Source of the DNA: Bacteroidota bacterium
Lineage (GTDB): Bacteria > Bacteroidota > Bacteroidia > Chitinophagales > Saprospiraceae
Assembly (NCBI GenBank): GCA_030147525.1
Contig: JASBVF010000029.1
Coordinates: 1 to 64,000 of the forward strand
Reading direction: 5' to 3'
Length of the DNA stretch: 64,000 nt
Within the stretch, counting starts at the first letter, position 1. Every line of letters begins with the position of its first letter. Below are positions 1 through 64,000 of this stretch, one piece after another. A program made the position numbers and the translations under genes. Under the pieces are notes generated by a model. It was not told the DNA's origin and made no database searches. It worked only from the letters and a program-made list of their open reading frames with translations.

Positions 1-192
1 ATAGAACTGGATTTTTGTAAATCCGGTCGTTGCGCTGAATTGACGATCTGTTTTGACATTTGTAAATATGGTGCTCATAGCTCGTTTTTGAAGCAAAAAT
101 ACAACGATTGATTCTCAACGAGTTATGCCCCAACAAGTCTAATCACTAACATTTTAAAATCATCCTGATTTAGCTTAAAAATCTGATCAACT
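1..192. other. Left-edge non-coding stretch
   Basis: No coding region with convincing protein character is visible here. It is the upstream region of the peptidase gene that follows. I see no clear tRNA, terminator or repeat in it. Confidence 0.4.
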
Positions 193-1293
193 ATGTTTAA
201 AAAATTCTTTGCATTACTTGTAGCAGTTTTTCTGTTGCAGAGCCTTCAGGCGCAGTATCAATTCACCATGACCAGCGATTGCAACTGCACCACCATCAAA
301 AATCAACAAAACACCGGCACCTGCTGGAGTTTTGCCACGTCTTCGTTTTTCGAATCCGAGTTGCTTCGCATGGGTAAAACAGATTACGATCTCTCGGAAA
401 TGTTCTTCGTACGCCAGATTTACAAGGACAAAGCACAAAATTACCTGCTTCGCCAGGGCAAGGCGCAATTCAGCCAGGGCGGATTGTCGCACGATGTAAT
501 TTCTGCTTTCCGGCAGGCGGGCGCTGTGCCGGAGTCCGTGTACAGCGGCAAACTACCGGGCGACCACATGCATGACCACAGTGAAATGGAAAATGCGATG
601 AAAGGCATGCTCGATGCGCTGGTTAAACAAAAGCGTATCAGCCAGAAGTGGGTGGCCTCCGTTTCAGGTATCATGGATGCCTACATGGGCAATGTGCCGG
701 AGCGTTTCACCTACAACGGCAAGGAATACACGCCGCAAACTTTCGCTGCTTCGCTCGGCATCAATCCGGCCGACTATGTGAGTTTTACTTCCTACCAGCA
801 TCATCCCATGTATGAAACCTGCGTGCTGGAAATCCCCGACAACTGGTCCAACGGAACCTACTACAACGTGCCATTCACAGACCTGGTGGATATCGCCAAA
901 AACGCCATTCAAAACGGCTATAGCGTTGCCTGGGACGGCGACGTGAGCGAGAAGGGATTCTCGGCAGGCAAGGGTGTTGCCGTACTGCCCGCAGTGAGCG
1001 ACCGGGAGGATATGTTTGCCCAACCGGGCGAGGAAGTGTCCGTCACGCAGGAGCTTCGACAGGAGACTTTCATGAATTACTCTACCACCGACGATCACCT
1101 GATGCACATCACCGGGCTGGCAAAGGACCAGCATGGAACGGCCTATTTTTACACCAAAAACTCATGGGGTGAAGTGAGCCCGTATCAAGGCTATGTTTAC
1201 ATGTCAGAGCCTTACTTCCGGTTGAAAACGGTGGGCATCATGGTGCACAAAAATGCAGTGCCGGCGGCTATTCGCAAGAAGCTGGGCATTTAA
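193..1293 (+). CDS. Secreted C1-family cysteine peptidase (bleomycin hydrolase / aminopeptidase C type)
   Basis: A papain-fold peptidase of the C1B (bleomycin hydrolase/PepC) family, predicted to act outside the cytoplasm. Residues 1-20 form a signal peptide (Lys-rich start, hydrophobic core, LQA end). The catalytic cysteine is C44 in NTGTCWSFA, with the oxyanion glutamine just before it (KNQQNTG); the catalytic histidine is H305 in DDHLMHITG and the asparagine is N323 in TKNSWGE. At 366 aa it is shorter than classical PepC (about 440-450 aa), and the mature enzyme begins almost directly at the active-site segment, so it lacks a long propeptide. Classical members are cytosolic hexamers; the signal peptide argues for export, as in several Bacteroidota homologues. 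Substrate is unknown. The ATG at 193 is kept because it yields the complete signal peptide. Confidence 0.9.
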   Translation: MFKKFFALLVAVFLLQSLQAQYQFTMTSDCNCTTIKNQQNTGTCWSFATSSFFESELLRMGKTDYDLSEMFFVRQIYKDKAQNYLLRQGKAQFSQGGLSHDVISAFRQAGAVPESVYSGKLPGDHMHDHSEMENAMKGMLDALVKQKRISQKWVASVSGIMDAYMGNVPERFTYNGKEYTPQTFAASLGINPADYVSFTSYQHHPMYETCVLEIPDNWSNGTYYNVPFTDLVDIAKNAIQNGYSVAWDGDVSEKGFSAGKGVAVLPAVSDREDMFAQPGEEVSVTQELRQETFMNYSTTDDHLMHITGLAKDQHGTAYFYTKNSWGEVSPYQGYVYMSEPYFRLKTVGIMVHKNAVPAAIRKKLGI

Positions 1294-1397
1294 CGACTGC
1301 ACCGATCATTGATTGAGCTCAGGAAACGGTGAGGGCGCAGGGCTGCCGGTGTCCCGCTGTTTCCTTTGTTTAGTCAAAACATCACTTCGCTTTAATC

Positions 1398-2084
1398 TCA
1401 GATTTTATCCGCCGCAACCTTTCTTTTTCTCCAATGAAACAAAGGCTGGTCGATCCTTGCGCCGGGCCGGTACTCGTATCGATGTTGAACTGCAAAAATG
1501 ATCATGGCCAGCAAAGTGCCGGTGATAGCTCCCCAGTAAACGTCGATCCAGAAATGCTGCACGAGGTAAATCCGTGAAAAACCCACCAGCAAAGCCAGCA
1601 GAAACAAAGGCGCAGCAATGCGCTTGCGGTTGGGAAGTAGCAGTGCCAGTAAGCCGTACAAAGCAAAAGCACTCATGGTATGCCCGGAAGGCAGACTGGT
1701 GGCGCCGGTGTGGATGTCCACGCCCTGCACCAGGTTTATTTTTTCAATCAAACCTTCATTCCTGAAAAAAGCAAATGGACGGTCCTGACGGAAAAGAGAC
1801 TTGAGGCCGTAGCTGACGCCCATCACAACAAAACCCGTGATGGCCACCAGCAGGGTATACCTCAACCGGATGGCGAGGGCCGCCAGTGCAATGATGAAAT
1901 AGAGATACGCCTCGCCGAACAGGGTGACAGCTTTAAAAAAAGCATCGCCCGGTATGCTTCTGCGGTCGCTGAAATAAAAGATCGCATCTCCTTTCCCTGC
2001 AACAGACAGGTAGATACCTCCAAGCACGACGAAAAGCGCAATCAGTGAAAAGTAAAATCGATTCCTTTTGAAAATTTCATTCAT
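1398..2084 (-). CDS. PAP2-superfamily membrane phosphatase
   Basis: An integral-membrane phosphatase of the phosphatidic acid phosphatase type 2 superfamily. All three signature motifs are intact: KX6RP (K95, R102, P103), PSGH (132-135) and SRX5HX3D (R171, H177, D181). H135 would be the general acid and H177 the nucleophile that forms the phospho-histidine intermediate. About five to six hydrophobic segments surround them, as usual for the family. Members act on phosphatidate, phosphatidylglycerol phosphate, undecaprenyl diphosphate or lipid A phosphates; the sequence alone does not decide which. It converges on the peptidase gene upstream and is divergent from the NhaC gene. Confidence 0.9.
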   Translation of the reverse strand: MNEIFKRNRFYFSLIALFVVLGGIYLSVAGKGDAIFYFSDRRSIPGDAFFKAVTLFGEAYLYFIIALAALAIRLRYTLLVAITGFVVMGVSYGLKSLFRQDRPFAFFRNEGLIEKINLVQGVDIHTGATSLPSGHTMSAFALYGLLALLLPNRKRIAAPLFLLALLVGFSRIYLVQHFWIDVYWGAITGTLLAMIIFAVQHRYEYRPGARIDQPLFHWRKRKVAADKI

Positions 2085-2288
2085 AAAATATTGCGTTAGA
2101 GCTATTTTGCAGGGGCTTTATAAAAATGCGTAAAAATCCCGATTGCTATACTACAGCCTGACAGCCCGGGGCGCAAATTTTGAGAAATCCCCGGTCTTTT
2201 TGGGGTGAAATTTTAGATTTTCCCATCTTTGGCGGCCGAGACGACAGATTTTGAAGGTTAGACGAAATATTCGAAAAATCAGCATAAA

Positions 2289-4370
2289 ATGAAATACCAA
2301 CACGGCCTTGCGCTTCTTTTTCTCTTTTTTTTAACGTTCAACACCTACTCCCAGGAGCCGGCCGATACAACTCAGGCCTCGGTTTCACTGCCGGCTGCCC
2401 CGCCTGTGCAGCCGATCGAATCCATCGGTAAGTACCAGATTTCCATGGAAAAAGACCAGCTGGTTTTCACCGCCGACGTCGGGTCGGGGCAGGCTGCCAT
2501 GGCCATTAACGGCGAAGACCGTCCCCTTGTTTTTCAGAATGGCAAAGCAAGCATCGATTTTTCGACCGACGAACGGGGCAAGCTGATTTTGCTGAAAGGC
2601 GCAAAGACGAGCTACCGGCTCTATCACCTCGCCAAACTGCAGGACGGAAGTCACCGGGTGCGCCGCATTCCTTTCTGGTTGTCCATCCTGCCACCTGTCA
2701 TCGCCATCGCCCTGGCGCTCATTTTCAAAGAAGTGGTGGTGTCGCTTTTTGCAGGCGTATGGACGGGCGCCTTCATTGCCGGAGGGCTCCGGATCGATTC
2801 ATTTTACTGGTTTCTTGAAAGCATCCTCAGCGTCGTTCAACGCTACGTAATCAATGCCCTGGCCGATAGCGGACACCTTTCCGTCATCATTTTCTCTCTG
2901 CTCATCGGCGGCATGGTGGCCATTATTTCAAAAAATGGCGGTATGGCAGGCGTGGTTATTTCACTGACCAAATACGCCCGCACGCCGGCCACTTCGCAGT
3001 TTATCACCTGGCTGCTGGGCGTTGCCATTTTCTTCGACGACTATGCCAATACCCTCATCGTGGGCAACACCATGCGATCGGTGACCGATAAATTCAGGAT
3101 TTCAAGGGAAAAACTGGCCTACATCGTGGACAGTACGGCAGCGCCGGTGTCCGCCGTTGCTTTTATCACCACCTGGATCGGCGCCGAACTGGGCTACATT
3201 GACTCCGGGCTCAAAATGCTGGACGGGTTTGATGCCAATGTCACACCTTACGCCATTTTCCTGAGTTCGCTGAAATATTCATTTTACCCCGGATTGACGC
3301 TCGTTTTCATCCTGTTGCTCATCTATTTTCAACGGGATTACGGAACGATGTTCGCCGCCGAAATCCGGGCAAGAACGACCGGCCAGGTCGCTCCAACCGC
3401 AGGCCCCGATCTCGAAGACAATGAAACCGAAAACCTTGACCCGGTCAAAGGCGCTCCGAAGAAGTGGTACCACGCAGCCGTTCCCGTGCTGGTCGTGATT
3501 TTTGTAACCATTTACGGGTTGCTGGACACCGGCATGGGCGGAATCTACGGTCAATTGAGGGATGCAGGCATCAGCGTCGGCTCCTCGGCCTGGGGCGATG
3601 TCTGGCCTGCCATGAGCGCCCTCACGGGCGAAGACGCCTCTTTTTTCATGAAAATAGGTACGCTGATCGGCGCCTCGGATTCGTATGTCGCCCTGCTTTG
3701 GTCGTCCTTTTGCGGGGTGCTGGTGGCCATCATCATCACGCTGTCGGCGGGTATCATGAAACTGATCCCGACCATAGGCTCGATGGCCACGGGATTCAAG
3801 GCTATGCTGCCTGCGCTGATCATTCTGACGCTGGCCTGGGCGCTGGCTATCACCACGGAGGAACTCCACACCGCCACCTTCCTGTCCAACTCGCTGGAAG
3901 GGGCTATTAATCCTTACGTGATGCCCGTCATCGTTTTTGTACTGGCGGCCGTCATATCTTTCTCCACGGGATCGAGCTGGAGTACGATGGCGATCTTGTA
4001 CCCGATTGCCATACCGACAGCCTGGGCGATTTGCATGGCGGAAGGGATGGATGCGGATATCAGCATGGAAATTTTGTTAAATGTCATCTCTGTCACCCTG
4101 GGCGCTTCGGTGCTTGGCGACCATTGTTCGCCCATTTCAGATACGACCATTCTCAGTTCGCTGGCCTCTGACTGTAATCACATCGATCACGTCAGGACGC
4201 AAATGCCGTACGCCCTCACGGTAGGTTCCGTGAGCCTGGTGCTGTGCTTCGTGTCAACTTATTTGGGAGGGAATGCGTGGGTGAACGTTTTGCTTTTTGC
4301 GGCAGGAGTTGCGACGCTGGCAGGCGTGATCCTGAAATTTGGTAAAAAAGTTCCCGCAGAAACTGCATGA
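2289..4370 (+). CDS. NhaC-family Na+/H+ antiporter with exported N-terminal domain
   Basis: A polytopic inner-membrane antiporter of the NhaC family, exchanging Na+ (or an organic cation) for protons. Family-typical segments include FFDDYANTLIVGNTMR in the first half and FSTGSSWSTMAILYP in the second, with many hydrophobic helices from about residue 125 onward. Residues 1-21 form a signal peptide ending NTYSQ, followed by about 90 soluble residues that would lie in the periplasm before the first core helix. Ordinary NhaC proteins are about 450-530 aa, so the 693-aa length is explained by this N-terminal addition. The gene stands alone on its strand; a promoter-like sequence (CATCTTTG near 2225) lies upstream. 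The transported substrate cannot be settled from sequence. Confidence 0.88.
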   Translation: MKYQHGLALLFLFFLTFNTYSQEPADTTQASVSLPAAPPVQPIESIGKYQISMEKDQLVFTADVGSGQAAMAINGEDRPLVFQNGKASIDFSTDERGKLILLKGAKTSYRLYHLAKLQDGSHRVRRIPFWLSILPPVIAIALALIFKEVVVSLFAGVWTGAFIAGGLRIDSFYWFLESILSVVQRYVINALADSGHLSVIIFSLLIGGMVAIISKNGGMAGVVISLTKYARTPATSQFITWLLGVAIFFDDYANTLIVGNTMRSVTDKFRISREKLAYIVDSTAAPVSAVAFITTWIGAELGYIDSGLKMLDGFDANVTPYAIFLSSLKYSFYPGLTLVFILLLIYFQRDYGTMFAAEIRARTTGQVAPTAGPDLEDNETENLDPVKGAPKKWYHAAVPVLVVIFVTIYGLLDTGMGGIYGQLRDAGISVGSSAWGDVWPAMSALTGEDASFFMKIGTLIGASDSYVALLWSSFCGVLVAIIITLSAGIMKLIPTIGSMATGFKAMLPALIILTLAWALAITTEELHTATFLSNSLEGAINPYVMPVIVFVLAAVISFSTGSSWSTMAILYPIAIPTAWAICMAEGMDADISMEILLNVISVTLGASVLGDHCSPISDTTILSSLASDCNHIDHVRTQMPYALTVGSVSLVLCFVSTYLGGNAWVNVLLFAAGVATLAGVILKFGKKVPAETA

Positions 4371-4451
4371 TGCGGGCATCGACCTGTTTTCATTCCGGTT
4401 ATTTTACACCCGAAGAAAAGTGGTTTGCGAAAATGGACGACTTTAAACAAT

Positions 4452-4495
4452 TGAAAATCAGTCTGTTCGTCTACTCGCAAACTTGCCTACTTTAG
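4452..4495 (+). promoter_or_regulatory. Promoter-like block shared with the 52.6-kb kinase gene
   Basis: This stretch contains TGAAAATCAGTCT and CTCGCAAACTTGCCTACTTT, ending in TACTTTAG, one base from the Bacteroidota -7 motif TAnnTTTG; TTC lies exactly 19 nt upstream of it. The same two blocks, with one mismatch in the second 20-mer and about 6 nt more spacing, recur at 52611-52660 ahead of the histidine kinase gene. I read it as the promoter of the GNAT-like gene that starts at 4552. Confidence 0.5.
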
Positions 4496-4551
4496 GTATA
4501 AAAACCGGCTGCCACACTAAACCAGATGAATTCGTAAACACTACAAAATAT

Positions 4552-5673
4552 ATGAAACCAGAACTGCGTACCGTCAACACACGGTCAGAACTCAGGGAGT
4601 TTGTCAAATTCCCCTTTAAACTTTACAAAGGTCAACCCTATTGGATACCACCGCTGGTTCAGGCGGAAATGAACATCCTGAGTCCGGAAAAAAATCCGGT
4701 GTTCGAACACTCCGAGGCGGTGCTTTACACGGCCTGGCAGGATGGTAAAATGGTCGGCCGCATCGCCGGCATCATCAACGATCTCGAAACGGCGCACATC
4801 AATGAAAAACATGCCCGCTTCGGCTGGTTCGATTTCATTGACGACCCCGATGTCAGTAAAACCCTGCTCGAAGCCGTGGAAGCCTGGGGGCGCAGTAAAA
4901 AATGTTCCCGGCTGAAAGGCCCTTACGGCTTTAATCAGCTCGATAAAAACGGGATGCTGACGGAAGGCTTCGACTCGCTCGGCACCGCCAACACCATCTA
5001 CAACTATGCCTACTACCCGAAACAGGTGGAGGCTGCCGGTTATGAAAAAGACCTGGAATGGGTGGAGGTGGACTTGAAAATGACTACCGAACTACCTGCA
5101 AGGCTGGTCAAACTGGCCGACATGGCCGCACAGCGCTATGGCATGAAAATATTTCAGCCCAAAAACAAGGCTGACCTTGTCCGCCTGACCAATAACCTCT
5201 TCGACCTGCTGATGGAAACCTATGACGAACTTCCCGGCTTCGTGCCCATCTCCGACAAACAGCGGGATATATACGTGAACCGCTACATCCGTTTCCTGCG
5301 CACCGACTTTGTCTGTGTGGTCATGGACAAAGACGACCAGCCCATCGGCTTCTCCGTGACTATGCCCTCGCTTTCCAAAGCTTTTCAGAAAGCAAACGGC
5401 AAGCTTTTTCCCTTCGGCATCTTCCACCTGATGTCAGCCCGCAAACACAACGACACGGCCGACCTGGCGCTCATCGGAGTGAAAGAAGAATGGCGTAAAA
5501 AAGGCGCCCACGGCGTCATCTTCGCCGAAACCGGCAAGGCCTTCCTGAAAGAAGGCATAAAACGGGTGCAGATCAACCCCATGCTCGAATTCAACGTCCA
5601 TGTGCTGGCACTTTGGAAGGACTTCGAACATACCATTTATAAAAGACGGAGGACTTATAAAAAGGCGCTTTGA
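4552..5673 (+). CDS. GNAT-like acyltransferase family protein
   Basis: A 373-aa protein of a conserved bacterial family usually labelled GNAT-family N-acetyltransferase. Diagnostic segments are FPFKLYKGQPYWIPPL near the start, then the KMVGRIAGIIN strand and the TADLALIGVKEEWRKKGAHG region, which resembles the GNAT acetyl-CoA-binding motif A (R/Q-x-x-G-x-G/A). The C-terminal KDFEHTIYKRRRTYKK is also typical. An in-frame start exists at 4483, but the ATG at 4552 is preferred: 4483 lies inside the putative promoter block and the extra 23 residues do not resemble the family. The acceptor substrate is unknown. Confidence 0.8.
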   Translation: MKPELRTVNTRSELREFVKFPFKLYKGQPYWIPPLVQAEMNILSPEKNPVFEHSEAVLYTAWQDGKMVGRIAGIINDLETAHINEKHARFGWFDFIDDPDVSKTLLEAVEAWGRSKKCSRLKGPYGFNQLDKNGMLTEGFDSLGTANTIYNYAYYPKQVEAAGYEKDLEWVEVDLKMTTELPARLVKLADMAAQRYGMKIFQPKNKADLVRLTNNLFDLLMETYDELPGFVPISDKQRDIYVNRYIRFLRTDFVCVVMDKDDQPIGFSVTMPSLSKAFQKANGKLFPFGIFHLMSARKHNDTADLALIGVKEEWRKKGAHGVIFAETGKAFLKEGIKRVQINPMLEFNVHVLALWKDFEHTIYKRRRTYKKAL

Positions 5674-5833
5674 GGCAAAGGCTTCCGGTTCGTTACGGAC
5701 CATCGGATGGTGAAGGTTGAGAGGGGTTGATATGGTTCAGAGGGTTTGCAGTGGCATCAACCCTTATCAACCACATCAACCTTTATCAACTTTCAATGCG
5801 ACCATCTATAAGCAGTTTAATGTTTGAGGGGCA

Positions 5834-5864
5834 GATTTCCGAAATTTTTAAAATTTCGGAAATC
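5834..5864. repeat. Perfect 14-bp inverted repeat
   Basis: Arms 5834-5847 (GATTTCCGAAATTT) and 5851-5864 are exactly complementary around a 3-nt loop. No T-tract follows on either strand, so it is not an obvious intrinsic terminator. It could be an operator-like palindrome or a processing hairpin in the gene-poor region downstream of the GNAT-like gene. Confidence 0.6.
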
Positions 5865-5952
5865 TTGACCTGGCCTCAAAAAAATTCCATTGGTTTTTCA
5901 GTGTTTCTTCAGCGGGCACTCTCCTGCGAAAATTACCACCTGCCTTGACCTA

Positions 5953-6252
5953 AAACTATACGTAATACTTTCAAAACTTTACGTAATACTTTCAAAACTA
6001 CTGCCATCTTGCTGTCATCGGTTACGTAAAGTTTTAAAAGTATTACGTATAGTTTGACATCGGTTACGTAAAGTTTTGAAAGTATTACGTATAGTTTGAC
6101 ATCGGTTACGTAAAGTTTTGAAAGTATTACGTATAGTTTGTCATCGATTACGTAAAGTTTTGAAAGTGTTACGTATAGTTTGTCATCAATTAATTACAAT
6201 TTTTAGAGTATTACGTAAAGTTTTAAAAGTATTACGTATAGTTTTTACCTGA
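5953..6252 (+). repeat. Exact 21-bp-period TTACGTA repeat array with inverted outlier
   Basis: From 6022 the heptamer TTACGTA recurs at 6022, 6043, 6064, 6085, 6106, 6127, 6148, 6169, 6211 and 6232, every interval being 21 bp; the slot at 6190 holds a degenerate copy. Two half-units alternate (TTACGTAAAGTTTTGAAAGTA, then TTACGTATAGTTT plus GACATCGG), giving 42-bp units. On the left, 5953-5986 is the exact reverse complement of the 34-bp core, again with a 21-bp internal period. There are no unique spacers, so this is not CRISPR. Twenty-one bp equals two helical turns, so every TACGTA palindrome faces the same side of the DNA, which suits a protein-binding array. The function is unknown. Confidence 0.9.
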
Positions 6253-6701
6253 AAAAGCGCTTTCGTAACGGTCATTCTGCGCTAAAACCCTTGTATTTAT
6301 TGACTTTAGCCTGTTTTGGTCATCTTCATCCGGTTCTGTTACAAACAATAGGGCTGAGAAGGGCAGGTCGTGGACAACGAGGAGGTCAGGTTACCCCTGA
6401 CTGTCAATGAGAAAAAAATTTTTAGTTGGAGTAAATGGAAATATAAAATTGGTATAGAATTTGGCATTTTATTTTTAGTCGAAAACAAACAAAGGGAAGC
6501 GGCAAGTGTCGGGTAATCAGTGAAGTACGTTAAACAGAAAAAGTGCATAATATTAGAAGCCGCCAACCTGGTATTTAGTGTATTATTTTCAATTTAATAA
6601 CCCGGCCATCTGAACATGCTGTTAAGCCAAGGAAACATTAGCTTCTCTAAGAAAGCCAAGGCCCAACCAACTGGACAGAAAGCCAAATTTTCTTATCATT
6701 A
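6253..6701. other. Gene-poor stretch between the repeat array and the next gene
   Basis: I see no supported protein gene here. A short hairpin with GTCAGG/CCTGAC arms occurs near 6390-6410. A 28-codon AUG-initiated frame (6616-6702), rich in Lys and Gln, ends in a TAATG overlap with the start codon of the following gene; it could be a leader peptide but has no independent support. Confidence 0.4.
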
Positions 6702-7340
6702 ATGGAAAACAACCCAACAATTGCAGATGCATCCTGGACTGATCTCAGGGAGGCAAAATTAGACACCTTCAGCACAACTGCAGCAATCGTCATTTCCGAC
6801 CCGGTTTCGTATCCGGATATGGTAACTGAAGCTGCTTTATTGACCAGCAATTCCTCCAACTACCACATTGCCTTCAGCCGTTTCGAACAATTCGGCGGAA
6901 CGGCTAATAAGGATGCAAAGGATGCTGCGAAGTCCTTGCTTTACAAAACCCATTATGAAGTGGCCCGCAAGCTGGAAAACACCTACACCGACAACATTGA
7001 TTATCTCACCCGGCCAGGTTACAGCCTCGACCGCAAGCCCGGCGGTCAAAGCAATGCAGCAGTGCCGCCACCGGTTCTTCAAAAAGTGGATAGCAGGAAA
7101 GTCAGAGGCGTAGTGGATTTTATCCTGAAAGCTAAAAACACCCGTGAAATTAAAGGGGTAGTCGGCCGGTACAGCCTGGACAACGGCGTTACCTGGATAG
7201 AAGATATCTATGTTTACCGTTTGAAATTCAGGTTGGAAAATCAGGCCAGCGGTGCGACTGTTGTTTATCAGTTCAGGTTCATGGCAACCGGTAATCGAGT
7301 CAGTTACTGGTCGGACAAAATCTATGTGGATGTTTTTTGA
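6702..7340 (+). CDS. Conserved-looking hypothetical protein
   Basis: A 212-aa protein that I do not recognise. No signal peptide or membrane segment is visible, so it is probably cytoplasmic. The N-terminal half is acidic and Ser/Thr/Ala-rich; a Pro-rich linker (AAVPPPVLQ) near residue 125 leads to a C-terminal half with alternating hydrophobic residues (YRLKFRLENQ, TVVYQFRFMATGNRVSYWS) that suggests a beta-sandwich, perhaps of fibronectin III type. Codon usage matches the neighbouring chromosome, and a good terminator follows directly, which supports a real gene. The start at 6702 overlaps the stop of a 28-codon upstream frame (TAATG), hinting at translational coupling. Confidence 0.6.
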   Translation: MENNPTIADASWTDLREAKLDTFSTTAAIVISDPVSYPDMVTEAALLTSNSSNYHIAFSRFEQFGGTANKDAKDAAKSLLYKTHYEVARKLENTYTDNIDYLTRPGYSLDRKPGGQSNAAVPPPVLQKVDSRKVRGVVDFILKAKNTREIKGVVGRYSLDNGVTWIEDIYVYRLKFRLENQASGATVVYQFRFMATGNRVSYWSDKIYVDVF

Positions 7341-7792
7341 TTTGCTTTTAACTTTGGCATAATATCAAACGGTGGACGGCAGCAGTGCCGTTCACCGTTT
7401 TTTTTAGGTGTGTTTTTACGACCTGCTGAAAGCTTTTGGTACGTAATGTCGCTGACCCACAACTGGCCCGGATGGGTCAGCAGGGTAAGTTCCCGGATCA
7501 GGTTCGGATATTTACGGTAGTGATGGTAGCTGTTAGTGTTATAAGGTCTGCGCCTGCGGTAACGGATCAGGTAACCGTGTTCGCCCAACAGGCGGTACAG
7601 GGCGTCCCGGCCGATCTGCAGTCCATGTTCCTGTAGTTTTTCTTTTAAAATGTGATGCAACTTCGGCACCCCGGCCCGGGGCAGATCCTGCCGGATCTCC
7701 TTGACCATTTTCAGTATCAGCGTATGGGCCATATGCGTCTCTTCCTGGCGCCTGGCCTGCTCGTACCAGCTCTGCCGGCTTCGCCCAAACAA
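7322..7792 (-). pseudogene. Truncated IS3 transposase orfB
   Basis: The conserved part carries the HTH_21-like segment (RAGVPKLHHILKEKL ... IGRDALYRLLGEHGYLIRYRRRR) and the opening of the DDE integrase core, QLWVSDITY, with the first catalytic Asp. Homology then stops: after ITYQKLSAG the remaining 30 residues are unrelated and run through the terminator into the neighbouring gene. The second Asp and the Glu of the DDE triad are missing, so it is inactive. Transposase-like sequence also continues upstream of this ATG in the same frame (QLRQFYPQYGLGYYCSLF), so the ancestral orfB began near 7850, probably by frameshift from orfA. Confidence 0.75.
7367..7405 (+). terminator. Intrinsic terminator of the 6702 gene
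   Basis: Arms 7367-7381 (AAACGGTGGACGGCA) and 7386-7400 pair over 15 positions with one G-T wobble around a 4-nt loop, followed by five further T residues. Confidence 0.8.
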
Positions 7793-8280
7793 CGAGCAGT
7801 AGTACCCCAGTCCGTACTGCGGGTAAAACTGCCGGAGCTGCGTTACTGCCTGGGCCCAGACTTTTTTCGGATGGTGATCTTGAGCTGCTCCTCGGCCACG
7901 TCGATCATCGTCTCCAGGGCGATGTTTTTCATCTGGGCGTGTTCAAGTTGACGCTCCAACTCCTTGACCCGTTTCTGGACGGCTTCGAGTTTTTGTCTTT
8001 CTTTTTCCGTCATAATGGGTAAAGTTAGCGCTATTTCAGGAGCATATTTCTTGCGCCACGAACGAATTAGGGAATGAGGATCCTTACTGTGCGGGGTAAC
8101 TATCTCCATGGCTTTTTCCATGGTCATACGGCCGTTTTCCAGCTCTCGAACAATCCATCGTTTGGTGGCTAAACTGATTGCTTATTGTGCTTCCATTTTT
8201 TGCGTTTTTGTCCGCAAAACCTGTCAGGCTATTTCAGGAATAGACAACTCGCTCCCGGAACGTTACAACTCGCTCCTGCA
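7407..8280 (-). mobile_element. Remnant of an IS3-family insertion sequence
   Basis: An orfA reading frame and a truncated orfB of IS3 type lie in order on the minus strand. The orfB side breaks off just after the first catalytic aspartate, so the element cannot transpose itself. I could not identify both terminal inverted repeats; the boundaries given are estimates, the left end just after the terminator of the preceding gene and the right end near a repeated ACAACTCGCTCC (8244-8255 and 8265-8276). Confidence 0.65.
7843..8127 (-). CDS. IS3-family transposase orfA (HTH protein), remnant
   Basis: A 94-aa DNA-binding subunit of an IS3-type element. It has an HTH segment (AMEIVTPHSKDPHSLIRSWRKKYA) and a C-terminal leucine-zipper-like helix (LEAVQKRVKELERQLEHAQMKN). 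The family resemblance continues upstream of the ATG (KRWIVRELENGR) but meets an in-frame stop, suggesting that the original start is damaged. It is immediately upstream of the truncated orfB, as in intact elements. Because orfB is broken, this gene is unlikely to support transposition. Confidence 0.7.
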   Translation of the reverse strand: MTMEKAMEIVTPHSKDPHSLIRSWRKKYAPEIALTLPIMTEKERQKLEAVQKRVKELERQLEHAQMKNIALETMIDVAEEQLKITIRKKSGPRQ

Positions 8281-8357
8281 CAAAAGCTTAAAAATGCTAA
8301 TTCTTGTCGGTTGTATGGCTATAGGCCTGATTTTAGTTTTGCACACTAAAATTAGCA

Positions 8358-8576
8358 ATGAAATCAGATAGAGAGATCTTAATAAAGTTTGGAGAAAAGG
8401 TGAAAGACCTCAGAAAAAAGAGTGGGCTTTCACAGGAAGATTTAGCTCATGAAGCAGGCTTTCATAGAACTTATATTGGTATGATAGAAAGGGGAGAAAG
8501 AAATATTACCCTTGTAAATATCCAAAAACTTGCATATGCCTTAAAGGTTTCAATCGCAGAAATTACAGATTTGTAA
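8358..8576 (+). CDS. XRE-family controller (C) protein of the restriction-modification system
   Basis: A 72-aa single-domain HTH protein of the lambda-Cro/XRE type: FGEKVKDLRKKSGLSQEDLA, then HRTYIGMIERGERNITLVNIQKLA. Size and sequence are typical of C proteins, which dimerise on operators ahead of their own gene and delay endonuclease expression until the methylase has protected the host. It is the first gene of a C-R-M operon, 19 nt before the endonuclease. TGCTAATT and its complement AATTAGCA flank the promoter region (8296-8303 and 8351-8358) and might be part of the operator. The locus is clearly AT-richer than its neighbours. Confidence 0.85.
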   Translation: MKSDREILIKFGEKVKDLRKKSGLSQEDLAHEAGFHRTYIGMIERGERNITLVNIQKLAYALKVSIAEITDL

Positions 8577-8595
8577 GATTCTAAAATATTTAAAT

Positions 8596-9489
8596 ATGAA
8601 TAAAATTAAATTCTCGAAAGATTTTTTTGTCGCCGAAAAAACGAATGATGTTTTTAAAGAGGTTGAATTTAGCTACGACGAAAAAGTATGGCGTGGTCTT
8701 TTGCCGAAATTCTTAGAAAAACAAGGGTTAGACTTGACGGAAGAAGAATTCCATGAATCGATTGAAAAAAATTATGAGTTACTTGATCCAAGTAAAAAAG
8801 CAGATTGGATAAAAGAAAGTGATAATACTTGGAGTAATAAAGATACAGAAACCTATAAAGTTCTCAAAGCTTTATATTCAGGAGAGTGGGAATGCAGAGT
8901 TTGTGGCCCCGTACCAACTGTTAATCCGCAACCAGCATCACGTCTGCGAGACTTAAAAAAAAGAGGATACATTATTGGTTCAAAAAGGAGGCAGTGTTTT
9001 AATTGTGGTAAAAAAACAATGCACGATATTTTAGTTATGCTTCCGAACATCGAAACCCGATTTGAACATGGAAATGAATTAAGAGCGCCGATGTCCGAAA
9101 AATTTAAATCAAGAGCAAAAAGTGTTTTGGGAATGACTGAAGTTTGCTTTAATGTCAGAAGAACTTCAGTTGAACTTTTAATTGATCACAAATTTCCATC
9201 TCAAAGGTGGAGTCAACCAGAAAGTCCGAATCCTGATTATATGCCTGAAGATGAAATCAAAAACAAATTTCAATTATTAAGCAATCAAACTAATATGTGG
9301 AAATCACGATATTGTGATAGATGCGTTAAACATAAAAGGCGAGGTGATTTTATGGGTATTGAGTGGTATTATCAAGGGAACCATAATTGGGAAGGAAAAA
9401 ATGAATACGATGAAAATGGTTGTGTAGGATGCCCTTGGTACGATTTAGTTAAATGGAAAAAAGAATTAATGAAAAAATTACTTTTGTGA
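8596..9489 (+). CDS. Putative HNH (beta-beta-alpha-metal) type II restriction endonuclease
   Basis: A 297-aa protein placed between the C regulator and the methylase, the usual position of the endonuclease. The C-terminal half has an HNH-type site: D197-H198 in LLIDHKFPSQRW, then N223, QLLS, N233 and K236 in NKFQLLSNQTNMWK, followed by CxxC pairs C240/C243 and C276/C279 that probably bind structural zinc. The N-terminal half has a second zinc-ribbon-like set, C100/C103 (ECRVC) and C134/C137 (CFNC), likely for DNA recognition. I do not recognise the specificity. It lies 4 nt before the long methylase frame, and its low GC matches the rest of the operon. Confidence 0.75.
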   Translation: MNKIKFSKDFFVAEKTNDVFKEVEFSYDEKVWRGLLPKFLEKQGLDLTEEEFHESIEKNYELLDPSKKADWIKESDNTWSNKDTETYKVLKALYSGEWECRVCGPVPTVNPQPASRLRDLKKRGYIIGSKRRQCFNCGKKTMHDILVMLPNIETRFEHGNELRAPMSEKFKSRAKSVLGMTEVCFNVRRTSVELLIDHKFPSQRWSQPESPNPDYMPEDEIKNKFQLLSNQTNMWKSRYCDRCVKHKRRGDFMGIEWYYQGNHNWEGKNEYDENGCVGCPWYDLVKWKKELMKKLLL

Positions 9490-9541
9490 TTTTTTGCATA
9501 CATTAATTAGCATAGTTATCTTTGCGAATAATTTAATTAGG

Positions 9542-10963
9542 ATGACAGATAAATTAACTTTTGGTAGTGTGTGTTCAGGAATAGAAGCGTCACAATTGGC
9601 TTTTAATTCATTTAATTTTAAACAGTTGTGGAGTTCAGAAATAGCTGATTTTCCTTCAAAAGTCTTGGAACATCATTATCCTTCAATTCCGAATGTTGGA
9701 GATATGCTTAAAATACCTTCTCTTATTTTAGAAGAAAAAATTGAAGCTCCTGACTTACTTTGTGGAGGAACTCCATGTCAAGCATTTTCTTTAGCAGGTT
9801 GGCAGAATGGTTTAACTGATGAAAGAGGACTATTAACGATGACTTTTATTGATATCGCCAATGCAATTGATAAAGTAAGAGAAAAGAATAATAAGGAACG
9901 CAGCATAGTGTTATGGGAAAATGTAGAAGGTGTATTAAACGATAGAACAAATGCTTTTGGGAATTTTATTGCAGGGCTTGCAGGTTTTAGTGAGGAATTG
10001 AAAGTTGAAAAGTGGTCTAAATCAGGATTTTTAGAAGGGAAAATAAGAAATGTTGCTTGGCGAGTACTTGATGCTAAGTATTTTGGACTTCCTCAACAAA
10101 GAAAACGATTATTTGTCCTTGCAGGAGGTAAAAATTTTCGACCAGACGAAGTTTTATTTGAAATAGATAATAGAGACATTTCTTATATCGTAAAAGAAAA
10201 TAAAAAAACTGATAAACGAAATGAGGGAAATCTATTTAGCCAAATTGAAGAACATAAAGAAGAAATAGATAATTCAGAAAAAATATTCTACAAAGAAGAC
10301 AGTAAATTTGAGATATTTCGAGAGTATACAGATTGTTTGTATTCTGCATATGCTACAAAATGGAATGGAAATGCCGCTGCTTATAATGGGTCACTTTATA
10401 TTGCCCAAAACGATAGAATAAGAAGACTTATTCCTCTTGAATGTGAAAGGTTAATGGGATTTCCAGATAACTACACTTTGATTCAAGGAAATAGTGATAC
10501 AAATCGTTACCATGCTGTTGGTAATTCTTGGGCAGTTCCAGTTGTTAAGTGGATAGGTCAAAAAATAAAAAGTTACCAAATTAAAAGTAGTGAGAATATA
10601 TCTTGCTTATGGGGTAAATCAATAAAACCCACAAAAAATAATCTTGACGCTGAACTCTATTTATTAGGTCATGTGAAAAAAGTAAGCCATTCAAAATATC
10701 TCAATAGTTCGCCTTCTCCTAACAATCCAACCTTTGGAGATTTAAAAGATATTGTTCAATCAAAAGGTGTTCCCGAAAAATTTTATATAAGCCCTACAGG
10801 ATGTAAAGGTATTTTAAGAAGAATGAGAGAGCGAAGTATTAAAATGAATCCTGAATTAGAAAAGTTAATGAAGAAAATAGCAAATCAATTAAAAGAAGAA
10901 AAGAAGTTACTCGAAAAAAAAGTATCAAAAGGTAAAATACACTATGAGGGCTTATTGCATTGA
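9542..10963 (+). CDS. DNA (cytosine-5) methyltransferase with phage-type C-terminal extension
   Basis: A 473-aa C5-methyltransferase that protects host sites from the adjacent nuclease. Motif I is FGSVCSGIEA (7-16), motif IV holds the catalytic C79 in GGTPCQAFS, motif VI is ENV (126-128) and motif VIII is QQRKRLF (185 onward). Motif IX-like RLIPLECERLMGFP and motif X VGNSWAVP follow. The last roughly 120 residues are an addition: FYISPTGCKGILRRMRERS resembles the SPKACxGILRR element found in phage-encoded Dcm-type enzymes. An in-frame ATG at 9494 exists, but 9542 puts motif I at the normal distance from the start. Confidence 0.88.
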   Translation: MTDKLTFGSVCSGIEASQLAFNSFNFKQLWSSEIADFPSKVLEHHYPSIPNVGDMLKIPSLILEEKIEAPDLLCGGTPCQAFSLAGWQNGLTDERGLLTMTFIDIANAIDKVREKNNKERSIVLWENVEGVLNDRTNAFGNFIAGLAGFSEELKVEKWSKSGFLEGKIRNVAWRVLDAKYFGLPQQRKRLFVLAGGKNFRPDEVLFEIDNRDISYIVKENKKTDKRNEGNLFSQIEEHKEEIDNSEKIFYKEDSKFEIFREYTDCLYSAYATKWNGNAAAYNGSLYIAQNDRIRRLIPLECERLMGFPDNYTLIQGNSDTNRYHAVGNSWAVPVVKWIGQKIKSYQIKSSENISCLWGKSIKPTKNNLDAELYLLGHVKKVSHSKYLNSSPSPNNPTFGDLKDIVQSKGVPEKFYISPTGCKGILRRMRERSIKMNPELEKLMKKIANQLKEEKKLLEKKVSKGKIHYEGLLH

Positions 10964-10988
10964 CTCCAACCAATGTTCATTTCAGTAA

Positions 10989-11309
10989 CAAGTCACACCA
11001 TACAAAAGGCATGGCCTGGGGCTGATCAACTTTGATCCGAAAATTACTTTCACCCATCCCAGGGATGTCAACCGCTTTCCGGAGGTTGGCGCAAGATCTT
11101 CCTCTGTCAGCATGCCCCTGATAGCCGGGGTTACTTTTGATATTAGCAAGTATTTTCTAATCGGCATAGAGGCCGGCTCCCGGATTACCTTCAACGATTA
11201 CCTGGATGGGGTGAGCAAAAACGGCAATCCGAAGAAGAACGACCTGTTTATTTTTGCGGGCGTGTGTTTTACCTATTTCGTGGGTTACTCAGAGACGTTT
11301 AATTTATAA
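10989..11309 (+). pseudogene. C-terminal remnant of a DUF6089-like outer-membrane beta-barrel protein
   Basis: The frame is open from just after a TAA at 10986 and reads RHGLGLINFDPKITFTHP, then MPLIAGVTFDISKYFLIGIE, ITFNDYLDGVS and NPKKNDLFIFAGVCFTYF. This order matches the C-terminal part of DUF6089-type barrel proteins of Bacteroidota (final strands, YLDDVS and GNP-NDW-FAG-TY motifs). The N-terminal half is missing; the restriction-modification island sits where it should be. From about 11020 the composition returns to that of the host chromosome. The ATG at 11112 would give only 65 residues and is unlikely to be functional. Confidence 0.6.
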
Positions 11310-11342
11310 AAAAAAAGGCCGCTCCCGGTAAGGAAGCGGCCT
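11310..11342 (-). terminator. Intrinsic terminator of the acyl-CoA dehydrogenase gene
   Basis: Arms 11316-11323 (AGGCCGCT) and 11335-11342 are perfectly complementary; the A-run at 11307-11316 becomes the T-tract when read on the minus strand. Confidence 0.8.
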
Positions 11343-11375
11343 GTTCAGTTCTTTATAGTCGCTGATCCAAACGGA

Positions 11376-12518
11376 TCATTTTTTCAGCAGTTGCCTGGAG
11401 ATGACCACCTTTTGAATTTCGCTGGTGCCTTCTCCGATGGTGCAGAGCTTGGCATCCCGGTAGTATTTTTCTACGGGGAAATCTTTGGTGTAACCGTAGC
11501 CGCCGTAGACCTGGACGGCTTCATTGGCCACCTGGCAGGAAATCTCCGAAGCGTAAAGCTTTGCCATGGCGGATATCGTGGTGCTGGTTTCGCCTTTGTC
11601 CTTGAGGAAACCTGCCTTGCGGGTCAACAGCTCGGCAGCTTCGATCTTGGTGGCCATGTCGGCGAGTTTGAAGCAGATGGCCTGGAATTTTGAAATGGGT
11701 TTGCCGAATTGCTGCCTTTCCTGCGAATACTGAACGGCAGCCTCGTAGGCGCCCTTGGCTATGGCCACGGAAAGTGCGGCGATCGAGATTCTTCCGCCGT
11801 CGAGAATTTTCAGGGACTGTATGAAACCATCTCCGACTTCGCCGAGTATCTGGCTTTTGTGCAACCGGCAGTTGTCAAAAATCATCTCTGCCGTTTCTGA
11901 GGCCCTCATGCCAAGCTTGTTTTCTTTTTTCCCTCCGGAAAAACCGGGTGTGCCCCTTTCCACCACAAAAGCGGTCATGCCGTGGCTGTCCAGTAACTCA
12001 CCGGTGCGGGCAATCACTACGGCCACGTGACCTGATTTGCCGTGGGTGATGAAATTTTTTGCGCCGTTCAGGACGTAGTAATCACCGTCTTTCTCCGCAA
12101 CGCAACGCATCCGTCCGGCGTCGCTTCCGGTGTTGGGTTCGGTGAGGCCCCAGGCGCCGATCCATTGGCCGCTGGCTAACTTGGGCAGGTATTTTTGCTT
12201 CTGCTCTTCTTTGCCGAACATGAGGATGTGATTGGTACACAGGGAGTTGTGCGCCGCAACGGAAAGTCCGATAGAGCCGCAGACCTTTCCGATTTCTTCG
12301 ATGACGGTGATGTATTCCTGGTAACCCAGTCCCACGCCACCGTATTTTACGGGTACAATGACGCCGAGGAAGCCGTGTTTTCCCATTTTATGAAATAAAT
12401 CCATGGGGAAATGCTGGGATTCATCCCATTCCATCACGTGGGGACGAATGTGGGCTTCAGCGAAATCCCGGGCGCTTTCTTTGATCATCTTTAAGTTCTC
12501 CAACGCTTCGACTTTCAT
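11376..12518 (-). CDS. Acyl-CoA dehydrogenase
   Basis: A 380-aa FAD-dependent acyl-CoA dehydrogenase that introduces the alpha-beta double bond of acyl-CoA in fatty-acid or branched-chain amino-acid oxidation. It shows the complete family architecture: N-terminal helices, the FAD/substrate strand region (GAWGLTEPNTGSDAG, then NGAKNFITHG), and the C-terminal helical domain with QVYGGYGYTKDFPVEKYYRDAK. E363 in TIGEGTSEIQ is in the position of the catalytic base of short-chain (butyryl-CoA type) enzymes. Full length for the family. It is monocistronic, with its own terminator downstream. Confidence 0.93.
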   Translation of the reverse strand: MKVEALENLKMIKESARDFAEAHIRPHVMEWDESQHFPMDLFHKMGKHGFLGVIVPVKYGGVGLGYQEYITVIEEIGKVCGSIGLSVAAHNSLCTNHILMFGKEEQKQKYLPKLASGQWIGAWGLTEPNTGSDAGRMRCVAEKDGDYYVLNGAKNFITHGKSGHVAVVIARTGELLDSHGMTAFVVERGTPGFSGGKKENKLGMRASETAEMIFDNCRLHKSQILGEVGDGFIQSLKILDGGRISIAALSVAIAKGAYEAAVQYSQERQQFGKPISKFQAICFKLADMATKIEAAELLTRKAGFLKDKGETSTTISAMAKLYASEISCQVANEAVQVYGGYGYTKDFPVEKYYRDAKLCTIGEGTSEIQKVVISRQLLKK

Positions 12519-12782
12519 ATTTTTTGAGTTTTATTTTGGTTAAGTAATTTGATGAATGGCGGTGTGCTGAAAGTATGCGGGTTTGCAGGCAGCACAAGTT
12601 GCCGAACAGCTGCCTGAACCTTACATCGAAACAGCTTCCTGCTTCAAATACGAGACCACGTAAGAAAGGATGGCCATTTCTTTAACCGGTTTCAGCATTA
12701 ATGGTTTCAAAAGTAAGGCCTGAGGTTAAATAATCAGTCGCCGGCTTTGTTTAAAAAAAAATGGAGTGGGGTGTATGTTATC

Positions 12783-13874
12783 TTAAAAACCCAGTGCCTC
12801 CTTCATTTTGTCATAGATGGCTGTATTTTCATAAATTCCGTAGAACAGTTCGGACCCGGGGCCATAGGCAAAAACCGGCACCATGCTGGCGGTGTGTCCA
12901 TTGGTCGTAAATTTCAGGTTGAGCCTTTTCATCTGGGACCCCGGATTGATGGCCAGGCCACCTGTTTCGTGGTCGGCGGTGACGATGACGAGCGTGTGGC
13001 CGTCCTTTTTGGCAAATGCGAAGGCTTGTAAAATGGCGTTATCGAAATCTTCCATTTCACTCAACAATGGAGCACCCTGGTTGGCATGGCAGGACCAATC
13101 GATCTGCGAACCTTCCACCAGGAGAAAAAAACCTTTTTCGCTTCTTTTAGATAAATATTCCAGCGACATTCTCGTGGCGTAGGGCAAATAATCACGGCCC
13201 TGAAATGCGGGTAACGGTTGGTTATCGGCTGTGAAAAAAGCAAATCGCTTTTCAACGGACGGAGAAACTTTGAGGATATTATCTCTAAAGTAGTCATAAA
13301 CTGCCACGCCTTTTTCTTCGAGCTCTTTCACCAGGTTGCGGTCGTCGTTATTTCTTCTGTCAAAAAACTGTTTGCCGCCACCGATAAACAGGTCAACATT
13401 AGATGCAGCAATGTCTGCGGCGATATTTTCATAGAAATTACGGGAGGGTTGGTGGGCAATAAAAGATGCCGGCGTAGCATGAACGATGGAAGAGGTAACC
13501 ACGAGCCCGGTAGCGAGGCCTTTTTCCCCGGCTTCTTCCAGGATGGTTTTGCAGGGCTGGCCGTTTGGATCTATTCCGATGGAATTATTTTTAGTTTTTT
13601 GACCACAGGCAATCGCCGTGGCGGATGCAGCTGAGTCGGTAACCAGGTTGTCAGCGGAATAGGTTTTCTGGAAGCCAATGACCGGGAAACGCTCCAGTGC
13701 TATTTTCCTTTCGGTGTATATGGCTGAGGAAATCTGTGTCAAGCCCATACCGTCTCCGATGAGCAATATGATGTTTTTAACGACGGGTGGTTCCTGCTGC
13801 TGATGGTCCAGGTATTTGCTGCTCATCAGGCCGGTAATGGCTATCAGGGCAGTCAATAGGATGGGAAATTTCAC
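12783..13874 (-). CDS. Alkaline phosphatase (PhoA family)
   Basis: A secreted phosphomonoesterase of the alkaline phosphatase superfamily. An N-terminal hydrophobic segment (residues 1-18) is a signal or anchor sequence. The metal-binding D41 lies in LLIGDGMG, the nucleophile S81 in TDSAASATA, and VTADHETGGLA supplies Asp/His metal ligands; NGHTASMVPVFAYGPG near the end supplies another histidine. At 363 aa it is a compact member lacking several surface insertions of E. coli PhoA. It probably releases phosphate from organic esters in the periplasm. It stands alone between intergenic stretches of about 260 and 390 bp. Confidence 0.92.
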   Translation of the reverse strand: MKFPILLTALIAITGLMSSKYLDHQQQEPPVVKNIILLIGDGMGLTQISSAIYTERKIALERFPVIGFQKTYSADNLVTDSAASATAIACGQKTKNNSIGIDPNGQPCKTILEEAGEKGLATGLVVTSSIVHATPASFIAHQPSRNFYENIAADIAASNVDLFIGGGKQFFDRRNNDDRNLVKELEEKGVAVYDYFRDNILKVSPSVEKRFAFFTADNQPLPAFQGRDYLPYATRMSLEYLSKRSEKGFFLLVEGSQIDWSCHANQGAPLLSEMEDFDNAILQAFAFAKKDGHTLVIVTADHETGGLAINPGSQMKRLNLKFTTNGHTASMVPVFAYGPGSELFYGIYENTAIYDKMKEALGF

Positions 13875-14067
13875 AATTATTAAGATTGAGTTTATCGTGA
13901 AGAAAAATTTGGCAAATTTAACAGGAACTCTGAATTGCAGATGAATCTTTGAGAATCAATGCGATAATTCGTCCGGTTACAGCCCTTTTTTTATTGTAGC
14001 AACAATTTTTTAAAAAAAATGACCGAGTGTTTGGAAAGTTGATAATAAAGTTCTTTTCTTTGCAACG

Positions 14068-14216
14068 TTGTTTTATTGAAAAAAGAAGCTTAACTTGTCG
14101 TAAATTTCGAATTTCAAGTTAATCAAAGAATATAAAGGACGGTTTTATCCGTCCGAAAGATTTGGTTTTTTGGGGTTAAATAAGCTGGCTTTCCTACTGG
14201 AAAGTCGGCTTTTTTG
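14068..14216 (+). ncRNA. Candidate structured RNA or attenuator leader upstream of the heptose kinase
   Basis: Three consecutive hairpins lie in the gap upstream of the kinase gene. The first is TTAACTTG/CAAGTTAA near 14090-14121 with an inner AAATT/AATTT stem; the second is GGACGG/CCGTCC at 14138-14155; the third, 14182-14211, has a 13-bp stem (AAGCTGGCTTTCC, two wobbles) followed by TTTTTT, an intrinsic terminator. A promoter-like TTCTTTG occurs near 14055. The RNA would end about 48 nt before the kinase start, so it is either an independent small RNA or an attenuator. I do not recognise the family, and the boundaries are estimates. Confidence 0.4.
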
Positions 14217-14263
14217 TTTTATTCCTGCCTGTTATCTTCTTCAATTTTCACAAAACCGCTTAC

Positions 14264-15256
14264 ATGAATTGCAAGGAAGTCTTCCAATCCTTCGAACAGC
14301 TCAATGTCATCATCATTGGAGACATAATGCTCGACCGCTATCTTAATGGCAGGGTCGCCCGGATTTCACCGGAAGCGCCGGTGCCGGTGCTGGAGTGGGG
14401 GAGTGAGGAAAACCGTCTCGGAGGAGCTGCAAATGTCGCTTTGAATGTGCGGTCACTTGGTGCTACGCCGTATCTGTGTGGCATTGCCGGTCAGGACGCT
14501 GAAAGCTCAATCATGCTGGATCTGCTGCCTGCGTATGGGTTGGAAGACCGGGGGATTGTGTGTTCTCCGGAAAGAATGACCACCGTCAAAACGAGGGTCA
14601 TTGCCGGTAATCAACATCTTTTGCGCCTTGATAAAGAACAGACCCATGACCTTACATCCGCCGAGGCTGCAAAATTTATGCACACGGTCGTTGGCCTGCT
14701 GAACGAAAAAACTTTCCACGTCATGATTCTGCAGGACTACAACAAGGGGGTTTTGTCAGCCGGTGTAATTTCCCGCCTGCTCGAAGAGGCGAGGCTGCGA
14801 AACATTCCGGTGGCAGTCGACCCTAAATTCAGAAACTTCTGGAATTATAAAAACGTCGATCTCTTCAAGCCTAACCTGAAGGAGGTGAAAGATGCGCTGC
14901 AAATGCCCATTGACAGCGACCTCGGCTCGCTCAGAAAAGCCTCGGAATTGATTCGTCATCGCCTTGAGAATCGTATCACCCTCATTACACTCTCTGAAAA
15001 AGGCGCCTATCTTGATGATGCCACCGAGGGAAAACTTTACCCGACACACCGGCGAAATGTAGCCGACGTTTGCGGTGCCGGCGATACCGTTATCAGTATT
15101 GCTTCACTGGCAATGGCAGCAGGATTGAACAAAGAAGAAATTGCATTGCTTTCTAACCTTGCAGGAGGACAGGTGGTCGAAAAGGTAGGCGTGGTATCGG
15201 TGGATCCAAGCCAGCTGCAAAAGGAAATTTTATCCGCATTGTTGCAGCCCGAATAA
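14264..15256 (+). CDS. rfaE1: D-glycero-beta-D-manno-heptose-7-phosphate kinase (PfkB family)
   Basis: A 330-aa ribokinase-fold kinase resembling the N-terminal (kinase) domain of HldE. It would phosphorylate D-glycero-D-manno-heptose 7-phosphate at C1 in ADP-heptose synthesis for lipopolysaccharide. Visible marks are IGDIMLDRYLNGRVARISPE at the start, RLGGAANVALN in the substrate region and DVCGAGDT with the PfkB anion hole and catalytic base (271-274). The nucleotidyltransferase domain of the two-domain HldE is absent, as in organisms with a separate rfaE2. gmhA, the preceding pathway step, lies at 34.2 kb in this window. Other PfkB sugar kinases are possible, but the N-terminal motif favours this one. 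Confidence 0.82.
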   Translation: MNCKEVFQSFEQLNVIIIGDIMLDRYLNGRVARISPEAPVPVLEWGSEENRLGGAANVALNVRSLGATPYLCGIAGQDAESSIMLDLLPAYGLEDRGIVCSPERMTTVKTRVIAGNQHLLRLDKEQTHDLTSAEAAKFMHTVVGLLNEKTFHVMILQDYNKGVLSAGVISRLLEEARLRNIPVAVDPKFRNFWNYKNVDLFKPNLKEVKDALQMPIDSDLGSLRKASELIRHRLENRITLITLSEKGAYLDDATEGKLYPTHRRNVADVCGAGDTVISIASLAMAAGLNKEEIALLSNLAGGQVVEKVGVVSVDPSQLQKEILSALLQPE

Positions 15257-15299
15257 TAGCGTTAAGATTTTTTTAACTACAAAAAAAGAAGGGGCGCTT

Positions 15300-15329
15300 T
15301 TGGAAAAATGAATTCTGCTTGTACATTTG
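15300..15329 (+). promoter_or_regulatory. Bacteroidota-type promoter of the SAM-riboswitch operon
   Basis: TTG at 15300-15302 is separated by exactly 19 nt from TACATTTG at 15322-15329, matching the Bacteroidota -33/-7 consensus (TTG-N19-TAnnTTTG). The predicted start site lies about 15-20 nt before the riboswitch P1 stem. Confidence 0.75.
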
Positions 15330-15353
15330 CCCCCAGTTCATTGAGCTACTACA

Positions 15354-15466
15354 CTTATCAAGAAAGGCAGAGGGATATGGCCCGTTGAAGCCTTGACAAC
15401 CTGTCCGGACGAAAGTCGGGATAAGGTGCCAACTCCATCTCCGTGAAATAACCGGAGGAAGATAAG
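15354..15466 (+). ncRNA. SAM-I (S-box) riboswitch
   Basis: The S-adenosylmethionine aptamer core is plain: P1 is CTTATC (15354-15359) with GATAAG (15461-15466). Between them come the conserved AGAGGGA-TGGCCC-TTGAAGCC, GACAACC and AAGGTGCCAACTCC segments in the family order. Bound SAM should favour the downstream terminator at 15516-15552 and so shut off the methionine-pathway operon. Confidence 0.95.
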
Positions 15467-15515
15467 TCGTCTGTGAGCGCTTTATTTTGGTCAAAGTTTT
15501 CTTTCCAATGATAAC

Positions 15516-15552
15516 AAAAAGCTCATCCGGTGACTTGTCGGATGAGCTTTTT
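15516..15552 (+). terminator. Riboswitch expression-platform terminator
   Basis: Arms 15516-15528 (AAAAAGCTCATCC) and 15540-15552 are perfectly complementary over 13 bp and end in TTTTT. It lies between the SAM aptamer and the first gene, the usual position of a SAM-responsive attenuator. Confidence 0.85.
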
Positions 15553-15649
15553 GCATTTTAGCTCTTCCGTCAATTCACCTACTCCCAGGCTCTTGGTACC
15601 GTGTGGCTCAGTGATTAATCATTTTTTCACTGTTAAAAAACTTTGTGCC

Positions 15650-16828
15650 ATGAGCCAAGCAACGCAAATCATTCACAACATTCCGATCGATGAACTTACC
15701 GGCGCCATTGCGGTGCCGATTTACCAAACCTCCACCTTTGTACAGGACGCACCCGGCGAAAACCGGGGCTACGACTACGCCCGCTCCGGAAATCCTACCC
15801 GGAAAGCGCTGGAAGACCTTGCTGCAGTGCTTGAAAACGGTAGCACCGGCGCTGCTTTTGCCAGTGGCCTGGCGGCTATTGATGCCGTCGTGAAGTTACT
15901 GGAAAGCGGTGATGAGATTATCGCCGTTGACGACATTTACGGTGGCGCCTTCAGGCAGTTCACGCAGATTTACCGGAAGTTTGGTATTTCGGTGAAATAC
16001 GTAGACACGACCGATCCGGCCAATCTTCTGGATGCCATTTCAGCTAAAACAAAACTCATCTGGATTGAAACGCCCACCAACCCGACGTTGAAAATCACGG
16101 ACATACAGGCCATTTCAAAAATCGCCAAACTTCATGATTGCCTCGTTTGTGTGGACAACACGTTTGCCTCGCCTGTTTTACAAAAACCACTTGACCTGGG
16201 CGCCGATATCGTCCTGCACAGCGCTACCAAATACCTCGGTGGGCACTCCGATCTGATCGCAGGTTTGGTCGTGACGAAAACAACGGAGTTAGGCGAAAAA
16301 ATCAAATTCATCCAGAACGCCTGTGGCGCTGTGCTTTCTCCCTTCGATAGCTGGCTGGTAATCCGTGGCATCGAAACGCTTGAACTCCGTGTCAGGCAGC
16401 ATTGCCTGAATGCACAGCGCATCGCCGAATGGCTGCAGGGGCAGCCCGGCGTGAAAAAGGTTTTTTACCCGGGTTTGAAATCGCACCCTAACCATGATGT
16501 TGCGGAACGACAGTCAAGCGGTTTTGGCGGTGTCATTTCTTTTGAACTGGAGGAAAATACGACGGAAGCTGCCAAAACGCTGGTGACCTCCACCCGGTAT
16601 TTCAAGCTGGCCGAAAGCCTTGGCGGCGTGAAAAGCCTCATCAGCCATCCGGCGACGATGACGCACAAATCCATCCCGGATGAAAAAAGAAGGGCAGCCG
16701 GTGTCGAAGACGGCCTGATCAGGCTTTCCGTCGGGCTGGAAAACGCTGAAGACCTGATCGGGGATCTTCACCTGGCGCTGAAGGCTGTCAAATTAAAAAC
16801 TGAAGTGGCTGCCAGCCCGGTCTGTTGA
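15650..16828 (+). CDS. Trans-sulfuration PLP enzyme (cystathionine gamma-synthase / O-acylhomoserine sulfhydrylase family)
   Basis: A 392-aa PLP-dependent enzyme of the Cys/Met metabolism family. K194 in LHSATKYLGGHSD is the Schiff-base lysine; YDYARSGNPTR (41-51) contributes phosphate and substrate binding, and D169 in VCVDNTFASP contacts the pyridine nitrogen. Control by a SAM riboswitch and the homoserine dehydrogenase gene directly downstream place it in methionine synthesis, most likely replacing the acyl group of O-acylhomoserine by cysteine or sulfide. Family members differ in specificity (gamma-synthase, beta-lyase, sulfhydrylase) and sequence alone does not separate them. A longer in-frame start at 15530 falls inside the terminator hairpin, so the ATG at 15650 is chosen. 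Confidence 0.88.
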   Translation: MSQATQIIHNIPIDELTGAIAVPIYQTSTFVQDAPGENRGYDYARSGNPTRKALEDLAAVLENGSTGAAFASGLAAIDAVVKLLESGDEIIAVDDIYGGAFRQFTQIYRKFGISVKYVDTTDPANLLDAISAKTKLIWIETPTNPTLKITDIQAISKIAKLHDCLVCVDNTFASPVLQKPLDLGADIVLHSATKYLGGHSDLIAGLVVTKTTELGEKIKFIQNACGAVLSPFDSWLVIRGIETLELRVRQHCLNAQRIAEWLQGQPGVKKVFYPGLKSHPNHDVAERQSSGFGGVISFELEENTTEAAKTLVTSTRYFKLAESLGGVKSLISHPATMTHKSIPDEKRRAAGVEDGLIRLSVGLENAEDLIGDLHLALKAVKLKTEVAASPVC

Positions 16829-16843
16829 TATTTTTAAAATGGT

Positions 16844-16889
16844 CATTGCCACGGTCAACCTTCCAGGTGAAAGGCTACCCGTGGCAATG
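16844..16889 (+). repeat. Intercistronic hairpin in the methionine operon
   Basis: Arms 16844-16854 (CATTGCCACGG) and 16879-16889 pair over 11 bp, with an inner CCTT/AAGG stem. No T-run follows, so it is more likely an mRNA-processing or stability element than a terminator between the two methionine genes. Confidence 0.6.
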
Positions 16890-16942
16890 GCCAAGCTTTT
16901 TGATTGAAACCTTTTCCAATCATTTTTCAAAATCAAAAATCA

Positions 16943-18202
16943 ATGACTATTCATAAGAAATTAACCATTGGGCTTTTTGGCTATGGTGTTGTGGGAGAAG
17001 CCGTATTTCAGGTGGTGGAACAAACGCCTTCCCTGGCAGCACAGGTAAAAAAGATTTGTATTAAAAACCCACACAAGGAGCGAAACCTCGACGCTGCCTG
17101 GTTCACCACTCAAAAAAATGAGCTGCTTGAAGACGAGGACATCAACGTGATCATCGAAGTGATCGACGATGCGGAAGCGTCATTCGAGATCGTGCAGGAA
17201 AGTCTGCTTCGGGGCAAGGCTGTCATTTCTGCCAACAAAAAAATGGTAGCTGAAAACCTGCTTGCGCTCATTGAATTGCAGCAGCGGACCGGCACGCCCC
17301 TGCTGTACGAATCAGCCTGCTGTGCGAGTATCCCCGTGTTGCGGAACCTGGAAGAATACTACGACAACGATCTGTTGCGGGGCATCGAAGGCATCATCAA
17401 CGGCAGTACGAACTTCATTTTATCTCAAATTTTTGATGAAAAACTGAGCTACTCCGATGCGCTCGGACTGGCCCAATGCCGGGGTTTTGCCGAGAGCGAT
17501 CCCTCACTCGACGTGCAGGGGCTGGATGCCGTGAACAAGCTTTGCATTTTGCTGACACATGCCTATGGCGTACTCGTCAGGCCGGATGAGCTTTTGTACC
17601 ACGGCATCGAGCGATTGAACCCTGGAGACCGGCAGGTGGCCGTGGCAGAGGGTGCGCAAATCAAACTTGTTGCGCAAGCGGTCAAACAGGATGATGGGAG
17701 TGTGGCCGCTTTTGTGCTGCCGCAATTCGTGAAGCCAGCCCATCTGCTTCACCGGGTGCGGGAAGAGTACAACGGCGTGGTGATTTCCTCCACCCTGGCC
17801 GATGAGCAGTTTTTTTACGGGAAAGGCGCCGGTGGTTTTCCGACGGCTTCTGCCATTTTGAGCGACCTTTCGGCGCTTCGTTACGACTATCGCTACGAAT
17901 ACAAAAAACTCCTGCTCCAGCGTCCATCTGAACTGAAAAGCGATGCGCTGCTGAACGTTTACGTCAGTTTTGACGATTGGGAAAAACTTCCGGCTGATGC
18001 TTTTGAGGAAATTCATGAGTACTATTCCGGGCGACAGTTTCACTACCGCAAGGGCGTTGTTTCACAAAAGAAATTATTGAAAAGTAATTGGTGGAAACAG
18101 CCCGGCGTGTCGCTCATATTGCTGGAGGAGGGCGTGGTGAAAACAAGCCCGATCAAGCAGCTTTCCCGGCAACTTGCAGAAGCTGAAGCAGTTCCGGCGT
18201 AG
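16943..18202 (+). CDS. hom: Homoserine dehydrogenase
   Basis: A 419-aa NAD(P)-dependent enzyme reducing aspartate semialdehyde to homoserine, the branch point to threonine and methionine. The Rossmann motif is IGLFGYGVVGEA near the start; SANKKMVAE, NGSTNFIL and the GFAESDPSLDVQGLDAVNKL segment are family hallmarks, the last containing catalytic Asp/Lys residues. About 90 C-terminal residues follow the catalytic core where an ACT domain would usually sit, but no clear ACT signature is visible. The ATG at 16943 is preferred to an upstream TTG at 16904. It is the second gene of the SAM-riboswitch operon, 114 nt after the first. Confidence 0.9.
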   Translation: MTIHKKLTIGLFGYGVVGEAVFQVVEQTPSLAAQVKKICIKNPHKERNLDAAWFTTQKNELLEDEDINVIIEVIDDAEASFEIVQESLLRGKAVISANKKMVAENLLALIELQQRTGTPLLYESACCASIPVLRNLEEYYDNDLLRGIEGIINGSTNFILSQIFDEKLSYSDALGLAQCRGFAESDPSLDVQGLDAVNKLCILLTHAYGVLVRPDELLYHGIERLNPGDRQVAVAEGAQIKLVAQAVKQDDGSVAAFVLPQFVKPAHLLHRVREEYNGVVISSTLADEQFFYGKGAGGFPTASAILSDLSALRYDYRYEYKKLLLQRPSELKSDALLNVYVSFDDWEKLPADAFEEIHEYYSGRQFHYRKGVVSQKKLLKSNWWKQPGVSLILLEEGVVKTSPIKQLSRQLAEAEAVPA

Positions 18203-18272
18203 GACGGCAAGTCAGGCAGGGTTCTGATTTTACCTTGCCTGAAATGAATCTGTGATGCTGGCTTTGGTGACT

Positions 18273-21200
18273 TTACGAAGCGATACCGCCGTAGATCAGC
18301 AATTTGAATTCATCCGGCGTCATGTTCACGGTATTTGTGTAACCGGTGCGCAGGTCCGTGATGGTATCCATGCTGTCGTAGATGCGGATGACTTTCAGCG
18401 GCGGGCGTTCGTTTTCATTTTGATCGGGTGACAGGATGAGCCGAATGGGGATGGGGATGCTGTGCGGTACGTAAAAAAGGTGAATACCTTCCTCGCCGGC
18501 CAGCAGGTTTGCCAGGCTGTGTTCCTCCACCTCAATGCTCATGCGGTCGGAGTCGAGGGTGTAAGGGATGTCCAATTTTTCAAAAAAACCGGTGTAAAGA
18601 TGGACCAGAAACTCGATTTCATCTGCCCCGGCATTCGTGACGCAAGATTCGAAGCGGAGCGTGACCTTGTCCGTTTTTTCAGCCAGAAAACCCTCAAGCA
18701 TGGATTGAAGGAAAGCCAGATCGAGGTAACTGAGCAGGTAATCCGTCTGGGCGCTGTCGAATTGTGGACTGAGGTGACGGTATTCTTCCCGCAGCTCCTG
18801 CAAAGCCTCCTCCTGGAAAAACCGGTCTTTCAGCACTTCCTTCCTGGCCTTGCTGCTCAGGTCGTCCATGTTGCTAAGGTTCACCCGTTTGAGGCGGAAA
18901 GGCAGCACGGGTGTCATTTGCTGTTTACGCTCCTTGCGTCGCAGCTGTTTGAACTGTGTAGCTTCTTTAAGGTCGAAAACCTTGTTTTTAAAATCGTAAT
19001 GCTTCCAGTCGGCATCCTGAACGCCAACGTCGAGGAGATGTCCTTTTTTCTGACGTTTTTGCTCGAATACTTCGATCTGCCGTTCGATGGTGCTGAACTT
19101 TTTTAAAAGTTTTGAAAAGAAGCGGCCGGCATTGTCCTCATCCGGCAGGGCCGGCATCCACTCGGTTTCTTTGGGCCGGATGAATTCAAGCGGGGTGATG
19201 TGTGGGGTGAGGTGGTCGTTTTCCAGTAAAATATCGAGGATCAGCGGCGTGTCTGTGGTGGTTTTGATCAACTGCTCTGCGGAAAGCAGCGTCAGATCCC
19301 GTTCGATCTGCCGTTTGAGGGCACGGCCACCCATGCGGGCATCAAAACCCCGCCGGGCTACCCAGTCGAGGGCATCCTGGGAAACGTTGACGATGGTCGT
19401 CCGTCGCACGAAGCCGTCCCGCTGCAGTAATTCCCGGATTTGCAGCTGCGCAATTTTCTGGATTTCGGTGAAAGTAAGCGGGTTGAACACCGTGATGCGT
19501 TCGATCCGGTTGACCATTTCCGGCCGGAAAAAATTCTCGATCGCCTTCCGGTACACCCCCTCGTCATTGCTTTCATTTTGGTTAAAACCGATTTGAGAGC
19601 CGGCCTCCCTGGCGCCCAGGTTGGAGGTCATCACGATGATGGTGTTCGAAAAATCAACGGTTCGGCCCATGCTGTCCGTCAGGCGGGCATCGTCGAGCAC
19701 TTGCAGAAGCAGGTCGTGGATGGCGGGGTTGGCCTTTTCAATTTCATCCAGCAAAATCACGCTGAAGGGCCGGTAACGTACCTTGCCGGTCAGTTGTCCC
19801 TCTGGATTGTAGTAGTCGCCGATAAGCCGGTGCAGCGCTCCATCGTCGATGTACTCGTTCATGTCGAAACGCAGGAGGTGGTCCTCGCTGCCGAGGATGG
19901 TTTTGCAGAGCAACTTGGCGGCATGCGTCTTTCCAACCCCCGTCGGACCGATGAACAGGAACGAAGCCATGGGGCGGTTGCGGTCGGTCATTTTCGCCTT
20001 AATGAGGTGAATGACCTGCGAAAGTGCCTCAACAGCATTCGGCTGGCCGACCAGCTCGTGGGCCAACATGTCCCGGATTTCGCCGTGTTCGATGGTGGTT
20101 TGTTCGTCAAAAATGCGTTCCTGCAATCCGCTGAAAGCTTTGAACTCCTCCCTGACTTCCGGCGCATCGATGACTTGCCGGCTGTATTTGGCGGTGAGTT
20201 GGTTCAGCAGTTTCATTACGCTGCCTGGTAAAGCTTTGTTTTTCAGGTAATTGCGCTGAATGGTGAACAGCTGGCTGATGGCTGGTACGGTGATGTTGCA
20301 CTCGTTCCGGAGTTCGAGCAGGCTTCGGTTTTGCAGGGTGATTTTGATGGCAGTTTTGAGGTCGGGCTCCGGCACCCGCAAAACCTGGAACAGGTCACTG
20401 AAACTCCGGTCCGTTTCCTGAATCACTTTCCACTCTTCGGGCGTTGCCAGGATGATTACCTGCACGATCCTTTTTTCGAGATAGGGTTTTAAAACATTGG
20501 CGAGCGAAAGGTCGCTCTGGGCTGCCTTGCCGATGCGGAGCAGCGCTACGGGGTTGTCGATCAGTATTTTATCGGGAAAATTGCTGCGGCCCGGCGGCTT
20601 CTGTACGTATTTTAAAATAGCTTCGAAACGCCGCTCCCAGTAACCCACGATGCTCATGCCGGCAATGATCCGGTTCGGGTTGACATGCCAGAGGTAGTGG
20701 CGTTTCCAGTCTTCGTGCGGTTTGTCCTCGTCCTGCATGTAGCGGAAGGCTACTTCCTCGATGACGGTGTGCTTGCCGACACCTTCCCGTCCAACGATTG
20801 CGACGGGGGTATTTCCCCTCCGGAAAATGAGGTCGTAAAGTTGCTGCACCAGTTCGTCCTGGTACCACGCACGGCGAAGCTGGTCAGGGTACTGGCTGCA
20901 GAGGTCCACCCCAACCTTTTCGATTTCCTCCGCACCGTCAAATTCCTTGATGTTCCGCATGGCAGCGAAAATGTCCATCTGCCCGGCTTCGTCGAAGCTG
21001 AAGTCACCATCTTTCACGGAAACTTCCTGCCGTATGATGCTGATGAACTCACGGCGGGGCGTGTAGTATTGCGTAGCATCAAAATCGCTGCCCTCGATTT
21101 GCTTGAATTTTCGGATCAGCTCTTTGATGACGTTGCCTGCTACGTCTTTCAGGTTGGGCTTGCCTCGTTCGTCCGGCGGTACGATGAACATAAAATTGCC

Positions 21201-21545
21201 CATCGAAGGCAGGCAGGCGAAAAGGTTGCCATTCAATTCAAAGCTGGCCACGCTGAAAGTACCTTTGACGTAATGGCTTCCAATGCTGAAATCGTAATTA
21301 AAATGGGAGAGTTTCACCTCCGGCCCGAACTTGAACCAAAGCAGCTGCTCCGCTGATGACCGCCGGAACTGGTAACCAGCGAAACGCCTTTTCATCAACC
21401 CTTTGAACTGCGAGATGGCATCGGCATACCGCCGGTGGGTCGCCACAGGACTGTCAAAAAACAGCGGACGCACATGATACACATTCTGGCCGTTGAGCTG
21501 TGCCGGCTGGACAAGTGTGGGTATGGTCAGGGTTGTTACGGGCAT
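18273..21545 (-). CDS. ClpB/ClpA-like AAA+ ATPase with divergent first domain
   Basis: A 1090-aa protein with two AAA+ modules of Hsp100 type. Residues 1-220 are a domain I do not recognise. Module 1 has a variant Walker A, GREGVGKHT (252-260), and a weak Walker B, ILIDNP (near 328-332), where the catalytic Glu is replaced by Asn, so hydrolysis there is doubtful. Module 2 is canonical: GPTGVGKT (533-540), VILLDEIEK (596-604), sensor-1 TSN (640-642) and an FFRPEMVNRIE arginine-finger segment. A roughly 250-residue C-terminal extension follows. No ClpP-binding loop is evident. A remodelling or assembly role is likely, but the substrate is unknown. It is monocistronic. Confidence 0.8.
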   Translation of the reverse strand: MPVTTLTIPTLVQPAQLNGQNVYHVRPLFFDSPVATHRRYADAISQFKGLMKRRFAGYQFRRSSAEQLLWFKFGPEVKLSHFNYDFSIGSHYVKGTFSVASFELNGNLFACLPSMGNFMFIVPPDERGKPNLKDVAGNVIKELIRKFKQIEGSDFDATQYYTPRREFISIIRQEVSVKDGDFSFDEAGQMDIFAAMRNIKEFDGAEEIEKVGVDLCSQYPDQLRRAWYQDELVQQLYDLIFRRGNTPVAIVGREGVGKHTVIEEVAFRYMQDEDKPHEDWKRHYLWHVNPNRIIAGMSIVGYWERRFEAILKYVQKPPGRSNFPDKILIDNPVALLRIGKAAQSDLSLANVLKPYLEKRIVQVIILATPEEWKVIQETDRSFSDLFQVLRVPEPDLKTAIKITLQNRSLLELRNECNITVPAISQLFTIQRNYLKNKALPGSVMKLLNQLTAKYSRQVIDAPEVREEFKAFSGLQERIFDEQTTIEHGEIRDMLAHELVGQPNAVEALSQVIHLIKAKMTDRNRPMASFLFIGPTGVGKTHAAKLLCKTILGSEDHLLRFDMNEYIDDGALHRLIGDYYNPEGQLTGKVRYRPFSVILLDEIEKANPAIHDLLLQVLDDARLTDSMGRTVDFSNTIIVMTSNLGAREAGSQIGFNQNESNDEGVYRKAIENFFRPEMVNRIERITVFNPLTFTEIQKIAQLQIRELLQRDGFVRRTTIVNVSQDALDWVARRGFDARMGGRALKRQIERDLTLLSAEQLIKTTTDTPLILDILLENDHLTPHITPLEFIRPKETEWMPALPDEDNAGRFFSKLLKKFSTIERQIEVFEQKRQKKGHLLDVGVQDADWKHYDFKNKVFDLKEATQFKQLRRKERKQQMTPVLPFRLKRVNLSNMDDLSSKARKEVLKDRFFQEEALQELREEYRHLSPQFDSAQTDYLLSYLDLAFLQSMLEGFLAEKTDKVTLRFESCVTNAGADEIEFLVHLYTGFFEKLDIPYTLDSDRMSIEVEEHSLANLLAGEEGIHLFYVPHSIPIPIRLILSPDQNENERPPLKVIRIYDSMDTITDLRTGYTNTVNMTPDEFKLLIYGGIAS

Positions 21546-21631
21546 TACTTTTTTGTTCGGGAAAATTTTCGTTGCGGAGCAAATGTAAGCGCTTTCACGG
21601 ATTGATGAACGACAGCCTGCAAATAGCCTGT

Positions 21632-22018
21632 TTAGAACTGGATGGATTTCCGGCTTAGTACTAACGCTTTCCGGCTCCTCACAAAAGCTTTCCGACTCAT
21701 TATAAACATTTTACGGCTCGCTTCGAAGGTTTTCAGGCTTTGCTCGAAAGTTGACCGGCTGCTTTCAAAGTCGAGGCGTAGTTGCTGCAGAGTTTCCGGA
21801 AGAATGCCGGTTGTCTTTTTTCCTTTTTCAAAATTCTTGCTGCTTTTTTCAAAATCCCGGCGGCTGCGCTCGAATAGTTTCCGGCTTTGCCGAAAGGATT
21901 TCCGGCTTAGTTCAAATGCTTTCTGCCCTGATTCAAAGTTTTTCCGGCTCCTGCCGATCGCTTTTACGTTTGGCGTGTATTTTTTGGGTCTTTTGAATGA
22001 TGTTTTTCTGTGTGGCAT
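21632..22018 (-). CDS. Small basic protein made of about 15 heptad repeats (S-R-K-x-F-x-x)
   Basis: A 128-aa protein with no recognised family. From residue 22 to the end it is a run of seven-residue units of the pattern S-R-K-x-F-x-x, for example SRKSFRQ, SRKLFER, SRRDFEK, SSKNFEK, SRSTFEQ, SLKTFEA, SRKMFIM, SRKAFVR and SRKALVL. One degenerate unit lies in the middle. The phenylalanine at a fixed heptad position predicts a long amphipathic helix with a strongly positive face, suited to binding nucleic acid or membrane. The DNA therefore has a 21-bp period, and the opposite strand is also open (FRL-rich), but the SRK phase is the more protein-like. It lies alone between the AAA+ gene and the large T9SS gene. 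Confidence 0.5.
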   Translation of the reverse strand: MPHRKTSFKRPKKYTPNVKAIGRSRKNFESGQKAFELSRKSFRQSRKLFERSRRDFEKSSKNFEKGKKTTGILPETLQQLRLDFESSRSTFEQSLKTFEASRKMFIMSRKAFVRSRKALVLSRKSIQF

Positions 22019-22154
22019 TTTTTCAAGGGTTTATGATTTGTGTTTTCTTCTGGCTGAAATGACAATTCACTCTGTCGTTTTTTTCAAAGTGAAACCAGTT
22101 TGGAATTTCCGTGAATTTGAGGAAAACGACCCCGGTTGCTGTAGCTTAGACAAC

Positions 22155-25100
22155 CTATCTCAACAAAGTTACATCACCTGATTTAATAACCTCCCTTCCA
22201 CCCGGCAAACCGATCACTGCCCGGTAAACGTACACATCCGAGCCGGCGGGTTTTCCGTTTTGAGTGCCGTCCCAGCCGGTGTTGCTGTTGGTTTCGCTGT
22301 GTACTTTTTGCCCCCAGCGATTCCAGACTTCCATGGATCGCACTTCAATATTTTCACCGGTGATGATTACGAGAAAAATATCGTTGATACCGTCGTTGTT
22401 GGGTGAAAACACATTCGGAATGTCATACTGGGATTCCAGTACTTCGAACGAGATAGTTTCGGAATCCGAACATCCCAGGTCGTCCGTCACTGTCACGGAA
22501 TACGTCACGCCCGGCAGTGTCAGCGGTGTCACCTGTGCCGTATCTGATGTGCTGCCGGTGGACCAGCTGAAAGTGGCGGCAGCCGGGTCTGTCACAACGC
22601 CGAGGGTGATTGGTGTACCCTGGTAAACCACCGTAGAATCGCTGTCGTAAGTCAATTCAGAAATTTCAATGCCGGGGAAGACCTCTACGACAATCGTTTC
22701 CGTCAGGTTGTCACCGCATTCGTTCGAGTAGTTGATGGTGAAAGTATTGACGCCCTCCTGCAAAGTAGGGATAAAACTGGTACCCGTTGCATTGCCCGGC
22801 TCCCAGGCGTAATCGCCCGGAAGTCCGGTATCAGCGAACAGCGTAACGCCGTTGCTGCCGCAAACTGTTGTGTCATTGCTCACCGTCAGCATGGGGTTTT
22901 GTGCAACATAAACCGTCAGGGTAAAGTCTTCCGGCGGGCAGTTGCCATTGCTTACGGTCACTTCGTAATTCGTGGTTTGTTCAGGTGAAACAACCGGTGC
23001 CGGCTCGTTGCTCGCAAACCCGGCATCATCCGGAGAAGTCCAGCTGTAGGTCCACGCAGGGTTGGGGGCAAAATTCAGCGCAGTTGAGCTGCCGGGGCAT
23101 AGCACTCCTGTTGGCGCCACGATGAAAGGGACTGCCAGGACCTCCACTGTCACTCCGCCTGAAACCGGGCAGCCTTCATACTCGCCCGTCACGGTGTAAT
23201 CCGTCGTCACGGCAGGCGAGGCTACCGGGTCGGGACATTCGTTGCAACTCAATCCGGTGGCAGGTTCCCAGGTAAATTCAACCGGGAGAAGAGCCGTCGC
23301 CGTCAACTGCACCGAGGCTCCGCCACAGATGACAGGCTCGGCTGGAGTGATGTTAATCGAGTTCACCGGCACGACGTTGACTGTTGCTGAAATGGTATCC
23401 GTACAAAATCCATTGGTGGCAATGCGCTGGTAAGTCGTTGTTTCGCCGGGTTGCACCACCATATTGAATAGTGAATCGGGCGTCAGTTGCCCGTTTGGCG
23501 GCAGCCATTGGAAAGTGATTTCTGAGAAATCAGCCGGTTCGTAGGTCTGGGAAGTCAGCAGCACCAGCTCGCCCTGACAGATTTGTGTGTCGATTGGCAG
23601 GATTGTCAGATTGTAGGGCAGTGAGTCCACTCCTACGTAAACGGTATCCATTTTCACACAACCAGGTACTGCCACCGAAGCGATGTAATTGGTCGCCACC
23701 TGCGGGGTTGCAATCACACTGTCGCCGATGGTAGTGTTCAGGCTGCCGTCGTTGGGCGTCCAGTTGACGACTGAACCGGCAGGTAAAGCCATTGCCTGCA
23801 AAGGCACACTGACGCCTTTGCAAATCGGAATCGTATCGGGTGCAGCAATGTCAATGCTGATTTCGGTGACTTCCAGCTTTACGGAAGCCTCGACGGAACA
23901 ACCATTTCGGGTGGCGGTCAGGGTGTATTCGGTAGTTTGAGTAGGTAAAGCTACCGGGTTGGCGGCGTTGGGATTGCTTAGGTCTGTGGAAGGAGACCAG
24001 CTGTATGTCACGCCTGGTTCCGGTTGGGTAAAACCAAGTAACACCGGCTCCTCCTGGCAAACGAGTGTGTCATCCGCTACATCAATGACCGGCAAAGCAG
24101 ATACCACGACAGCTACACTGTCGAAGGATGGCAGCGGGCAATCGGAGTTTGATATTTCAAGAAAATAAGTTGTTGAAACGGCCGGCGTCACCTCGGGATT
24201 GGCTTCGTTTGAAACAAAACCGGCAGGCTGGGAAGTCCAGTTATAGGTTACGCCGGGTGTTGACGGACCACCCAGTTGAACAGTTTCACCCAAACAAATC
24301 GACTGGTTGTCACTGATGCTGTAAACGGGCGCCTGATTCGGCAGCACCGTCAGCGTCATTTCATCGCTGAATGAACAGGTTGGCCCTGTGGCAGTAACTT
24401 CAAAAGTGTAGGTACCTGCAGCATTGGCTGTCACAATAGGATTTGGACAATCCGTGCAACTCAGGAATCCGGCGGGATCGTTCCACTGATAGGTCACACT
24501 GGCAAAACTGGCGCCTGCGTTGAGTTGAACCTGCTCGCCAATGCAGCTTGTGAGGTCAGGTCCGGCATTGACTTCGAGCAGTCCCACGTTCACATCGATG
24601 GTGTCCGCTACGCAAACGGTGTTGATGATGACACTGTAAGTGGTGGAGGCCGAGATGTTGGCAACGGGGTTCGGGCAGTCATCGCAACTCAAACCCTGCT
24701 CCGGCAACCATTGGTACACTTCGCCACCGCTGGCGAACAACTGCACTGCCTCGCCGGGACAAACAACTGTGTCAGGAGAGGCTGAAAAATCGACAGGTAT
24801 GGCATTGAGCACGCCGGGAGTAGTGCCGCCGAAATCGATGGACACAGCGCCGCTGACGATCTGATTTCCCCAGTCATTAATCAGCACGAGGTAAAATTCG
24901 CCTGTTTGTACAGCTACTTTTTTTACAAAATCATCCCCTCCGGCCAGCTCGCAGGTGTCCGTGACCGGAAGTCCGGTTGTCGGATGTACGTTGACGAGAC
25001 CGGTTGGGTCTGCACCGGCGGCGTAGGAGCTTCTGATGGGTTGGTGCGTCAGTGCGTAGCCGCACAAATCAGCAGCATCGCTGACGGGCCCCCATACCTG

Positions 25101-26651
25101 AAAATCAATGTCGGAGGATTCGTTGGGGTCAGCCGCCTGCAGGATAAATCCAAACTCACCGTCGTTTTGCGCCTGAAACATAAAAAAAGTAAAGTTTGGC
25201 GGAAAACCGGCCCAGCAGCCATCGTTCACGCCGTCGATGATGAAATTTTCATCACCCTCGCCGGGTGCTACACTGATGATGGCAGGCAAATCGCCACAGC
25301 CATTGAGGGAAAGCGCATCTTCGCAAAACGCCGCCGAAGGGAAAATAACCGGGCAGGAAACCTGCTGTATCTCGATATTGAAAGGTGTGCAGGCATTTGC
25401 ATTATCCACCACGATGTAATAAATGCCGGGTTGTGCAAGATAAGCAGCGTTAATCATCGGGTCTGTCTGTCCGACGCCACCTCCGGCACGGGCGATGCAT
25501 TCCGTGGCAGTGTTGGGGCAACCGTTGAAAATTCCAACGCCGGTGGCTGCATCCGACCCGGTGATACTGACGGCAATGCACTCATCTCCCGGCGATTCAT
25601 AGGTAAAAATGTAGTCATCGCTGCCCATCCATGCGTCGTTGTTGCAAGGGCTGGTGTCGTAGTTGTCAGCAGCGCCACAGGTAGTCAGACCGGAATTGGA
25701 GTAGGGTAGGGTGGGTATGGAAACCGCATTGTCGCAAGTGATGGGCGGCGGTATCGTGCAGGTGTCGGGAGAGCAGGCCCAGGTTAGCTCAAAGCCCTGG
25801 TCGGACACCGAAAAATCTGAATCCAGTTGGATGGTGACGCAACTGCTGTGAACCTGAATTTCGACATTACTCCCGCTGCCGGTCAGGTCAGTGATAATGG
25901 GAGCGCCGATGTTTGGGCCTGCATAAAAATTGAGGAAGTCGAAGTCATTTTCAAGGTCGAAGGAGTTGACATTGATGAAAATACACTGGTGGAAATCATC
26001 CGGGCAAATCGTGAAGGTCAGGTTTTCATTGTTGGAATAATCACCGTCCGGCCCGCCGGAGTCGTACAGGGTTCCGAAGCAGGACGTGGAGGATGTCTCA
26101 TCGCCCATGTTGTAAACAGGGACAAATTCTTTCACGCACAATACAAAATCTCCCCAGTTCGGCGTGCCGGAAGCTGACCAGTCGCTGATGCGAAGAAAAT
26201 AGGGCAAACCCGGTGTCAGGCCTTGCAGATCGAGATTGAGGGAGGTCTCACCGGGGGCGGATGTGACGCAGTCGAGTTCCTGCAGTTCATCGAGCAGGCA
26301 ATCACCCCGGTACACGGCCAACTGAGGTTGCAAAATGCTGCCGTTCGGGCCGTCCACGCCGGTAAGTTCAATAGTGAAATCGAGGATGCTTCCATCGGCA
26401 GGCACCGTGAAAGAAAACCAGACATCACGGTCTACCACGCCGCCGGTGAAGCAACTGGGGATATTGTCAAGCGGATTGGAAAAAACGACGGACAGGGTAG
26501 CGTCTACATTATTGAAAGTGTCAGGAAATGGGCAGATGGGCGCTTCGCCCAAATCGATCAGGCCGGAGCAGTCGTCATTGGAGGGCTGGGCACTCAGCTT
26601 GAAAACCACGAAAAAGAGCGTGAAAAAGGTAAGAATTTTATACATGTTCAT
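22155..26651 (-). CDS. Large secreted multi-domain protein with T9SS type B (gliding-associated) C-terminal sorting domain
   Basis: A 1498-aa cell-surface or secreted protein. Residues 1-21 are a signal peptide. A pre-peptidase-like beta-sandwich region (about 25-175, containing PYFLRISDWS) precedes a CUB-like domain (about 183-295, CFGTLYDSGGPDG ... FDFLNFYAGP). The middle holds about ten Ig/PKD-like repeats of about 85-90 residues, each with a conserved Cys and a Y-x-W core (TYQWNDP, TYSWSPS, TYSWTSP). The end, NVFSPNNDGINDIF ... EVWNRWGQKV ... GWDG ... VYVYRAVI, is the T9SS type B sorting domain that directs export through type IX secretion. Probably an adhesin or matrix protein. No enzymatic motif is visible. 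Confidence 0.9.
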   Translation of the reverse strand: MNMYKILTFFTLFFVVFKLSAQPSNDDCSGLIDLGEAPICPFPDTFNNVDATLSVVFSNPLDNIPSCFTGGVVDRDVWFSFTVPADGSILDFTIELTGVDGPNGSILQPQLAVYRGDCLLDELQELDCVTSAPGETSLNLDLQGLTPGLPYFLRISDWSASGTPNWGDFVLCVKEFVPVYNMGDETSSTSCFGTLYDSGGPDGDYSNNENLTFTICPDDFHQCIFINVNSFDLENDFDFLNFYAGPNIGAPIITDLTGSGSNVEIQVHSSCVTIQLDSDFSVSDQGFELTWACSPDTCTIPPPITCDNAVSIPTLPYSNSGLTTCGAADNYDTSPCNNDAWMGSDDYIFTYESPGDECIAVSITGSDAATGVGIFNGCPNTATECIARAGGGVGQTDPMINAAYLAQPGIYYIVVDNANACTPFNIEIQQVSCPVIFPSAAFCEDALSLNGCGDLPAIISVAPGEGDENFIIDGVNDGCWAGFPPNFTFFMFQAQNDGEFGFILQAADPNESSDIDFQVWGPVSDAADLCGYALTHQPIRSSYAAGADPTGLVNVHPTTGLPVTDTCELAGGDDFVKKVAVQTGEFYLVLINDWGNQIVSGAVSIDFGGTTPGVLNAIPVDFSASPDTVVCPGEAVQLFASGGEVYQWLPEQGLSCDDCPNPVANISASTTYSVIINTVCVADTIDVNVGLLEVNAGPDLTSCIGEQVQLNAGASFASVTYQWNDPAGFLSCTDCPNPIVTANAAGTYTFEVTATGPTCSFSDEMTLTVLPNQAPVYSISDNQSICLGETVQLGGPSTPGVTYNWTSQPAGFVSNEANPEVTPAVSTTYFLEISNSDCPLPSFDSVAVVVSALPVIDVADDTLVCQEEPVLLGFTQPEPGVTYSWSPSTDLSNPNAANPVALPTQTTEYTLTATRNGCSVEASVKLEVTEISIDIAAPDTIPICKGVSVPLQAMALPAGSVVNWTPNDGSLNTTIGDSVIATPQVATNYIASVAVPGCVKMDTVYVGVDSLPYNLTILPIDTQICQGELVLLTSQTYEPADFSEITFQWLPPNGQLTPDSLFNMVVQPGETTTYQRIATNGFCTDTISATVNVVPVNSINITPAEPVICGGASVQLTATALLPVEFTWEPATGLSCNECPDPVASPAVTTDYTVTGEYEGCPVSGGVTVEVLAVPFIVAPTGVLCPGSSTALNFAPNPAWTYSWTSPDDAGFASNEPAPVVSPEQTTNYEVTVSNGNCPPEDFTLTVYVAQNPMLTVSNDTTVCGSNGVTLFADTGLPGDYAWEPGNATGTSFIPTLQEGVNTFTINYSNECGDNLTETIVVEVFPGIEISELTYDSDSTVVYQGTPITLGVVTDPAAATFSWSTGSTSDTAQVTPLTLPGVTYSVTVTDDLGCSDSETISFEVLESQYDIPNVFSPNNDGINDIFLVIITGENIEVRSMEVWNRWGQKVHSETNSNTGWDGTQNGKPAGSDVYVYRAVIGLPGGREVIKSGDVTLLR

Positions 26652-26793
26652 TTTTTCAAAAAATTAAACCGGATAGATGGAAGCCTGGGAAGGCGAATAG
26701 AAAGGGTGAACTCGATTCCCAAAAATAGACAGGAATTTCAGAATCGAAAGGTTGGCAGGAAACTTTTGCCGCAGGCAGGACAAAGTTTTAAAA

Positions 26794-26929
26794 AAAAGAG
26801 GCTGTACCATTAGATTGACATTGCCTGCACTCGTTCAAAGTCTGAAGTCGATACCTGCTTTTTTTGCAGGGTTTAATTCGAACCAGGGTCGAACGTAAAC
26901 AATGACGATCTGATGATACAGCCTCTTTT
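26794..26929 (-). other. 136-nt long imperfect palindrome ending in a T-tract (terminator or MITE-like element)
   Basis: Arms 26794-26815 and 26908-26929 match over 20 of 22 positions as an inverted repeat, and complementarity continues inward (CATTG and GTTC blocks) around a central TTTTTTT. Read on the minus strand the 3' arm runs into eight T residues. It directly follows the SPFH gene's stop codon, so terminator function is likely. The 136-nt length is unusual for a terminator and would suit a small mobile inverted repeat or a structured RNA. Confidence 0.6.
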
Positions 26930-26953
26930 GCTGTTACTGAAAGACAATCAGGC

Positions 26954-27904
26954 CTAAGCCTCTGCCTTCTTTTTTCCGTTCTTTCCGTTCACTTTCAGGG
27001 TGTTGGCTTTGTTGGCTTCGCCAATTTCCTGAGCGGCAACGAATGAAGAAACCATGGTGGAAAGCATGTCGCTCGCTGAGTTTGGAGCATTTGGCAACAG
27101 GATCAGTGTGCTGCCGGTGTTTTCACCCAGCGATTGCAAGGTGTCGTAATGTTGTGTAATGACGATCAGTGAAGATGCTTCCTGGGAGTTGATACCCACA
27201 GCGTTCAGTGTTCCCACGCTGTCTTCAAGTCCCCTTGCAATTTCACGACGCTGATCGGCGATACCCTGTCCTTGCAGACGCTTGCTTTCGGCTTCAGCTT
27301 TTGCTTTTGCAACAATGCGGATTTTCTCTGCCTCACCTTCGTATTCGGCGGCAGTTTTCCGGCGTTCGGCAGCGTTGATGTGGTTCATCGCCTGCTTCAC
27401 TTCTGCTGCAGGATCGATGTCTGTGACGAGTGCTTTAACGAAAAAGTAGCCATACTCATTCATGGCGTCGTCCAGCTCCCGGCGAATGGCGAGGGCGATG
27501 TCGTCTTTGCGCTCAAAAACGTCGTCGAGTTTCATCTTTGGAACTTCAGCCCGCACTGTGTCAAAAATGTAGGCGGCCATTTGTTCCGTCGGATTTTGCA
27601 GTTTGTAAAATGCATCGTAAACGGAGTCGTGGTTGATCTGGTATTGCACGGACACCTGAATGCGCACAAAAACATCGTCTTTGGTTTTAGTTTCAACCGG
27701 AACATCGAGTTGTTGAACTTTCAGGCTGATCCTTCCAGCGATCATGTCGATGAATGGTATCTTAAATTGGAGCCCGGCCTGACGGATGCTCTGGAATTTC
27801 CCAAAGCGCTGTATGATTACTGCAGTCTGTTGTTTGACAGTGAAAAGGCCCATTGACAAAACAAACATCCCCAGCACGATCGGAATTAAAATTGAAATAT
27901 CCAT
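26954..27904 (-). CDS. SPFH/Band 7 (stomatin-like) membrane protein
   Basis: A 316-aa membrane-anchored scaffolding protein of the SPFH family. Residues 3-23 are the N-terminal hydrophobic anchor. The Band 7 domain follows (QQTAVIIQRFGKFQSIRQAGLQFKIP, then VFVRIQVSVQYQI), and then a long charged helix (AAERRKTAAEYEGEAEKIRI ... RLQGQGIADQRREIARGLED) that drives oligomerisation. Bacterial homologues form large rings in lipid microdomains and often help membrane proteases. The HflC-like, stomatin and QmcA groups all fit; no NfeD partner is seen next to it, so I do not assign a subfamily. Confidence 0.9.
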   Translation of the reverse strand: MDISILIPIVLGMFVLSMGLFTVKQQTAVIIQRFGKFQSIRQAGLQFKIPFIDMIAGRISLKVQQLDVPVETKTKDDVFVRIQVSVQYQINHDSVYDAFYKLQNPTEQMAAYIFDTVRAEVPKMKLDDVFERKDDIALAIRRELDDAMNEYGYFFVKALVTDIDPAAEVKQAMNHINAAERRKTAAEYEGEAEKIRIVAKAKAEAESKRLQGQGIADQRREIARGLEDSVGTLNAVGINSQEASSLIVITQHYDTLQSLGENTGSTLILLPNAPNSASDMLSTMVSSFVAAQEIGEANKANTLKVNGKNGKKKAEA

Positions 27905-28670
27905 GATTGTTATTTAGATAGGTTATAAAAGCGATTCTTAGTGAATGCTAAAATTAAGAAAACAGGAGCGAAGCGCTACCATTTCTCCACGAAATATGTA
28001 AAAAAGAAGACGAGAGAAAACTTAAAAGTTGCCGGGCTGACAGATCAGGCATTTCTCCGAAAACGGAAATTGTGAAGCCAAAGATTCAACAACTGAAAAC
28101 AGGCTGTTGAAAGAAGACATTGTGCAGAAATTGAGCGAAAACAAAAATTTGATGGAAAGATGAAACGGGGAAGAGGATAAAAAAGCAGGTTCTAAAAAAA
28201 GAAAACCACACAAGTACGTGAGGCGTTTTAGACCCCTGAAAGTCATGGATAAGGCCGTCGGTATGATTTCGGTAATCCCCTTGTCTTTGCCAAACTTCCT
28301 GAGAAGCCTTGGGAAAGATCCGGACAAGTCAACGGATGGGGCCCGCCCTAGTCGCATTCCAAATCAAACCTTAACGTGAGAAATGTTGAGTCAAAACATT
28401 GAAGTTTGTACTTGTGCGGTAGTTTCTTTTTAGCAACTTCGTTTAGCTGCTTTGTGATGCCAAGGTAAGGGGTTTTTAACTTCGGCGAAAGGGTATATTG
28501 TATTTTTTTTGACTGAAAAGGTGTTAAAATTTATGACAGCGCATACCTTTTTAGCGCAGTTAACTTTATCTGGAAATCTGGAATTGGAAAGTAAACAACT
28601 GGTTGTCAATTCCTTAATCTGCTTTCTTAAATCTAAGGTTTGCGGCTTTCTGGTTTTTTGAGTTAGTCAA
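27905..28670. other. 766-bp gap without a supported gene
   Basis: The only long frame (28022-28357, minus) encodes 111 residues; its first 60 look somewhat protein-like (PRLLRKFGKDKGITEIIPTA) and the rest is low-complexity Phe/Leu/Ser. I recognise no family, signal or RNA here. It may hold a decayed gene or an unrecognised RNA. Confidence 0.4.
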
Positions 28671-30035
28671 TTATTTTCCCAAACTTTTTACTTCCAACTT
28701 CAGGTTTCCTTTCAGTCCGATTCTTACCCGAATGGCTTCCGCAGCGATGTAAACGTGTGAAACACTCAACTCATTTAACAGGCCGTTCATCGAAACCCCG
28801 GGCGCAAGCTGGTAATTCTGCATTTCCTGCTGAATCATCGCTTTGGTGTCCTCCAGGTTGTAATTCAGGTAAAAATTGAGGCTCTCCTGCACCTTGCGTT
28901 TCATCGGGCCTTTCAACAGCCAACTGGCACTTTTCATGAGCGTCTTTTTTGTGCTGAAATCAAATTCCACATCTTCCAGGTCAATCTTATTTTTTTTGGA
29001 ATTATATTCCGGTCTTGCTTCGAAATATATATTTCCGTTGTAGCTGCCTTTTACTTTTGTATTCACGACCAGTTTGTTACCTTGCCCATAGAGTTCGACG
29101 TCTTCCACCGTGACGGACTTCTTTCCGTAAGAAAACTGTTCACCCACCATACTTTGCCTGGATAGCCGTTGGGCTTCCTTGAAAGGAATGTCTGCGTCGA
29201 GATACAGGGTGAAATCCTCATTGTCAACACTGCGATAGCTAAAGGCCGGCAGCTTGCCTGCTTTACCAGCCTTTGGTTTTTCACCGAGAGCAACGGAAGG
29301 CCTCGTTTCCACCACGATAGTGCTTTGAATCATGTTCCCATCAGCTTTCAATGGCGTCATTCCGATAGACTGTGGATTGAGCGTTAGCCAACTGGCATAT
29401 TCATCCGAAAGCAAAACCGGCTCTTGCAACTCCTTCCATGCCGTTTCGATTTCTTTCCGCAGGTCGAGCACGTTTTTCACCTCTGTGTCGATGGATTTTG
29501 CGAGATCCCCTTTGGCCTGGTTTAGAAAGGCGTTGGCGATTGGGGTGATCTCAAGATTGGCAAAGCCAAGTTTTACGATGGGTTTGCGGGTCCAGTCGTA
29601 GCTGCTGATTTGGGTATTTGTTTGCAGCGACCAGTCGTTTTTAATGCTGTAACGGGTCACGAAATCGAGGGCTATAGCGCCTTCCGCTTCCACAAATGAA
29701 ATCATCACGTCTTTTTTAACCCAAAGGTCTACGGGGACCCGGTAACGAATTTCCTGATCATTGATTTCGACAGAGATATTTCCTTTCCTTTTGGCCCGGA
29801 TCATCATGCCGTCGTCTGCGAGGTTGTTGTCTTCGAACAGGATTTCCCCGATTTGCTGATTGATGCTCTGCAGCAATTCATTTTTATGAATGCGGATGGG
29901 AATATTAATGGTGGAAATGGGCGCCTCTGTTGAAAGGTTCTCGTAATACTCCGCCGGTCGAGCTGGCTGAGAGGTTTTACACCCGGAAAAAACAAGCAAA
30001 GAGAAAAAAGTGAGAAAACGAATCGACTTAAGCAT
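28671..30035 (-). CDS. DUF4403-family lipoprotein
   Basis: A 454-aa lipoprotein of the DUF4403 family. The N-terminus is a lipoprotein signal with lipobox LVFSGC (acylated C19), so it is membrane-anchored in the cell envelope. Typical family content follows: INIPIRIHKNELLQSINQQI near residues 43-62, paired lipid-binding-like beta domains and the C-terminal KKTLMKSASWLLKGPMKRKV segment. The fold resembles tubular lipid-binding (BPI/SMP-like) proteins, but no function has been shown that I know of. It is divergent from the PDZ protein gene at 30209. Confidence 0.85.
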   Translation of the reverse strand: MLKSIRFLTFFSLLVFSGCKTSQPARPAEYYENLSTEAPISTINIPIRIHKNELLQSINQQIGEILFEDNNLADDGMMIRAKRKGNISVEINDQEIRYRVPVDLWVKKDVMISFVEAEGAIALDFVTRYSIKNDWSLQTNTQISSYDWTRKPIVKLGFANLEITPIANAFLNQAKGDLAKSIDTEVKNVLDLRKEIETAWKELQEPVLLSDEYASWLTLNPQSIGMTPLKADGNMIQSTIVVETRPSVALGEKPKAGKAGKLPAFSYRSVDNEDFTLYLDADIPFKEAQRLSRQSMVGEQFSYGKKSVTVEDVELYGQGNKLVVNTKVKGSYNGNIYFEARPEYNSKKNKIDLEDVEFDFSTKKTLMKSASWLLKGPMKRKVQESLNFYLNYNLEDTKAMIQQEMQNYQLAPGVSMNGLLNELSVSHVYIAAEAIRVRIGLKGNLKLEVKSLGK

Positions 30036-30208
30036 AGGTGAAAGTTTGTTTCACATGCATCTTGTAAGTACATGCGATTTTTGAGACGGCAAAATTAGCA
30101 ACAGTAACGAATGGTTGATGCAACGGTTAGATTAATATTCTGTCTCTTTTGGGGAGAGATTTGTGTGATAACACAGCTTAAATAGATTATTCTGAAAAAA
30201 ATAAAACG

Positions 30209-32278
30209 ATGGTCATGAAAAAGCTTGTCTTCTTTCTTGTTGGATTATTCCTCACGGCCGCTGTCGGTTTTTCTCAAAGCGAAGAAAAATGGGATCGCCT
30301 GGCAGACCGACTTGCCGAAAAGGCTGATCAGATTGCTGAGTCAGCCGAACGCAATGCTGAGCGTCTGGCCTATTTCGCAGAGAGAAATGCAACTAAAATA
30401 GAGGCAGAAGCCGAACGACTGGCTAATGAGTTTGAAAGAAAATGGGGGAGAGACTGGGAGGTTAAAATCCGCCAAAAAAACCGACGCCATTCTTACGAAA
30501 TGACACCGGACAGGGTTTTTCTTGGTATCGAAGCCAATGAAATATCGGATGAAAAGGCCCGCAGACTTGGTTTCGACAACCACTTTGGAAGCTACGTATC
30601 AAAAGTTTTCGAAAACTCCGCCGCTAAAGAAGCCGGATTGCAACCCTTTGACTACATCTACGGCGTAGATGATCAGCGTACGAGCAATAACCAGGACCTT
30701 TCGGATATTCTGGAAGATTTCAAAGCTGGAGAGGACGTCACACTTTATTTCATTCGAAAGGGGGAAAAATTGACCGTCAGGGTAAAGCTGGGCAGTTTTG
30801 AAGATTATGAGTGGGGTGAAGAGGATTATCGTCAAGGTTTTTTAGGCGTAAGCCAAATCGAAGATGGGGAACTGGATGGTGTACCGGTTGAAGTTGTCGA
30901 ACAGTCGACTGCCGAGGAAATGGGCTTGCAGGATGGCGATATCATCACCCGTATCAATGGTTATCCGATTCTTGACTGGGAGGATGTGACAACTGCCATT
31001 GGCAATACATCTCCCGGAGACCAGATCTCCGTGGATTTCGAGCGAGGAGGCAAAGCCATGCAGGCGAAAGGAACGGTTAAATCTCATGAGGAAGTATATC
31101 CGGAAATTGAATCAGGCGACTTCGATGTAAATATCGAATGGGATGAAATAGGAGATATCAATATTAACTTTGAAGATGAAGACGATTGGGGAGAACAAAG
31201 CGAAGATCGGGCTTTTCTGGGTGTCAATATCGATATGATTTCAGCAAAAAAAGCCGAAAAACTCGGTTTTGAGAATCACTACGGCAGCTACGTCACCGGT
31301 GTGATCAAAAACACCGCTGCAGAAAAAGCAGGTATTCAAACCTTTGACTATATATATGGTATCGATGAGTACCGGGTAGGGGTCAATCAAAACCTGGGCG
31401 GCATTTTAAGAAAGTATAAACCTGGCGACAAAGCCACCGTCCACATCGTGCGGAAAGGCAAAAAAATTACCCGTCCCATCATCCTGGGTAAATCATCTGA
31501 CGCGGAAAAGGTCAAGCGAAACAGCTGCGAAGATCCTTTTCTTGGTGTTGTTGAGGATGGAAGTCACAGCGAAGGAGTGGGCGTAAGGCCGGTGAAAAAC
31601 TCCACAGCCTCTGATCTTGGGCTTGAAAGTGGCGACGTCATCACTCACATCAACGGCTATAAAATGGTTGACTGGAGCGATCTGACGGCTGCTATTGATA
31701 TGTTAAAGCCAGGCGAGACTATCACAATTGACTACCTCAGGGCCGGAAAAAAAATGAAAGGTTCCAAGCCCATTCAGTCTTATGCCGAAGCGAAAAAGTG
31801 TGAGGATTGTGATTGCGGAAGCAGAGGTGATATCGTGATCAACATTGACAAACCTAATTTCGACTTTAACTGGAGCAGGGAAAAGTCCGGGGCTGGTGAG
31901 ACTTCCAGCCCACGAATCAACAGCAACAATGCAAGTGTGGCACTGGAAAATCCTACGGCGGAAGAGCAAACCGCACTAAAAAGCAAGGGAATAGACTTTT
32001 CGCAGAGTAATACCCTAAAGGTTGAAAGTCTGAGCCTGTCGCCCGATGCAAGCACCGGTTTGTTCAGCCTCGACTTCAGGCTGCCCTCAAGTGGCAAGAC
32101 TGTGGTGAAGGTTTACAATCTGTCCGGACGGGTTTTGTATGAATACGATCTTGGCCGTTTCTCCGGAGAGTTCAGTGACAGCGTCGATATTTCACAAAAT
32201 GGAGCTGGAAGTTATTTTCTGCAAGTGACGCAGGACGATAAAGTTTTTACAAAAAAAATTGTGCTGACCAATAAGTAA
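30209..32278 (+). CDS. Secreted four-PDZ-domain protein with T9SS type A sorting domain
   Basis: A 689-aa exported protein. A signal peptide (about 1-22, ending VGFSQ) is followed by an Ala/Glu/Arg-rich coiled coil (about 25-75). Four PDZ domains come next: PDZ1 (about 102-200, FLGIEAN) and PDZ2 (about 210-295, QGFLGVSQ), then PDZ3 (about 335-430) and PDZ4 (about 440-530). PDZ1-2 and PDZ3-4 are an internal duplication, since FDNHFGSYVSKVFENSAAKE closely matches FENHYGSYVTGVIKNTAAEK and DGDIITRINGY matches SGDVITHINGY. No protease triad is present. The last 80 residues (KVYNLSGRVLYEYDL ... GSYFLQVTQ ... KIVL) are a T9SS type A sorting domain. Probably an envelope scaffold. Start at 30215 is an alternative. 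Confidence 0.87.
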   Translation: MVMKKLVFFLVGLFLTAAVGFSQSEEKWDRLADRLAEKADQIAESAERNAERLAYFAERNATKIEAEAERLANEFERKWGRDWEVKIRQKNRRHSYEMTPDRVFLGIEANEISDEKARRLGFDNHFGSYVSKVFENSAAKEAGLQPFDYIYGVDDQRTSNNQDLSDILEDFKAGEDVTLYFIRKGEKLTVRVKLGSFEDYEWGEEDYRQGFLGVSQIEDGELDGVPVEVVEQSTAEEMGLQDGDIITRINGYPILDWEDVTTAIGNTSPGDQISVDFERGGKAMQAKGTVKSHEEVYPEIESGDFDVNIEWDEIGDININFEDEDDWGEQSEDRAFLGVNIDMISAKKAEKLGFENHYGSYVTGVIKNTAAEKAGIQTFDYIYGIDEYRVGVNQNLGGILRKYKPGDKATVHIVRKGKKITRPIILGKSSDAEKVKRNSCEDPFLGVVEDGSHSEGVGVRPVKNSTASDLGLESGDVITHINGYKMVDWSDLTAAIDMLKPGETITIDYLRAGKKMKGSKPIQSYAEAKKCEDCDCGSRGDIVINIDKPNFDFNWSREKSGAGETSSPRINSNNASVALENPTAEEQTALKSKGIDFSQSNTLKVESLSLSPDASTGLFSLDFRLPSSGKTVVKVYNLSGRVLYEYDLGRFSGEFSDSVDISQNGAGSYFLQVTQDDKVFTKKIVLTNK

Positions 32279-32361
32279 AGTCTGACTGGGTTGCGATCAT
32301 TTCCAACCTTCATAATTTACCTGGATAGACCAAAATAAAAGGTATTTTTTCTCAATCACAC

Positions 32362-32395
32362 AGGGGCTGCAACTTAACGCAGTCCCTTGCTTTTT
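32362..32395 (+). terminator. Intrinsic terminator after the PDZ gene
   Basis: Arms 32362-32370 (AGGGGCTGC) and 32379-32387 pair with one wobble, and TTTTT follows at 32391. Confidence 0.7.
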
Positions 32396-32426
32396 AAAAA
32401 AAAAGAATTTTCATCCTGAAAACATT

Positions 32427-32457
32427 TTGAAAAAAGTGGGAACTATTCCTAAATTTG
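32427..32457 (+). promoter_or_regulatory. Promoter of tRNA-His
   Basis: TTG at 32427-32429 lies 20 nt before TAAATTTG at 32450-32457, a good Bacteroidota -33/-7 pair about 50 nt upstream of the tRNA. Confidence 0.6.
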
Positions 32458-32506
32458 CGGCGCTTAAAAAAGCACGTATGATTTTTAACGATCATCATAA
32501 CTTATT

Positions 32507-32580
32507 CCCCTTGTAGCTCAGTTGGCTAGAGCGCCGGATTGTGGTTCCGGAGGTCAGTGGTTCGAGCCCACTCGAGGGGA
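32507..32580 (+). tRNA. tRNA-His (GTG), apparently without G-1:C73
   Basis: A full cloverleaf can be drawn: acceptor CCCCTTG/CGAGGGG with one wobble, D-stem GCTC/GAGC, anticodon stem CCGGA/TCCGG around TTGTGGT (anticodon GTG, 32541-32543), and T-stem AGTGG/CCACT. Position 73 is A (32580) and position -1 is T (32506). Nearly all bacterial tRNA-His have an encoded G-1 opposite C73, the main identity element for histidyl-tRNA synthetase; here that pair is replaced by T/A. CCA is not encoded. The next gene is hisS. Confidence 0.93.
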
Positions 32581-32655
32581 CAAAAAGCATTACTTTCGCA
32601 GTAATGCTTTTTTGTTTTAGTCAAATCCAATTCCCTAATTCACTAATTTACCAGC

Positions 32656-34227
32656 ATGGAAAGAGGTAACATCCCCCGCAAGATCAAAGGATTCAGAGAC
32701 ATCGATGCCGATCAGATGGAACTTCGGCAGCGTATCATCAAAGCGGCAAGCAAGGTGTACCGCTCCTATGGCTTCGAACATTGGGATACCCCCGTGCTCG
32801 AATACGCCGATGCGCTCGGTAAATACATGCCCGATGAAGACACCGTCGACAAGGGCGTATATTCCTTCCGCAATCCCGAAGAAGAACCCATTCTCAATCC
32901 TGACGGTAATGAATTGCGGGATGCTGAGGGGAAAGCATTCATGGAAAACGCACCGCTCGCCATGCGTTACGACCTCACGGCTCCGCTTGCAAGGGTATAC
33001 GCCGAGCGACTTTGGCTGGATGTAAAGCGTAGACAGGTTGCACAGGGACGTCCGCCGCTCTTCCGGCGTTTTCAGTACGGGCCGGTTTTCCGTTATGAAA
33101 TAAAACTGCTCCCGGGCCGCTTCCGGGAGTTCTGGCAACTCGACTTCGACACCGTCGGAACGGATGACGTGGCCGCCGACGCTGAAGCCTGCATGATTCT
33201 CAGTGATGCACTGGAGGCGATTGGTTTGAAAAGAGGCACCTACGTGGTGCGGGTCAACAATCGTAAAGTACTCAAGGGATTTCTCGCCTCGGTCGGCATT
33301 GTTTCAGAAGAGCAGGAGGGCGCAGTGTTACGAGTGATTGACAAGCTTGATAAAATCGGCTGGGACGACATGCGCCTTGAACTCGGTCCAGGCCGCACGG
33401 ATAGCTCCGGTGCTGCTGTGCCGGGACTCAACCTTTCCGACGATATTTCACAAAAGATCATAGACTTTTTAAAATTAGCGACCGGTGCATCCAATCGTAC
33501 GGAAGTACTCGAACGCCTGACTTCTGCCGCCGGCGATAACGAAATGGCGCAGGAAGGCCTGGCCGAGCTCCGTAAAATGGATGGCCTTTGGAATAAACTT
33601 GGTTTCGATGAAGAGCGCATCCTGCTCGATCCGACGCTGATGCGGGGCATGGCCTATTACACCGGACCAGTATTCGAAGCGGAATCTTTGCTGACTTATA
33701 AGGATGAAAAAGGCAAGGAACGCAAAGTCGGCTCCATCTGTGGCGGTGGTCGTTACGACGGACTGGTGGAAAAACTGCTCGGCATGAAAGTCCCTGCTAC
33801 CGGTGCGTCCATTGGCGTGGATCGTTTGGCGGAATTGCTGCGCATGGTGAACCCCGGCGAAGTGAAAGCTGAAGGGCCGGTTTTTATCGCCTATTTTGAT
33901 GATGAGTTGCAGGGCGAATATTACCGCATCGCCAGGGAATTGCGACAGGCGGGAATTGATGCGGAAGTCTATTGCGGAGCATACAAAGGCTTCCGTAAAA
34001 TGAAAAAACAAATGTCGTACGCCGATGATAAAAATTGCCCCATCGTCATTCTCCTGGGCGGCGACGAAGCTGCGAAGGGGGTTGTTTCCATCAAAAACCT
34101 CAAGCTCGGCAAGGAACTTTCGGCTACCATTACCGATAAGCAAGAGTGGATCAGCCGGGTGCAGCGGGAAGTGCCTTTGAAGGAACTTGTTGATTTTGTG
34201 AAAGAACAACTCGGCCATGCAGGATAA
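32656..34227 (+). CDS. hisS: Histidyl-tRNA synthetase, alphaproteobacterial-like type
   Basis: A 523-aa class II synthetase that charges tRNA-His. Class II motif 2 is FRRFQYGPVFRYE; the histidine-binding segments are RGMAYYTGPVFEAE and SICGGGRYDGLVEK. Several segments differ from the common bacterial type and resemble alphaproteobacterial/eukaryotic HisRS: GRFREFWQLDFDTVG, VVRVNNRKVLKGFL (common bacterial enzymes have a NSLG-type sequence here), YYTGPVFEAE, and PATGASIGVDRL. The C-terminal anticodon-binding domain (VFIAYFDDELQGEYYRIA ... QMSYADDKNCPIVILLG) is present. It is about 80-100 aa longer than typical bacterial HisRS. It lies 75 nt after the unusual tRNA-His and overlaps gmhA by 11 nt. 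Confidence 0.93.
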   Translation: MERGNIPRKIKGFRDIDADQMELRQRIIKAASKVYRSYGFEHWDTPVLEYADALGKYMPDEDTVDKGVYSFRNPEEEPILNPDGNELRDAEGKAFMENAPLAMRYDLTAPLARVYAERLWLDVKRRQVAQGRPPLFRRFQYGPVFRYEIKLLPGRFREFWQLDFDTVGTDDVAADAEACMILSDALEAIGLKRGTYVVRVNNRKVLKGFLASVGIVSEEQEGAVLRVIDKLDKIGWDDMRLELGPGRTDSSGAAVPGLNLSDDISQKIIDFLKLATGASNRTEVLERLTSAAGDNEMAQEGLAELRKMDGLWNKLGFDEERILLDPTLMRGMAYYTGPVFEAESLLTYKDEKGKERKVGSICGGGRYDGLVEKLLGMKVPATGASIGVDRLAELLRMVNPGEVKAEGPVFIAYFDDELQGEYYRIARELRQAGIDAEVYCGAYKGFRKMKKQMSYADDKNCPIVILLGGDEAAKGVVSIKNLKLGKELSATITDKQEWISRVQREVPLKELVDFVKEQLGHAG

Positions 34228-34795
34228 GATCCGGTCCATTCTCTCGGAAAATATCTCCGTCAAGCAGACCATGCTAGCGGATGAGGAGTTGATGCGCTTG
34301 ATCGATAAGACTGTCGGGGCAGTTGTTGCTGCTTTTAAAAACGGTAACAAAGTCCTCTTTTGCGGCAACGGCGGTAGCGCCGCCGATGCTCAACACCTCG
34401 CCGCCGAACTTTCCGGCCGTTTTTATCTCGACCGCAAGCCGCTGTTTGCAGAAGCGCTCCATGTCAATACTTCTTTTCTGACAGCTGTTTCCAATGATTA
34501 CGGTTTTGAAAATGCCTTTGCACGTGCGGTTGAAGCAATGGGCCGGCCGGGTGATTTGCTCGTAGCGCTTTCCACTTCCGGCAACTCCACCAATATTTTA
34601 AATGCGATTGAAAAAGCCCTTTCACTGAAAATGCTTGTCATAGGCATGACCGGTGAAACTGGTGGAAAAATGAATGATCGCTGTGATTTTTTAATCAAAA
34701 TACCATCCGCTGTTACGCCCCGTATTCAGGAGGGCCACATCCTGACAGGCCATATAATTTGTGAACTGGCTGAACAGTTACTTTTTGGACGTTGA
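34217..34795 (+). CDS. gmhA: Sedoheptulose-7-phosphate isomerase
   Basis: A 192-aa SIS-domain isomerase converting sedoheptulose 7-phosphate to D-glycero-D-manno-heptose 7-phosphate, the first step of ADP-heptose synthesis. Phosphate-binding motifs are FCGNGGSAADAQHLAAEL and ALSTSGNSTNI; the C-terminal HILTGHIICELAEQLLF, with E and H residues used for zinc/catalysis, is characteristic. Size is that of the family. The start overlaps the last 11 nt of hisS, so the two are probably co-translated. The next pathway enzyme, the heptose kinase, is at 14.3 kb. Confidence 0.93.
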   Translation: MQDKIRSILSENISVKQTMLADEELMRLIDKTVGAVVAAFKNGNKVLFCGNGGSAADAQHLAAELSGRFYLDRKPLFAEALHVNTSFLTAVSNDYGFENAFARAVEAMGRPGDLLVALSTSGNSTNILNAIEKALSLKMLVIGMTGETGGKMNDRCDFLIKIPSAVTPRIQEGHILTGHIICELAEQLLFGR

Positions 34796-34858
34796 AGCTT
34801 GCCCTGTTTTTGAAAAAAGCATTGCCCTTCGCACCCTTACCATTCTCTGGCATCGCTT

Positions 34859-36019
34859 TCACTCCCTGAAAGTCGTTTGCCCCCATCTTTTGAAAGTAAA
34901 AAACGTCATGATCAGGAAAGCCCGGCGCATGAGGCGGTAAGAAATCCAGTTCCGAAAGCGAACCCATCGGCCAGCTTTTTTTTCAAAATCTTCCATCGTG
35001 ATCCGGGTGCAATTTTCGAGAACATTTTCCAGTCGCTCACAGAGTTCCTGCACTAGGTTGGGTTCGTAACTTTCGACGTTTGTTTCAATGCTGCCGTAGG
35101 TACTAAGGTAATTTAGGTTGAAAGACCCAAGAGTGAACCACCTTCGGTCAATGACCATCACCTTGGCATGCAGGATGGAGGCATTCCATTCGTAAATTTC
35201 AATACCTTTCGATAATAAGTAGCGGTAAAGGTGTGAGCCAGCGAATTGAAGCATCGGAACATCGGAGCGCCCTGCCAGGACTAGTTTAATGTTGACGCCC
35301 CGCCGGGTAGCCAATTCCATTTCCCTACGAAAACGATTACCGGGAAGAAAGTAACTAGCAACGATCAGTACAGTAGTTTGCGACTTGCGAACGGCCTGCC
35401 GATAGCGGTCGTCCACCTGATTTTTATATCGGAACCAATCGTTGTGAATGACCCGTGTCAGCCCTGTGACTTGTGAGCCGGGGGCTTTTTTCCTGCCAAG
35501 GAGTTTGATAGGTGGCAGCAGCTTTTTACCCCAAAGCTCCGTGCAAATGGTTTGGAGTTTCTGGCAGATTTCACCTTCCAGCCAAAGTGCAAAATCCAGC
35601 CAGGCTGGCTCAGAATCATTACCCCGGTACCGATCAGCGATATTGATGCCGCCCACCAGTGCACGGCGGCCATCTGCCAGGGCTATTTTATGGTGTAACC
35701 TTCGTCCAAAAAACCAACCTTTGAAAGAAAATAACGGTGAAAAAAAACGGAGGTGAATTCCTGCTGCTTTGATTTTCGCAATAAAACCATCAGAAAGGCT
35801 GCCAGATCCGTAAGCGTCGAGTAATAAATAAATGGAGACGCCTTTTTCAGCAGCTTTTTTCAGTGCAAGCAGTATTTTTTGGCCGGTTGCATCATCTGCC
35901 AGACGGTAGGTCTGCAAGTGAAGAACTTCATCGGCAGTGTCGATGAGTTTTTCCAAAGCAGTGAAAAACTCTTCACCACTCTGCACAAGGCGGATTGCAG
36001 GACTGACTGTGCTGGGCAT
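34859..36019 (-). CDS. Phospholipase D family protein, cardiolipin-synthase-like
   Basis: A 386-aa enzyme with two HKD active-site motifs: HHKIALADGRRALVGGIN near residue 115 and LHAKVMVIDRRWFTLGSFN near residue 280, each with H-x-K-x4-D. The paired motifs form one active site for phosphatidyl transfer or hydrolysis. The spacing resembles the ClsB/ClsC-like group, which lacks the two N-terminal membrane helices of ClsA; none is seen here. It probably makes cardiolipin or a related phospholipid at the inner membrane. It is monocistronic. Confidence 0.87.
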   Translation of the reverse strand: MPSTVSPAIRLVQSGEEFFTALEKLIDTADEVLHLQTYRLADDATGQKILLALKKAAEKGVSIYLLLDAYGSGSLSDGFIAKIKAAGIHLRFFSPLFSFKGWFFGRRLHHKIALADGRRALVGGINIADRYRGNDSEPAWLDFALWLEGEICQKLQTICTELWGKKLLPPIKLLGRKKAPGSQVTGLTRVIHNDWFRYKNQVDDRYRQAVRKSQTTVLIVASYFLPGNRFRREMELATRRGVNIKLVLAGRSDVPMLQFAGSHLYRYLLSKGIEIYEWNASILHAKVMVIDRRWFTLGSFNLNYLSTYGSIETNVESYEPNLVQELCERLENVLENCTRITMEDFEKKAGRWVRFRNWISYRLMRRAFLIMTFFTFKRWGQTTFRE

Positions 36020-36050
36020 TTTAATAAATCTTAGAAGCGAAAATAAAAAA

Positions 36051-36078
36051 CCCTTGCAACTGGAGGTGCAAGGGTTTT
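36051..36078. terminator. Bidirectional terminator-like hairpin
   Basis: Arms 36051-36058 (CCCTTGCA) and 36067-36074 are complementary, with A-rich sequence before and TTTT after. It lies between the phospholipase D family gene and tRNA-Glu; either direction is possible. Confidence 0.5.
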
Positions 36079-36111
36079 CATTTTAAAAAAATATCTCAGC
36101 CAAAAAAGGGC

Positions 36112-36149
36112 AAAAAAAAAAAGACTACTGACAGTGTCAAGTAGTCTTT
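36112..36149 (-). terminator. Terminator of tRNA-Glu
   Basis: Arms 36120-36129 (AAAGACTACT) and 36140-36149 are complementary over 10 bp; the A-run at 36112-36120 gives the T-tract on the minus strand, directly downstream of tRNA-Glu. Confidence 0.75.
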
Positions 36150-36158
36150 GAAATTTAG

Positions 36159-36230
36159 TAGCCCGTACGGGAATTGAACCCGTGTTTCCGCCGTGAAAGG
36201 GCGGCGTCCTAACCCCTAGACGAACGGGCC
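36159..36230 (-). tRNA. tRNA-Glu (TTC)
   Basis: On the minus strand the acceptor GGCCCGT pairs with ACGGGCT (first pair is a wobble), the anticodon loop is CTTTCAC with anticodon TTC, and the T-arm is ACGGG-TTCAATT-CCCGT. The discriminator is A; CCA is not encoded. Confidence 0.95.
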
Positions 36231-36476
36231 AAAACTTTATATTTATCTACTTTCCTTCGAAAGCGGGGCAAAGATATGACCGTTTTTAAAAAAACAAAGC
36301 CTTCTAAAAATTTTTTTTAAAATCTTTTCCAGTACACAGGATTTGATTGTTTGTTTAACTTTGCACCGCCCGATTCAATACCGTCCTAACCTATGCTATT
36401 GGGAGTAAGTTCCCTGGCCTCTCAGAATAGACCATTCTTATCATTTAACATAAATTACTAAACTCAATATCCACTT

Positions 36477-37475
36477 ATGGCTAAAAGAATTGCAATTAAT
36501 GGATTCGGTCGCATTGGCCGCCTCACCTTGAGAAACCTCCTCAAGAAAAACGATGTCGAGATCGTTGCGATCAACGACCTGACTGACAATCGTACCCTCG
36601 CTCATCTTTTCAAGTATGACACCATGCATGGCAAGTTTGAGGGCGAAGTGACTTCTGACGATGAAAACCTTTACATCAACGGAAAGAAAATCGTTTGCTC
36701 AGCTGTACGCAACCCGGAAGAACTTCCCTGGAAAGAGTTGAAAGTAGATGTAGTGCTGGAGTGTACAGGTATCTTCCGTTCAAAAGACAAGGCTGGTCTT
36801 CACCTGAAAGCAGGTGCTAAGCGGGTTGTTATCTCTGCTCCGGCGAAAGGCTCTGACGTACCTACTTACGTTATCGGTGCCAACGCTGATCAGATGAAAG
36901 CTTCCGAAGAAGTTGTCTCCAATGCATCCTGTACCACGAACTGCCTTGTTCCAATGGTTCAGGTTTTGGATAAAAACTTCGGTATCGAACAGTTTTTCAT
37001 GACTACGATCCACGCCTACACTTCCGACCAGAACATTCAGGACGGCCCACACAGCGACCTGCGCCGTGCAAGAGCTGCCGCTGAAAACATTGTGCCTACA
37101 TCAACCGGTGCTGAAGCAGCTGTTGTACTCGTGGCTCCACACCTAAAAGGCAAAATTGCTGCTCATGCGATCCGTGTACCGGTGGCTACCGGTTCAATGG
37201 TTGATATGGTTTGCGTTTTGAAAAAAGGCACAACCGTAGAAGAAATCAACGAGAAATTTAAAAATGCGTCTGAGACTAACCTCAAGGGCGTACTCGAATA
37301 TTGCAACGACGAAATTGTTTCCAGCGATATCGTCCGCAATCCACATTCTTGTATCTTCGACGCCGGATTGACTCAGTTGAATGGCAACACCTGCCGTATC
37401 GTGGGTTGGTACGACAACGAAGCCGGCTACTCTGCCCGCCTGGCTGACCTGGCGGAAATGATGGCCAATCAATAA
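36477..37475 (+). CDS. gap: Glyceraldehyde-3-phosphate dehydrogenase
   Basis: A 332-aa glycolytic enzyme oxidising glyceraldehyde 3-phosphate with NAD and phosphate to 1,3-bisphosphoglycerate. The NAD-binding start is INGFGRIGRLTLR, the catalytic C152 lies in SNASCTTNCL, and TTIHAYTSDQ supplies the catalytic histidine. WYDNEAGYSARL near the end is the standard C-terminal signature. Length is typical. A promoter -7-like TAACTTTG lies at 36356-36363. A terminator at 37497-37536 separates it from pgk, so the two genes, although in pathway order, can be transcribed independently. Confidence 0.97.
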   Translation: MAKRIAINGFGRIGRLTLRNLLKKNDVEIVAINDLTDNRTLAHLFKYDTMHGKFEGEVTSDDENLYINGKKIVCSAVRNPEELPWKELKVDVVLECTGIFRSKDKAGLHLKAGAKRVVISAPAKGSDVPTYVIGANADQMKASEEVVSNASCTTNCLVPMVQVLDKNFGIEQFFMTTIHAYTSDQNIQDGPHSDLRRARAAAENIVPTSTGAEAAVVLVAPHLKGKIAAHAIRVPVATGSMVDMVCVLKKGTTVEEINEKFKNASETNLKGVLEYCNDEIVSSDIVRNPHSCIFDAGLTQLNGNTCRIVGWYDNEAGYSARLADLAEMMANQ

Positions 37476-37496
37476 GATTGAATTAGTATGAAAATG

Positions 37497-37536
37497 AGAC
37501 ACTATCCGGCCTTTGATGCTGTGGTAGTGTCTTTTT
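37497..37536 (+). terminator. Terminator between gap and pgk
   Basis: Arms 37497-37504 (AGACACTA) and 37525-37532 are complementary over 8 bp, followed by TTTTT. Confidence 0.7.
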
Positions 37537-37548
37537 GTTGGATGTTTA

Positions 37549-37618
37549 GGTGTTTGTGTTTTTTGGTGTTTGCGACGCCCCTCTCACAAACACCCAAACT
37601 CCCAACAACACAAACACC
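37549..37618 (+). repeat. Long hairpin in the pgk leader
   Basis: Outer arms 37549-37560 (GGTGTTTGTGTT) and 37607-37618 are complementary over 12 bp; inner arms 37565-37572 and 37587-37594 add 8 bp. It ends 6 nt before the pgk start codon and would cover the ribosome-binding region, so it may influence translation. Confidence 0.65.
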
Positions 37619-37624
37619 CTCGTC

Positions 37625-38827
37625 ATGGAAATTAATTTTAAAAATAAAAAAGCACTGATCCGGGTGGATTTTAATGTGCCGCTCGATAAAGCTTACAACA
37701 TCACGGATGATACCCGCATCCGGATGGCGCTGCCTACGATTCAGCATGTTTTAAAAAATGGTGGCTCCGCAATTCTGATGTCCCATCTCGGGCGTCCGCT
37801 GAAAAAACTGAAAGAGGACGGAAGCCTCGATGTAGAAAAATTTACGCTCCGGCATCTCACAGGACATTTGGGCGAGTTGCTTGGCGTCGCTGTAAAATTC
37901 TGCCCTGAAACTGTGGGTGATACAGCCCAACAAATGGCAGATGCACTGCAACCCGGTGAGGTTTTAATGCTTGAAAACACCCGTTTTCAAAAAGAAGAAG
38001 AAAAAGGCGACCCGGAATTCTCGAAAAAGCTCGCCGCACTCGGTGATGTTTACGTCAATGATGCCTTCGGAACGGCACACCGTGCGCATGCCTCCACGAC
38101 TATCGTAGCCCAGTATTTTGCACCGGAGGCCCGTACATTCGGGTTTTTGATGAAAAATGAAGTCGAAAATGCCGGCAAGGTGCTAAATAATCCCGCACGG
38201 CCTTTCACCGCCATCACCGGCGGTGCGAAAGTTTCTGATAAAATTCTGCTGCTCGAACGCTTCCTCGACCTGGTGGACAATATTATTATTGGTGGCGGCA
38301 TGGCTTACACTTTTTTCAAGGCACAGGGCGGCAAGATCGGTAACTCGCTCGTCGAAGACGACCGGCTTGAACTGGCGGCCGAACTGCTGAAAAAAGCAGA
38401 AGCCAAAGGCGTGAAAATTTATCTACCGGTTGACAGCGTGGTTGCTGACAAATTTGACAATAATGCCGACCGGAAGGTGACGGCCAGCAACGCCGTACCG
38501 GATGGCTACATGGGTCTCGATATCGGCGAGAAGGCCAGGGCTGAATTTTCCAGTGTGATCAAATCCTCGAAAACGATTATCTGGAACGGTCCGATGGGTG
38601 TTTTTGAAATGCCCAACTTTGCCGAAGGCACCAAAACCATCGCCACGGCAGTTGCGGAAGCTACCAAAGCGGGTGCATTCTCACTCGTTGGCGGCGGCGA
38701 TAGCGTAGCTGCGGTCAATCAGATGGGACTGGCTGATGAGGTAAGTTTCGTTTCAACCGGTGGAGGTGCAATGCTGGAAATGTTGGAAGGAAAAGAGCTG
38801 CCCGGTATCAAGGCCATTACCGGGTAA
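37625..38827 (+). CDS. pgk: Phosphoglycerate kinase
   Basis: A 400-aa glycolytic kinase transferring phosphate from 1,3-bisphosphoglycerate to ADP. The N-terminal VDFNVPLD binds substrate; [25 protein letters not shown] and the nucleotide-domain loops GGAKVSDK and NGPMGVFE follow in order, with GGGDSVAAV at the end. Length is typical. An upstream in-frame start at 37550 would add 25 residues translated from the leader hairpin and is rejected; 37625 gives the usual N-terminus. It follows gap in pathway order. Confidence 0.96.
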
Positions 38828-38844
38828 GATAAAAAATGTAAGAG

Positions 38845-38907
38845 AGGCTACCTTGCAGGTTCAGTCGGCAAATGCCGAAGGACAACCTGGGAGGCAGCCT
38901 TTTTTTA
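38845..38907 (+). terminator. Branched terminator of pgk
   Basis: Outer AGGCT/AGCCT (38845-38849, 38896-38900) encloses CAGGTT/AACCTG and TCGGCA/TGCCGA stems, followed by a run of T residues that touches the end of the convergent uppP gene. Confidence 0.65.
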
Positions 38908-39678
38908 TTGGTTGAGTGCGAATAAAATAAACAACAAGCCCACCACGATCCGGTAATATCCGAAACCGGTAAATCCATGCCTGCTAAGTATATTGACAAA
39001 CCATTCCACAGCGATGTAAGCGGTAACAAACGCTACAACAAACCCGATGGCCAACAGTTGCCACTGTTCGCCTGTGATCGTTCCCTCAAACTTGAACAGG
39101 TCATACCCCGATGCTGCGGCCATGGTCGGGACGGCGAGCAGGAAGGAAAATTCAGCTGCGCTTTTTTTCGACAGGCCATTGGCCATGCCACCGATAATCG
39201 TGGCAGCGGCCCTCGAAACGCCCGGCACCATCGATAAGCACTGAAACAGGCCGATGTATAGCGCTTTTTTGTAAGAAATGTTGGAAAGCTCATCAGTAGT
39301 CTGTTCCACAGGTTTCATACGCCGGTCCAGCCAGATGAGGATGACGCCGCCTACGATCAGCGACACTGCGACGACCCAGTGGTTGAAAAGGTAGGTTTTG
39401 ATAATTTCATACAAAATGAAACCAATGACAGCAGAGGGCAAAAAAGCTACGAACAGTTTGAGATAAACTTGAAAATCGAACAGAAACCTCCGGGCATACA
39501 GAAAAACGATGGCCAGGATTGCACCCAATTGAATGAAAATTTCAAACGTTTTGGTAAACTCATCTTCCCCGTTGCCAAGCAGGTATGACAGTAAAATCAT
39601 GTGACCGGTAGATGAAACCGGGAGGAACTCGGTAACTCCTTCAACGATTGCGGTTAGAATGGCATCTAAAAGTGTCAT
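38905..39678 (-). CDS. uppP: Undecaprenyl-diphosphatase
   Basis: A 257-aa polytopic membrane enzyme (BacA/UppP family) that dephosphorylates undecaprenyl diphosphate so the lipid carrier can be reused for peptidoglycan and surface polysaccharides. Both signatures are intact: EGVTEFLPVSSTGHMILL near the N-terminus and MVPGVSRAAATIIGGM in the middle, supplying the catalytic Glu, Ser and Arg residues. About eight hydrophobic segments are seen. It is the last gene of a minus-strand series with the phosphate transporter upstream (57 nt). Confidence 0.95.
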   Translation of the reverse strand: MTLLDAILTAIVEGVTEFLPVSSTGHMILLSYLLGNGEDEFTKTFEIFIQLGAILAIVFLYARRFLFDFQVYLKLFVAFLPSAVIGFILYEIIKTYLFNHWVVAVSLIVGGVILIWLDRRMKPVEQTTDELSNISYKKALYIGLFQCLSMVPGVSRAAATIIGGMANGLSKKSAAEFSFLLAVPTMAAASGYDLFKFEGTITGEQWQLLAIGFVVAFVTAYIAVEWFVNILSRHGFTGFGYYRIVVGLLFILFALNQ

Positions 39679-39734
39679 TTGGACGTTGTGATTTCGATTT
39701 GAATTAATCGGTTTTCAAACTTACCGGAAGAATC

Positions 39735-41138
39735 TTAAATCAGTTGTCTTAGCAGTAGATATAGCCCCCCGGAGAGCAAAATTGTTACAGGCAGTGTAAG
39801 CAGCCATGCAATGGCAATGCTTTTTATGGTTCCGCCCTGTAGGTTTTTTACTCCCTTCGACGCCACCATAGCGCCTGCAACGCCCGAAGATAGAACATGT
39901 GTCGTGCTCACCGGTAAGCCCAGCCCAGAAGCTAATCCGATGGTGCTGGATGCGATGAGCTCGGCAGTGGCTCCTTCGGCATAGGTCATGTGGCGTTTCC
40001 CAATTTTTTCTCCAATGGTAACGACGATGCGTTTCCAGCCAATCATGGTGCCAATTCCCAAAGAAAGGGAAATAATGACAACGGACCAGGTGGGCACGTA
40101 AGTGGTGTAACTGGATATCGTTTTTATTTCTGACTTGATCAAGCTCCGGTTGTCCCGGTTCGGGATTACGTTGGGGACGTCCAGCAGCGTTTCCAGGTTT
40201 TTTTTCAGTAATGAAAAACGCTTGCGCAATGAAAGCCGCTCTTTGACATTCTCCGCATCGTGGGCGAGGATGTCGTTTTTCAGTTGATTGATTGTTTCGC
40301 TCGTTTTCCTTATTTCGGGGTAGGTCATTTTGGTGGAAGCGAGGGCCGTCTGGATTTTTTCGAGAGATTCTACCGCCGTTGCCGGTGCGAAATCCGGAGA
40401 AAGCGCAAATTTCAGCGGCAGAAACACCAGCAGGGCGATCAGCAGCAGGCCGACTCCTTTTTGTCCATCGTTGGAGCCGTGGAAAAAACTGACCATGGTA
40501 CAGGTTAAAATGAGGATGATGCGTATCCACCAGGGCGGAGTTGTCCCACTTTCCGGTTCTTTGAATATTTTTTTATTCCGGACGCTCATTCGTAAAATAA
40601 ACATGAGCCCGATGGCCATGGAGAACCCAAAGGCTGGAGAAAACAGAAGCGACTCTCCGATTTTGATAGCCTCAGCCCAGTTCACCCCCGTGTTTTCAAG
40701 GTTTTCCGGTAAAAAAGAAAATATCAACCCGACCCCGATCAGCGAACCGATCAGCGTGTGAGAACTGGAGCATGGAATGCCCAGGTACCAGGTGCCCAAG
40801 TTCCAGACGATTGCACCCAGCAGGACAGACATAATCATGGCGATGCTGTGGTACAAATCCTGCCCCATGAGTGCCTCGACCGGCAGCAAGGCAGCAATTT
40901 TCATGGCGACACCCATTCCGAAGATGTAACCGCTGGCCATCACGCCTGCGAAATTCATCAGACCTGACCAGATAACCGCCGGGATGGGCCGGAGGGTGCC
41001 GGTGTAAATGACTGTGGCCACTGCGTTGGCGGTGTCGTGAAAACCATTGACGAATTCGAATGCGCAGACCGTAAAAATGGTGATGACCAATAAAATGATC
41101 AAACCAGTGGATAAATCGAGATCGATACCGAAAAGCAT
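39735..41138 (-). CDS. PiT-family inorganic phosphate transporter
   Basis: A 467-aa inner-membrane phosphate transporter of the PiT family, coupling phosphate (as metal complex) to H+ or Na+. The two duplicated signatures are FEFVNGFHDTANAVATVIYT in the first half and GLPVSTTHVLSSGVAGAMVA in the second. A hydrophilic coiled-coil-like loop of about 100 residues (LEKIQTALASTKMTYPEIRK and onward) separates the halves, common in Bacteroidota versions. It is 18 nt from the antiporter gene (41157) and likely co-transcribed with uppP. Confidence 0.93.
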   Translation of the reverse strand: MLFGIDLDLSTGLIILLVITIFTVCAFEFVNGFHDTANAVATVIYTGTLRPIPAVIWSGLMNFAGVMASGYIFGMGVAMKIAALLPVEALMGQDLYHSIAMIMSVLLGAIVWNLGTWYLGIPCSSSHTLIGSLIGVGLIFSFLPENLENTGVNWAEAIKIGESLLFSPAFGFSMAIGLMFILRMSVRNKKIFKEPESGTTPPWWIRIILILTCTMVSFFHGSNDGQKGVGLLLIALLVFLPLKFALSPDFAPATAVESLEKIQTALASTKMTYPEIRKTSETINQLKNDILAHDAENVKERLSLRKRFSLLKKNLETLLDVPNVIPNRDNRSLIKSEIKTISSYTTYVPTWSVVIISLSLGIGTMIGWKRIVVTIGEKIGKRHMTYAEGATAELIASSTIGLASGLGLPVSTTHVLSSGVAGAMVASKGVKNLQGGTIKSIAIAWLLTLPVTILLSGGLYLLLRQLI

Positions 41139-41156
41139 AAATTCAGATTGTTAATT

Positions 41157-43160
41157 TTAAATAGCCGGGAACACCAGCACAAAGCTTTCACCTGCGAAAT
41201 GTTCGGTCAGGTAGGCGGGAATTTTTTCCAACCAGTTTTCAAATGAACAGGCTTCCTGACGGGCGCTGACAAAAACGGTCAGTTCCGATGGGTCTGGGTT
41301 TTCATGCAAGCTGAAATATGCTTCTTCATGATCAGGCGTGTTGGTTTGAAATTCTTTTGGAAGGTTGGAGCCAGCCAGCTTTTTAAACGCAAATGTTGCT
41401 TCCGCCGGGGCTATCAGGTAGAGGGCTGCATTCAGGCTCTTGCAGGTGTTGATCAACCGCATTGAGAGGTGAGCAAAGCCCGGCTCCTGGTGTGTTTTTG
41501 GCCCGAAAACTACTTTCAGTTTATTGAAGTCCATCGGCGATTTTGTGAAATGAACCACAAAAATCATCTCCGCCGTTTCCTCCATGAGTTGATCGTGGAG
41601 GGTGCCAAAAATCTTTTCGGTGGCCGAAATCTTAGGTCTCCAGCCGATGACAATGTCCGTTGCCAGAATTTCTTTTGATGCACGTAAAATTCCACTGACG
41701 GCGCTCACATCCACCCGGTGAATGGGGGAGAGGGTGAGTTGCCGTTCGGCTGCGTGTTGCAACAGCGGCTCAATCAGGCGCTGGCTTTCCATGATTCTTT
41801 CCCTGGCGTTTTTTTCATCCAAAATGATGGAAAGCGGGTACACCGGCTGGTTTTGGCCGGGTGATTTTATCAAAAAGGAAAAATCCACCAGCTGTGTCAC
41901 GGTCTCGGGGTTAGAGAAGGGAACCAGAATCCGTTGCGGGCTCACTGACTCCGGAAGTGGTGAAATCACCGTTTTTGCGGCCATTTTGCGAGCCGTTTTG
42001 TCGGTGACGAAGGTGCTGACGAGGCAAGTGACGAGAATGAGAAAAACTGCGCTGTTCAGCACTTCTTCATCGAAGAGGTTGATCTGGTAGCCTATGAGAA
42101 TGATGGCAATGGTTGCGGCAGCATGGGAACTGCTAAGGCCGAAAATCAGGTTTCGTTGGGCAGTCGAATAGCCGTAGAGTTTTTGGGTGGCCCAGGCTGC
42201 GAGCCATTTTGTGAGCAGTGCAATGGCTGTCAGCACCAATGAAATAACGATGGTATTTTGGCTTTTTAAAAAAACATTCAGGTTGACCAACATGCCCACG
42301 CTGAAGAGAAAGGCGGGGATGAAAATTGAATTTCCAACGAACTCAATCCGGTTCATCAGCGGGGAGGTGTGCGGAATGAGGCGGTTGAGCACCAGCCCCG
42401 CCATGAACGCTCCAATGATGGCCTCGACACCTGCAATCTCTGCTAGCAACCCACAGAGAAAGACGGTCGCCAGCACGAAGACATACTGGTAGGTCAGGTC
42501 GCTTTCTACTCGCCGGAAAAACCACCTTGCCACGAGCGGGAGCAGCCCCAGTACGATTGCGCCAAACACCGTCAGACCGAATGCCAGTTTCACCCAAAAA
42601 GCCAGCCCTACGGTGCCCTGTTCCATCCCGGAAATGACCGCCAGCAACAACAATGCAAGGGTGTCAGTAATAATGGTGCCGCCGACGGTGATCGTTACGG
42701 CTTCGTTTTGCGCCAGCCGGAGCCGGTTGACGATGGGGTAAGAGATGAGCGTATGCGTTGAAAACATGCTGGCGAGCAGTAGCGCCGCCCGGCCATCGAA
42801 GCCAAGCAGGTAAAATGACCCCAACCCGCCCAGCGTCAGCGGCAGCAGGAAGGTGAACATGCCGAAGGCGAAACTTTTATGGCGGGTTTTTAAAAAACTG
42901 GTCATGTTGATTTCCAGTCCGGCCCAAAACATGATGTAAAGTAAGCCGCCGGTTGCCAGTAGCTTGATGCCTTCGCCATGTTCGAGGAGGTTGATGCCGT
43001 GCGGGCCGAGGATGGCCCCGGCCAAAATAAATCCAACCAGCCCGGGAATGCGGAGCCGCTGCAAAATGGCAGGCGCTACCAGGATCGTTAGCAGCAGGAT
43101 GCTGAAAAGAAAAACGGGGTTGCGGATGGGGAGGCTCCAGTCTTGGATGGTCAATAACAT
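41157..43160 (-). CDS. CPA2-family cation:proton antiporter with C-terminal USP-like region
   Basis: A 667-aa monovalent cation/proton antiporter of the CPA2 (KefB/NapA-like) family. About twelve hydrophobic helices occupy residues 10-390, including FWAGLEINMTSFLKTR, ISYPIVNRLRLAQNEAV and VEAIIGAFMAGLVLNRL. Residues about 400-667 are soluble and contain two stretches resembling universal-stress-protein folds (RILVPFSNPETVTQLVDFS, KLKVVFGPKTHQEPG), which probably bind a nucleotide or sense the cytoplasm. No TrkA-N (RCK) motif is visible, unlike KefB/C. Ion specificity is unknown. Confidence 0.9.
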   Translation of the reverse strand: MLLTIQDWSLPIRNPVFLFSILLLTILVAPAILQRLRIPGLVGFILAGAILGPHGINLLEHGEGIKLLATGGLLYIMFWAGLEINMTSFLKTRHKSFAFGMFTFLLPLTLGGLGSFYLLGFDGRAALLLASMFSTHTLISYPIVNRLRLAQNEAVTITVGGTIITDTLALLLLAVISGMEQGTVGLAFWVKLAFGLTVFGAIVLGLLPLVARWFFRRVESDLTYQYVFVLATVFLCGLLAEIAGVEAIIGAFMAGLVLNRLIPHTSPLMNRIEFVGNSIFIPAFLFSVGMLVNLNVFLKSQNTIVISLVLTAIALLTKWLAAWATQKLYGYSTAQRNLIFGLSSSHAAATIAIILIGYQINLFDEEVLNSAVFLILVTCLVSTFVTDKTARKMAAKTVISPLPESVSPQRILVPFSNPETVTQLVDFSFLIKSPGQNQPVYPLSIILDEKNARERIMESQRLIEPLLQHAAERQLTLSPIHRVDVSAVSGILRASKEILATDIVIGWRPKISATEKIFGTLHDQLMEETAEMIFVVHFTKSPMDFNKLKVVFGPKTHQEPGFAHLSMRLINTCKSLNAALYLIAPAEATFAFKKLAGSNLPKEFQTNTPDHEEAYFSLHENPDPSELTVFVSARQEACSFENWLEKIPAYLTEHFAGESFVLVFPAI

Positions 43161-43316
43161 GGCTGGAAATTTTGATGCAAGGTAGAAGAAGGTGGCGGAT
43201 CGTTTATCCGGTGCTCTAAATTAAATTTTCAGGTAGGAAGGCTTGCGATGAAATCATCCTTCGAAATGGCTGGGTTTGTTGAAAGGTATCGAGTGTAAAC
43301 GCTCAATGGTCACCTG

Positions 43317-46300
43317 CTAAAGCCGGCTCACCTTACCTGATACAGTTTTTCCGGAGACTGTGCTGCTCCTGCCATTCGGCCGTATTTTACAAAAAAAATA
43401 AATACCGCCGCCCAGGAAACCCAGGAAAATAAGCAGCCAAAGCCACCATTGCGTGGGTTCGCCGAGTGGCTCCATATCGCCAACGGGGGTGAAGGCAGCC
43501 CAGTAAAGCGGGTGGGCTGCGTTGGAGTTTTTGCGATGGTTAAGGTAGGCGAGTTTGGCCTGCCGGAGAGCGGCATCTTTTGATTCGCCGGTTCTGAGGT
43601 TTGTGTAAAATGACTTCATAATTTCAGCGGAGGCGCTGTCGTCGATGCTCCAGAGCGTGGTGACAATGCTGGCAGCCCCGGCAAAGGAAAAGCCCCTGGC
43701 CAGACTGACGATACCTTCGCCACGTTGCAGCTCGCCAATGCCGGTTTCACAGGCGGAAAGCACCACGAGTGAAGCCGGGATGTTCATGGTGTAGAGGTCT
43801 TTGACAAAAATCAGTTCGTTTTCGATGGAATCGAGGGATTGATAAAATGCCAGGTAAGAGTATTCTCCGTGCTCGTCGTTGGCCTTACCGTGGGCGGCGA
43901 GGTGCAGGATGCCAGCCTTTGGAGCAAATTTTCTGAAATTCTCCTCAGTAGCCATGGTGTCAAGGAAAACTCTCCCGCCCATAATTTCACGGATGGCGAG
44001 CGCCTCCGGCACATTGAATTGTAACCTTCCTAAAACCGCCCGCCATGGGTCGCTTCGAATTGTCAGCGAGTCGCCGGAGTAGGATGGTGCAAAGGCCATG
44101 AATCCCCCTTGTTTCCAGTTGGACCGTCGATCTGTCATTTCCTTCAACAGGGTGGCGGAAAAGCTGTAACTAAACTGAAAATGACGAATGAGATAGTCGT
44201 GACCGTAAAAATCCTCGTTCCGGTTGGAGGGCGTGGCCAGCAATGCATCGAAAGGGAGGTAGCCAAGTACCCCGCCGGGAACGATGATGAGTTGCTGGTT
44301 TTTGAGCGCCGGCCTTACCGGTTCAAAGATCAGCTGGTAAAGTTCATGGCCGATGTTGGCGAATTTCTGGTTGAGGTATTCCACCTGCTTGCTCGCTGGA
44401 TTGTAGCGGTAAATGCTGTTCCTGAATTCCTCTACCCAAATCTCCAGCGGAAATTCCTTTTTGATCGGGATGACCTCGAAGTGTTCTTTTGAAATGACGA
44501 AGGCGAACAGGAAGTTTTCACCCACGAAATAGGCCAGCATGGTTTGGTCCGGCCGCAGCAACTTTCGCTGAATGGTGCTGACCGAGACAATTTCAGGCGC
44601 ATATTTTAAATTGAAATACTCCGGATAGTTTCGTTTGAAATATTCCCTCAGCTGCGTGTAGCGGTTTTGTAACTCGAAAATCCTGTCCCGCAGCTGGCGT
44701 ATTTTTTTAGCGTTGGCCGAGGTGCCTTTTAACTCCTCTTCGAAAAGTTGTTTTTCCTGAAATGCCAGGTCAATTTTCAGCTCCCGCTCCTTTTCGACGA
44801 GGCTGTCAGGGATGCCTGCAAATTGTTCAGCGTCAACAGTTTGCAGCGCCTCCAGGAGCAGGGTAGCATTGCTTCGCTCTGCGATGTCGAAAGCTTCGTG
44901 CCAGTAACCGTTACGGCCTGTTTTTGCCTGCAACTCGCATTTTACGGCAATGGCATCTTCGTAAAGCAGGAAATAATTATCGAGGAGGGACTGCCGGGAA
45001 CCCGGTTCTTCGAGGCTGGTTTTAATAAATTCGATGAGCTGAATGCCCGATTGGAAGACCAGGTCAGCTTCCATCAATTTCCGGTCGTCAGACTGATTTT
45101 TGGCGAACTGACGTACCAAACGGCCTTTCGTTTGCAAAACTTCGAGTAAAACGATGGGTGAAATCACCTCGCCAAAGTCAGGTTCGGCCGGCGCTTTAAA
45201 ATTGATGGCGGCAAACGCAGAGTCGCAGTATTCTCTTGCACAAATTTCGTCGTCAGGACAGGATTGGGCCAGTTTTGAAAACAACTTGGCGACCTCAGGA
45301 TGGTTGTTTCCAAAGATTTTACGATTGATGGCAAGGGCTTTTTGGAAAAATTCCTGGGCCAGATCAAAGTTTTTCGTTTCAAGGTAAAGGCTTCCGATGC
45401 GGGCAAGTGAGTTCGAAATGTCAGGGTCGTTTCGATTTGGGCGTTGGTTGAGGATGTTCAGCGCTTCGTTGTAGTTTTTGAGTGCTTCGGAGTGGTTCCC
45501 CAGTTTTTCAAAGTACAACCCTAAATCATTGAGGTATTCAGCCAGGTCAGAGGGATCGCCGCCGGGGAGTTTTCGGTAGGTCAAGATGGCTTTTAGATAC
45601 CAGTCGTAAGCGGTATTAAATTCATTTTTGAGCAGGTAGCAGTCGCCGAGGTAGTTGCAGGTGCGGGCGACGAGGTGGTGATTTTCTCCAAAATTTTCAA
45701 GCCGGATGGAGTAAGCTTTTTGAAAATGAGAAAGTGCCTTGTTCAGGTCGCCCCGGTCGAGCAGCAGGATGCCGATGTTGGCATACACGTTGGCTACTTC
45801 CGGGTGGTTTTTGCCGAGGTTTAACTTATTGCAGGTCAGTGATTTATCAAAGTATTCGTAAGCTTTCCGGTAATTCCCCCGAATGTTGTAAACTGCCCCG
45901 ATGTTATTGTAAAGGCTGGCGTAGAACGGATGATTATCCTGAAGTAAGGTGTCATGGATCATCTCCGATGTGTCGAGGTAAGAGAGTGCCAGGTCAAATT
46001 CTCCCAACTGATGGCTTGCCGTTCCGAGGTTGATGTAGTTGTCGGCGGCTTTCAGGCTCCAGAATCCTTCTTTCGGGTTGGCGATGTTGTAAGACAAAGC
46101 CTGCCGGTAGTGAAATCGGGCTTCTTCGTACTCGCCCTTACTTTCGAGTATTATCCCGATGTTGTTAAAATTATCAGCTACTTCTGAGTAGTTTTTCCGC
46201 CGGTTGATGTCGAGGCTTTTGTTTAAAAACTCCAGTGCACGGTCGTAGTCGCCACGGGAAAGTAGGTAAATGCTGTAGCTGTTGTAGGCTTTGGCGGTTT

Positions 46301-46631
46301 CGAGATGATCCGGCGGGAGTTTATTTTCAGCAATTTCAACGGCTCTGCGCTGGTAGAATTCGCTGTCCCTGATTTTGCCGGAACGGCGATAAAAAATCCC
46401 GATGCTCCGCATTTCCATCACGACCCGGTCGTAAGGCACCGGTCGCATATTTTGGTAGATGTTGAGCGCCCGTTTGCGAAGCAGGATGGCATTCACATAA
46501 TCCGGGATTTTGCTGAGGCTGTCAGCTTTCTCGTCATATTTTTCAGCCAAATCTAATTCCTTTGGTTGTGCCATCGTGTTGGCACAGCAAAAAACCAGAA
46601 GGATCAATACGGGCAAAAGTTTTTTCATCAC
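43317..46631 (-). CDS. TPR-CHAT protein with C-terminal membrane anchor
   Basis: A 1104-aa exported or membrane-bound protein. A signal peptide (residues 1-21, ending NTMAQ) is followed by about ten tetratricopeptide repeats (to about residue 460; examples SLYNNIGAVYNIRGNYRKAY and DLAEYLNDLGLYFEKLGNH). A helical linker comes next, then a CHAT domain with caspase-like dyad H914 (LHLAAHGKAND) and C961 (LSACETGIGE). A transmembrane helix (WWLWLLIFLGFLGGGIYFF, about 1062-1080) and a short basic tail end the protein. With signal peptide plus C-terminal helix, the CHAT domain lies on the outer face of the inner membrane. TPR-CHAT proteins are candidate proteases (for example TPR-CHAT/Csx29 of type III-E CRISPR), but no CRISPR locus is near. 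Confidence 0.9.
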   Translation of the reverse strand: MMKKLLPVLILLVFCCANTMAQPKELDLAEKYDEKADSLSKIPDYVNAILLRKRALNIYQNMRPVPYDRVVMEMRSIGIFYRRSGKIRDSEFYQRRAVEIAENKLPPDHLETAKAYNSYSIYLLSRGDYDRALEFLNKSLDINRRKNYSEVADNFNNIGIILESKGEYEEARFHYRQALSYNIANPKEGFWSLKAADNYINLGTASHQLGEFDLALSYLDTSEMIHDTLLQDNHPFYASLYNNIGAVYNIRGNYRKAYEYFDKSLTCNKLNLGKNHPEVANVYANIGILLLDRGDLNKALSHFQKAYSIRLENFGENHHLVARTCNYLGDCYLLKNEFNTAYDWYLKAILTYRKLPGGDPSDLAEYLNDLGLYFEKLGNHSEALKNYNEALNILNQRPNRNDPDISNSLARIGSLYLETKNFDLAQEFFQKALAINRKIFGNNHPEVAKLFSKLAQSCPDDEICAREYCDSAFAAINFKAPAEPDFGEVISPIVLLEVLQTKGRLVRQFAKNQSDDRKLMEADLVFQSGIQLIEFIKTSLEEPGSRQSLLDNYFLLYEDAIAVKCELQAKTGRNGYWHEAFDIAERSNATLLLEALQTVDAEQFAGIPDSLVEKERELKIDLAFQEKQLFEEELKGTSANAKKIRQLRDRIFELQNRYTQLREYFKRNYPEYFNLKYAPEIVSVSTIQRKLLRPDQTMLAYFVGENFLFAFVISKEHFEVIPIKKEFPLEIWVEEFRNSIYRYNPASKQVEYLNQKFANIGHELYQLIFEPVRPALKNQQLIIVPGGVLGYLPFDALLATPSNRNEDFYGHDYLIRHFQFSYSFSATLLKEMTDRRSNWKQGGFMAFAPSYSGDSLTIRSDPWRAVLGRLQFNVPEALAIREIMGGRVFLDTMATEENFRKFAPKAGILHLAAHGKANDEHGEYSYLAFYQSLDSIENELIFVKDLYTMNIPASLVVLSACETGIGELQRGEGIVSLARGFSFAGAASIVTTLWSIDDSASAEIMKSFYTNLRTGESKDAALRQAKLAYLNHRKNSNAAHPLYWAAFTPVGDMEPLGEPTQWWLWLLIFLGFLGGGIYFFCKIRPNGRSSTVSGKTVSGKVSRL

Positions 46632-46670
46632 AGGTGAATGTTCCCGGTAAAATTCTATAAAATCGCTGTA

Positions 46671-48260
46671 TTATCTATTTAAAACGGTGATTCTTGCGGT
46701 TGCGAGCAAGGATTTTTGTTGGTCGAGCACGGTCAACCAGTAATTTCCTTCGGTAAGGTGGTGGTTCTCAATGTTAAGATGCCGTCCTCCGGTAATGCTG
46801 TTTTTTTGAACAACCACTCCCCGGTCGTCAACAATCAAAATTTCGCTGGCAGTTTTGAAGGATGTCAAGTCCACCGTCATGCTGCTGCTGAACGGGTTAG
46901 GGTAAACGAGAACGGAGGGAGCCGGTAAAAATTGCTCGAATGCCGGGTTGACGGTTTCCGGGGAAAGCGAGATTTCCAGCCAGAGACTGTCGGCTTGCGC
47001 AAGGTCAATTTCGATGCTTTTAGTCAAATAGCCGGGGTGGGAGACGTGCAAGGTGTAACTTCCCTCCAGCATGCCTTTTTTAAAATTACCAAAAAAGTTG
47101 GTGGTCAGCGTGTCCGTCAATTCGGGAATTTCAACAGCAACATTCTGGAGCGGCTGATTCGTAAGGCTATCCAGCACGACGCCATAAATTCTTGCTGCTT
47201 TTGTGTTGTTAAACGTCCAGATGTAAAGCCCGTCGGTTCGGTTGCCGCCAATAATTTTACCGGAAGGAAAATACGGACAGGCCGACCAAAGTCCGTTAAA
47301 ACCACCACTCATGCCGGGCCAGGTGTCGAAGTAGCCAACCTCCACCGGAACTTCCGGGTCAGCGATGTCAAGTACCCGAAGACCTTCAGTGTTGTGTGAA
47401 ATAAAACAGTATTCTCCCCGGATGTAAGGGTTGTGAACAAGGCTGGCAGAATTGGCGGTGTATTGAGCGACTTCCACAGGGTTTTCGAGGTCTTCAATGT
47501 TGAAAATTCTGCCGGGGTATCCGTCCTGCTCATCGGCTAAGATCAGGTATTTCCCATCTTCGGTGGTAGAGGCAGAGTGAGTATTGGTGCCTTCATAATC
47601 TATCTTTCCGATCAAAACCGGGTTGGTTTTATCTGAAATATCCAGGATGTCAACTGCAGTTTCATAAAATGCTGCCGCAAAAAGCAGGTTTCCCCTGATG
47701 TGAGCATCGTGGATGTAGTATCCGGGGGCGTAAAGTCCGATTTGCACCGGGTTGGCCGGATCGGAAACATCGAGAATGTGAACCCCCTGCGTGGTCGTTG
47801 TCCCCATGACGTAGACGATCGGTTCGTCACTGTCAATTGCTTTCTGAATGATGTGGCCCTTGGTGAAATGCTCTGTGTAATTTGTGACAAGGTGCAGACT
47901 ATCAGGCAAATAGCTCAGGTCGATGACCTGCATTCCGTGACCAGTTCCCTGCACATCCGTCACGACGTAGGCAAAATGCCCGATGGTTGTGATTTCACGC
48001 CAGTTGGTTTCCGGGCCGGGCACAAAACCCAGTTCGGTCAGGTTGTTCGGGTCGTCGATGCAGTAGGCAGCGGTTCCGCTTTTTGCCCCGATCAGGGCAT
48101 ATTCGCTGCCATTCGGGGCGATAAATGACCAGGAGCCGGAATATCTCGAATCTCCCCGGTTGACCTGGCCGAAAAGATCTACGTTGAGAGCAGTTTGGGC
48201 CTGGGATGACAAAATGGAAGCAATAAAAGTGGCAAAAATCAACAGGGATTTAGAAAGCAT
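46671..48260 (-). CDS. LVIVD-repeat (choice-of-anchor B) secreted protein with T9SS type A sorting domain
   Basis: A 529-aa exported protein. The signal peptide (1-21) ends LSSQA. Residues about 30-345 hold beta-propeller-like LVIVD repeats (VHILDVSDPANPVQIGLY, VDILDISDKTNPVLIGKI, LRVLDIADPEVPVEVGYF). A carboxypeptidase-regulatory-like beta sandwich (about 355-425, RIYGVVLDSLTNQPLQNVAV) follows, then a T9SS type A sorting domain (VYPNPFSSSMTVDL ... GNYWLTVLDQQKSL). It should be exported by type IX secretion and anchored or released. No catalytic residues are seen; function unknown. Confidence 0.88.
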   Translation of the reverse strand: MLSKSLLIFATFIASILSSQAQTALNVDLFGQVNRGDSRYSGSWSFIAPNGSEYALIGAKSGTAAYCIDDPNNLTELGFVPGPETNWREITTIGHFAYVVTDVQGTGHGMQVIDLSYLPDSLHLVTNYTEHFTKGHIIQKAIDSDEPIVYVMGTTTTQGVHILDVSDPANPVQIGLYAPGYYIHDAHIRGNLLFAAAFYETAVDILDISDKTNPVLIGKIDYEGTNTHSASTTEDGKYLILADEQDGYPGRIFNIEDLENPVEVAQYTANSASLVHNPYIRGEYCFISHNTEGLRVLDIADPEVPVEVGYFDTWPGMSGGFNGLWSACPYFPSGKIIGGNRTDGLYIWTFNNTKAARIYGVVLDSLTNQPLQNVAVEIPELTDTLTTNFFGNFKKGMLEGSYTLHVSHPGYLTKSIEIDLAQADSLWLEISLSPETVNPAFEQFLPAPSVLVYPNPFSSSMTVDLTSFKTASEILIVDDRGVVVQKNSITGGRHLNIENHHLTEGNYWLTVLDQQKSLLATARITVLNR

Positions 48261-48422
48261 CAGGGAATGATTTACTTGACTTTAAAAAGTCAAAATTATC
48301 AATCACCTTTGCAATCCTGAAAAAAAAAGCCGTGCAAGTGTTAAAATGCAGTTTAGTTTGCAATGAACTGATTAACCTTGAGCTTCGGCAACACACATCC
48401 CGAACCTGAAAAGAATATTGAA

Positions 48423-49355
48423 ATGAAAGTACTCGTAACCTGCCCTCCGATGCTTAGGCTGATTGAAGAATTTCGCCCGGAATTTAAAAAAAGAGGCATC
48501 GAATTGATCACACCTGACGTCGTTCAAACCCTCACGGAAGAAGAATTGGAAGAATTGCTACCACAAGCCGATGGCTGGATCATCGGCGACGACCCGGCGA
48601 CTGAGCGGGTATTCTCAGCCGGCAAAGCCGGTAAGTTGAGAGCTGCTGTGAAATGGGGCGTAGGTGTTGATAATGTGAACTTTGAAGCCTGTAAAAAACT
48701 CGGCATACCGGTCACCAACACCCCGCAAATGTTTGGGGAAGAGGTTGGCAGCCTGGCAGTTCATTACGTAATTGGCCTTGCCCGGCAGACCTTTCTGATC
48801 GACCGGGAAGTTAGAGCCGGTAACTGGATCAAGCCCGCTGGAATATCTTTACAGGGCCGCACGGCCGCCGTGATTGGTTTTGGCGACATCGGTAAGTCAA
48901 CCGCCAGAATGTTGAAGGCTTTTGATTTAAAAATCAATGTGTACGACCCTTTTGCGAAGACAACTGAAAAAGATTTGGCGGACTATCGTTTTCTGACTTT
49001 TCCGGAAGAATTGGAGCTTGCCGACTTTGTCGTCGTCACCTGCTCCCTCACGCCACAATCAAGGCACATGATCAATCGCTCTTCCATTGAAAAAATGAAG
49101 GACGGCGTTCGCATCGTTAACGTCTCGAGAGGAGGAGTTATTGATGAAACAGCACTGATTGAAGCGCTCGAAAATGGCAAAGTCCACTCAGCAGCGCTGG
49201 ATGTATTTGAAACAGAACCGCTGCCCGAAAACTCAAAGTTACGGAAGTTCGACCATTGCATTTTTGGCACACACAATGGTTCGAACACCGTCGATGCGGT
49301 TAGAAGAGCAAGCCAACAGGCGATGAAATACATGTTTGAGTTTTTGGGAGTGTAA
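48423..49355 (+). CDS. D-isomer-specific 2-hydroxyacid dehydrogenase
   Basis: A 310-aa NAD-dependent oxidoreductase related to D-3-phosphoglycerate dehydrogenase. The Rossmann motif is VIGFGDIGKSTARM. The catalytic triad is visible as Arg in VNVSRGGVIDE, Glu in VFETEPLPE and His in FGTHNGSNTV. There is no ACT domain, so it is the short form. It is followed closely by an SDR gene and a DUF115-like gene on the same strand, suggesting a small sugar- or hydroxyacid-related operon rather than the main serine pathway. Start 48423 is chosen over 48378 because it places the first beta strand (MKVLVTCPP) at the N-terminus. Confidence 0.85.
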   Translation: MKVLVTCPPMLRLIEEFRPEFKKRGIELITPDVVQTLTEEELEELLPQADGWIIGDDPATERVFSAGKAGKLRAAVKWGVGVDNVNFEACKKLGIPVTNTPQMFGEEVGSLAVHYVIGLARQTFLIDREVRAGNWIKPAGISLQGRTAAVIGFGDIGKSTARMLKAFDLKINVYDPFAKTTEKDLADYRFLTFPEELELADFVVVTCSLTPQSRHMINRSSIEKMKDGVRIVNVSRGGVIDETALIEALENGKVHSAALDVFETEPLPENSKLRKFDHCIFGTHNGSNTVDAVRRASQQAMKYMFEFLGV

Positions 49356-49445
49356 AATATGGAGTAGGGGAGAGGACGGGTTTTGAAAGAATCAGGTTTT
49401 TACAAGGAATCGCTGTCTGTTTTCGGTGATTTTATCCAAATAAAA

Positions 49446-50177
49446 ATGAAGAAAAACGTATTTATAACAGGAGTGCTTGGCGGTATTGGCGCTGCCTTGG
49501 CGAAGACATTTCGGGAAAATGGCTTTTACGTTTACGGGGTGGACCGGCGGGAGGATTTTCATGGGAACTGCGATCGCTTTCTTCGGTTTGATATCAATGA
49601 TTTCGTCAAGGATGCTGCTTATCGAATTCGGTTTACCCAGATATTTGATGAATTGATACCCAAACTTGATGTGCTGATTAACAACGCTGCCGTGCAGCGA
49701 CTTGATAATCTTGGTAACATCAAACTCGAAGACTGGCAGGAAACACTCAATGTGAACCTTACGGGTCCCATGCTGCTTAGCAAGCTTTTTTTAAACAAAC
49801 TGGAGGAGAGCAAAGGCTGCATCATAAACATTGCCAGTATTCATCAGCAGTTGACCAAGCCTGCCTTTGTGAGCTACGCAACTTCCAAAAGTGCCCTGGT
49901 CGGCCTGACCAAAGCTATGGCCGTTGACTTGGAAGGCAAGGTAAGGGTGAATGCGATCAGCCCGGCTGCAATCGAAACGGATATGCTGAGGGCTGGATTT
50001 GACAACAACGAATCAGCATTGGATGAGCTTCGGAAAATTCATCCCGTTCAACGAATCGGGTATCCGGCGGATGTTGCGAAACTTGCGTTGTTCCTCACTT
50101 CCGAAAATCACGGCTTCATTCACGGAGCCAACCTCTTGCTGGACGGGGGAATCAGTTCAGTTTTAAAAGACTTGTAA
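49446..50177 (+). CDS. SDR-family oxidoreductase
   Basis: A 243-aa short-chain dehydrogenase. TGVLGGIG near the N-terminus is the cofactor loop, NNAAVQRL supplies the structural Asn, the catalytic Ser lies in INIASIHQQ and the Tyr/Lys pair in SYATSKSAL. VDRR after the second strand suggests NAD(P) preference through its charged residues but is not conclusive. ATG 49446 is chosen so that the protein starts directly at the first Rossmann strand (MKKNVFITG); 49383 would add 21 unlikely residues. It is 10 nt upstream of the DUF115-like gene, with which it is probably co-transcribed. Confidence 0.88.
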   Translation: MKKNVFITGVLGGIGAALAKTFRENGFYVYGVDRREDFHGNCDRFLRFDINDFVKDAAYRIRFTQIFDELIPKLDVLINNAAVQRLDNLGNIKLEDWQETLNVNLTGPMLLSKLFLNKLEESKGCIINIASIHQQLTKPAFVSYATSKSALVGLTKAMAVDLEGKVRVNAISPAAIETDMLRAGFDNNESALDELRKIHPVQRIGYPADVAKLALFLTSENHGFIHGANLLLDGGISSVLKDL

Positions 50178-50187
50178 AAATAGAATT

Positions 50188-50994
50188 ATGGCAAGACCTC
50201 AAGGCGCTTTATTTGGAATGAATTTGCTGGAGAAAGATGGTTTTAGTAAAAAATGGAAGGAAGCAACCACCTACCTGGAGTGGAAACGAAAATACGCATC
50301 CCGTCTGAAGAAGTTCAAGGATTTACACAAAGGTCAGGACTGTTTCATCCTTGGGAACGGGCCTTCACTTAATAAGATGGACCTTACACCACTTGCAAAT
50401 TACCATACTTTCGGGCAAAATAAAATCTTCCTGATTTTTGAAAAAGTTGATTTAAATCTCAGCTACCTGGTATCGGTCAATCAATTGGTGATCGAGCAGA
50501 GCGCACGTGAGTTTGAAGCGATGAATTGTCCGGTTTTCCTGTCTCACACGGCCGCTAAAGGCGTCGTGAAAGATCAGGACAACATTCAACGGATGCACAC
50601 GCAAAACATCTGGAGCTTTTACGAGGATATCTCGCAGCCTATTTGTGAAGGAAATACGGTTACATTCGTTTCGCTCCAACTTGCCTATTACATGGGCTTC
50701 CGGCGGGTTTTTCTGATTGGCGTAGATCACAGTTTCAAACAAAGCGGAGCATCGCACGAGGTGCAGACTTACGAGGGTGACGATGAAAATCATTTTCATC
50801 CGGACTATTTTAAAGGTCAGAAATGGCAATTGGCCGATGTTTACGGCTCCGAAGTTTCCTATCACCTTGCCAATTATTTTTATCAAAAAGATGGACGGCA
50901 AATTCTGGATGCCACTCCCGGTGGCAAACTGGAGGTTTTTCCCAAAATAGCCTTTGAGCAGGCTTTAAAAATGGCTCAGCCGAAAATAAAATGA
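50188..50994 (+). CDS. DUF115 / MptE-like protein (possible sugar-phosphate or pterin transferase)
   Basis: A 268-aa cytoplasmic protein with marks of the DUF115/6-hydroxymethylpterin-diphosphokinase MptE-like family: QDCFILGNGPSLNKMDL (about 50-66), a Rossmann-like start, and LAYYMGFRRVFLIGVDHSF. Related bacterial proteins include Maf-type glycosyltransferases that modify flagellin with nonulosonic acids and poorly known surface-glycan enzymes. Its place after a 2-hydroxyacid dehydrogenase and an SDR fits glycan modification, but the substrate is unknown. Confidence 0.75.
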   Translation: MARPQGALFGMNLLEKDGFSKKWKEATTYLEWKRKYASRLKKFKDLHKGQDCFILGNGPSLNKMDLTPLANYHTFGQNKIFLIFEKVDLNLSYLVSVNQLVIEQSAREFEAMNCPVFLSHTAAKGVVKDQDNIQRMHTQNIWSFYEDISQPICEGNTVTFVSLQLAYYMGFRRVFLIGVDHSFKQSGASHEVQTYEGDDENHFHPDYFKGQKWQLADVYGSEVSYHLANYFYQKDGRQILDATPGGKLEVFPKIAFEQALKMAQPKIK

Positions 50995-51161
50995 GGATTT
51001 TTTGACGTGAAAAAATGTGACACTTTATTTATTAATGTTATGTTAATATTTAAAGCACTTAGCGGAAGATGTTTGTAGACGTCATTTTTAATAAAGTGTA
51101 AATCAATGATTTGTAAGTAATTTTTATAGTGTATTGGTTTTATATTTTAACGAGATAAATG

Positions 51162-51169
51162 TATTTTTG
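51162..51169 (+). promoter_or_regulatory. -7 promoter element of the LytTR regulator gene
   Basis: TATTTTTG matches TAnnTTTG. It overlaps a possible GTG start at 51169, which makes the ATG at 51196 the likelier translation start. No clear -33 element at the standard distance. Confidence 0.5.
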
Positions 51170-51195
51170 TGACTGAACAAACACGAACTACACAC

Positions 51196-52008
51196 ATGGT
51201 CTTACATTATCCGACTGAAACGCTTGAACAAAAAAAAACGGCGCCTGTGATTAAAGCGATTATTGTAGAAGACGAGATCAAGAGCATGAAAAACCTCAAA
51301 AACTTGCTGGAAAAGCATTGTCCTGAGGTTGATGTGATCGGAGATGCCTTAAACATCGAGGAAGGTATTGAATTATTTGAAGATCCGGATGTAAAACCAG
51401 ACGTAGCATTTCTTGATATCAATCTCCCGGATGGCCTCGTTTTCCGAATGTTGGATGATCTGAAACCTATTGATTTCGAAGTAATTTTTATTACCGCCTT
51501 CAACGAACACGCCATCAAAGCTTGTGAGTACAGTTCAATTGGCTACATCATGAAACCGATTGACCCGGATGAATTAATGCAGGCTGTCAGCCGAATCCGG
51601 ATCCACAAGTCTAACCAAATGGAGCAAAGGCTTGAGCTTTTCAACAAGCATCTCAACAATCCGAATGTCTTTGAAAAAATGAGTATTTCTGCAGTGGACG
51701 GTATCTATTTTGTCAATATCAAAGATATCGTTAGATTTGAGGCAGAAGACAATTACACGCACATCTTTCTAACCAACGGAGACAGAATCACCGCATCAAG
51801 AACGATAAAAGCCTACGAAGACATGCTGCAGACAATGAACTTTTACAGGGTTCACAAAAGGCATGTCATCAATTTGAATTACATGAGAAAGTTCATCAAA
51901 GGCGATGGAGGTTACCTTGTGATGGACGATGGAAAGAAAATAGAGGTGTCAAGAAGGCGGCGCCCGGCTTTTATGGAGCAAATGCGGAGACTTGAAGAAG
52001 CATTATAA
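51196..52008 (+). CDS. LytTR-family response regulator
   Basis: A 270-aa two-component regulator. The receiver domain (about 18-135) begins with KAIIVEDE; the phospho-acceptor is D74 in VAFLDINLPDG and the conserved Lys lies in GYIMKPIDPDEL. The C-terminal LytTR DNA-binding domain (about 165-270) contains IVRFEAEDNYTHIFLTNGD, FYRVHKRHVINLNYMRKF and DGKKIEVSRRRRP. Such regulators bind pairs of short direct repeats about 21 bp apart. The partner is presumably the LytS-type kinase at 52682, and candidate binding sites lie at 54894-54920 and 55380-55406. ATG 51196 is preferred to GTG 51169 (see the promoter entry). Confidence 0.93.
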   Translation: MVLHYPTETLEQKKTAPVIKAIIVEDEIKSMKNLKNLLEKHCPEVDVIGDALNIEEGIELFEDPDVKPDVAFLDINLPDGLVFRMLDDLKPIDFEVIFITAFNEHAIKACEYSSIGYIMKPIDPDELMQAVSRIRIHKSNQMEQRLELFNKHLNNPNVFEKMSISAVDGIYFVNIKDIVRFEAEDNYTHIFLTNGDRITASRTIKAYEDMLQTMNFYRVHKRHVINLNYMRKFIKGDGGYLVMDDGKKIEVSRRRRPAFMEQMRRLEEAL

Positions 52009-52175
52009 TTAAAACAAAAACTTACACTAACACTCGTGATCAGGCAATTGTGTGGACGGGAGGCTAATCCTCGTTACCAAATTTTCTCTTTGTGAATTTA
52101 TTACAATTAGGCTAAAGGATTTTTTATTCAGGGAGGCATTTGAGAAAGACACTTTAAAAAGAAGAGAAAAGTACT

Positions 52176-52183
52176 TACCTTTG
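52176..52183 (+). promoter_or_regulatory. -7 promoter element of the peptide gene
   Basis: TACCTTTG exactly fits TAnnTTTG, 86 nt before the peptide ATG at 52269. Confidence 0.55.
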
Positions 52184-52268
52184 GTAGCGAGAGAAAGCAC
52201 ACACACTTGTCTCGTCATACAAAAACGGGAACACTATGTTCGGATTATTCACTAAAAATCTTGATACT

Positions 52269-52448
52269 ATGCAGGAGGCTACCAACAAAAAAAAGAACCT
52301 GAAGGAGCTTGACAACCTCAGCCGTATGACAAAAGAGGAGATGGGTGAGTTTCTTGGAGGTAATGAAAAGATTGTTGACAGAAAGAAAAGAGGAAAATTT
52401 TTCGGGCTGTTTGGTCCGAGTCCTTGTCAGGGGGAGTTGCCTCAGTAA
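52269..52448 (+). CDS. Small peptide with double-glycine leader (candidate signal or RiPP precursor)
   Basis: A 59-aa peptide of the form expected for a secreted, processed precursor. The leader KKNLKELDNLSRMTKEEMGE-FLGG (residues 8-31) matches the Bacteroidota double-glycine precursor pattern: an amphipathic LxxLxxLS helix, then EEM and GG. Cleavage after G31 would release a 28-residue basic product containing RKKRGKFFGLFGPSPCQ with one Cys. It has its own promoter and a strong terminator and sits exactly between a LytTR regulator and a LytS-type kinase, like the peptide genes of quorum-sensing loci. No C39-type exporter is seen in this window. A longer frame from 52236 (11 extra residues) is also possible. 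Confidence 0.6.
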   Translation: MQEATNKKKNLKELDNLSRMTKEEMGEFLGGNEKIVDRKKRGKFFGLFGPSPCQGELPQ

Positions 52449-52483
52449 ATTGTGAGCAAACTGCAAGGTTGGTTATTCTCTTG

Positions 52484-52517
52484 AAGAGGCTGCATCGGCA
52501 GACGATGCAGCCTCTTT
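52484..52517 (+). terminator. Terminator of the peptide gene
   Basis: Arms 52484-52497 (AAGAGGCTGCATCG) and 52503-52516 pair perfectly over 14 bp around a 5-nt loop, ending in TTT. Confidence 0.75.
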
Positions 52518-52610
52518 GCGTTGTGCCAGCTAAGTCAGTTCACCCTTATAAATTTTTCCTTTTTTAACTCAAAGTAAATTGGTTTGCAAAGATGACCTGA
52601 TTTTAATATC

Positions 52611-52660
52611 TGAAAATCAGTCTTATTGTCTCCAAGCTCTCGCAAACCTGCCTACTTTTG
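52611..52660 (+). promoter_or_regulatory. Promoter block of the histidine kinase gene, shared with 4452-4495
   Basis: TGAAAATCAGTCT (52611) and CTCGCAAACCTGCCTACTTT (52639-52658) repeat the sequence ahead of the GNAT-like gene at 4552. It ends in TACTTTTG (52653-52660), a full TAnnTTTG match, 22 nt before the kinase start codon. Confidence 0.55.
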
Positions 52661-52681
52661 TGATAAATTGGTAAAAGTACT

Positions 52682-54601
52682 ATGGAATCATTTCAGACAC
52701 CATCTCGAGTTTCAAATGAGCCTGACCGGTTTTCAAGGGCGTCTTCAATTGTTGATGAAAGAATGCAGCGCCTGTTCTCTCTGGATAAAATGGCCAGACA
52801 GTTGGTGTTTACGGATATTTCAGCTGCACTGAAATACTTGGCCGAACAGCAGGAAATTCTCGTTGACTACGATCAACCGGACTTCAGGTTAAGTTATCAC
52901 CTCAACACAGCTTTGATAGAAAACCAGTTGTATAACTACAATTTGTCTGATATACATTTCCGTATGGCACTTGAGATTCTGGGTGAACGTGGTGACGTAA
53001 ACCAACTGGCGGAAGCTTACATCGATTATGCGGGCACATTGCTTAACCTGGAACAGACAGACCGCTCTAGATTTTACCTTTCACAGGCTGCAAAATATCT
53101 TGAAACCTATCCAGACGACCGGCTGAAGGTTCGTCTGATTTGTCGTGAAGGCTTTTTTCACCTGAAGTTTTCAAATTACGCAAAAGCTCTGCAAGCTTTT
53201 CTGGAAGCTGAGCGGCAAATAAATGCAATAACTCAACCGCTTGAATATAAAGATTATTACTTCTACACCCTGATACAAAGTGGATTGGGAACGATCTACG
53301 CTGCGAATAACGACCCTGAGAAAAGCGTTCTTGCATATCTCGAAGTTGTAAAACTCTGTGAAAAGAAAGGGATGAAATCCAGGCTTTCATGGCACTACCT
53401 CAACGTGGGTAACGGGTTTATGGCTGTTCAGGATTACGATAATGCCAGTTTTTATTTCAAAAGCGCAATCAAGGCTGTTGACGATGTTAATCAACAGGCT
53501 CGGGCTCTCGCTTACGCTAACCTCGGGTATTGTTACCTGAGCAAAGGACAGCACAAGGAAGCACTTGAACTCCTTGCCACCGCTTACCCGCTGTTCAAGG
53601 AAAAAAGAGATAAAAACCTGGCAAACATAGAATGGTGGAGAGCCAGGATTTTTGAAGGAGAAAAGGCCAAAAAAGCACTGAAACATTATCTCAAAGCCCT
53701 TGACTTCGCCAAAAAAGCGCAGGACTACAAAATGATTTCGGGTATCTTAAAAGATATTGCGGCGCTTTATTCCAAAGAACAGGATTATAAAAATGCCTAC
53801 GATTATCAGCGACTTTACGTTCAGGCCGTTGAAAAATACCTGTTTGAAGAGAAGGACTCTGAAATGAGAGAGTTGCAGATAAAGTACGAAGCTGAGCGAA
53901 AGGAAAAAGAGGTTGAAATGTTCAAACTCCAGGCTTCCGGCCTGCAGTTGAGAGCACTCAGGGCGCAGATGAACCCGCATTTTGTTTTCAATGCGTTGAA
54001 CTCTGTTCAAAATTTCATTACCTCAAATGATGGCACGCTGGCAGCAAAATATCTCGCACAGTTTGCACATTTGATGCGGCAAAGCCTGGAATATTCAGAG
54101 CTGGAAATTATTTCACTGGAAAAGGAAATTGATTTTCTCCGGGATTACCTCGAAATCAACGAAAAACTTCGCTTTGAAAACAAGCTCAGGTACGAGATTA
54201 ATGTAGACGAAGAAATCGAAGAGGATATTCTCGGTGTGCCGACCATGATCATTCAGCCTTACGTGGAAAATTCCATCGAACATGGCATCAGGCCGAAGAA
54301 AAACGGGCTGATCAAGGTGAATTTTACACTGAGGGATGAAAACACGATTCTTTGTACTATTGAAGACAACGGCGTTGGAAGAAAGCAGGCCAGATTGCTT
54401 CAACAGGATAATCCTAACTATAAGAACCACCGGTCGCTGGGGACAAAAATTACCCAAGAACGACTTGAAATACTCTTAAAATCGAAAGACCGGGATGAAA
54501 AAGTGGTTGACATCATTGACCTGGAAGACGAAGTAACCGGAGAATCACTTGGTACCAGGGTCGAAATCCTGATTCCTATCATGGATATACACATCAAATA
54601 A
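52682..54601 (+). CDS. Soluble TPR-containing LytS-type sensor histidine kinase
   Basis: A 639-aa kinase without visible signal peptide or membrane helix. Residues about 70-385 are tetratricopeptide-like repeats (LAYANLGYCYLSKGQHKEAL, SGILKDIAALYSKEQDYKNA), followed by a coiled coil (about 387-425). The His_kinase domain begins at H433 in RAQMNPHFVFNALNSVQ, the LytS-type phosphorylation site. The ATP-binding part has IIQPYVENSIEHGI (N box) and IEDNGVGRKQA (G1 box). Most Bacteroidota relatives have a transmembrane helix between repeats and kinase; its absence suggests an intracellular ligand, possibly an imported peptide. It presumably phosphorylates the LytTR regulator at 51196. A terminator follows at 54632. 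Confidence 0.93.
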   Translation: MESFQTPSRVSNEPDRFSRASSIVDERMQRLFSLDKMARQLVFTDISAALKYLAEQQEILVDYDQPDFRLSYHLNTALIENQLYNYNLSDIHFRMALEILGERGDVNQLAEAYIDYAGTLLNLEQTDRSRFYLSQAAKYLETYPDDRLKVRLICREGFFHLKFSNYAKALQAFLEAERQINAITQPLEYKDYYFYTLIQSGLGTIYAANNDPEKSVLAYLEVVKLCEKKGMKSRLSWHYLNVGNGFMAVQDYDNASFYFKSAIKAVDDVNQQARALAYANLGYCYLSKGQHKEALELLATAYPLFKEKRDKNLANIEWWRARIFEGEKAKKALKHYLKALDFAKKAQDYKMISGILKDIAALYSKEQDYKNAYDYQRLYVQAVEKYLFEEKDSEMRELQIKYEAERKEKEVEMFKLQASGLQLRALRAQMNPHFVFNALNSVQNFITSNDGTLAAKYLAQFAHLMRQSLEYSELEIISLEKEIDFLRDYLEINEKLRFENKLRYEINVDEEIEEDILGVPTMIIQPYVENSIEHGIRPKKNGLIKVNFTLRDENTILCTIEDNGVGRKQARLLQQDNPNYKNHRSLGTKITQERLEILLKSKDRDEKVVDIIDLEDEVTGESLGTRVEILIPIMDIHIK

Positions 54602-54631
54602 GCTGAATTCTGGAATTGGCTTAAAAGAAAA

Positions 54632-54667
54632 AACCGGTATTTCTGAAGAAAATACCGGTTCTTTTTT
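54632..54667 (+). terminator. Terminator of the histidine kinase gene
   Basis: Arms 54632-54642 (AACCGGTATTT) and 54650-54660 are complementary over 11 bp, followed by TTTTTT. Its two ACCGGT hexamers also lie 21 bp apart, like the LytTR-type sites ahead of the downstream modules. Confidence 0.8.
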
Positions 54668-54687
54668 AATATTTAAAATAAATTAAA

Positions 54688-54770
54688 TATTTTTGTAAAG
54701 TTTTCTCATAGTATGTTTGTTTAATCTTCCTGCACCTTACTTCCCTCCTGAGGTGCGGGAATTTTTTTTT
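54688..54770 (+). ncRNA. Small-RNA-like module, copy 1
   Basis: It has a -7 box TATTTTTG (54688-54695), the invariant 20-mer AGTTTTCTCATAGTATGTTT (54699-54718), a 10-bp hairpin (54728-54737 with 54751-54760, one wobble) and a T-tract (54762-54770). The predicted RNA is about 70 nt. A frame from the ATG inside the 20-mer stops after three codons, so it does not encode a peptide. Confidence 0.6.
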
Positions 54771-54893
54771 AACTGACTGATTTTGTGTGTAGTGTAGAAT
54801 TCTCAATAAAGTTTAGTGCTACAAGAGCCTTACTTTTTAGCCTAAAAGAATTTTTATTTTATAAATATTAGTTCCGCTTATTGGTGAAAAGAT

Positions 54894-54920
54894 ACCGTTC
54901 CCTCAAGAAGACCTACCGTT
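54894..54920 (+). promoter_or_regulatory. Candidate LytTR-regulator binding site (direct repeats 21 bp apart)
   Basis: ACCGTT occurs at 54894-54899 and 54915-54920 inside the longer repeat TACCGTTCCCTCA (54893-54905 and 54914-54926). The 21-bp period and the ACCGTT core fit LytTR binding sites. It lies 62 bp before the -7 box of module copy 2. Confidence 0.6.
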
Positions 54921-54976
54921 CCCTCATCATTTCAACCACTGCGTAAATGTAGCTTTTTTTCAGATAATGTCAAGCT

Positions 54977-55057
54977 TATCTTTGTATCAAGTTTTCTCAT
55001 AGTATGTTTAATTCTCCTACACCTTTCTTCCCTTCTGGGGTGTAGGAATTTTTTTTT
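54977..55057 (+). ncRNA. Small-RNA-like module, copy 2
   Basis: It has a -7 box TATCTTTG (54977-54984), the invariant 20-mer (54990-55009), a 9-bp hairpin (55015-55023 with 55039-55047) and a T-tract (55049-55057). Compared with copy 1 the stem has compensating changes (T-G and G-C become T-A and A-T). A 13-codon frame from the ATG in the 20-mer ends within the hairpin but is not preserved in the other copies. Confidence 0.65.
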
Positions 55058-55379
55058 ATAGCAAACACATTGAAAAACAGCCCTTTGCTGCTTCCTGCAA
55101 ACAAATTTCCATCCTGCTAAATTTTTCTTGAAAGCCTGTTGTTGAGTGAATTTTTTTTATCAACCTGTAGAAGGTTTTTAGACCCAGGATGAATTGACTA
55201 TTCTGAAACGGGCATCTTGTGGAACGATTGCCAGTAGTCTAAATCTGTGCCAATTTTCAACAATTTATAAATTATTATCTTTTTTACTATTTGGTATTGC
55301 GAAAGTTGTAAGGCATATCAAGTGTTAACAAGGTACTTCAAAAAGCAGGCGCTTCAATACCACTTTCTAAACAGAAACG

Positions 55380-55406
55380 ACCGTTTTCGTCGGGATCTCA
55401 GCCGTT
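55380..55406 (+). promoter_or_regulatory. Candidate LytTR-regulator binding site upstream of copy 3
   Basis: ACCGTT (55380-55385) and GCCGTT (55401-55406) are direct repeats with exactly 21-bp spacing, 43 bp before the -7 box of module copy 3. The following TAAATG-GCTTTT and AGCTTATCTT blocks are also shared with the copy 2 upstream region. Confidence 0.6.
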
Positions 55407-55443
55407 CCCTAAATGCGGCTTTTAAGCCACCTGGAAAAGAGCT

Positions 55444-55530
55444 TATCTTGCAGCGTGTAGTTTTCTCATAGTATGTTTAGTGCTCCTACATCAGCCTTTA
55501 GCCTCCCCCGATGTAGGAGTTTTTTTTTTT
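55444..55530 (+). ncRNA. Small-RNA-like module, copy 3
   Basis: It has a degenerate -7 box TATCTTGC (55444-55451), the invariant 20-mer (55459-55478), a 10-bp hairpin (55483-55492 with 55510-55519) and an 11-nt T-tract. One stem pair is T-A where copy 2 has C-G, a compensating change. The T-tract runs into the stop codon of the convergent pbpC gene. Confidence 0.65.
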
Positions 55531-57928
55531 ACTTTTTTTCAAGGACCTCAAATTGTGTTTCCATTCTGTTCCCGTTTTCATCCACAATTGTTAAAATATG
55601 TTTTCCTGCCGAAGGGGAAAGCTCCATTTCATGAAAAGTATGCGTAGATCCAATGTAGGTCCTGTCGATGTGCCAGTGAATGGTGGTTTCGGGCTTCCGG
55701 TGAGCTGCTTTAAAAACAGTTCTGCTAAGTGAGCCGTCAAGGTTGACGGGCACGTAAATCTTTGTGATGCTTTTCGGATAAATAATTTGAATGGGATTGT
55801 CGCTGCTTTCCCTTTGAAAGTTACAACCGGCTCTGTAGGGTGGCAAAGGTTTGTAGTCAGGGTTTTTGGTTTTGAAATAAAACTCTTCGACCGGCGGCAC
55901 CACGAACCAGGGGGCATGAACAATGTCAATCGGGTTCTCACAGTCGGCTGTCACCCGCCACTTTTTGGATTTGTCCAGTGAAACGGTTTGATGGTATAGG
56001 CAAGGATTTGAGTTCAAAGCGCTACTGGCGGCCCAAACCGTATCCTTTTCACAAATTTCAAGTGCCAGGTAACCACTTTTTTTGCAAACTTCTACTTTTT
56101 TCATAGCATCGTAGGGTTGGTCGAACCAGTTGGAGCGAGGCAGCAAATCAAACACATCAAAAAGTATAGGTGCCGCTGCGTATGCTCCGACCAAACCCGG
56201 GCGGCCTTCTCCGTCAGCATTACCAGCCCAGACCCCTACGGCGTATTTTGGAGTGATGCCAATGGCCCAGGCGTCCCTGAAGCCGAAGCTGGTGCCGGTC
56301 TTCCAGGCAATGTTGTGGCTCGATTCGAAACGCTCCCAGTCTCCCTCGTTAGTCGGGCGTTCCAGCTCTTCCATGGCTTCAAAGGTTAACCAGATCGCAT
56401 CAGCGGATAAATGAGTTGGAGTTTTTTGTAATTTTTTAGGCTCTGTTTGAGTTGGGCTTTTGAAATAATTTGCATTCCTGAAATCGTTCGGGTCGTACTC
56501 GCCATTGTTGGTGTAAAAATGAGACAGAACCCTGGACATGCAGGCATAAGTATTTGTGAGGTCCCAAAGATTTCCCTCTGCGCCGCCCAGCACCAATGTC
56601 AATCCGTAGTGATTTGGAGGTTTCGTAATGGTAGTCAATCCCAGTTTTTTCAGGTTAAAATGAAATTTTTCCAGTCCATAGTTCTGCAGCATTCTGACAA
56701 ATGGTACGTTGAGGGATTTTGCGAGTGCAATTCTTGCAGGAACAAGACCATCAAAAGTTTCAAGATAGTTCTCAGGCCGATAGCCGCTGAGTTGAGTTGG
56801 GATGTCTGGGATGAGATTGTTGGATAAAATAGCACCTTCATTCAGCATCATCGCATAAAGTAAAGGTTTCATGATACTGCCTGTACTTCTTGGTGCTTTG
56901 ACGATATCTACATTTTCACCGTGCTCGGCGCCTGTGCCGGGAGCATTGCCTATGTAAGCGAGAACGTTCCCTGTTTCAACCTCCAAAACAAGAATTGCTA
57001 GGTTGTGGATTTCGTTGTTTTTCAAAAGGGAAGACCTTCGTTCAGCAAGTTGTGTAATTCTTTGCTGAAGGGAATAGTCGAGGGTGGTTCTGAGCTTGGT
57101 GATGGCGTCGGATTTTGAGCGAAAGTTTTCAGCAAAAGCTCGTTCAAGCAGGTGCGGTGCGAGGCGTGGCAGTGGGTGCGGTTTTTCAGGTAACGTTTCT
57201 TCGAGAGCCAGCTCAAGCGTTGTTTCATCAATAATCTGCTGCTCATGCAGCCTTCGCAAGAGCCGGTTTCGTTTAGCCATCAATAGATCCCGGTTTCTGC
57301 CGGGATGGATCAGTGCCGGACTGTTGGGCAGGACGGCAAGGGTGGCTGCCTCACTCCACGACAGGTTCAGAGAGCTTTTAGCAAAATACCGCCAGGAGGC
57401 TGCGTCGAGCCCCACAACATTGCCTCCGAAGGGTGCATTTGAAGCGTACAAAGCCAGTATTTCTTTTTTAGAGTAGCTGATTTCAAGACGGGTGGCCAGA
57501 ATGATCTCAATTATTTTTTCAAAAATGGTCCGGCTTTTTCCTTTTCTCGAAAGCCTGATCACCTGCATGGTGATCGTACTTCCGCCGCTGGCAATGCTTC
57601 CGCTTTTCAGGTTTTGAAGGAAAGCACGGCAGAAGGCCACCGGATCAAATCCCGGGTGGCGAAAGAATCGTTTGTCTTCAAACACGACGATTGACCGGAT
57701 AAATTTTTCCGGAATTTTTTCTTCGTAGGGGAAGCGCCACTGGCCGTCCTGAGCAATTCTCGCTCCAAGGAGGTCGCCATTGGAAGCTTCCAGCACCATA
57801 CAGGTAGGATCGTTGAAGAGGGGAGAGGGGAGTGAAAACCAATACAAAATCAGTAGCAGGCAAAGTGCTACCAACGATTTTACTTTGTGTTTTTTGAAAA
57901 AAAATCTCAGAATGCTGTTCCTTTTCAT
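55529..57928 (-). CDS. pbpC: Penicillin-binding protein 1C
   Basis: A 799-aa bifunctional peptidoglycan synthase. A short cytoplasmic segment and one membrane helix (about 18-31) precede the glycosyltransferase-51 domain, with catalytic E84 in VVFEDKRFFRHPG and the GGSTITMQ segment. The transpeptidase domain has the nucleophile S351 in RSTGSIMKP (SxxK) and a KTG motif in IAWKTGTSFGF. The C-terminal roughly 100 residues form the PBP1C-specific beta domain. Role: polymerising and possibly cross-linking peptidoglycan; E. coli PbpC is mainly a glycosyltransferase. No alpha-2-macroglobulin gene, its usual neighbour, is present. Confidence 0.95.
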   Translation of the reverse strand: MKRNSILRFFFKKHKVKSLVALCLLLILYWFSLPSPLFNDPTCMVLEASNGDLLGARIAQDGQWRFPYEEKIPEKFIRSIVVFEDKRFFRHPGFDPVAFCRAFLQNLKSGSIASGGSTITMQVIRLSRKGKSRTIFEKIIEIILATRLEISYSKKEILALYASNAPFGGNVVGLDAASWRYFAKSSLNLSWSEAATLAVLPNSPALIHPGRNRDLLMAKRNRLLRRLHEQQIIDETTLELALEETLPEKPHPLPRLAPHLLERAFAENFRSKSDAITKLRTTLDYSLQQRITQLAERRSSLLKNNEIHNLAILVLEVETGNVLAYIGNAPGTGAEHGENVDIVKAPRSTGSIMKPLLYAMMLNEGAILSNNLIPDIPTQLSGYRPENYLETFDGLVPARIALAKSLNVPFVRMLQNYGLEKFHFNLKKLGLTTITKPPNHYGLTLVLGGAEGNLWDLTNTYACMSRVLSHFYTNNGEYDPNDFRNANYFKSPTQTEPKKLQKTPTHLSADAIWLTFEAMEELERPTNEGDWERFESSHNIAWKTGTSFGFRDAWAIGITPKYAVGVWAGNADGEGRPGLVGAYAAAPILFDVFDLLPRSNWFDQPYDAMKKVEVCKKSGYLALEICEKDTVWAASSALNSNPCLYHQTVSLDKSKKWRVTADCENPIDIVHAPWFVVPPVEEFYFKTKNPDYKPLPPYRAGCNFQRESSDNPIQIIYPKSITKIYVPVNLDGSLSRTVFKAAHRKPETTIHWHIDRTYIGSTHTFHEMELSPSAGKHILTIVDENGNRMETQFEVLEKK

Positions 57929-57956
57929 GCTGCAAATGCCATGTTTGACTATTCAA

Positions 57957-57995
57957 AAGTAAAAAAGGTTTTGCCAGCCAGTGGCAAAACCTTTT
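57957..57995 (-). terminator. Terminator of the DUF2795 gene
   Basis: Arms 57963-57976 (AAAAGGTTTTGCCA) and 57982-57995 are complementary over 14 bp; the A-run before them gives a T-tract on the minus strand. Confidence 0.8.
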
Positions 57996-58036
57996 ATCAA
58001 GTCATTTACAGCCTGAGAAGTCAGGGACAGCTTGAC

Positions 58037-58258
58037 TTAATATTCATCTTCATTAAATAAGAAGTCATCCTTACGGGGGTAATCGGGCCAAATGTCTTCG
58101 ATTCCCTCGTAGAGTTCACCTTCATCCTCCATTTCTGAAAGGTTTTCGATTACTTCCAGTGGAGCGCCTGAGCGAATTGCATAATCAATCAATTCATCTC
58201 TGGTAGCCGGGAACGGAGCATCTTCAAGGTATGTGGCAAGCTCTAGGGTCCAGTACAT
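58037..58258 (-). CDS. DUF2795 family protein
   Basis: A 73-aa acidic cytoplasmic protein with the signature YLEDAPFPATRDELIDYAIR, then SGAPLEVIENL and the Bacteroidota-typical tail GIEDIWPDYPRKDDFLFNED. The family is widespread, small and of unknown function; its helical fold resembles DNA- or protein-binding modules. Length matches the family. It has its own terminator and no close operon partner. Confidence 0.9.
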   Translation of the reverse strand: MYWTLELATYLEDAPFPATRDELIDYAIRSGAPLEVIENLSEMEDEGELYEGIEDIWPDYPRKDDFLFNEDEY

Positions 58259-58460
58259 AATATTCTAGCAAGTTTAATGTTAAAAAAGTTCGCCAAAGGC
58301 GATTTGAACGACAAATCAATAAGACTCGAAGTTTTCAAAAAGTTCATTCTGAAGAAATATTCCTTCGAATGCGCGGCAAAAGTAATAAACGGGAACTTTA
58401 AACGCAAGGCTTATTTTTTCAAGTCATTTTGATGGTGCATTGCCGGTAACGATTGAAAGA

Positions 58461-58976
58461 TCAGAGAATTAATATTTCACCAAAATTTTCAAACTTGCTA
58501 TTTGCTGCATGGATGATTGCACGCTGCTCGCTTTTATCGACAGCAAGCGATCCGGAGTTTATGATGTAGCCGAGATTTTTGATGCAGGAATTCTTCGTCC
58601 TGAGAATGGTAAGTTCGCCCTCGATGTAGATCTCACCCATATTGATGATTCCTACATCTTTTTTATTGAGGCCGTCGATGTTGAATTTACCTTGTTTTTC
58701 GATGGCAATTTTACCTCCGGTTTCAATGATCAATTGTGCGATGTCATTGATAAATTCGTGGATGACGGGAAAAAAGCCGTCCTGAGCGTACTCTCCTGAA
58801 ATGATAGCGGTATCAAACCAGCCCGGAATGCGACGGTTATGCCAGTTCATTGGTTCGTTCCATTCGTTTTCTGCACCACGGACGCCTCCACGCCAGTAGT
58901 GAGGAACCGTTATTCGCTCACTTGCGCTATCACTATGCTCCATAGTGGCAGTTAACTGTTTTAGTAGTTCATTCAT
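58461..58976 (-). CDS. Hypothetical protein with beta-helix-like repeats
   Basis: A 171-aa protein without signal peptide. After a polar N-terminus it has WRGGVRGAENEWNEPMNWHN and RIPGWFDTAIISGEY, the W-x-NW-(V/I)P-x-D-A-I/V-I pattern seen at the start of right-handed beta-helix domains in adhesins. Repeating short strands (INMGEIYIEGELTI, IKNLGYIINSGSLAV, FENFGEILIL) continue to the end. This resembles one stretch of an adhesin-like solenoid in a protein that seems too short and lacks an export signal. Function unknown. Confidence 0.65.
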   Translation of the reverse strand: MNELLKQLTATMEHSDSASERITVPHYWRGGVRGAENEWNEPMNWHNRRIPGWFDTAIISGEYAQDGFFPVIHEFINDIAQLIIETGGKIAIEKQGKFNIDGLNKKDVGIINMGEIYIEGELTILRTKNSCIKNLGYIINSGSLAVDKSEQRAIIHAANSKFENFGEILIL

Positions 58977-59220
58977 TCAAAAAGTGTTTATTGGTAAGGT
59001 GAAAAAAGCTGGAGGGTAATGTTATTTCTGCCTGTTTGGGCAAACTTTAAGCCAAAGACACTACCATATTATTACTGGATAGCATGCCTTACCTAATAAT
59101 TTTTGAAACTTGAAGGGTCGATCTGCGAAAATGAATGCAAGATTTCGCAGGCATCAAATTTAAATGAAATCTGTATAAAACTGAAAAACTGATGATAGTA
59201 GCCGGTCCGGGCTTGTGAAA

Positions 59221-60252
59221 TTAAAAAACCGGACAGGCTTTGAATTCTTTCGGAGCCCTTACCTTCCAGATGATGTATTGAATAAAAAACTCTGGTCCGC
59301 CCCGACGAAGTGTAGCAGTTTTGAAAGCCGAGGTGTTGATGTCGTAGCTGAATCCTGCCGCCCAATTACGGGCCTGGAGCTCAACGGATGGAATGACAGC
59401 GTCTTTTAACCGGGTAGCTACTCCCGCCTGTACGGCCAGTTCTTTGTTTTTCTCGACACTGAGGTGGTATCGCATTGCAATTCCGCCGAGTATTTCCTGA
59501 TAACTGGTTTGTTTGCTGAAAAGTGCATTGAAGCGAACGTCAAAATCCTGACTGACCTGAAAACTGGAGACAAAATGCGGGTTAAATTTCATGGGCAGCT
59601 TTACGTCGGGTGCGTCGTTAAAACTTACATTGGGTTGGTTCAAGTGAAAAATGCCGGCGCCAAGATCAAATTTGGTTCGTGTACCTTCTACCTGGTAATG
59701 GAGGTTGAATCCGGTTGAAATGCTGGAAAGGCCTTTGTTGGTGCTGTTAAAAAATTCATTGTTGGAGCTGTTCGGGTCGAAAATGTCGCCATTCCACTGT
59801 TCTTCGAAAGTGAGTTGTTCGGGGTGTACAGAACGTTGACCTGCCATCAGTTGGACGCCTACCGTTGCCAGTACCGACTCACTTAACTGCCTGGTATAGG
59901 CAAGGTTGCCGCCGACTTGTGAAAGGCTCAGATCAGCATTTCCGGCTACGTCATGGTTGAAAACGACGCCCCAGCCCAAAAATGCGTCTTTACCCAACCT
60001 GGAATGAAATAACTTTGTGTCAAAAGCACCGGAAAACGTCTGGTAAGGCACCGGCACCGATTCCCACTGGCTGCGATAGTTGCCGATAAAACGCAGGTCG
60101 CCCGGAAAGACGCCGGTCAGGGCGGGATTCAGGTTGGCTGGCGTGTTGTTGAATTGTGAAAAATGAATGTCCTGCGCGGTAACTTTCAGCGATCCGGTTA
60201 ATAACAAAAAAACGATCAGGTATTTGGCTGACTTTGAGTAATGAAATTTCAT
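59221..60252 (-). CDS. PorP/SprF-family type IX secretion membrane protein
   Basis: A 343-aa outer-membrane barrel-like protein of the PorP/SprF family, linked to type IX secretion and gliding. A signal peptide (about 1-26, ending VTAQD) is followed by the hallmark IHFSQFNNTPANLNPALTGVF and GDLRFIGNYRSQWESVPVPY, then many amphipathic strands to the C-terminus. SprF-type proteins are usually paired with SprB-like adhesins that they help export or anchor; the SprB-repeat protein at 61256 is a possible partner, although it lies on the opposite strand with coaE between. Confidence 0.92.
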   Translation of the reverse strand: MKFHYSKSAKYLIVFLLLTGSLKVTAQDIHFSQFNNTPANLNPALTGVFPGDLRFIGNYRSQWESVPVPYQTFSGAFDTKLFHSRLGKDAFLGWGVVFNHDVAGNADLSLSQVGGNLAYTRQLSESVLATVGVQLMAGQRSVHPEQLTFEEQWNGDIFDPNSSNNEFFNSTNKGLSSISTGFNLHYQVEGTRTKFDLGAGIFHLNQPNVSFNDAPDVKLPMKFNPHFVSSFQVSQDFDVRFNALFSKQTSYQEILGGIAMRYHLSVEKNKELAVQAGVATRLKDAVIPSVELQARNWAAGFSYDINTSAFKTATLRRGGPEFFIQYIIWKVRAPKEFKACPVF

Positions 60253-60325
60253 ATTCAGGGTTTTGCCGGTGAATTTGCTCCCAAGTTAAGAACCGTCACC
60301 TAATTTTAAAATATTCGAAGATTTT

Positions 60326-60967
60326 ATGTCAAAAATTGACCAAAAGCATTCCAACTCAAAACTTCCCCTCAGGGTAGGGGTAACCGGAGGGATCGGCAGC
60401 GGAAAAACCACTGTTTGCAGGATTTTCGAGTCGCTGGGTGTTCCTATTTACTACGCTGATGACCGTGCGAAAGCTATCATGACGGAAAATGAAACAGTGG
60501 TAAAAAAAGTCAAAGAGCTCTTCGGCACGCAAGCTTACCTGGCCAACGGCACGCTCAACAGGCCCTTCATCGCAGGTATCGTTTTTCACGATAAAAAAAT
60601 GCTGGAAAGTCTGAATGCCATCGTTCACCCTGCCGTATTCGAAGAAGGCGAACGCTGGAATGAGGAACAGACGGGCGCACCTTACACCATAAAAGAGGCT
60701 GCGCTTTTGTTTGAAAGTGGCGGTTACAAAAAGCTGGACAAGGTCATTACTGTTTTCGCCCCGCAGGAACTTCGCATTGAGAGAGTCATGAAGCGGGACG
60801 GCGTTTCAGAAGAGGCTGTTTTGGCAAGAATTAAAAATCAAATGGCGGATGAAGAAAAAATTAAACTGGCTGATTTTGTCATTTACAACGACGGAAAACA
60901 CTCGCTGGTGCAGCAAATCTGGCAAATTCATCAGGAAATTTCCTCGCTTGCGGACACAAAAAAATAG
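60326..60967 (+). CDS. coaE: Dephospho-CoA kinase
   Basis: A 213-aa P-loop kinase carrying out the last step of coenzyme A synthesis, phosphorylating the 3'-hydroxyl of dephospho-CoA. The Walker A motif is GGIGSGKTT (21-29), followed by YYADDRAK with the substrate-binding Asp, and the lid segment VMKRDGVSEEAVLARIKNQM near the C-terminus. Length and order are normal for CoaE. It is divergent from the PorP/SprF gene. Confidence 0.95.
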   Translation: MSKIDQKHSNSKLPLRVGVTGGIGSGKTTVCRIFESLGVPIYYADDRAKAIMTENETVVKKVKELFGTQAYLANGTLNRPFIAGIVFHDKKMLESLNAIVHPAVFEEGERWNEEQTGAPYTIKEAALLFESGGYKKLDKVITVFAPQELRIERVMKRDGVSEEAVLARIKNQMADEEKIKLADFVIYNDGKHSLVQQIWQIHQEISSLADTKK

Positions 60968-61255
60968 AGACACATGCAAATTTTTTTTAAATGGTACAGT
61001 TTTTGAAAAAACCTAATGTGTCTGCGTCTTAAAAAAGAAAATCTTCACAATGCTTTGTTTTTAACATGAAAACCCGGTTCGCAAAACCCTGATAAAATGG
61101 GCGCCGGGGAAATATTCACTGCCAAACATTAGAACAAACCCTTCTATTTTTTCCTGTTACTCCTTTTCCTAAGTAAAAAACTATAAATCCCATGGAAAAT
61201 CCGGACCTCCGATGTCCAGGTTTTCAAGTAATTCTATGTTTTGAAAAAGACTACT

Positions 61256-64000
61256 ATGAGAGTACTTCACTTACAACCAGACTGTTTAGTCAAAGGGCTT
61301 TGTTTTTGTAAAAAGTTGATTTTCAAAAATTTAAGCTCAAGACATCTCCACTTTTTTATTCCACTTTTATTTATTGCATTCCATGTGAATGGAAGTAATC
61401 CGGGTTCCGGTTTCATCAGTGATCCTGTGTTTGGGGTCCCGGTGATGGAAGCCTGCGACAACGCAACCTTCGGTGGCCTCATTCAGGGCGATGAATTCGG
61501 ATGCCCGAACCCAACCTGGGATCCATCCCCCATCACCAACGTGGCATTGCCCACCGGCGGTACAGGTACTTTGCAGTATCTCTGGATTTTTACCACGAAT
61601 GATCCTTCCACTCCTTTGGCACAATGGACGCCGATTCCCAACTCTAACAGCCCTAACTATGATCCCGGGCCCATCTCGGTGACGACCTACTACAGGCGCT
61701 GCGCACGGCGATCAGGTTGCACACAGTATGTGGCTGAGAGTAACATCGTTGCGAAAGAAGCCATCTGCTGCGATAATGTGACCGATGGCGGTCAAATCGG
61801 AAACGACCAGGTCGGATGCCTTTCTCCTTTCGATCCTGCTCCACTGGTCAATGTTGTTTCGCCGTCCGGGGGCTCCAATGCGCTTGAATACCAGTGGGTT
61901 GTCAGCACAACCGGGACTCCCTACACACCGGGTAATCCGGATTGGACGCCGATAGCCAGCGCAAACGCTGCGACTTTTGACCCGGGCCCTGTTTCACAAA
62001 AAACTTTTTTTATCAGACTCTCCCGCCGTCATGGATGTTTGGATTACAATGGCGTTTCAAATATGGTAACCATCACAGTCTCCACCCCGGTTTCGGCCGG
62101 AGCCATTGCTACCCCGGTCACCTGTCTTGGGGGTAGCGACGGAGCGATTGATCTGACAGTTGGCGGCGGAACGGCGCCATATCAATATAACTGGAACCCA
62201 ACCCTCGGCAACGTGCAGGATCCTCAGGGCCTTACAGCAGGCATCTACCTCGTTACCATCACGGATGCGAATGGCTGTACCGGTCAAGCCAGTGTGGAGG
62301 TAACTGACGGTATTTCACTTTCACCTGCGGTGGATTGGACCAACGAGACCTGCATGGGCGCCGGCAACGGCACAGCGACTGTGACGTCGGCAGGCGGCGG
62401 CGTGCCAGGCTATACCTATCAATGGAGCGCTGCATCAGCAGGAAATACTGCCACCATCTCAGGCCTTACTTTCGGTAATTACACTGTGACGGTCACCGAT
62501 GCCAATGGCTGCACCGGACAGACTTCCTTCACGGTAGGATCCGGTAATCAACTGGATATTGAACTCAATTTTACTCAAGAATCCTGTCAAGGTGCAAATA
62601 ATGGCACTGCTGAAGTGATTACCGTCACAGGTGGTACGCCAGGTTTTAATTATCAATGGAGTTTTCAGGGAACCGGAAATACAGCCTCAGTCAGCGGATT
62701 GCCTCCCGGAAGTCATTCCGTGACCGTGACTGATGCAAACGGCTGCATGGGTATGTCAGATTTTAACATTGATGCCGGTGCTCCGCTCGTGCCTGCTCTA
62801 AGTTTGACGCATGAATCATGTTTAGGGGCAAACAATGGCATTGCAACCGTAACATCGGTGACAGGCGGGGCGCCCGGTTACATGTATCAGTGGAGTTACC
62901 CGGGTGCTGGAACTGCTGCAACAGCGAATGGTTTTCCGGCCGGTAGTCATTCTGTTACCGTCACCAATTCCATCGGTTGCTTTGGCGAGGCAGATTTCAC
63001 AATCAACGCAGGTGTACCCCTTTCACTCGGACTGGACTGGACCAATGAATCCTGTCTGGGGGCAAACAACGGTACTGCAACTGTCACCAACGTCGTCAAT
63101 GGTACGCCCGGCTATACCTACTCCTGGAGTTTTGCGCTGGCAGGAAATACGCAAACGATCACTGATTTACCACCTAATAATTATAGTGTAACCGTCACGG
63201 ATGCTTTAGGCTGTTCGGCAACCGGTTCGCTCTCGGTAGCCGGCGGTGCTGAATTGCAGGTGTCAGCCAGTGCAACAGCTGCACTTTGTTTTGGTGGAAA
63301 CGAAGGAACTGCAACTGTCACGGCTGTTTCAGGCGGTAGCGGAAATTACAGCTATCAGTGGAATGATCCAGCTTTGCAAACCACTCAAACAGCGACCGGC
63401 CTGAATGCCGATACCTACACCGTTTTTGTCAATGACGATCAGGGCTGTGTAGGCACGGCAATGGCAACTGTCGTAGACGGAGTGCCGATTGTTTTAAATA
63501 CCACCCACACGGACGCAACCTGCGGCTCTTCAGCTGATGGGACAGCAACCGTTTTGGCTTCCGGTGGCACGTCGCCTTACAGCTATTTATGGAGTGATGC
63601 CAATTCCCAAACAAATGCGGCGGCAACATCCCTTCCTGCGGGTGCTTACACCGTCACCGTTACGGATGTGAATGGATGCACAGCAACCGCTACGGAAACT
63701 GTGGAGTCGCCGATGGGTGCAGTGATTCAACTCACTTCAACAGCCACCAGCTGCTTCGCCGGAAACGACGGCTCGGTTGCTGTGACCGTTACGAACGACG
63801 ATCCTTCAAATTATTTTTACCAGTGGAATACGCCGGGAAGCAATACAACCCAACAAGTGAACGGGCTTTCAGCCGGCACTTACACTGTGACGGTTTCCGA
63901 CGGAAACGGCTGTTTTGTAACCGGTTCCGCAACAGTCCAGCAACCTTCTGCACTGGTACTCGATATGCAATCCGATAGCGCTACCTGTGTTAATGGCAGC
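61256..64000 (+). CDS. SprB-repeat cell-surface adhesin (3' end outside window)
   Basis: An open frame of 915 codons with no stop before the window edge. An N-terminal region with a hydrophobic stretch (HFFIPLLFIAFHVNGSN, residues 32-48) is probably the signal peptide, in an unusually long N-terminus. Two domains with a C-x-W-x-Y pattern (about 60-270) precede tandem SprB repeats of about 78 residues (about 234 bp), with units starting near 62117, 62345, 62579, 62812, 63047, 63281, 63518, 63752 and 63981. Each carries C-x-G-x-x-x-G-x-A-x-V, then YxYxW and a YTVTVTDANGC end. Such proteins are T9SS-exported adhesins, in Flavobacterium needed for gliding. The start codon context ACTATGAGA is complementary to part of the small-RNA 20-mer at 54.7-55.5 kb. 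Confidence 0.85.
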   Translation, partial: MRVLHLQPDCLVKGLCFCKKLIFKNLSSRHLHFFIPLLFIAFHVNGSNPGSGFISDPVFGVPVMEACDNATFGGLIQGDEFGCPNPTWDPSPITNVALPTGGTGTLQYLWIFTTNDPSTPLAQWTPIPNSNSPNYDPGPISVTTYYRRCARRSGCTQYVAESNIVAKEAICCDNVTDGGQIGNDQVGCLSPFDPAPLVNVVSPSGGSNALEYQWVVSTTGTPYTPGNPDWTPIASANAATFDPGPVSQKTFFIRLSRRHGCLDYNGVSNMVTITVSTPVSAGAIATPVTCLGGSDGAIDLTVGGGTAPYQYNWNPTLGNVQDPQGLTAGIYLVTITDANGCTGQASVEVTDGISLSPAVDWTNETCMGAGNGTATVTSAGGGVPGYTYQWSAASAGNTATISGLTFGNYTVTVTDANGCTGQTSFTVGSGNQLDIELNFTQESCQGANNGTAEVITVTGGTPGFNYQWSFQGTGNTASVSGLPPGSHSVTVTDANGCMGMSDFNIDAGAPLVPALSLTHESCLGANNGIATVTSVTGGAPGYMYQWSYPGAGTAATANGFPAGSHSVTVTNSIGCFGEADFTINAGVPLSLGLDWTNESCLGANNGTATVTNVVNGTPGYTYSWSFALAGNTQTITDLPPNNYSVTVTDALGCSATGSLSVAGGAELQVSASATAALCFGGNEGTATVTAVSGGSGNYSYQWNDPALQTTQTATGLNADTYTVFVNDDQGCVGTAMATVVDGVPIVLNTTHTDATCGSSADGTATVLASGGTSPYSYLWSDANSQTNAAATSLPAGAYTVTVTDVNGCTATATETVESPMGAVIQLTSTATSCFAGNDGSVAVTVTNDDPSNYFYQWNTPGSNTTQQVNGLSAGTYTVTVSDGNGCFVTGSATVQQPSALVLDMQSDSATCVNGS

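Follow-up and report, generated by a model that had tools for sequence, protein, structure and literature searches.

Several described systems resemble parts of the locus reported here. In staphylococcal agr, a peptide system, a LytTR regulator drives a regulatory RNA (RNAIII); this is one long RNA, the receptor AgrC is, like ComD of the ComCDE system, a membrane protein, and the signal is a cyclic thiolactone. The RRNPP receptors (PlcR, Rap, Rgg) are cytoplasmic TPR proteins that bind imported peptides. CiaR, which controls the streptococcal csRNAs, is an OmpR-type regulator and not part of the pheromone's own system, and the Vibrio Qrr RNAs work with LuxO, sigma-54 and Hfq and involve no peptide signal. 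The CiaRH-dependent csRNAs are described as near-identical siblings under one two-component system that pair with the ribosome site and AUG of comC, the pheromone-precursor mRNA (PMC4507080, PMC4211561), with lengths of 87-151 nt (PMC4507080). Qrr RNAs are described as siblings with a conserved core that stand under a quorum-sensing response regulator, feed back on an mRNA of their own circuit and are encoded at various places in the genome (PMC4211561). The literature searched contained no description of a comparable peptide/sRNA circuit, and none in the Saprospiraceae. To our knowledge, little has been described of either peptide signalling or RNA-based control in the Bacteroidota. The Saprospiraceae are an aquatic bacterial family whose members are abundant in wastewater treatment plants (PMC9304909).

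Within the window (the whole stretch of 64,000 nucleotides analysed here), a LytTR regulator gene, a double-glycine peptide gene, a LytS-type kinase gene and three sRNA-type genes follow one another on the forward strand:

51169..52008, +, LytTR response regulator, 279 aa (receiver PF00072 and LytTR DNA-binding PF04397, above cut-off)
52176..52183, +, candidate -7 promoter box for the peptide gene, TACCTTTG (read from the sequence; a match to TAnnTTTG only)
52236..52448, +, double-glycine peptide precursor, 70 aa (GG leader; C-terminus mostly PQ across genera)
52682..54601, +, soluble TPR-LytS histidine kinase, 639 aa (PF06580, 6.9e-22; TPRs; hydropathy)
54632..54668, +, intrinsic terminator 3' of the kinase gene (hairpin AACCGGTATT...AATACCGGTT and T-run, read from the sequence)
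54688..54695, +, -7 box TATTTTTG of sRNA A (read from the sequence)
54700..54770, +, sRNA A, seed tail and C-rich-loop terminator, without LytTR boxes upstream
54894..54940, +, LytTR-type direct repeats ACCGTTCCCT (54894, 54915) and ACCACT (54935) (box pattern search)
54977..54984, +, -7 box TATCTTTG of sRNA B
54991..55057, +, sRNA B, seed tail and C-rich-loop terminator (fold, covariation)
55359..55406, +, LytTR-type direct repeats ACCACT (55359), ACCGTT (55380) and GCCGTT (55401, read by eye)
55444..55451, +, degenerate -7-like box TATCTTGC of sRNA C (read from the sequence)
55460..55530, +, sRNA C, seed tail and C-rich-loop terminator (fold, covariation)

We consider it likely from sequence comparison that these genes represent a conserved Saprospiraceae peptide-linked two-component system whose output, a group of sibling sRNAs, exerts feedback on the peptide and controls surface proteins. 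The gene order proposed in the initial annotation was borne out by domain matches and sequence (51169-52008, 52236-52448, 52682-54601 and modules at 54700, 54991 and 55460). Gene order in relatives had been named beforehand as a test capable of refuting the proposal, and the regulator-peptide-kinase-sRNA order was found repeated in the genus and in further genera (40 loci read), with the regulator orthologue adjoining the kinase in many of these loci. A LytTR two-component system, comprising a receiver-LytTR regulator and a LytS-type kinase, is thus encoded together. The exact 15-mer that forms the fixed tip of the small RNAs was present in 43 of 73 Saprospiraceae genomes and in none of 47 genomes of other families (43 of 120; the reversed control pattern occurred in 1 of 120). 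A kinase orthologue was likewise found in 43 of the 120 genomes; comparison shows the two sequences co-occurring in 41, among them genomes in which the sRNAs are distant from the kinase gene, with two discordant genomes on either side. Cultured relatives that possess both the motif and the peptide are Phaeodactylibacter xiamenensis and P. luteus.

As with the csRNAs, the sibling sRNAs here are predicted to pair at the start of an mRNA for a candidate pheromone precursor; unlike the csRNAs, they belong with a LytTR system beside the peptide gene, measure about 70 nt by sequence, present an open 5' tail as seed, and occur in a Bacteroidota family rather than in streptococci. With Qrr they share a conserved core and a proposed feedback on the circuit's own mRNA; Qrr differs in its LuxO, sigma-54 and Hfq, in gene positions at various places in the genome and in having no peptide signal. 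The locus resembles agr/RNAIII in combining a peptide gene and LytTR regulator with regulatory RNA as candidate output, and differs from it in its short sibling RNAs, soluble TPR kinase and double-glycine precursor. A cytoplasmic TPR protein as candidate peptide receptor also recalls RRNPP, although in this locus TPRs and LytS kinase form one fusion protein.

Common to the three modules (starts 54700, 54991 and 55460) is GTTTTCTCATAGTATGTTT[AG] with a hairpin and a T-run after it; each predicted RNA has a single-stranded tail at its 5' end, UUUUCUCAUAGUAUG, ahead of the terminator hairpin. Folding returned the unpaired 5' tail and the hairpin in the window modules (z -4.1 to -4.7), and 0 of 200 shuffles were as stable. 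An intrinsic terminator was found directly 3' of 104 of 126 distinct 15-mer places, and a box of the TAnnTTTG type, the Bacteroidota -7 promoter consensus, lay within the last 26 nt of 183 of 240 units (27 when shuffled). For terminator-stem covariation, rows were thinned by similarity from 108 to 45 in type B (maximum set at 45) and from 68 to 34 in type C. Five of the 45 (L006, one of two L023, one of two L025, L126, L185) and two of the 34 (L032, L129), mostly with atypical hairpins or spacing, were removed by hand, and the covariation percentages therefore lean upward. The covariation score was reached by none of 500 shuffles in either type, with 41 two-sided cell changes in type B (8.0 shuffled) and 20 in type C (2.8 shuffled); one of five measures in type B, pairs changed on both sides, fell within the shuffles (53 of 500 as high). 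No Rfam covariance model matched over the modules at gathering score, the best weaker match having an E-value of 0.13. The C-rich loops were also weighed as anti-Shine-Dalgarno elements; this was not supported, the peptide genes having no clear such site by eye.

Boxes of the form [AC]CC[GA][TC]T upstream of the 240 units formed 108 pairs at 21-nt spacing, compared to 0.3 in shuffled sequence, and a box pair was found in 96 units (0.7 shuffled). Putative regulated promoters are thus preceded by phased direct repeats about two helical turns apart. The 21-spaced ACCGTT-type repeats first reported for the window were recovered, boxes lying at 54894/54915/54935 and 55359/55380, with a further GCCGTT at 55401 by eye. 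The initial description of three modules with promoter boxes and terminator hairpins passes over the absence of LytTR boxes at the first module (54700); the lack of these boxes at sRNA A, and of a box pair in 144 of the 240 units by the pattern used, are points against the circuit. By sequence the modules form a set of several related predicted RNAs with their own promoters and terminators and one regulator's boxes, and their identification as small RNA genes with Bacteroidota-type promoters and phased LytTR-like boxes is strongly supported by comparison. No box pair of 20-22 nt spacing was found within 300 nt upstream of any of 48 peptide genes, and classical autoinduction through the LytTR regulator is therefore not indicated; in the window, no box site was found before the regulator gene heading the cluster. 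A search for other regulator-type sites in the genus gave 120 matches versus 61 for the control (up to 3 mismatches), and eleven of these loci were followed, yielding ten box pairs, four of them (L353, L362-L364) by eye inside a coding frame; because of these counts and positions we claim no wider regulon.

The GG of the peptide was invariant in 15 aligned sequences and follows the hydrophobic pattern of a double-glycine leader; the 48 peptides are not independent evidence for it because ORFs without GG were filtered out in that search. The C-terminus is conserved, often CGGI[VL]PQ, and by eye lysine is abundant in several of the peptides. Translation from a second in-frame start, at 52269, would yield a 59-aa product; this start lines up with that of the peptides from other genera. 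The sRNA tail is antisense to the peptide start codon, with at least 12 contiguous nt in 27 of 48 peptides compared to 8 of 850 other starts, and CT directly precedes ATG in 46 of 48 peptide genes (68 of 850 other starts). Only 1 of 300 shuffled seeds had an equally high mean pairing run at the peptide starts. Counting against the circuit, pairing is poorer at the peptide start of the window itself (contiguous run 8) and the run is below 10 nt in 11 of the 48. In the sole kinase genome with no sRNA found near the kinase (G019), the pairing site at the peptide start was absent (run 6).

Leaders of some giant secreted proteins with repeat domains (HYR, cohesin, dockerin) likewise contain sites to which the tail is antisense. 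In the window's own genome, the three antisense matches are found 235, 241 and 330 nt ahead of the first Met codon in genes for paralogous proteins some 1,300-1,375 residues long. The site of gene 2 was present in all 14 genus genomes (13 in one comparison and G002 separately), and those of genes 1 and 3 were kept with differing flanks; the conservation score of the 13-mer is circular because the 13-mer was the search key. Two points weigh against the circuit, namely that only 3 of 7 readable full-length paralogues of the genome have the site and that the sites are far from the start codon. Comparison thus finds a conserved seed complementary to conserved sites, and the probable targets of the RNAs are the start codon of the peptide gene and the surface-protein leaders.

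The system was initially compared with ComCDE and Agr. A LytTR pair does lie beside a peptide gene, but the likeness is only partial, as the highest 19-residue hydropathy of the window kinase is 0.86, giving no membrane segment; an upstream box pair is likewise missing from all 48 peptide genes. Among 34 kinase orthologues the highest hydropathy was 0.55-1.71, with one at 1.71. By sequence the kinase is cytoplasmic, and a secreted peptide would therefore need re-import, a further point against the circuit. Two C39 peptidase transporters are encoded in the genome, both outside the locus, and no exporter gene was found within it, which also counts against the circuit.

In the proposed circuit, for which we infer transcription, binding, peptide sensing, secretion route and sign of regulation, a short peptide would be made as a double-glycine precursor, and the soluble TPR kinase would respond to it and phosphorylate the LytTR regulator. 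The regulator would bind the 21-nt-spaced direct repeats, whose phased positions relative to the RNA tail are about -56/-77/-98, and would switch on most of a sibling set of sRNAs of some 65-75 nt each (two to four genes in most clusters read). The exposed 5' seed would base-pair with CAUACUAUG[A/G]GAAAA in target mRNAs; at the start codon of the peptide mRNA, pairing would block translation and provide negative feedback, and other targets would be the long 5' leaders of some of the giant surface-type proteins described above. If true, a short peptide sets, via RNAs of about 70 nt, which giant surface proteins cells display, perhaps governing sticking and aggregation; seed and sites are defined, and the peptide family, the RNA family and the leader elements each offer a new handle. 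More tentatively, and with somewhat more doubt than confidence, the circuit may be family-wide with the sRNA array as its main direct output, shutting the pheromone mRNA at its start codon and controlling giant surface proteins through their leaders, sometimes inside a terminator-like leader hairpin loop (sRNA antitermination), and a seed copy may also be present in a phage.

The main competing possibility, which we lean against but take seriously, is that the peptide is not the kinase's signal and is a bacteriocin-like or other output, the kinase sensing something internal and the sRNAs only regulating peptide production. The kinase without a membrane segment, the several lysine-rich peptides and the peptide genes devoid of box pairs all fit this, yet in 36 of the 43 genomes with the kinase its gene has a peptide ORF no more than about 600 nt upstream (hand count), and 30 Saprospiraceae genomes without the kinase, covered by both searches, gave a lone peptide-profile match, which we take as spurious, in a frame of 1095 aa (G017, E 0.04). 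The conserved C-terminus is, in our opinion, more signal-like than toxin-like.

It is improbable that the sRNAs are decoys whose tail is bound by an RNA-binding protein titrated by the array, in the way that RsmY/Z titrate RsmA. A single-stranded motif repeated in several RNAs with one regulator's boxes would suit such a role, as would the use of RNA-binding proteins such as RbpB by Bacteroides (PMC11697453); but decoys predict no complements of the motif, and these sit on the peptide start codon and in surface-protein leaders, antisense rather than sense. Very improbable, finally, is that the modules are terminators or dispersed palindromic repeats rather than RNA genes. Some copies do occur at gene ends ahead of terminators (C6 and C52 of the window's own genome), but most units have their own TAnnTTTG-type box, and the phased upstream repeats, recurring gene context, unpaired tail and covarying stems argue for RNA genes.

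Of the non-terminator 15-mer places, 15 of 22 lay upstream of some long ORF, compared to 36.6% of random positions, a position that is not strong evidence by itself. Matches to a GGG variant outside the peptide locus (L294-L303, ten loci fetched) were chance-like on reading. Paired sites 4.5 kb apart were considered as a ribosomal-RNA leader and rejected, as no rRNA is present there and the sites precede two tandem surface-protein genes. A conserved GTGTAG (55455-55460) was also observed ahead of the seed tail of sRNA C.

We found a regulator gene, a short peptide gene and a kinase gene followed by three putative small RNA (sRNA) genes, here called units, on contig C34 of the 7.08 Mb genome:

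51169-52008, + strand, LytTR response regulator (Pfam domains)
52236-52448, + strand, double-glycine open reading frame (ORF) of 70 aa (from sequence)
52682-54601, + strand, TPR-LytS kinase of 639 aa (Pfam domains)
54632-54668, + strand, terminator after the kinase gene (from sequence)
54700, 54991 and 55460 (starts), + strand, short units A, B and C, sharing GTTTTCTCATAGTATGTTT[AG], then a hairpin and a T-run
3' of the units, - strand (opposite), penicillin-binding protein gene (Pfam)

In each window unit the predicted fold left 22-27 nt open as a 5' tail ahead of a single hairpin (z -4.1 to -4.7); none of 200 shuffles was equally stable. No Rfam family matched the units at gathering score (best weaker match E 0.13); elsewhere in the window Rfam placed a SAM riboswitch (RF00162, 15352-15468, 76.9 bits). 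An intrinsic terminator was observed immediately 3' of 104 of the 126 distinct places carrying the exact 15-mer of the tail in relatives' loci and the window. Because units were picked by their tail, its invariance is no evidence, and the evidence comes from stem covariation. The type-B alignment (40 of 45 selected rows, five removed by hand) showed pairing in 100% of cells and 41 two-sided cell changes vs 8.0 in shuffles; the pairs containing at least one numbered 5 vs 3.6, which was not beyond shuffles (as high in 53 of 500). For type C (32 of 34 rows) pairing was observed in 98.1% of cells, with 20 two-sided cell changes (2.8 shuffled) in 6 pairs (2.1 shuffled). Most units had a terminator loop rich in C, with CCCUUC in type B and CCUCC in type C. 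A fourth type, D, also with seed and terminator, recurred in the genus (L011:5873-5950, also L104, L109, L114, L116 and L118); by eye, in the window's own genome it lies at the 3' end of a uroporphyrinogen-III synthase-like gene, with an inverted, degenerate copy on the other side of the same terminator.

Two kinds of element recurred upstream in the set of 240 units. A TAnnTT[TGA][GAC] box was found within 26 nt of 183 units (27 in shuffles), most commonly at -14, and fits the Bacteroidota -7 promoter element, whose consensus is TAnnTTTG. The putative regulator box [AC]CC[GA][TC]T occurred 371 times vs 88 shuffled, clustering at -98, -77 and -56 relative to the tail, with spacings of 21 nt in 108 cases (0.3 shuffled), 20 nt in 22 and 41-42 nt in 49. 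Box pairs spaced 20-22 nt preceded 96 units (0.7 shuffled), and 144 had no such pair by this pattern; units of related species are non-independent samples in all these box counts. At least one box was observed in 39 of 58 type-A, 86 of 108 type-B and 52 of 68 type-C units, and in none of the six type-D units tested. Within the window, units B and C had boxes upstream and unit A had none. By eye, an AT-rich TTTAATATT...AAAA stretch replaces the boxes in type-A promoters of the genus (including window 54671-54695), often as an inverted repeat with arms that vary from species to species. Three tandem regulator-type boxes were also seen at L359 (G010:C219:3057-3108), upstream of an ORF starting MKKLRLLAVSFDTEIKPWELKRFRGA that looks CRISPR-associated by eye.

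The exact 15-mer was present in 43 of 120 genomes, comprising 43 of 73 Saprospiraceae (all 14 genus genomes searched included) and none of 47 from other families of the order; a reversed control pattern matched one of the 120. Kinase orthologues (E <= 1e-60) were likewise found in 43 genomes, 41 of which carried both. The 15-mer without kinase occurred in G017 (an isolated match, no terminator) and G040 (a cluster at a contig edge), and kinase without exact 15-mer in G061, where a one-letter tail variant adjoins the kinase gene, and G019, where no variant was found in 6 kb around it. Since sRNAs and kinase gene lie on separate long contigs in several genomes (e.g. G044, G068), this co-occurrence is not linkage alone. 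A 20-mer scan returned at least 119 stretches, and among the 80 matches listed titles were mostly Saprospiraceae; a few odd titles (e.g. Thalassovita) probably come from mislabelled bins. On viral contig IMGVR_UViG_3300048573_000410 (L376:558-577, - strand) the 20-mer seed directly follows a small membrane-protein ORF, holin-like by eye, and precedes a strong hairpin; this may be an sRNA mimic carried by a phage. A further three viral matches, to an 18-mer, look like chance.

With a profile built from 15 peptides, 36 of 73 family genomes gave matches at E <= 0.05, of which the weakest are doubtful. By hand count, 36 of the 43 kinase genomes had the peptide ORF upstream of the kinase gene at a distance of up to ~600 nt, four had it elsewhere, and in three it was not found. 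In these peptides a short C-terminal part follows the GG leader and often ends CGG[IL][VIL]PQ (CQGELPQ in the window). Two C39 exporters were observed in the genome, neither in the locus.

The start of the peptide gene is a candidate target. The tail UUUUCUCAUAGUAUG is antisense to CAUACUAUG[A/G]GAAAA at the peptide start (G-U allowed), with at least 12 contiguous nt pairing in 27 of 48 distinct peptides (8 of 850 other starts) and at least 10 in 37 (33 of 850). The non-coding CT before ATG was shared by 46 of 48 peptides and 68 of 850 other starts. One of 300 shuffled tails reached an equal mean run, the best shuffle attaining 12 nt in 34 peptides, and again one of 300 when CAT was kept. The contiguous run was 6 in G019, a genome without a found sRNA, and 8 at the second start of the window peptide, where the best predicted duplex was -16.1 kcal/mol.

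A second set of candidate targets was found in leaders of giant surface-type proteins. Apart from sRNA-type units, the antisense 13-mer ATACTATGAGAAA occurred in the window's own genome 235, 241 and 330 nt before the first Met of three paralogues (genes 1-3; 1,300-1,375 residues, 37-40% identical over ~1,200 residues); in gene 2 a conserved start, MVKGNGF, lies ~160 nt downstream of that Met. Pfam domains identified were HYR (two proteins), cohesin (two) and dockerin (one). A type-IX sorting tail scored below cut-off only, in two of the three, so we infer their secretion route. Three of seven full-length paralogues with a readable start had the site and four did not; the sequence of three further loci stopped short of the start. 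The gene-2 site was present in 14 of 14 genus genomes, and the gene-1 and gene-3 sites were kept despite altered flanks (L304/L305 vs L306/L307; L003 vs L106/L311); a conservation score is circular in leaders selected by the 13-mer, whereas this presence and flank contrast are not. For gene 3 in G003 and G005, a hairpin followed by a U-run has the site as its loop. Similar proteins had upstream sites in G014 and G028 (with a second copy, one mismatch, in the latter), and in G068 and G036 sites lay across the start codon of other proteins that look secreted. No terminator was called at 22 places: 13 stood upstream of such surface-type proteins (N-termini read by eye), one 1.5 kb upstream of such a protein (G027), one overlapped a start codon, four resembled RNA-type units whose terminator the script missed, and three were unexplained. 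A position upstream of a long ORF is by itself a weak indication of a target: 15 of these 22 places had it, vs 9 of the 104 RNA-type ones and 36.6% of positions drawn at random. Directly after the seed site, GTCCGGAAACCGAG was nearly unchanged in gene-2 leaders (L013:10470-10491 and orthologues); this stretch is unable to pair with the tail of the sRNA.

We propose, as the most likely mechanism, that the peptide would signal through the kinase to the LytTR regulator, which would drive the sRNAs; these would block the peptide mRNA, a negative feedback, and act on the surface-protein leaders. The peptide-to-kinase step is proposed solely from gene neighbourhood and co-occurrence, regulator control of the sRNAs is suggested by phased repeats and co-occurrence, and their action on mRNAs by complementarity. 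Sensing is the weakest step: hydropathy shows no membrane segment in the kinase, which would therefore need imported or internal peptide. With this kinase, and with no box pair in the 300 nt preceding any of 48 peptide genes, the predicted circuit falls outside ComCDE/Agr, which have a membrane kinase and a regulator site upstream of the peptide gene. A LytTR regulator drives an RNA in agr also, a feature the proposed circuit would share. We found no description of the circuit in titles and abstract openings, a search outside which lay most subscription journals and all preprints. It would work most like streptococcal csRNAs and Qrr sRNAs: csRNAs carry sequences able to pair with the ribosome site and the start codon, and they act on comC, the mRNA of the pheromone precursor (PMC4507080), resembling the proposed action on the peptide mRNA, and Qrr sRNAs have a conserved core and feedback (PMC4211561), in common with the proposed Saprospiraceae sRNAs.
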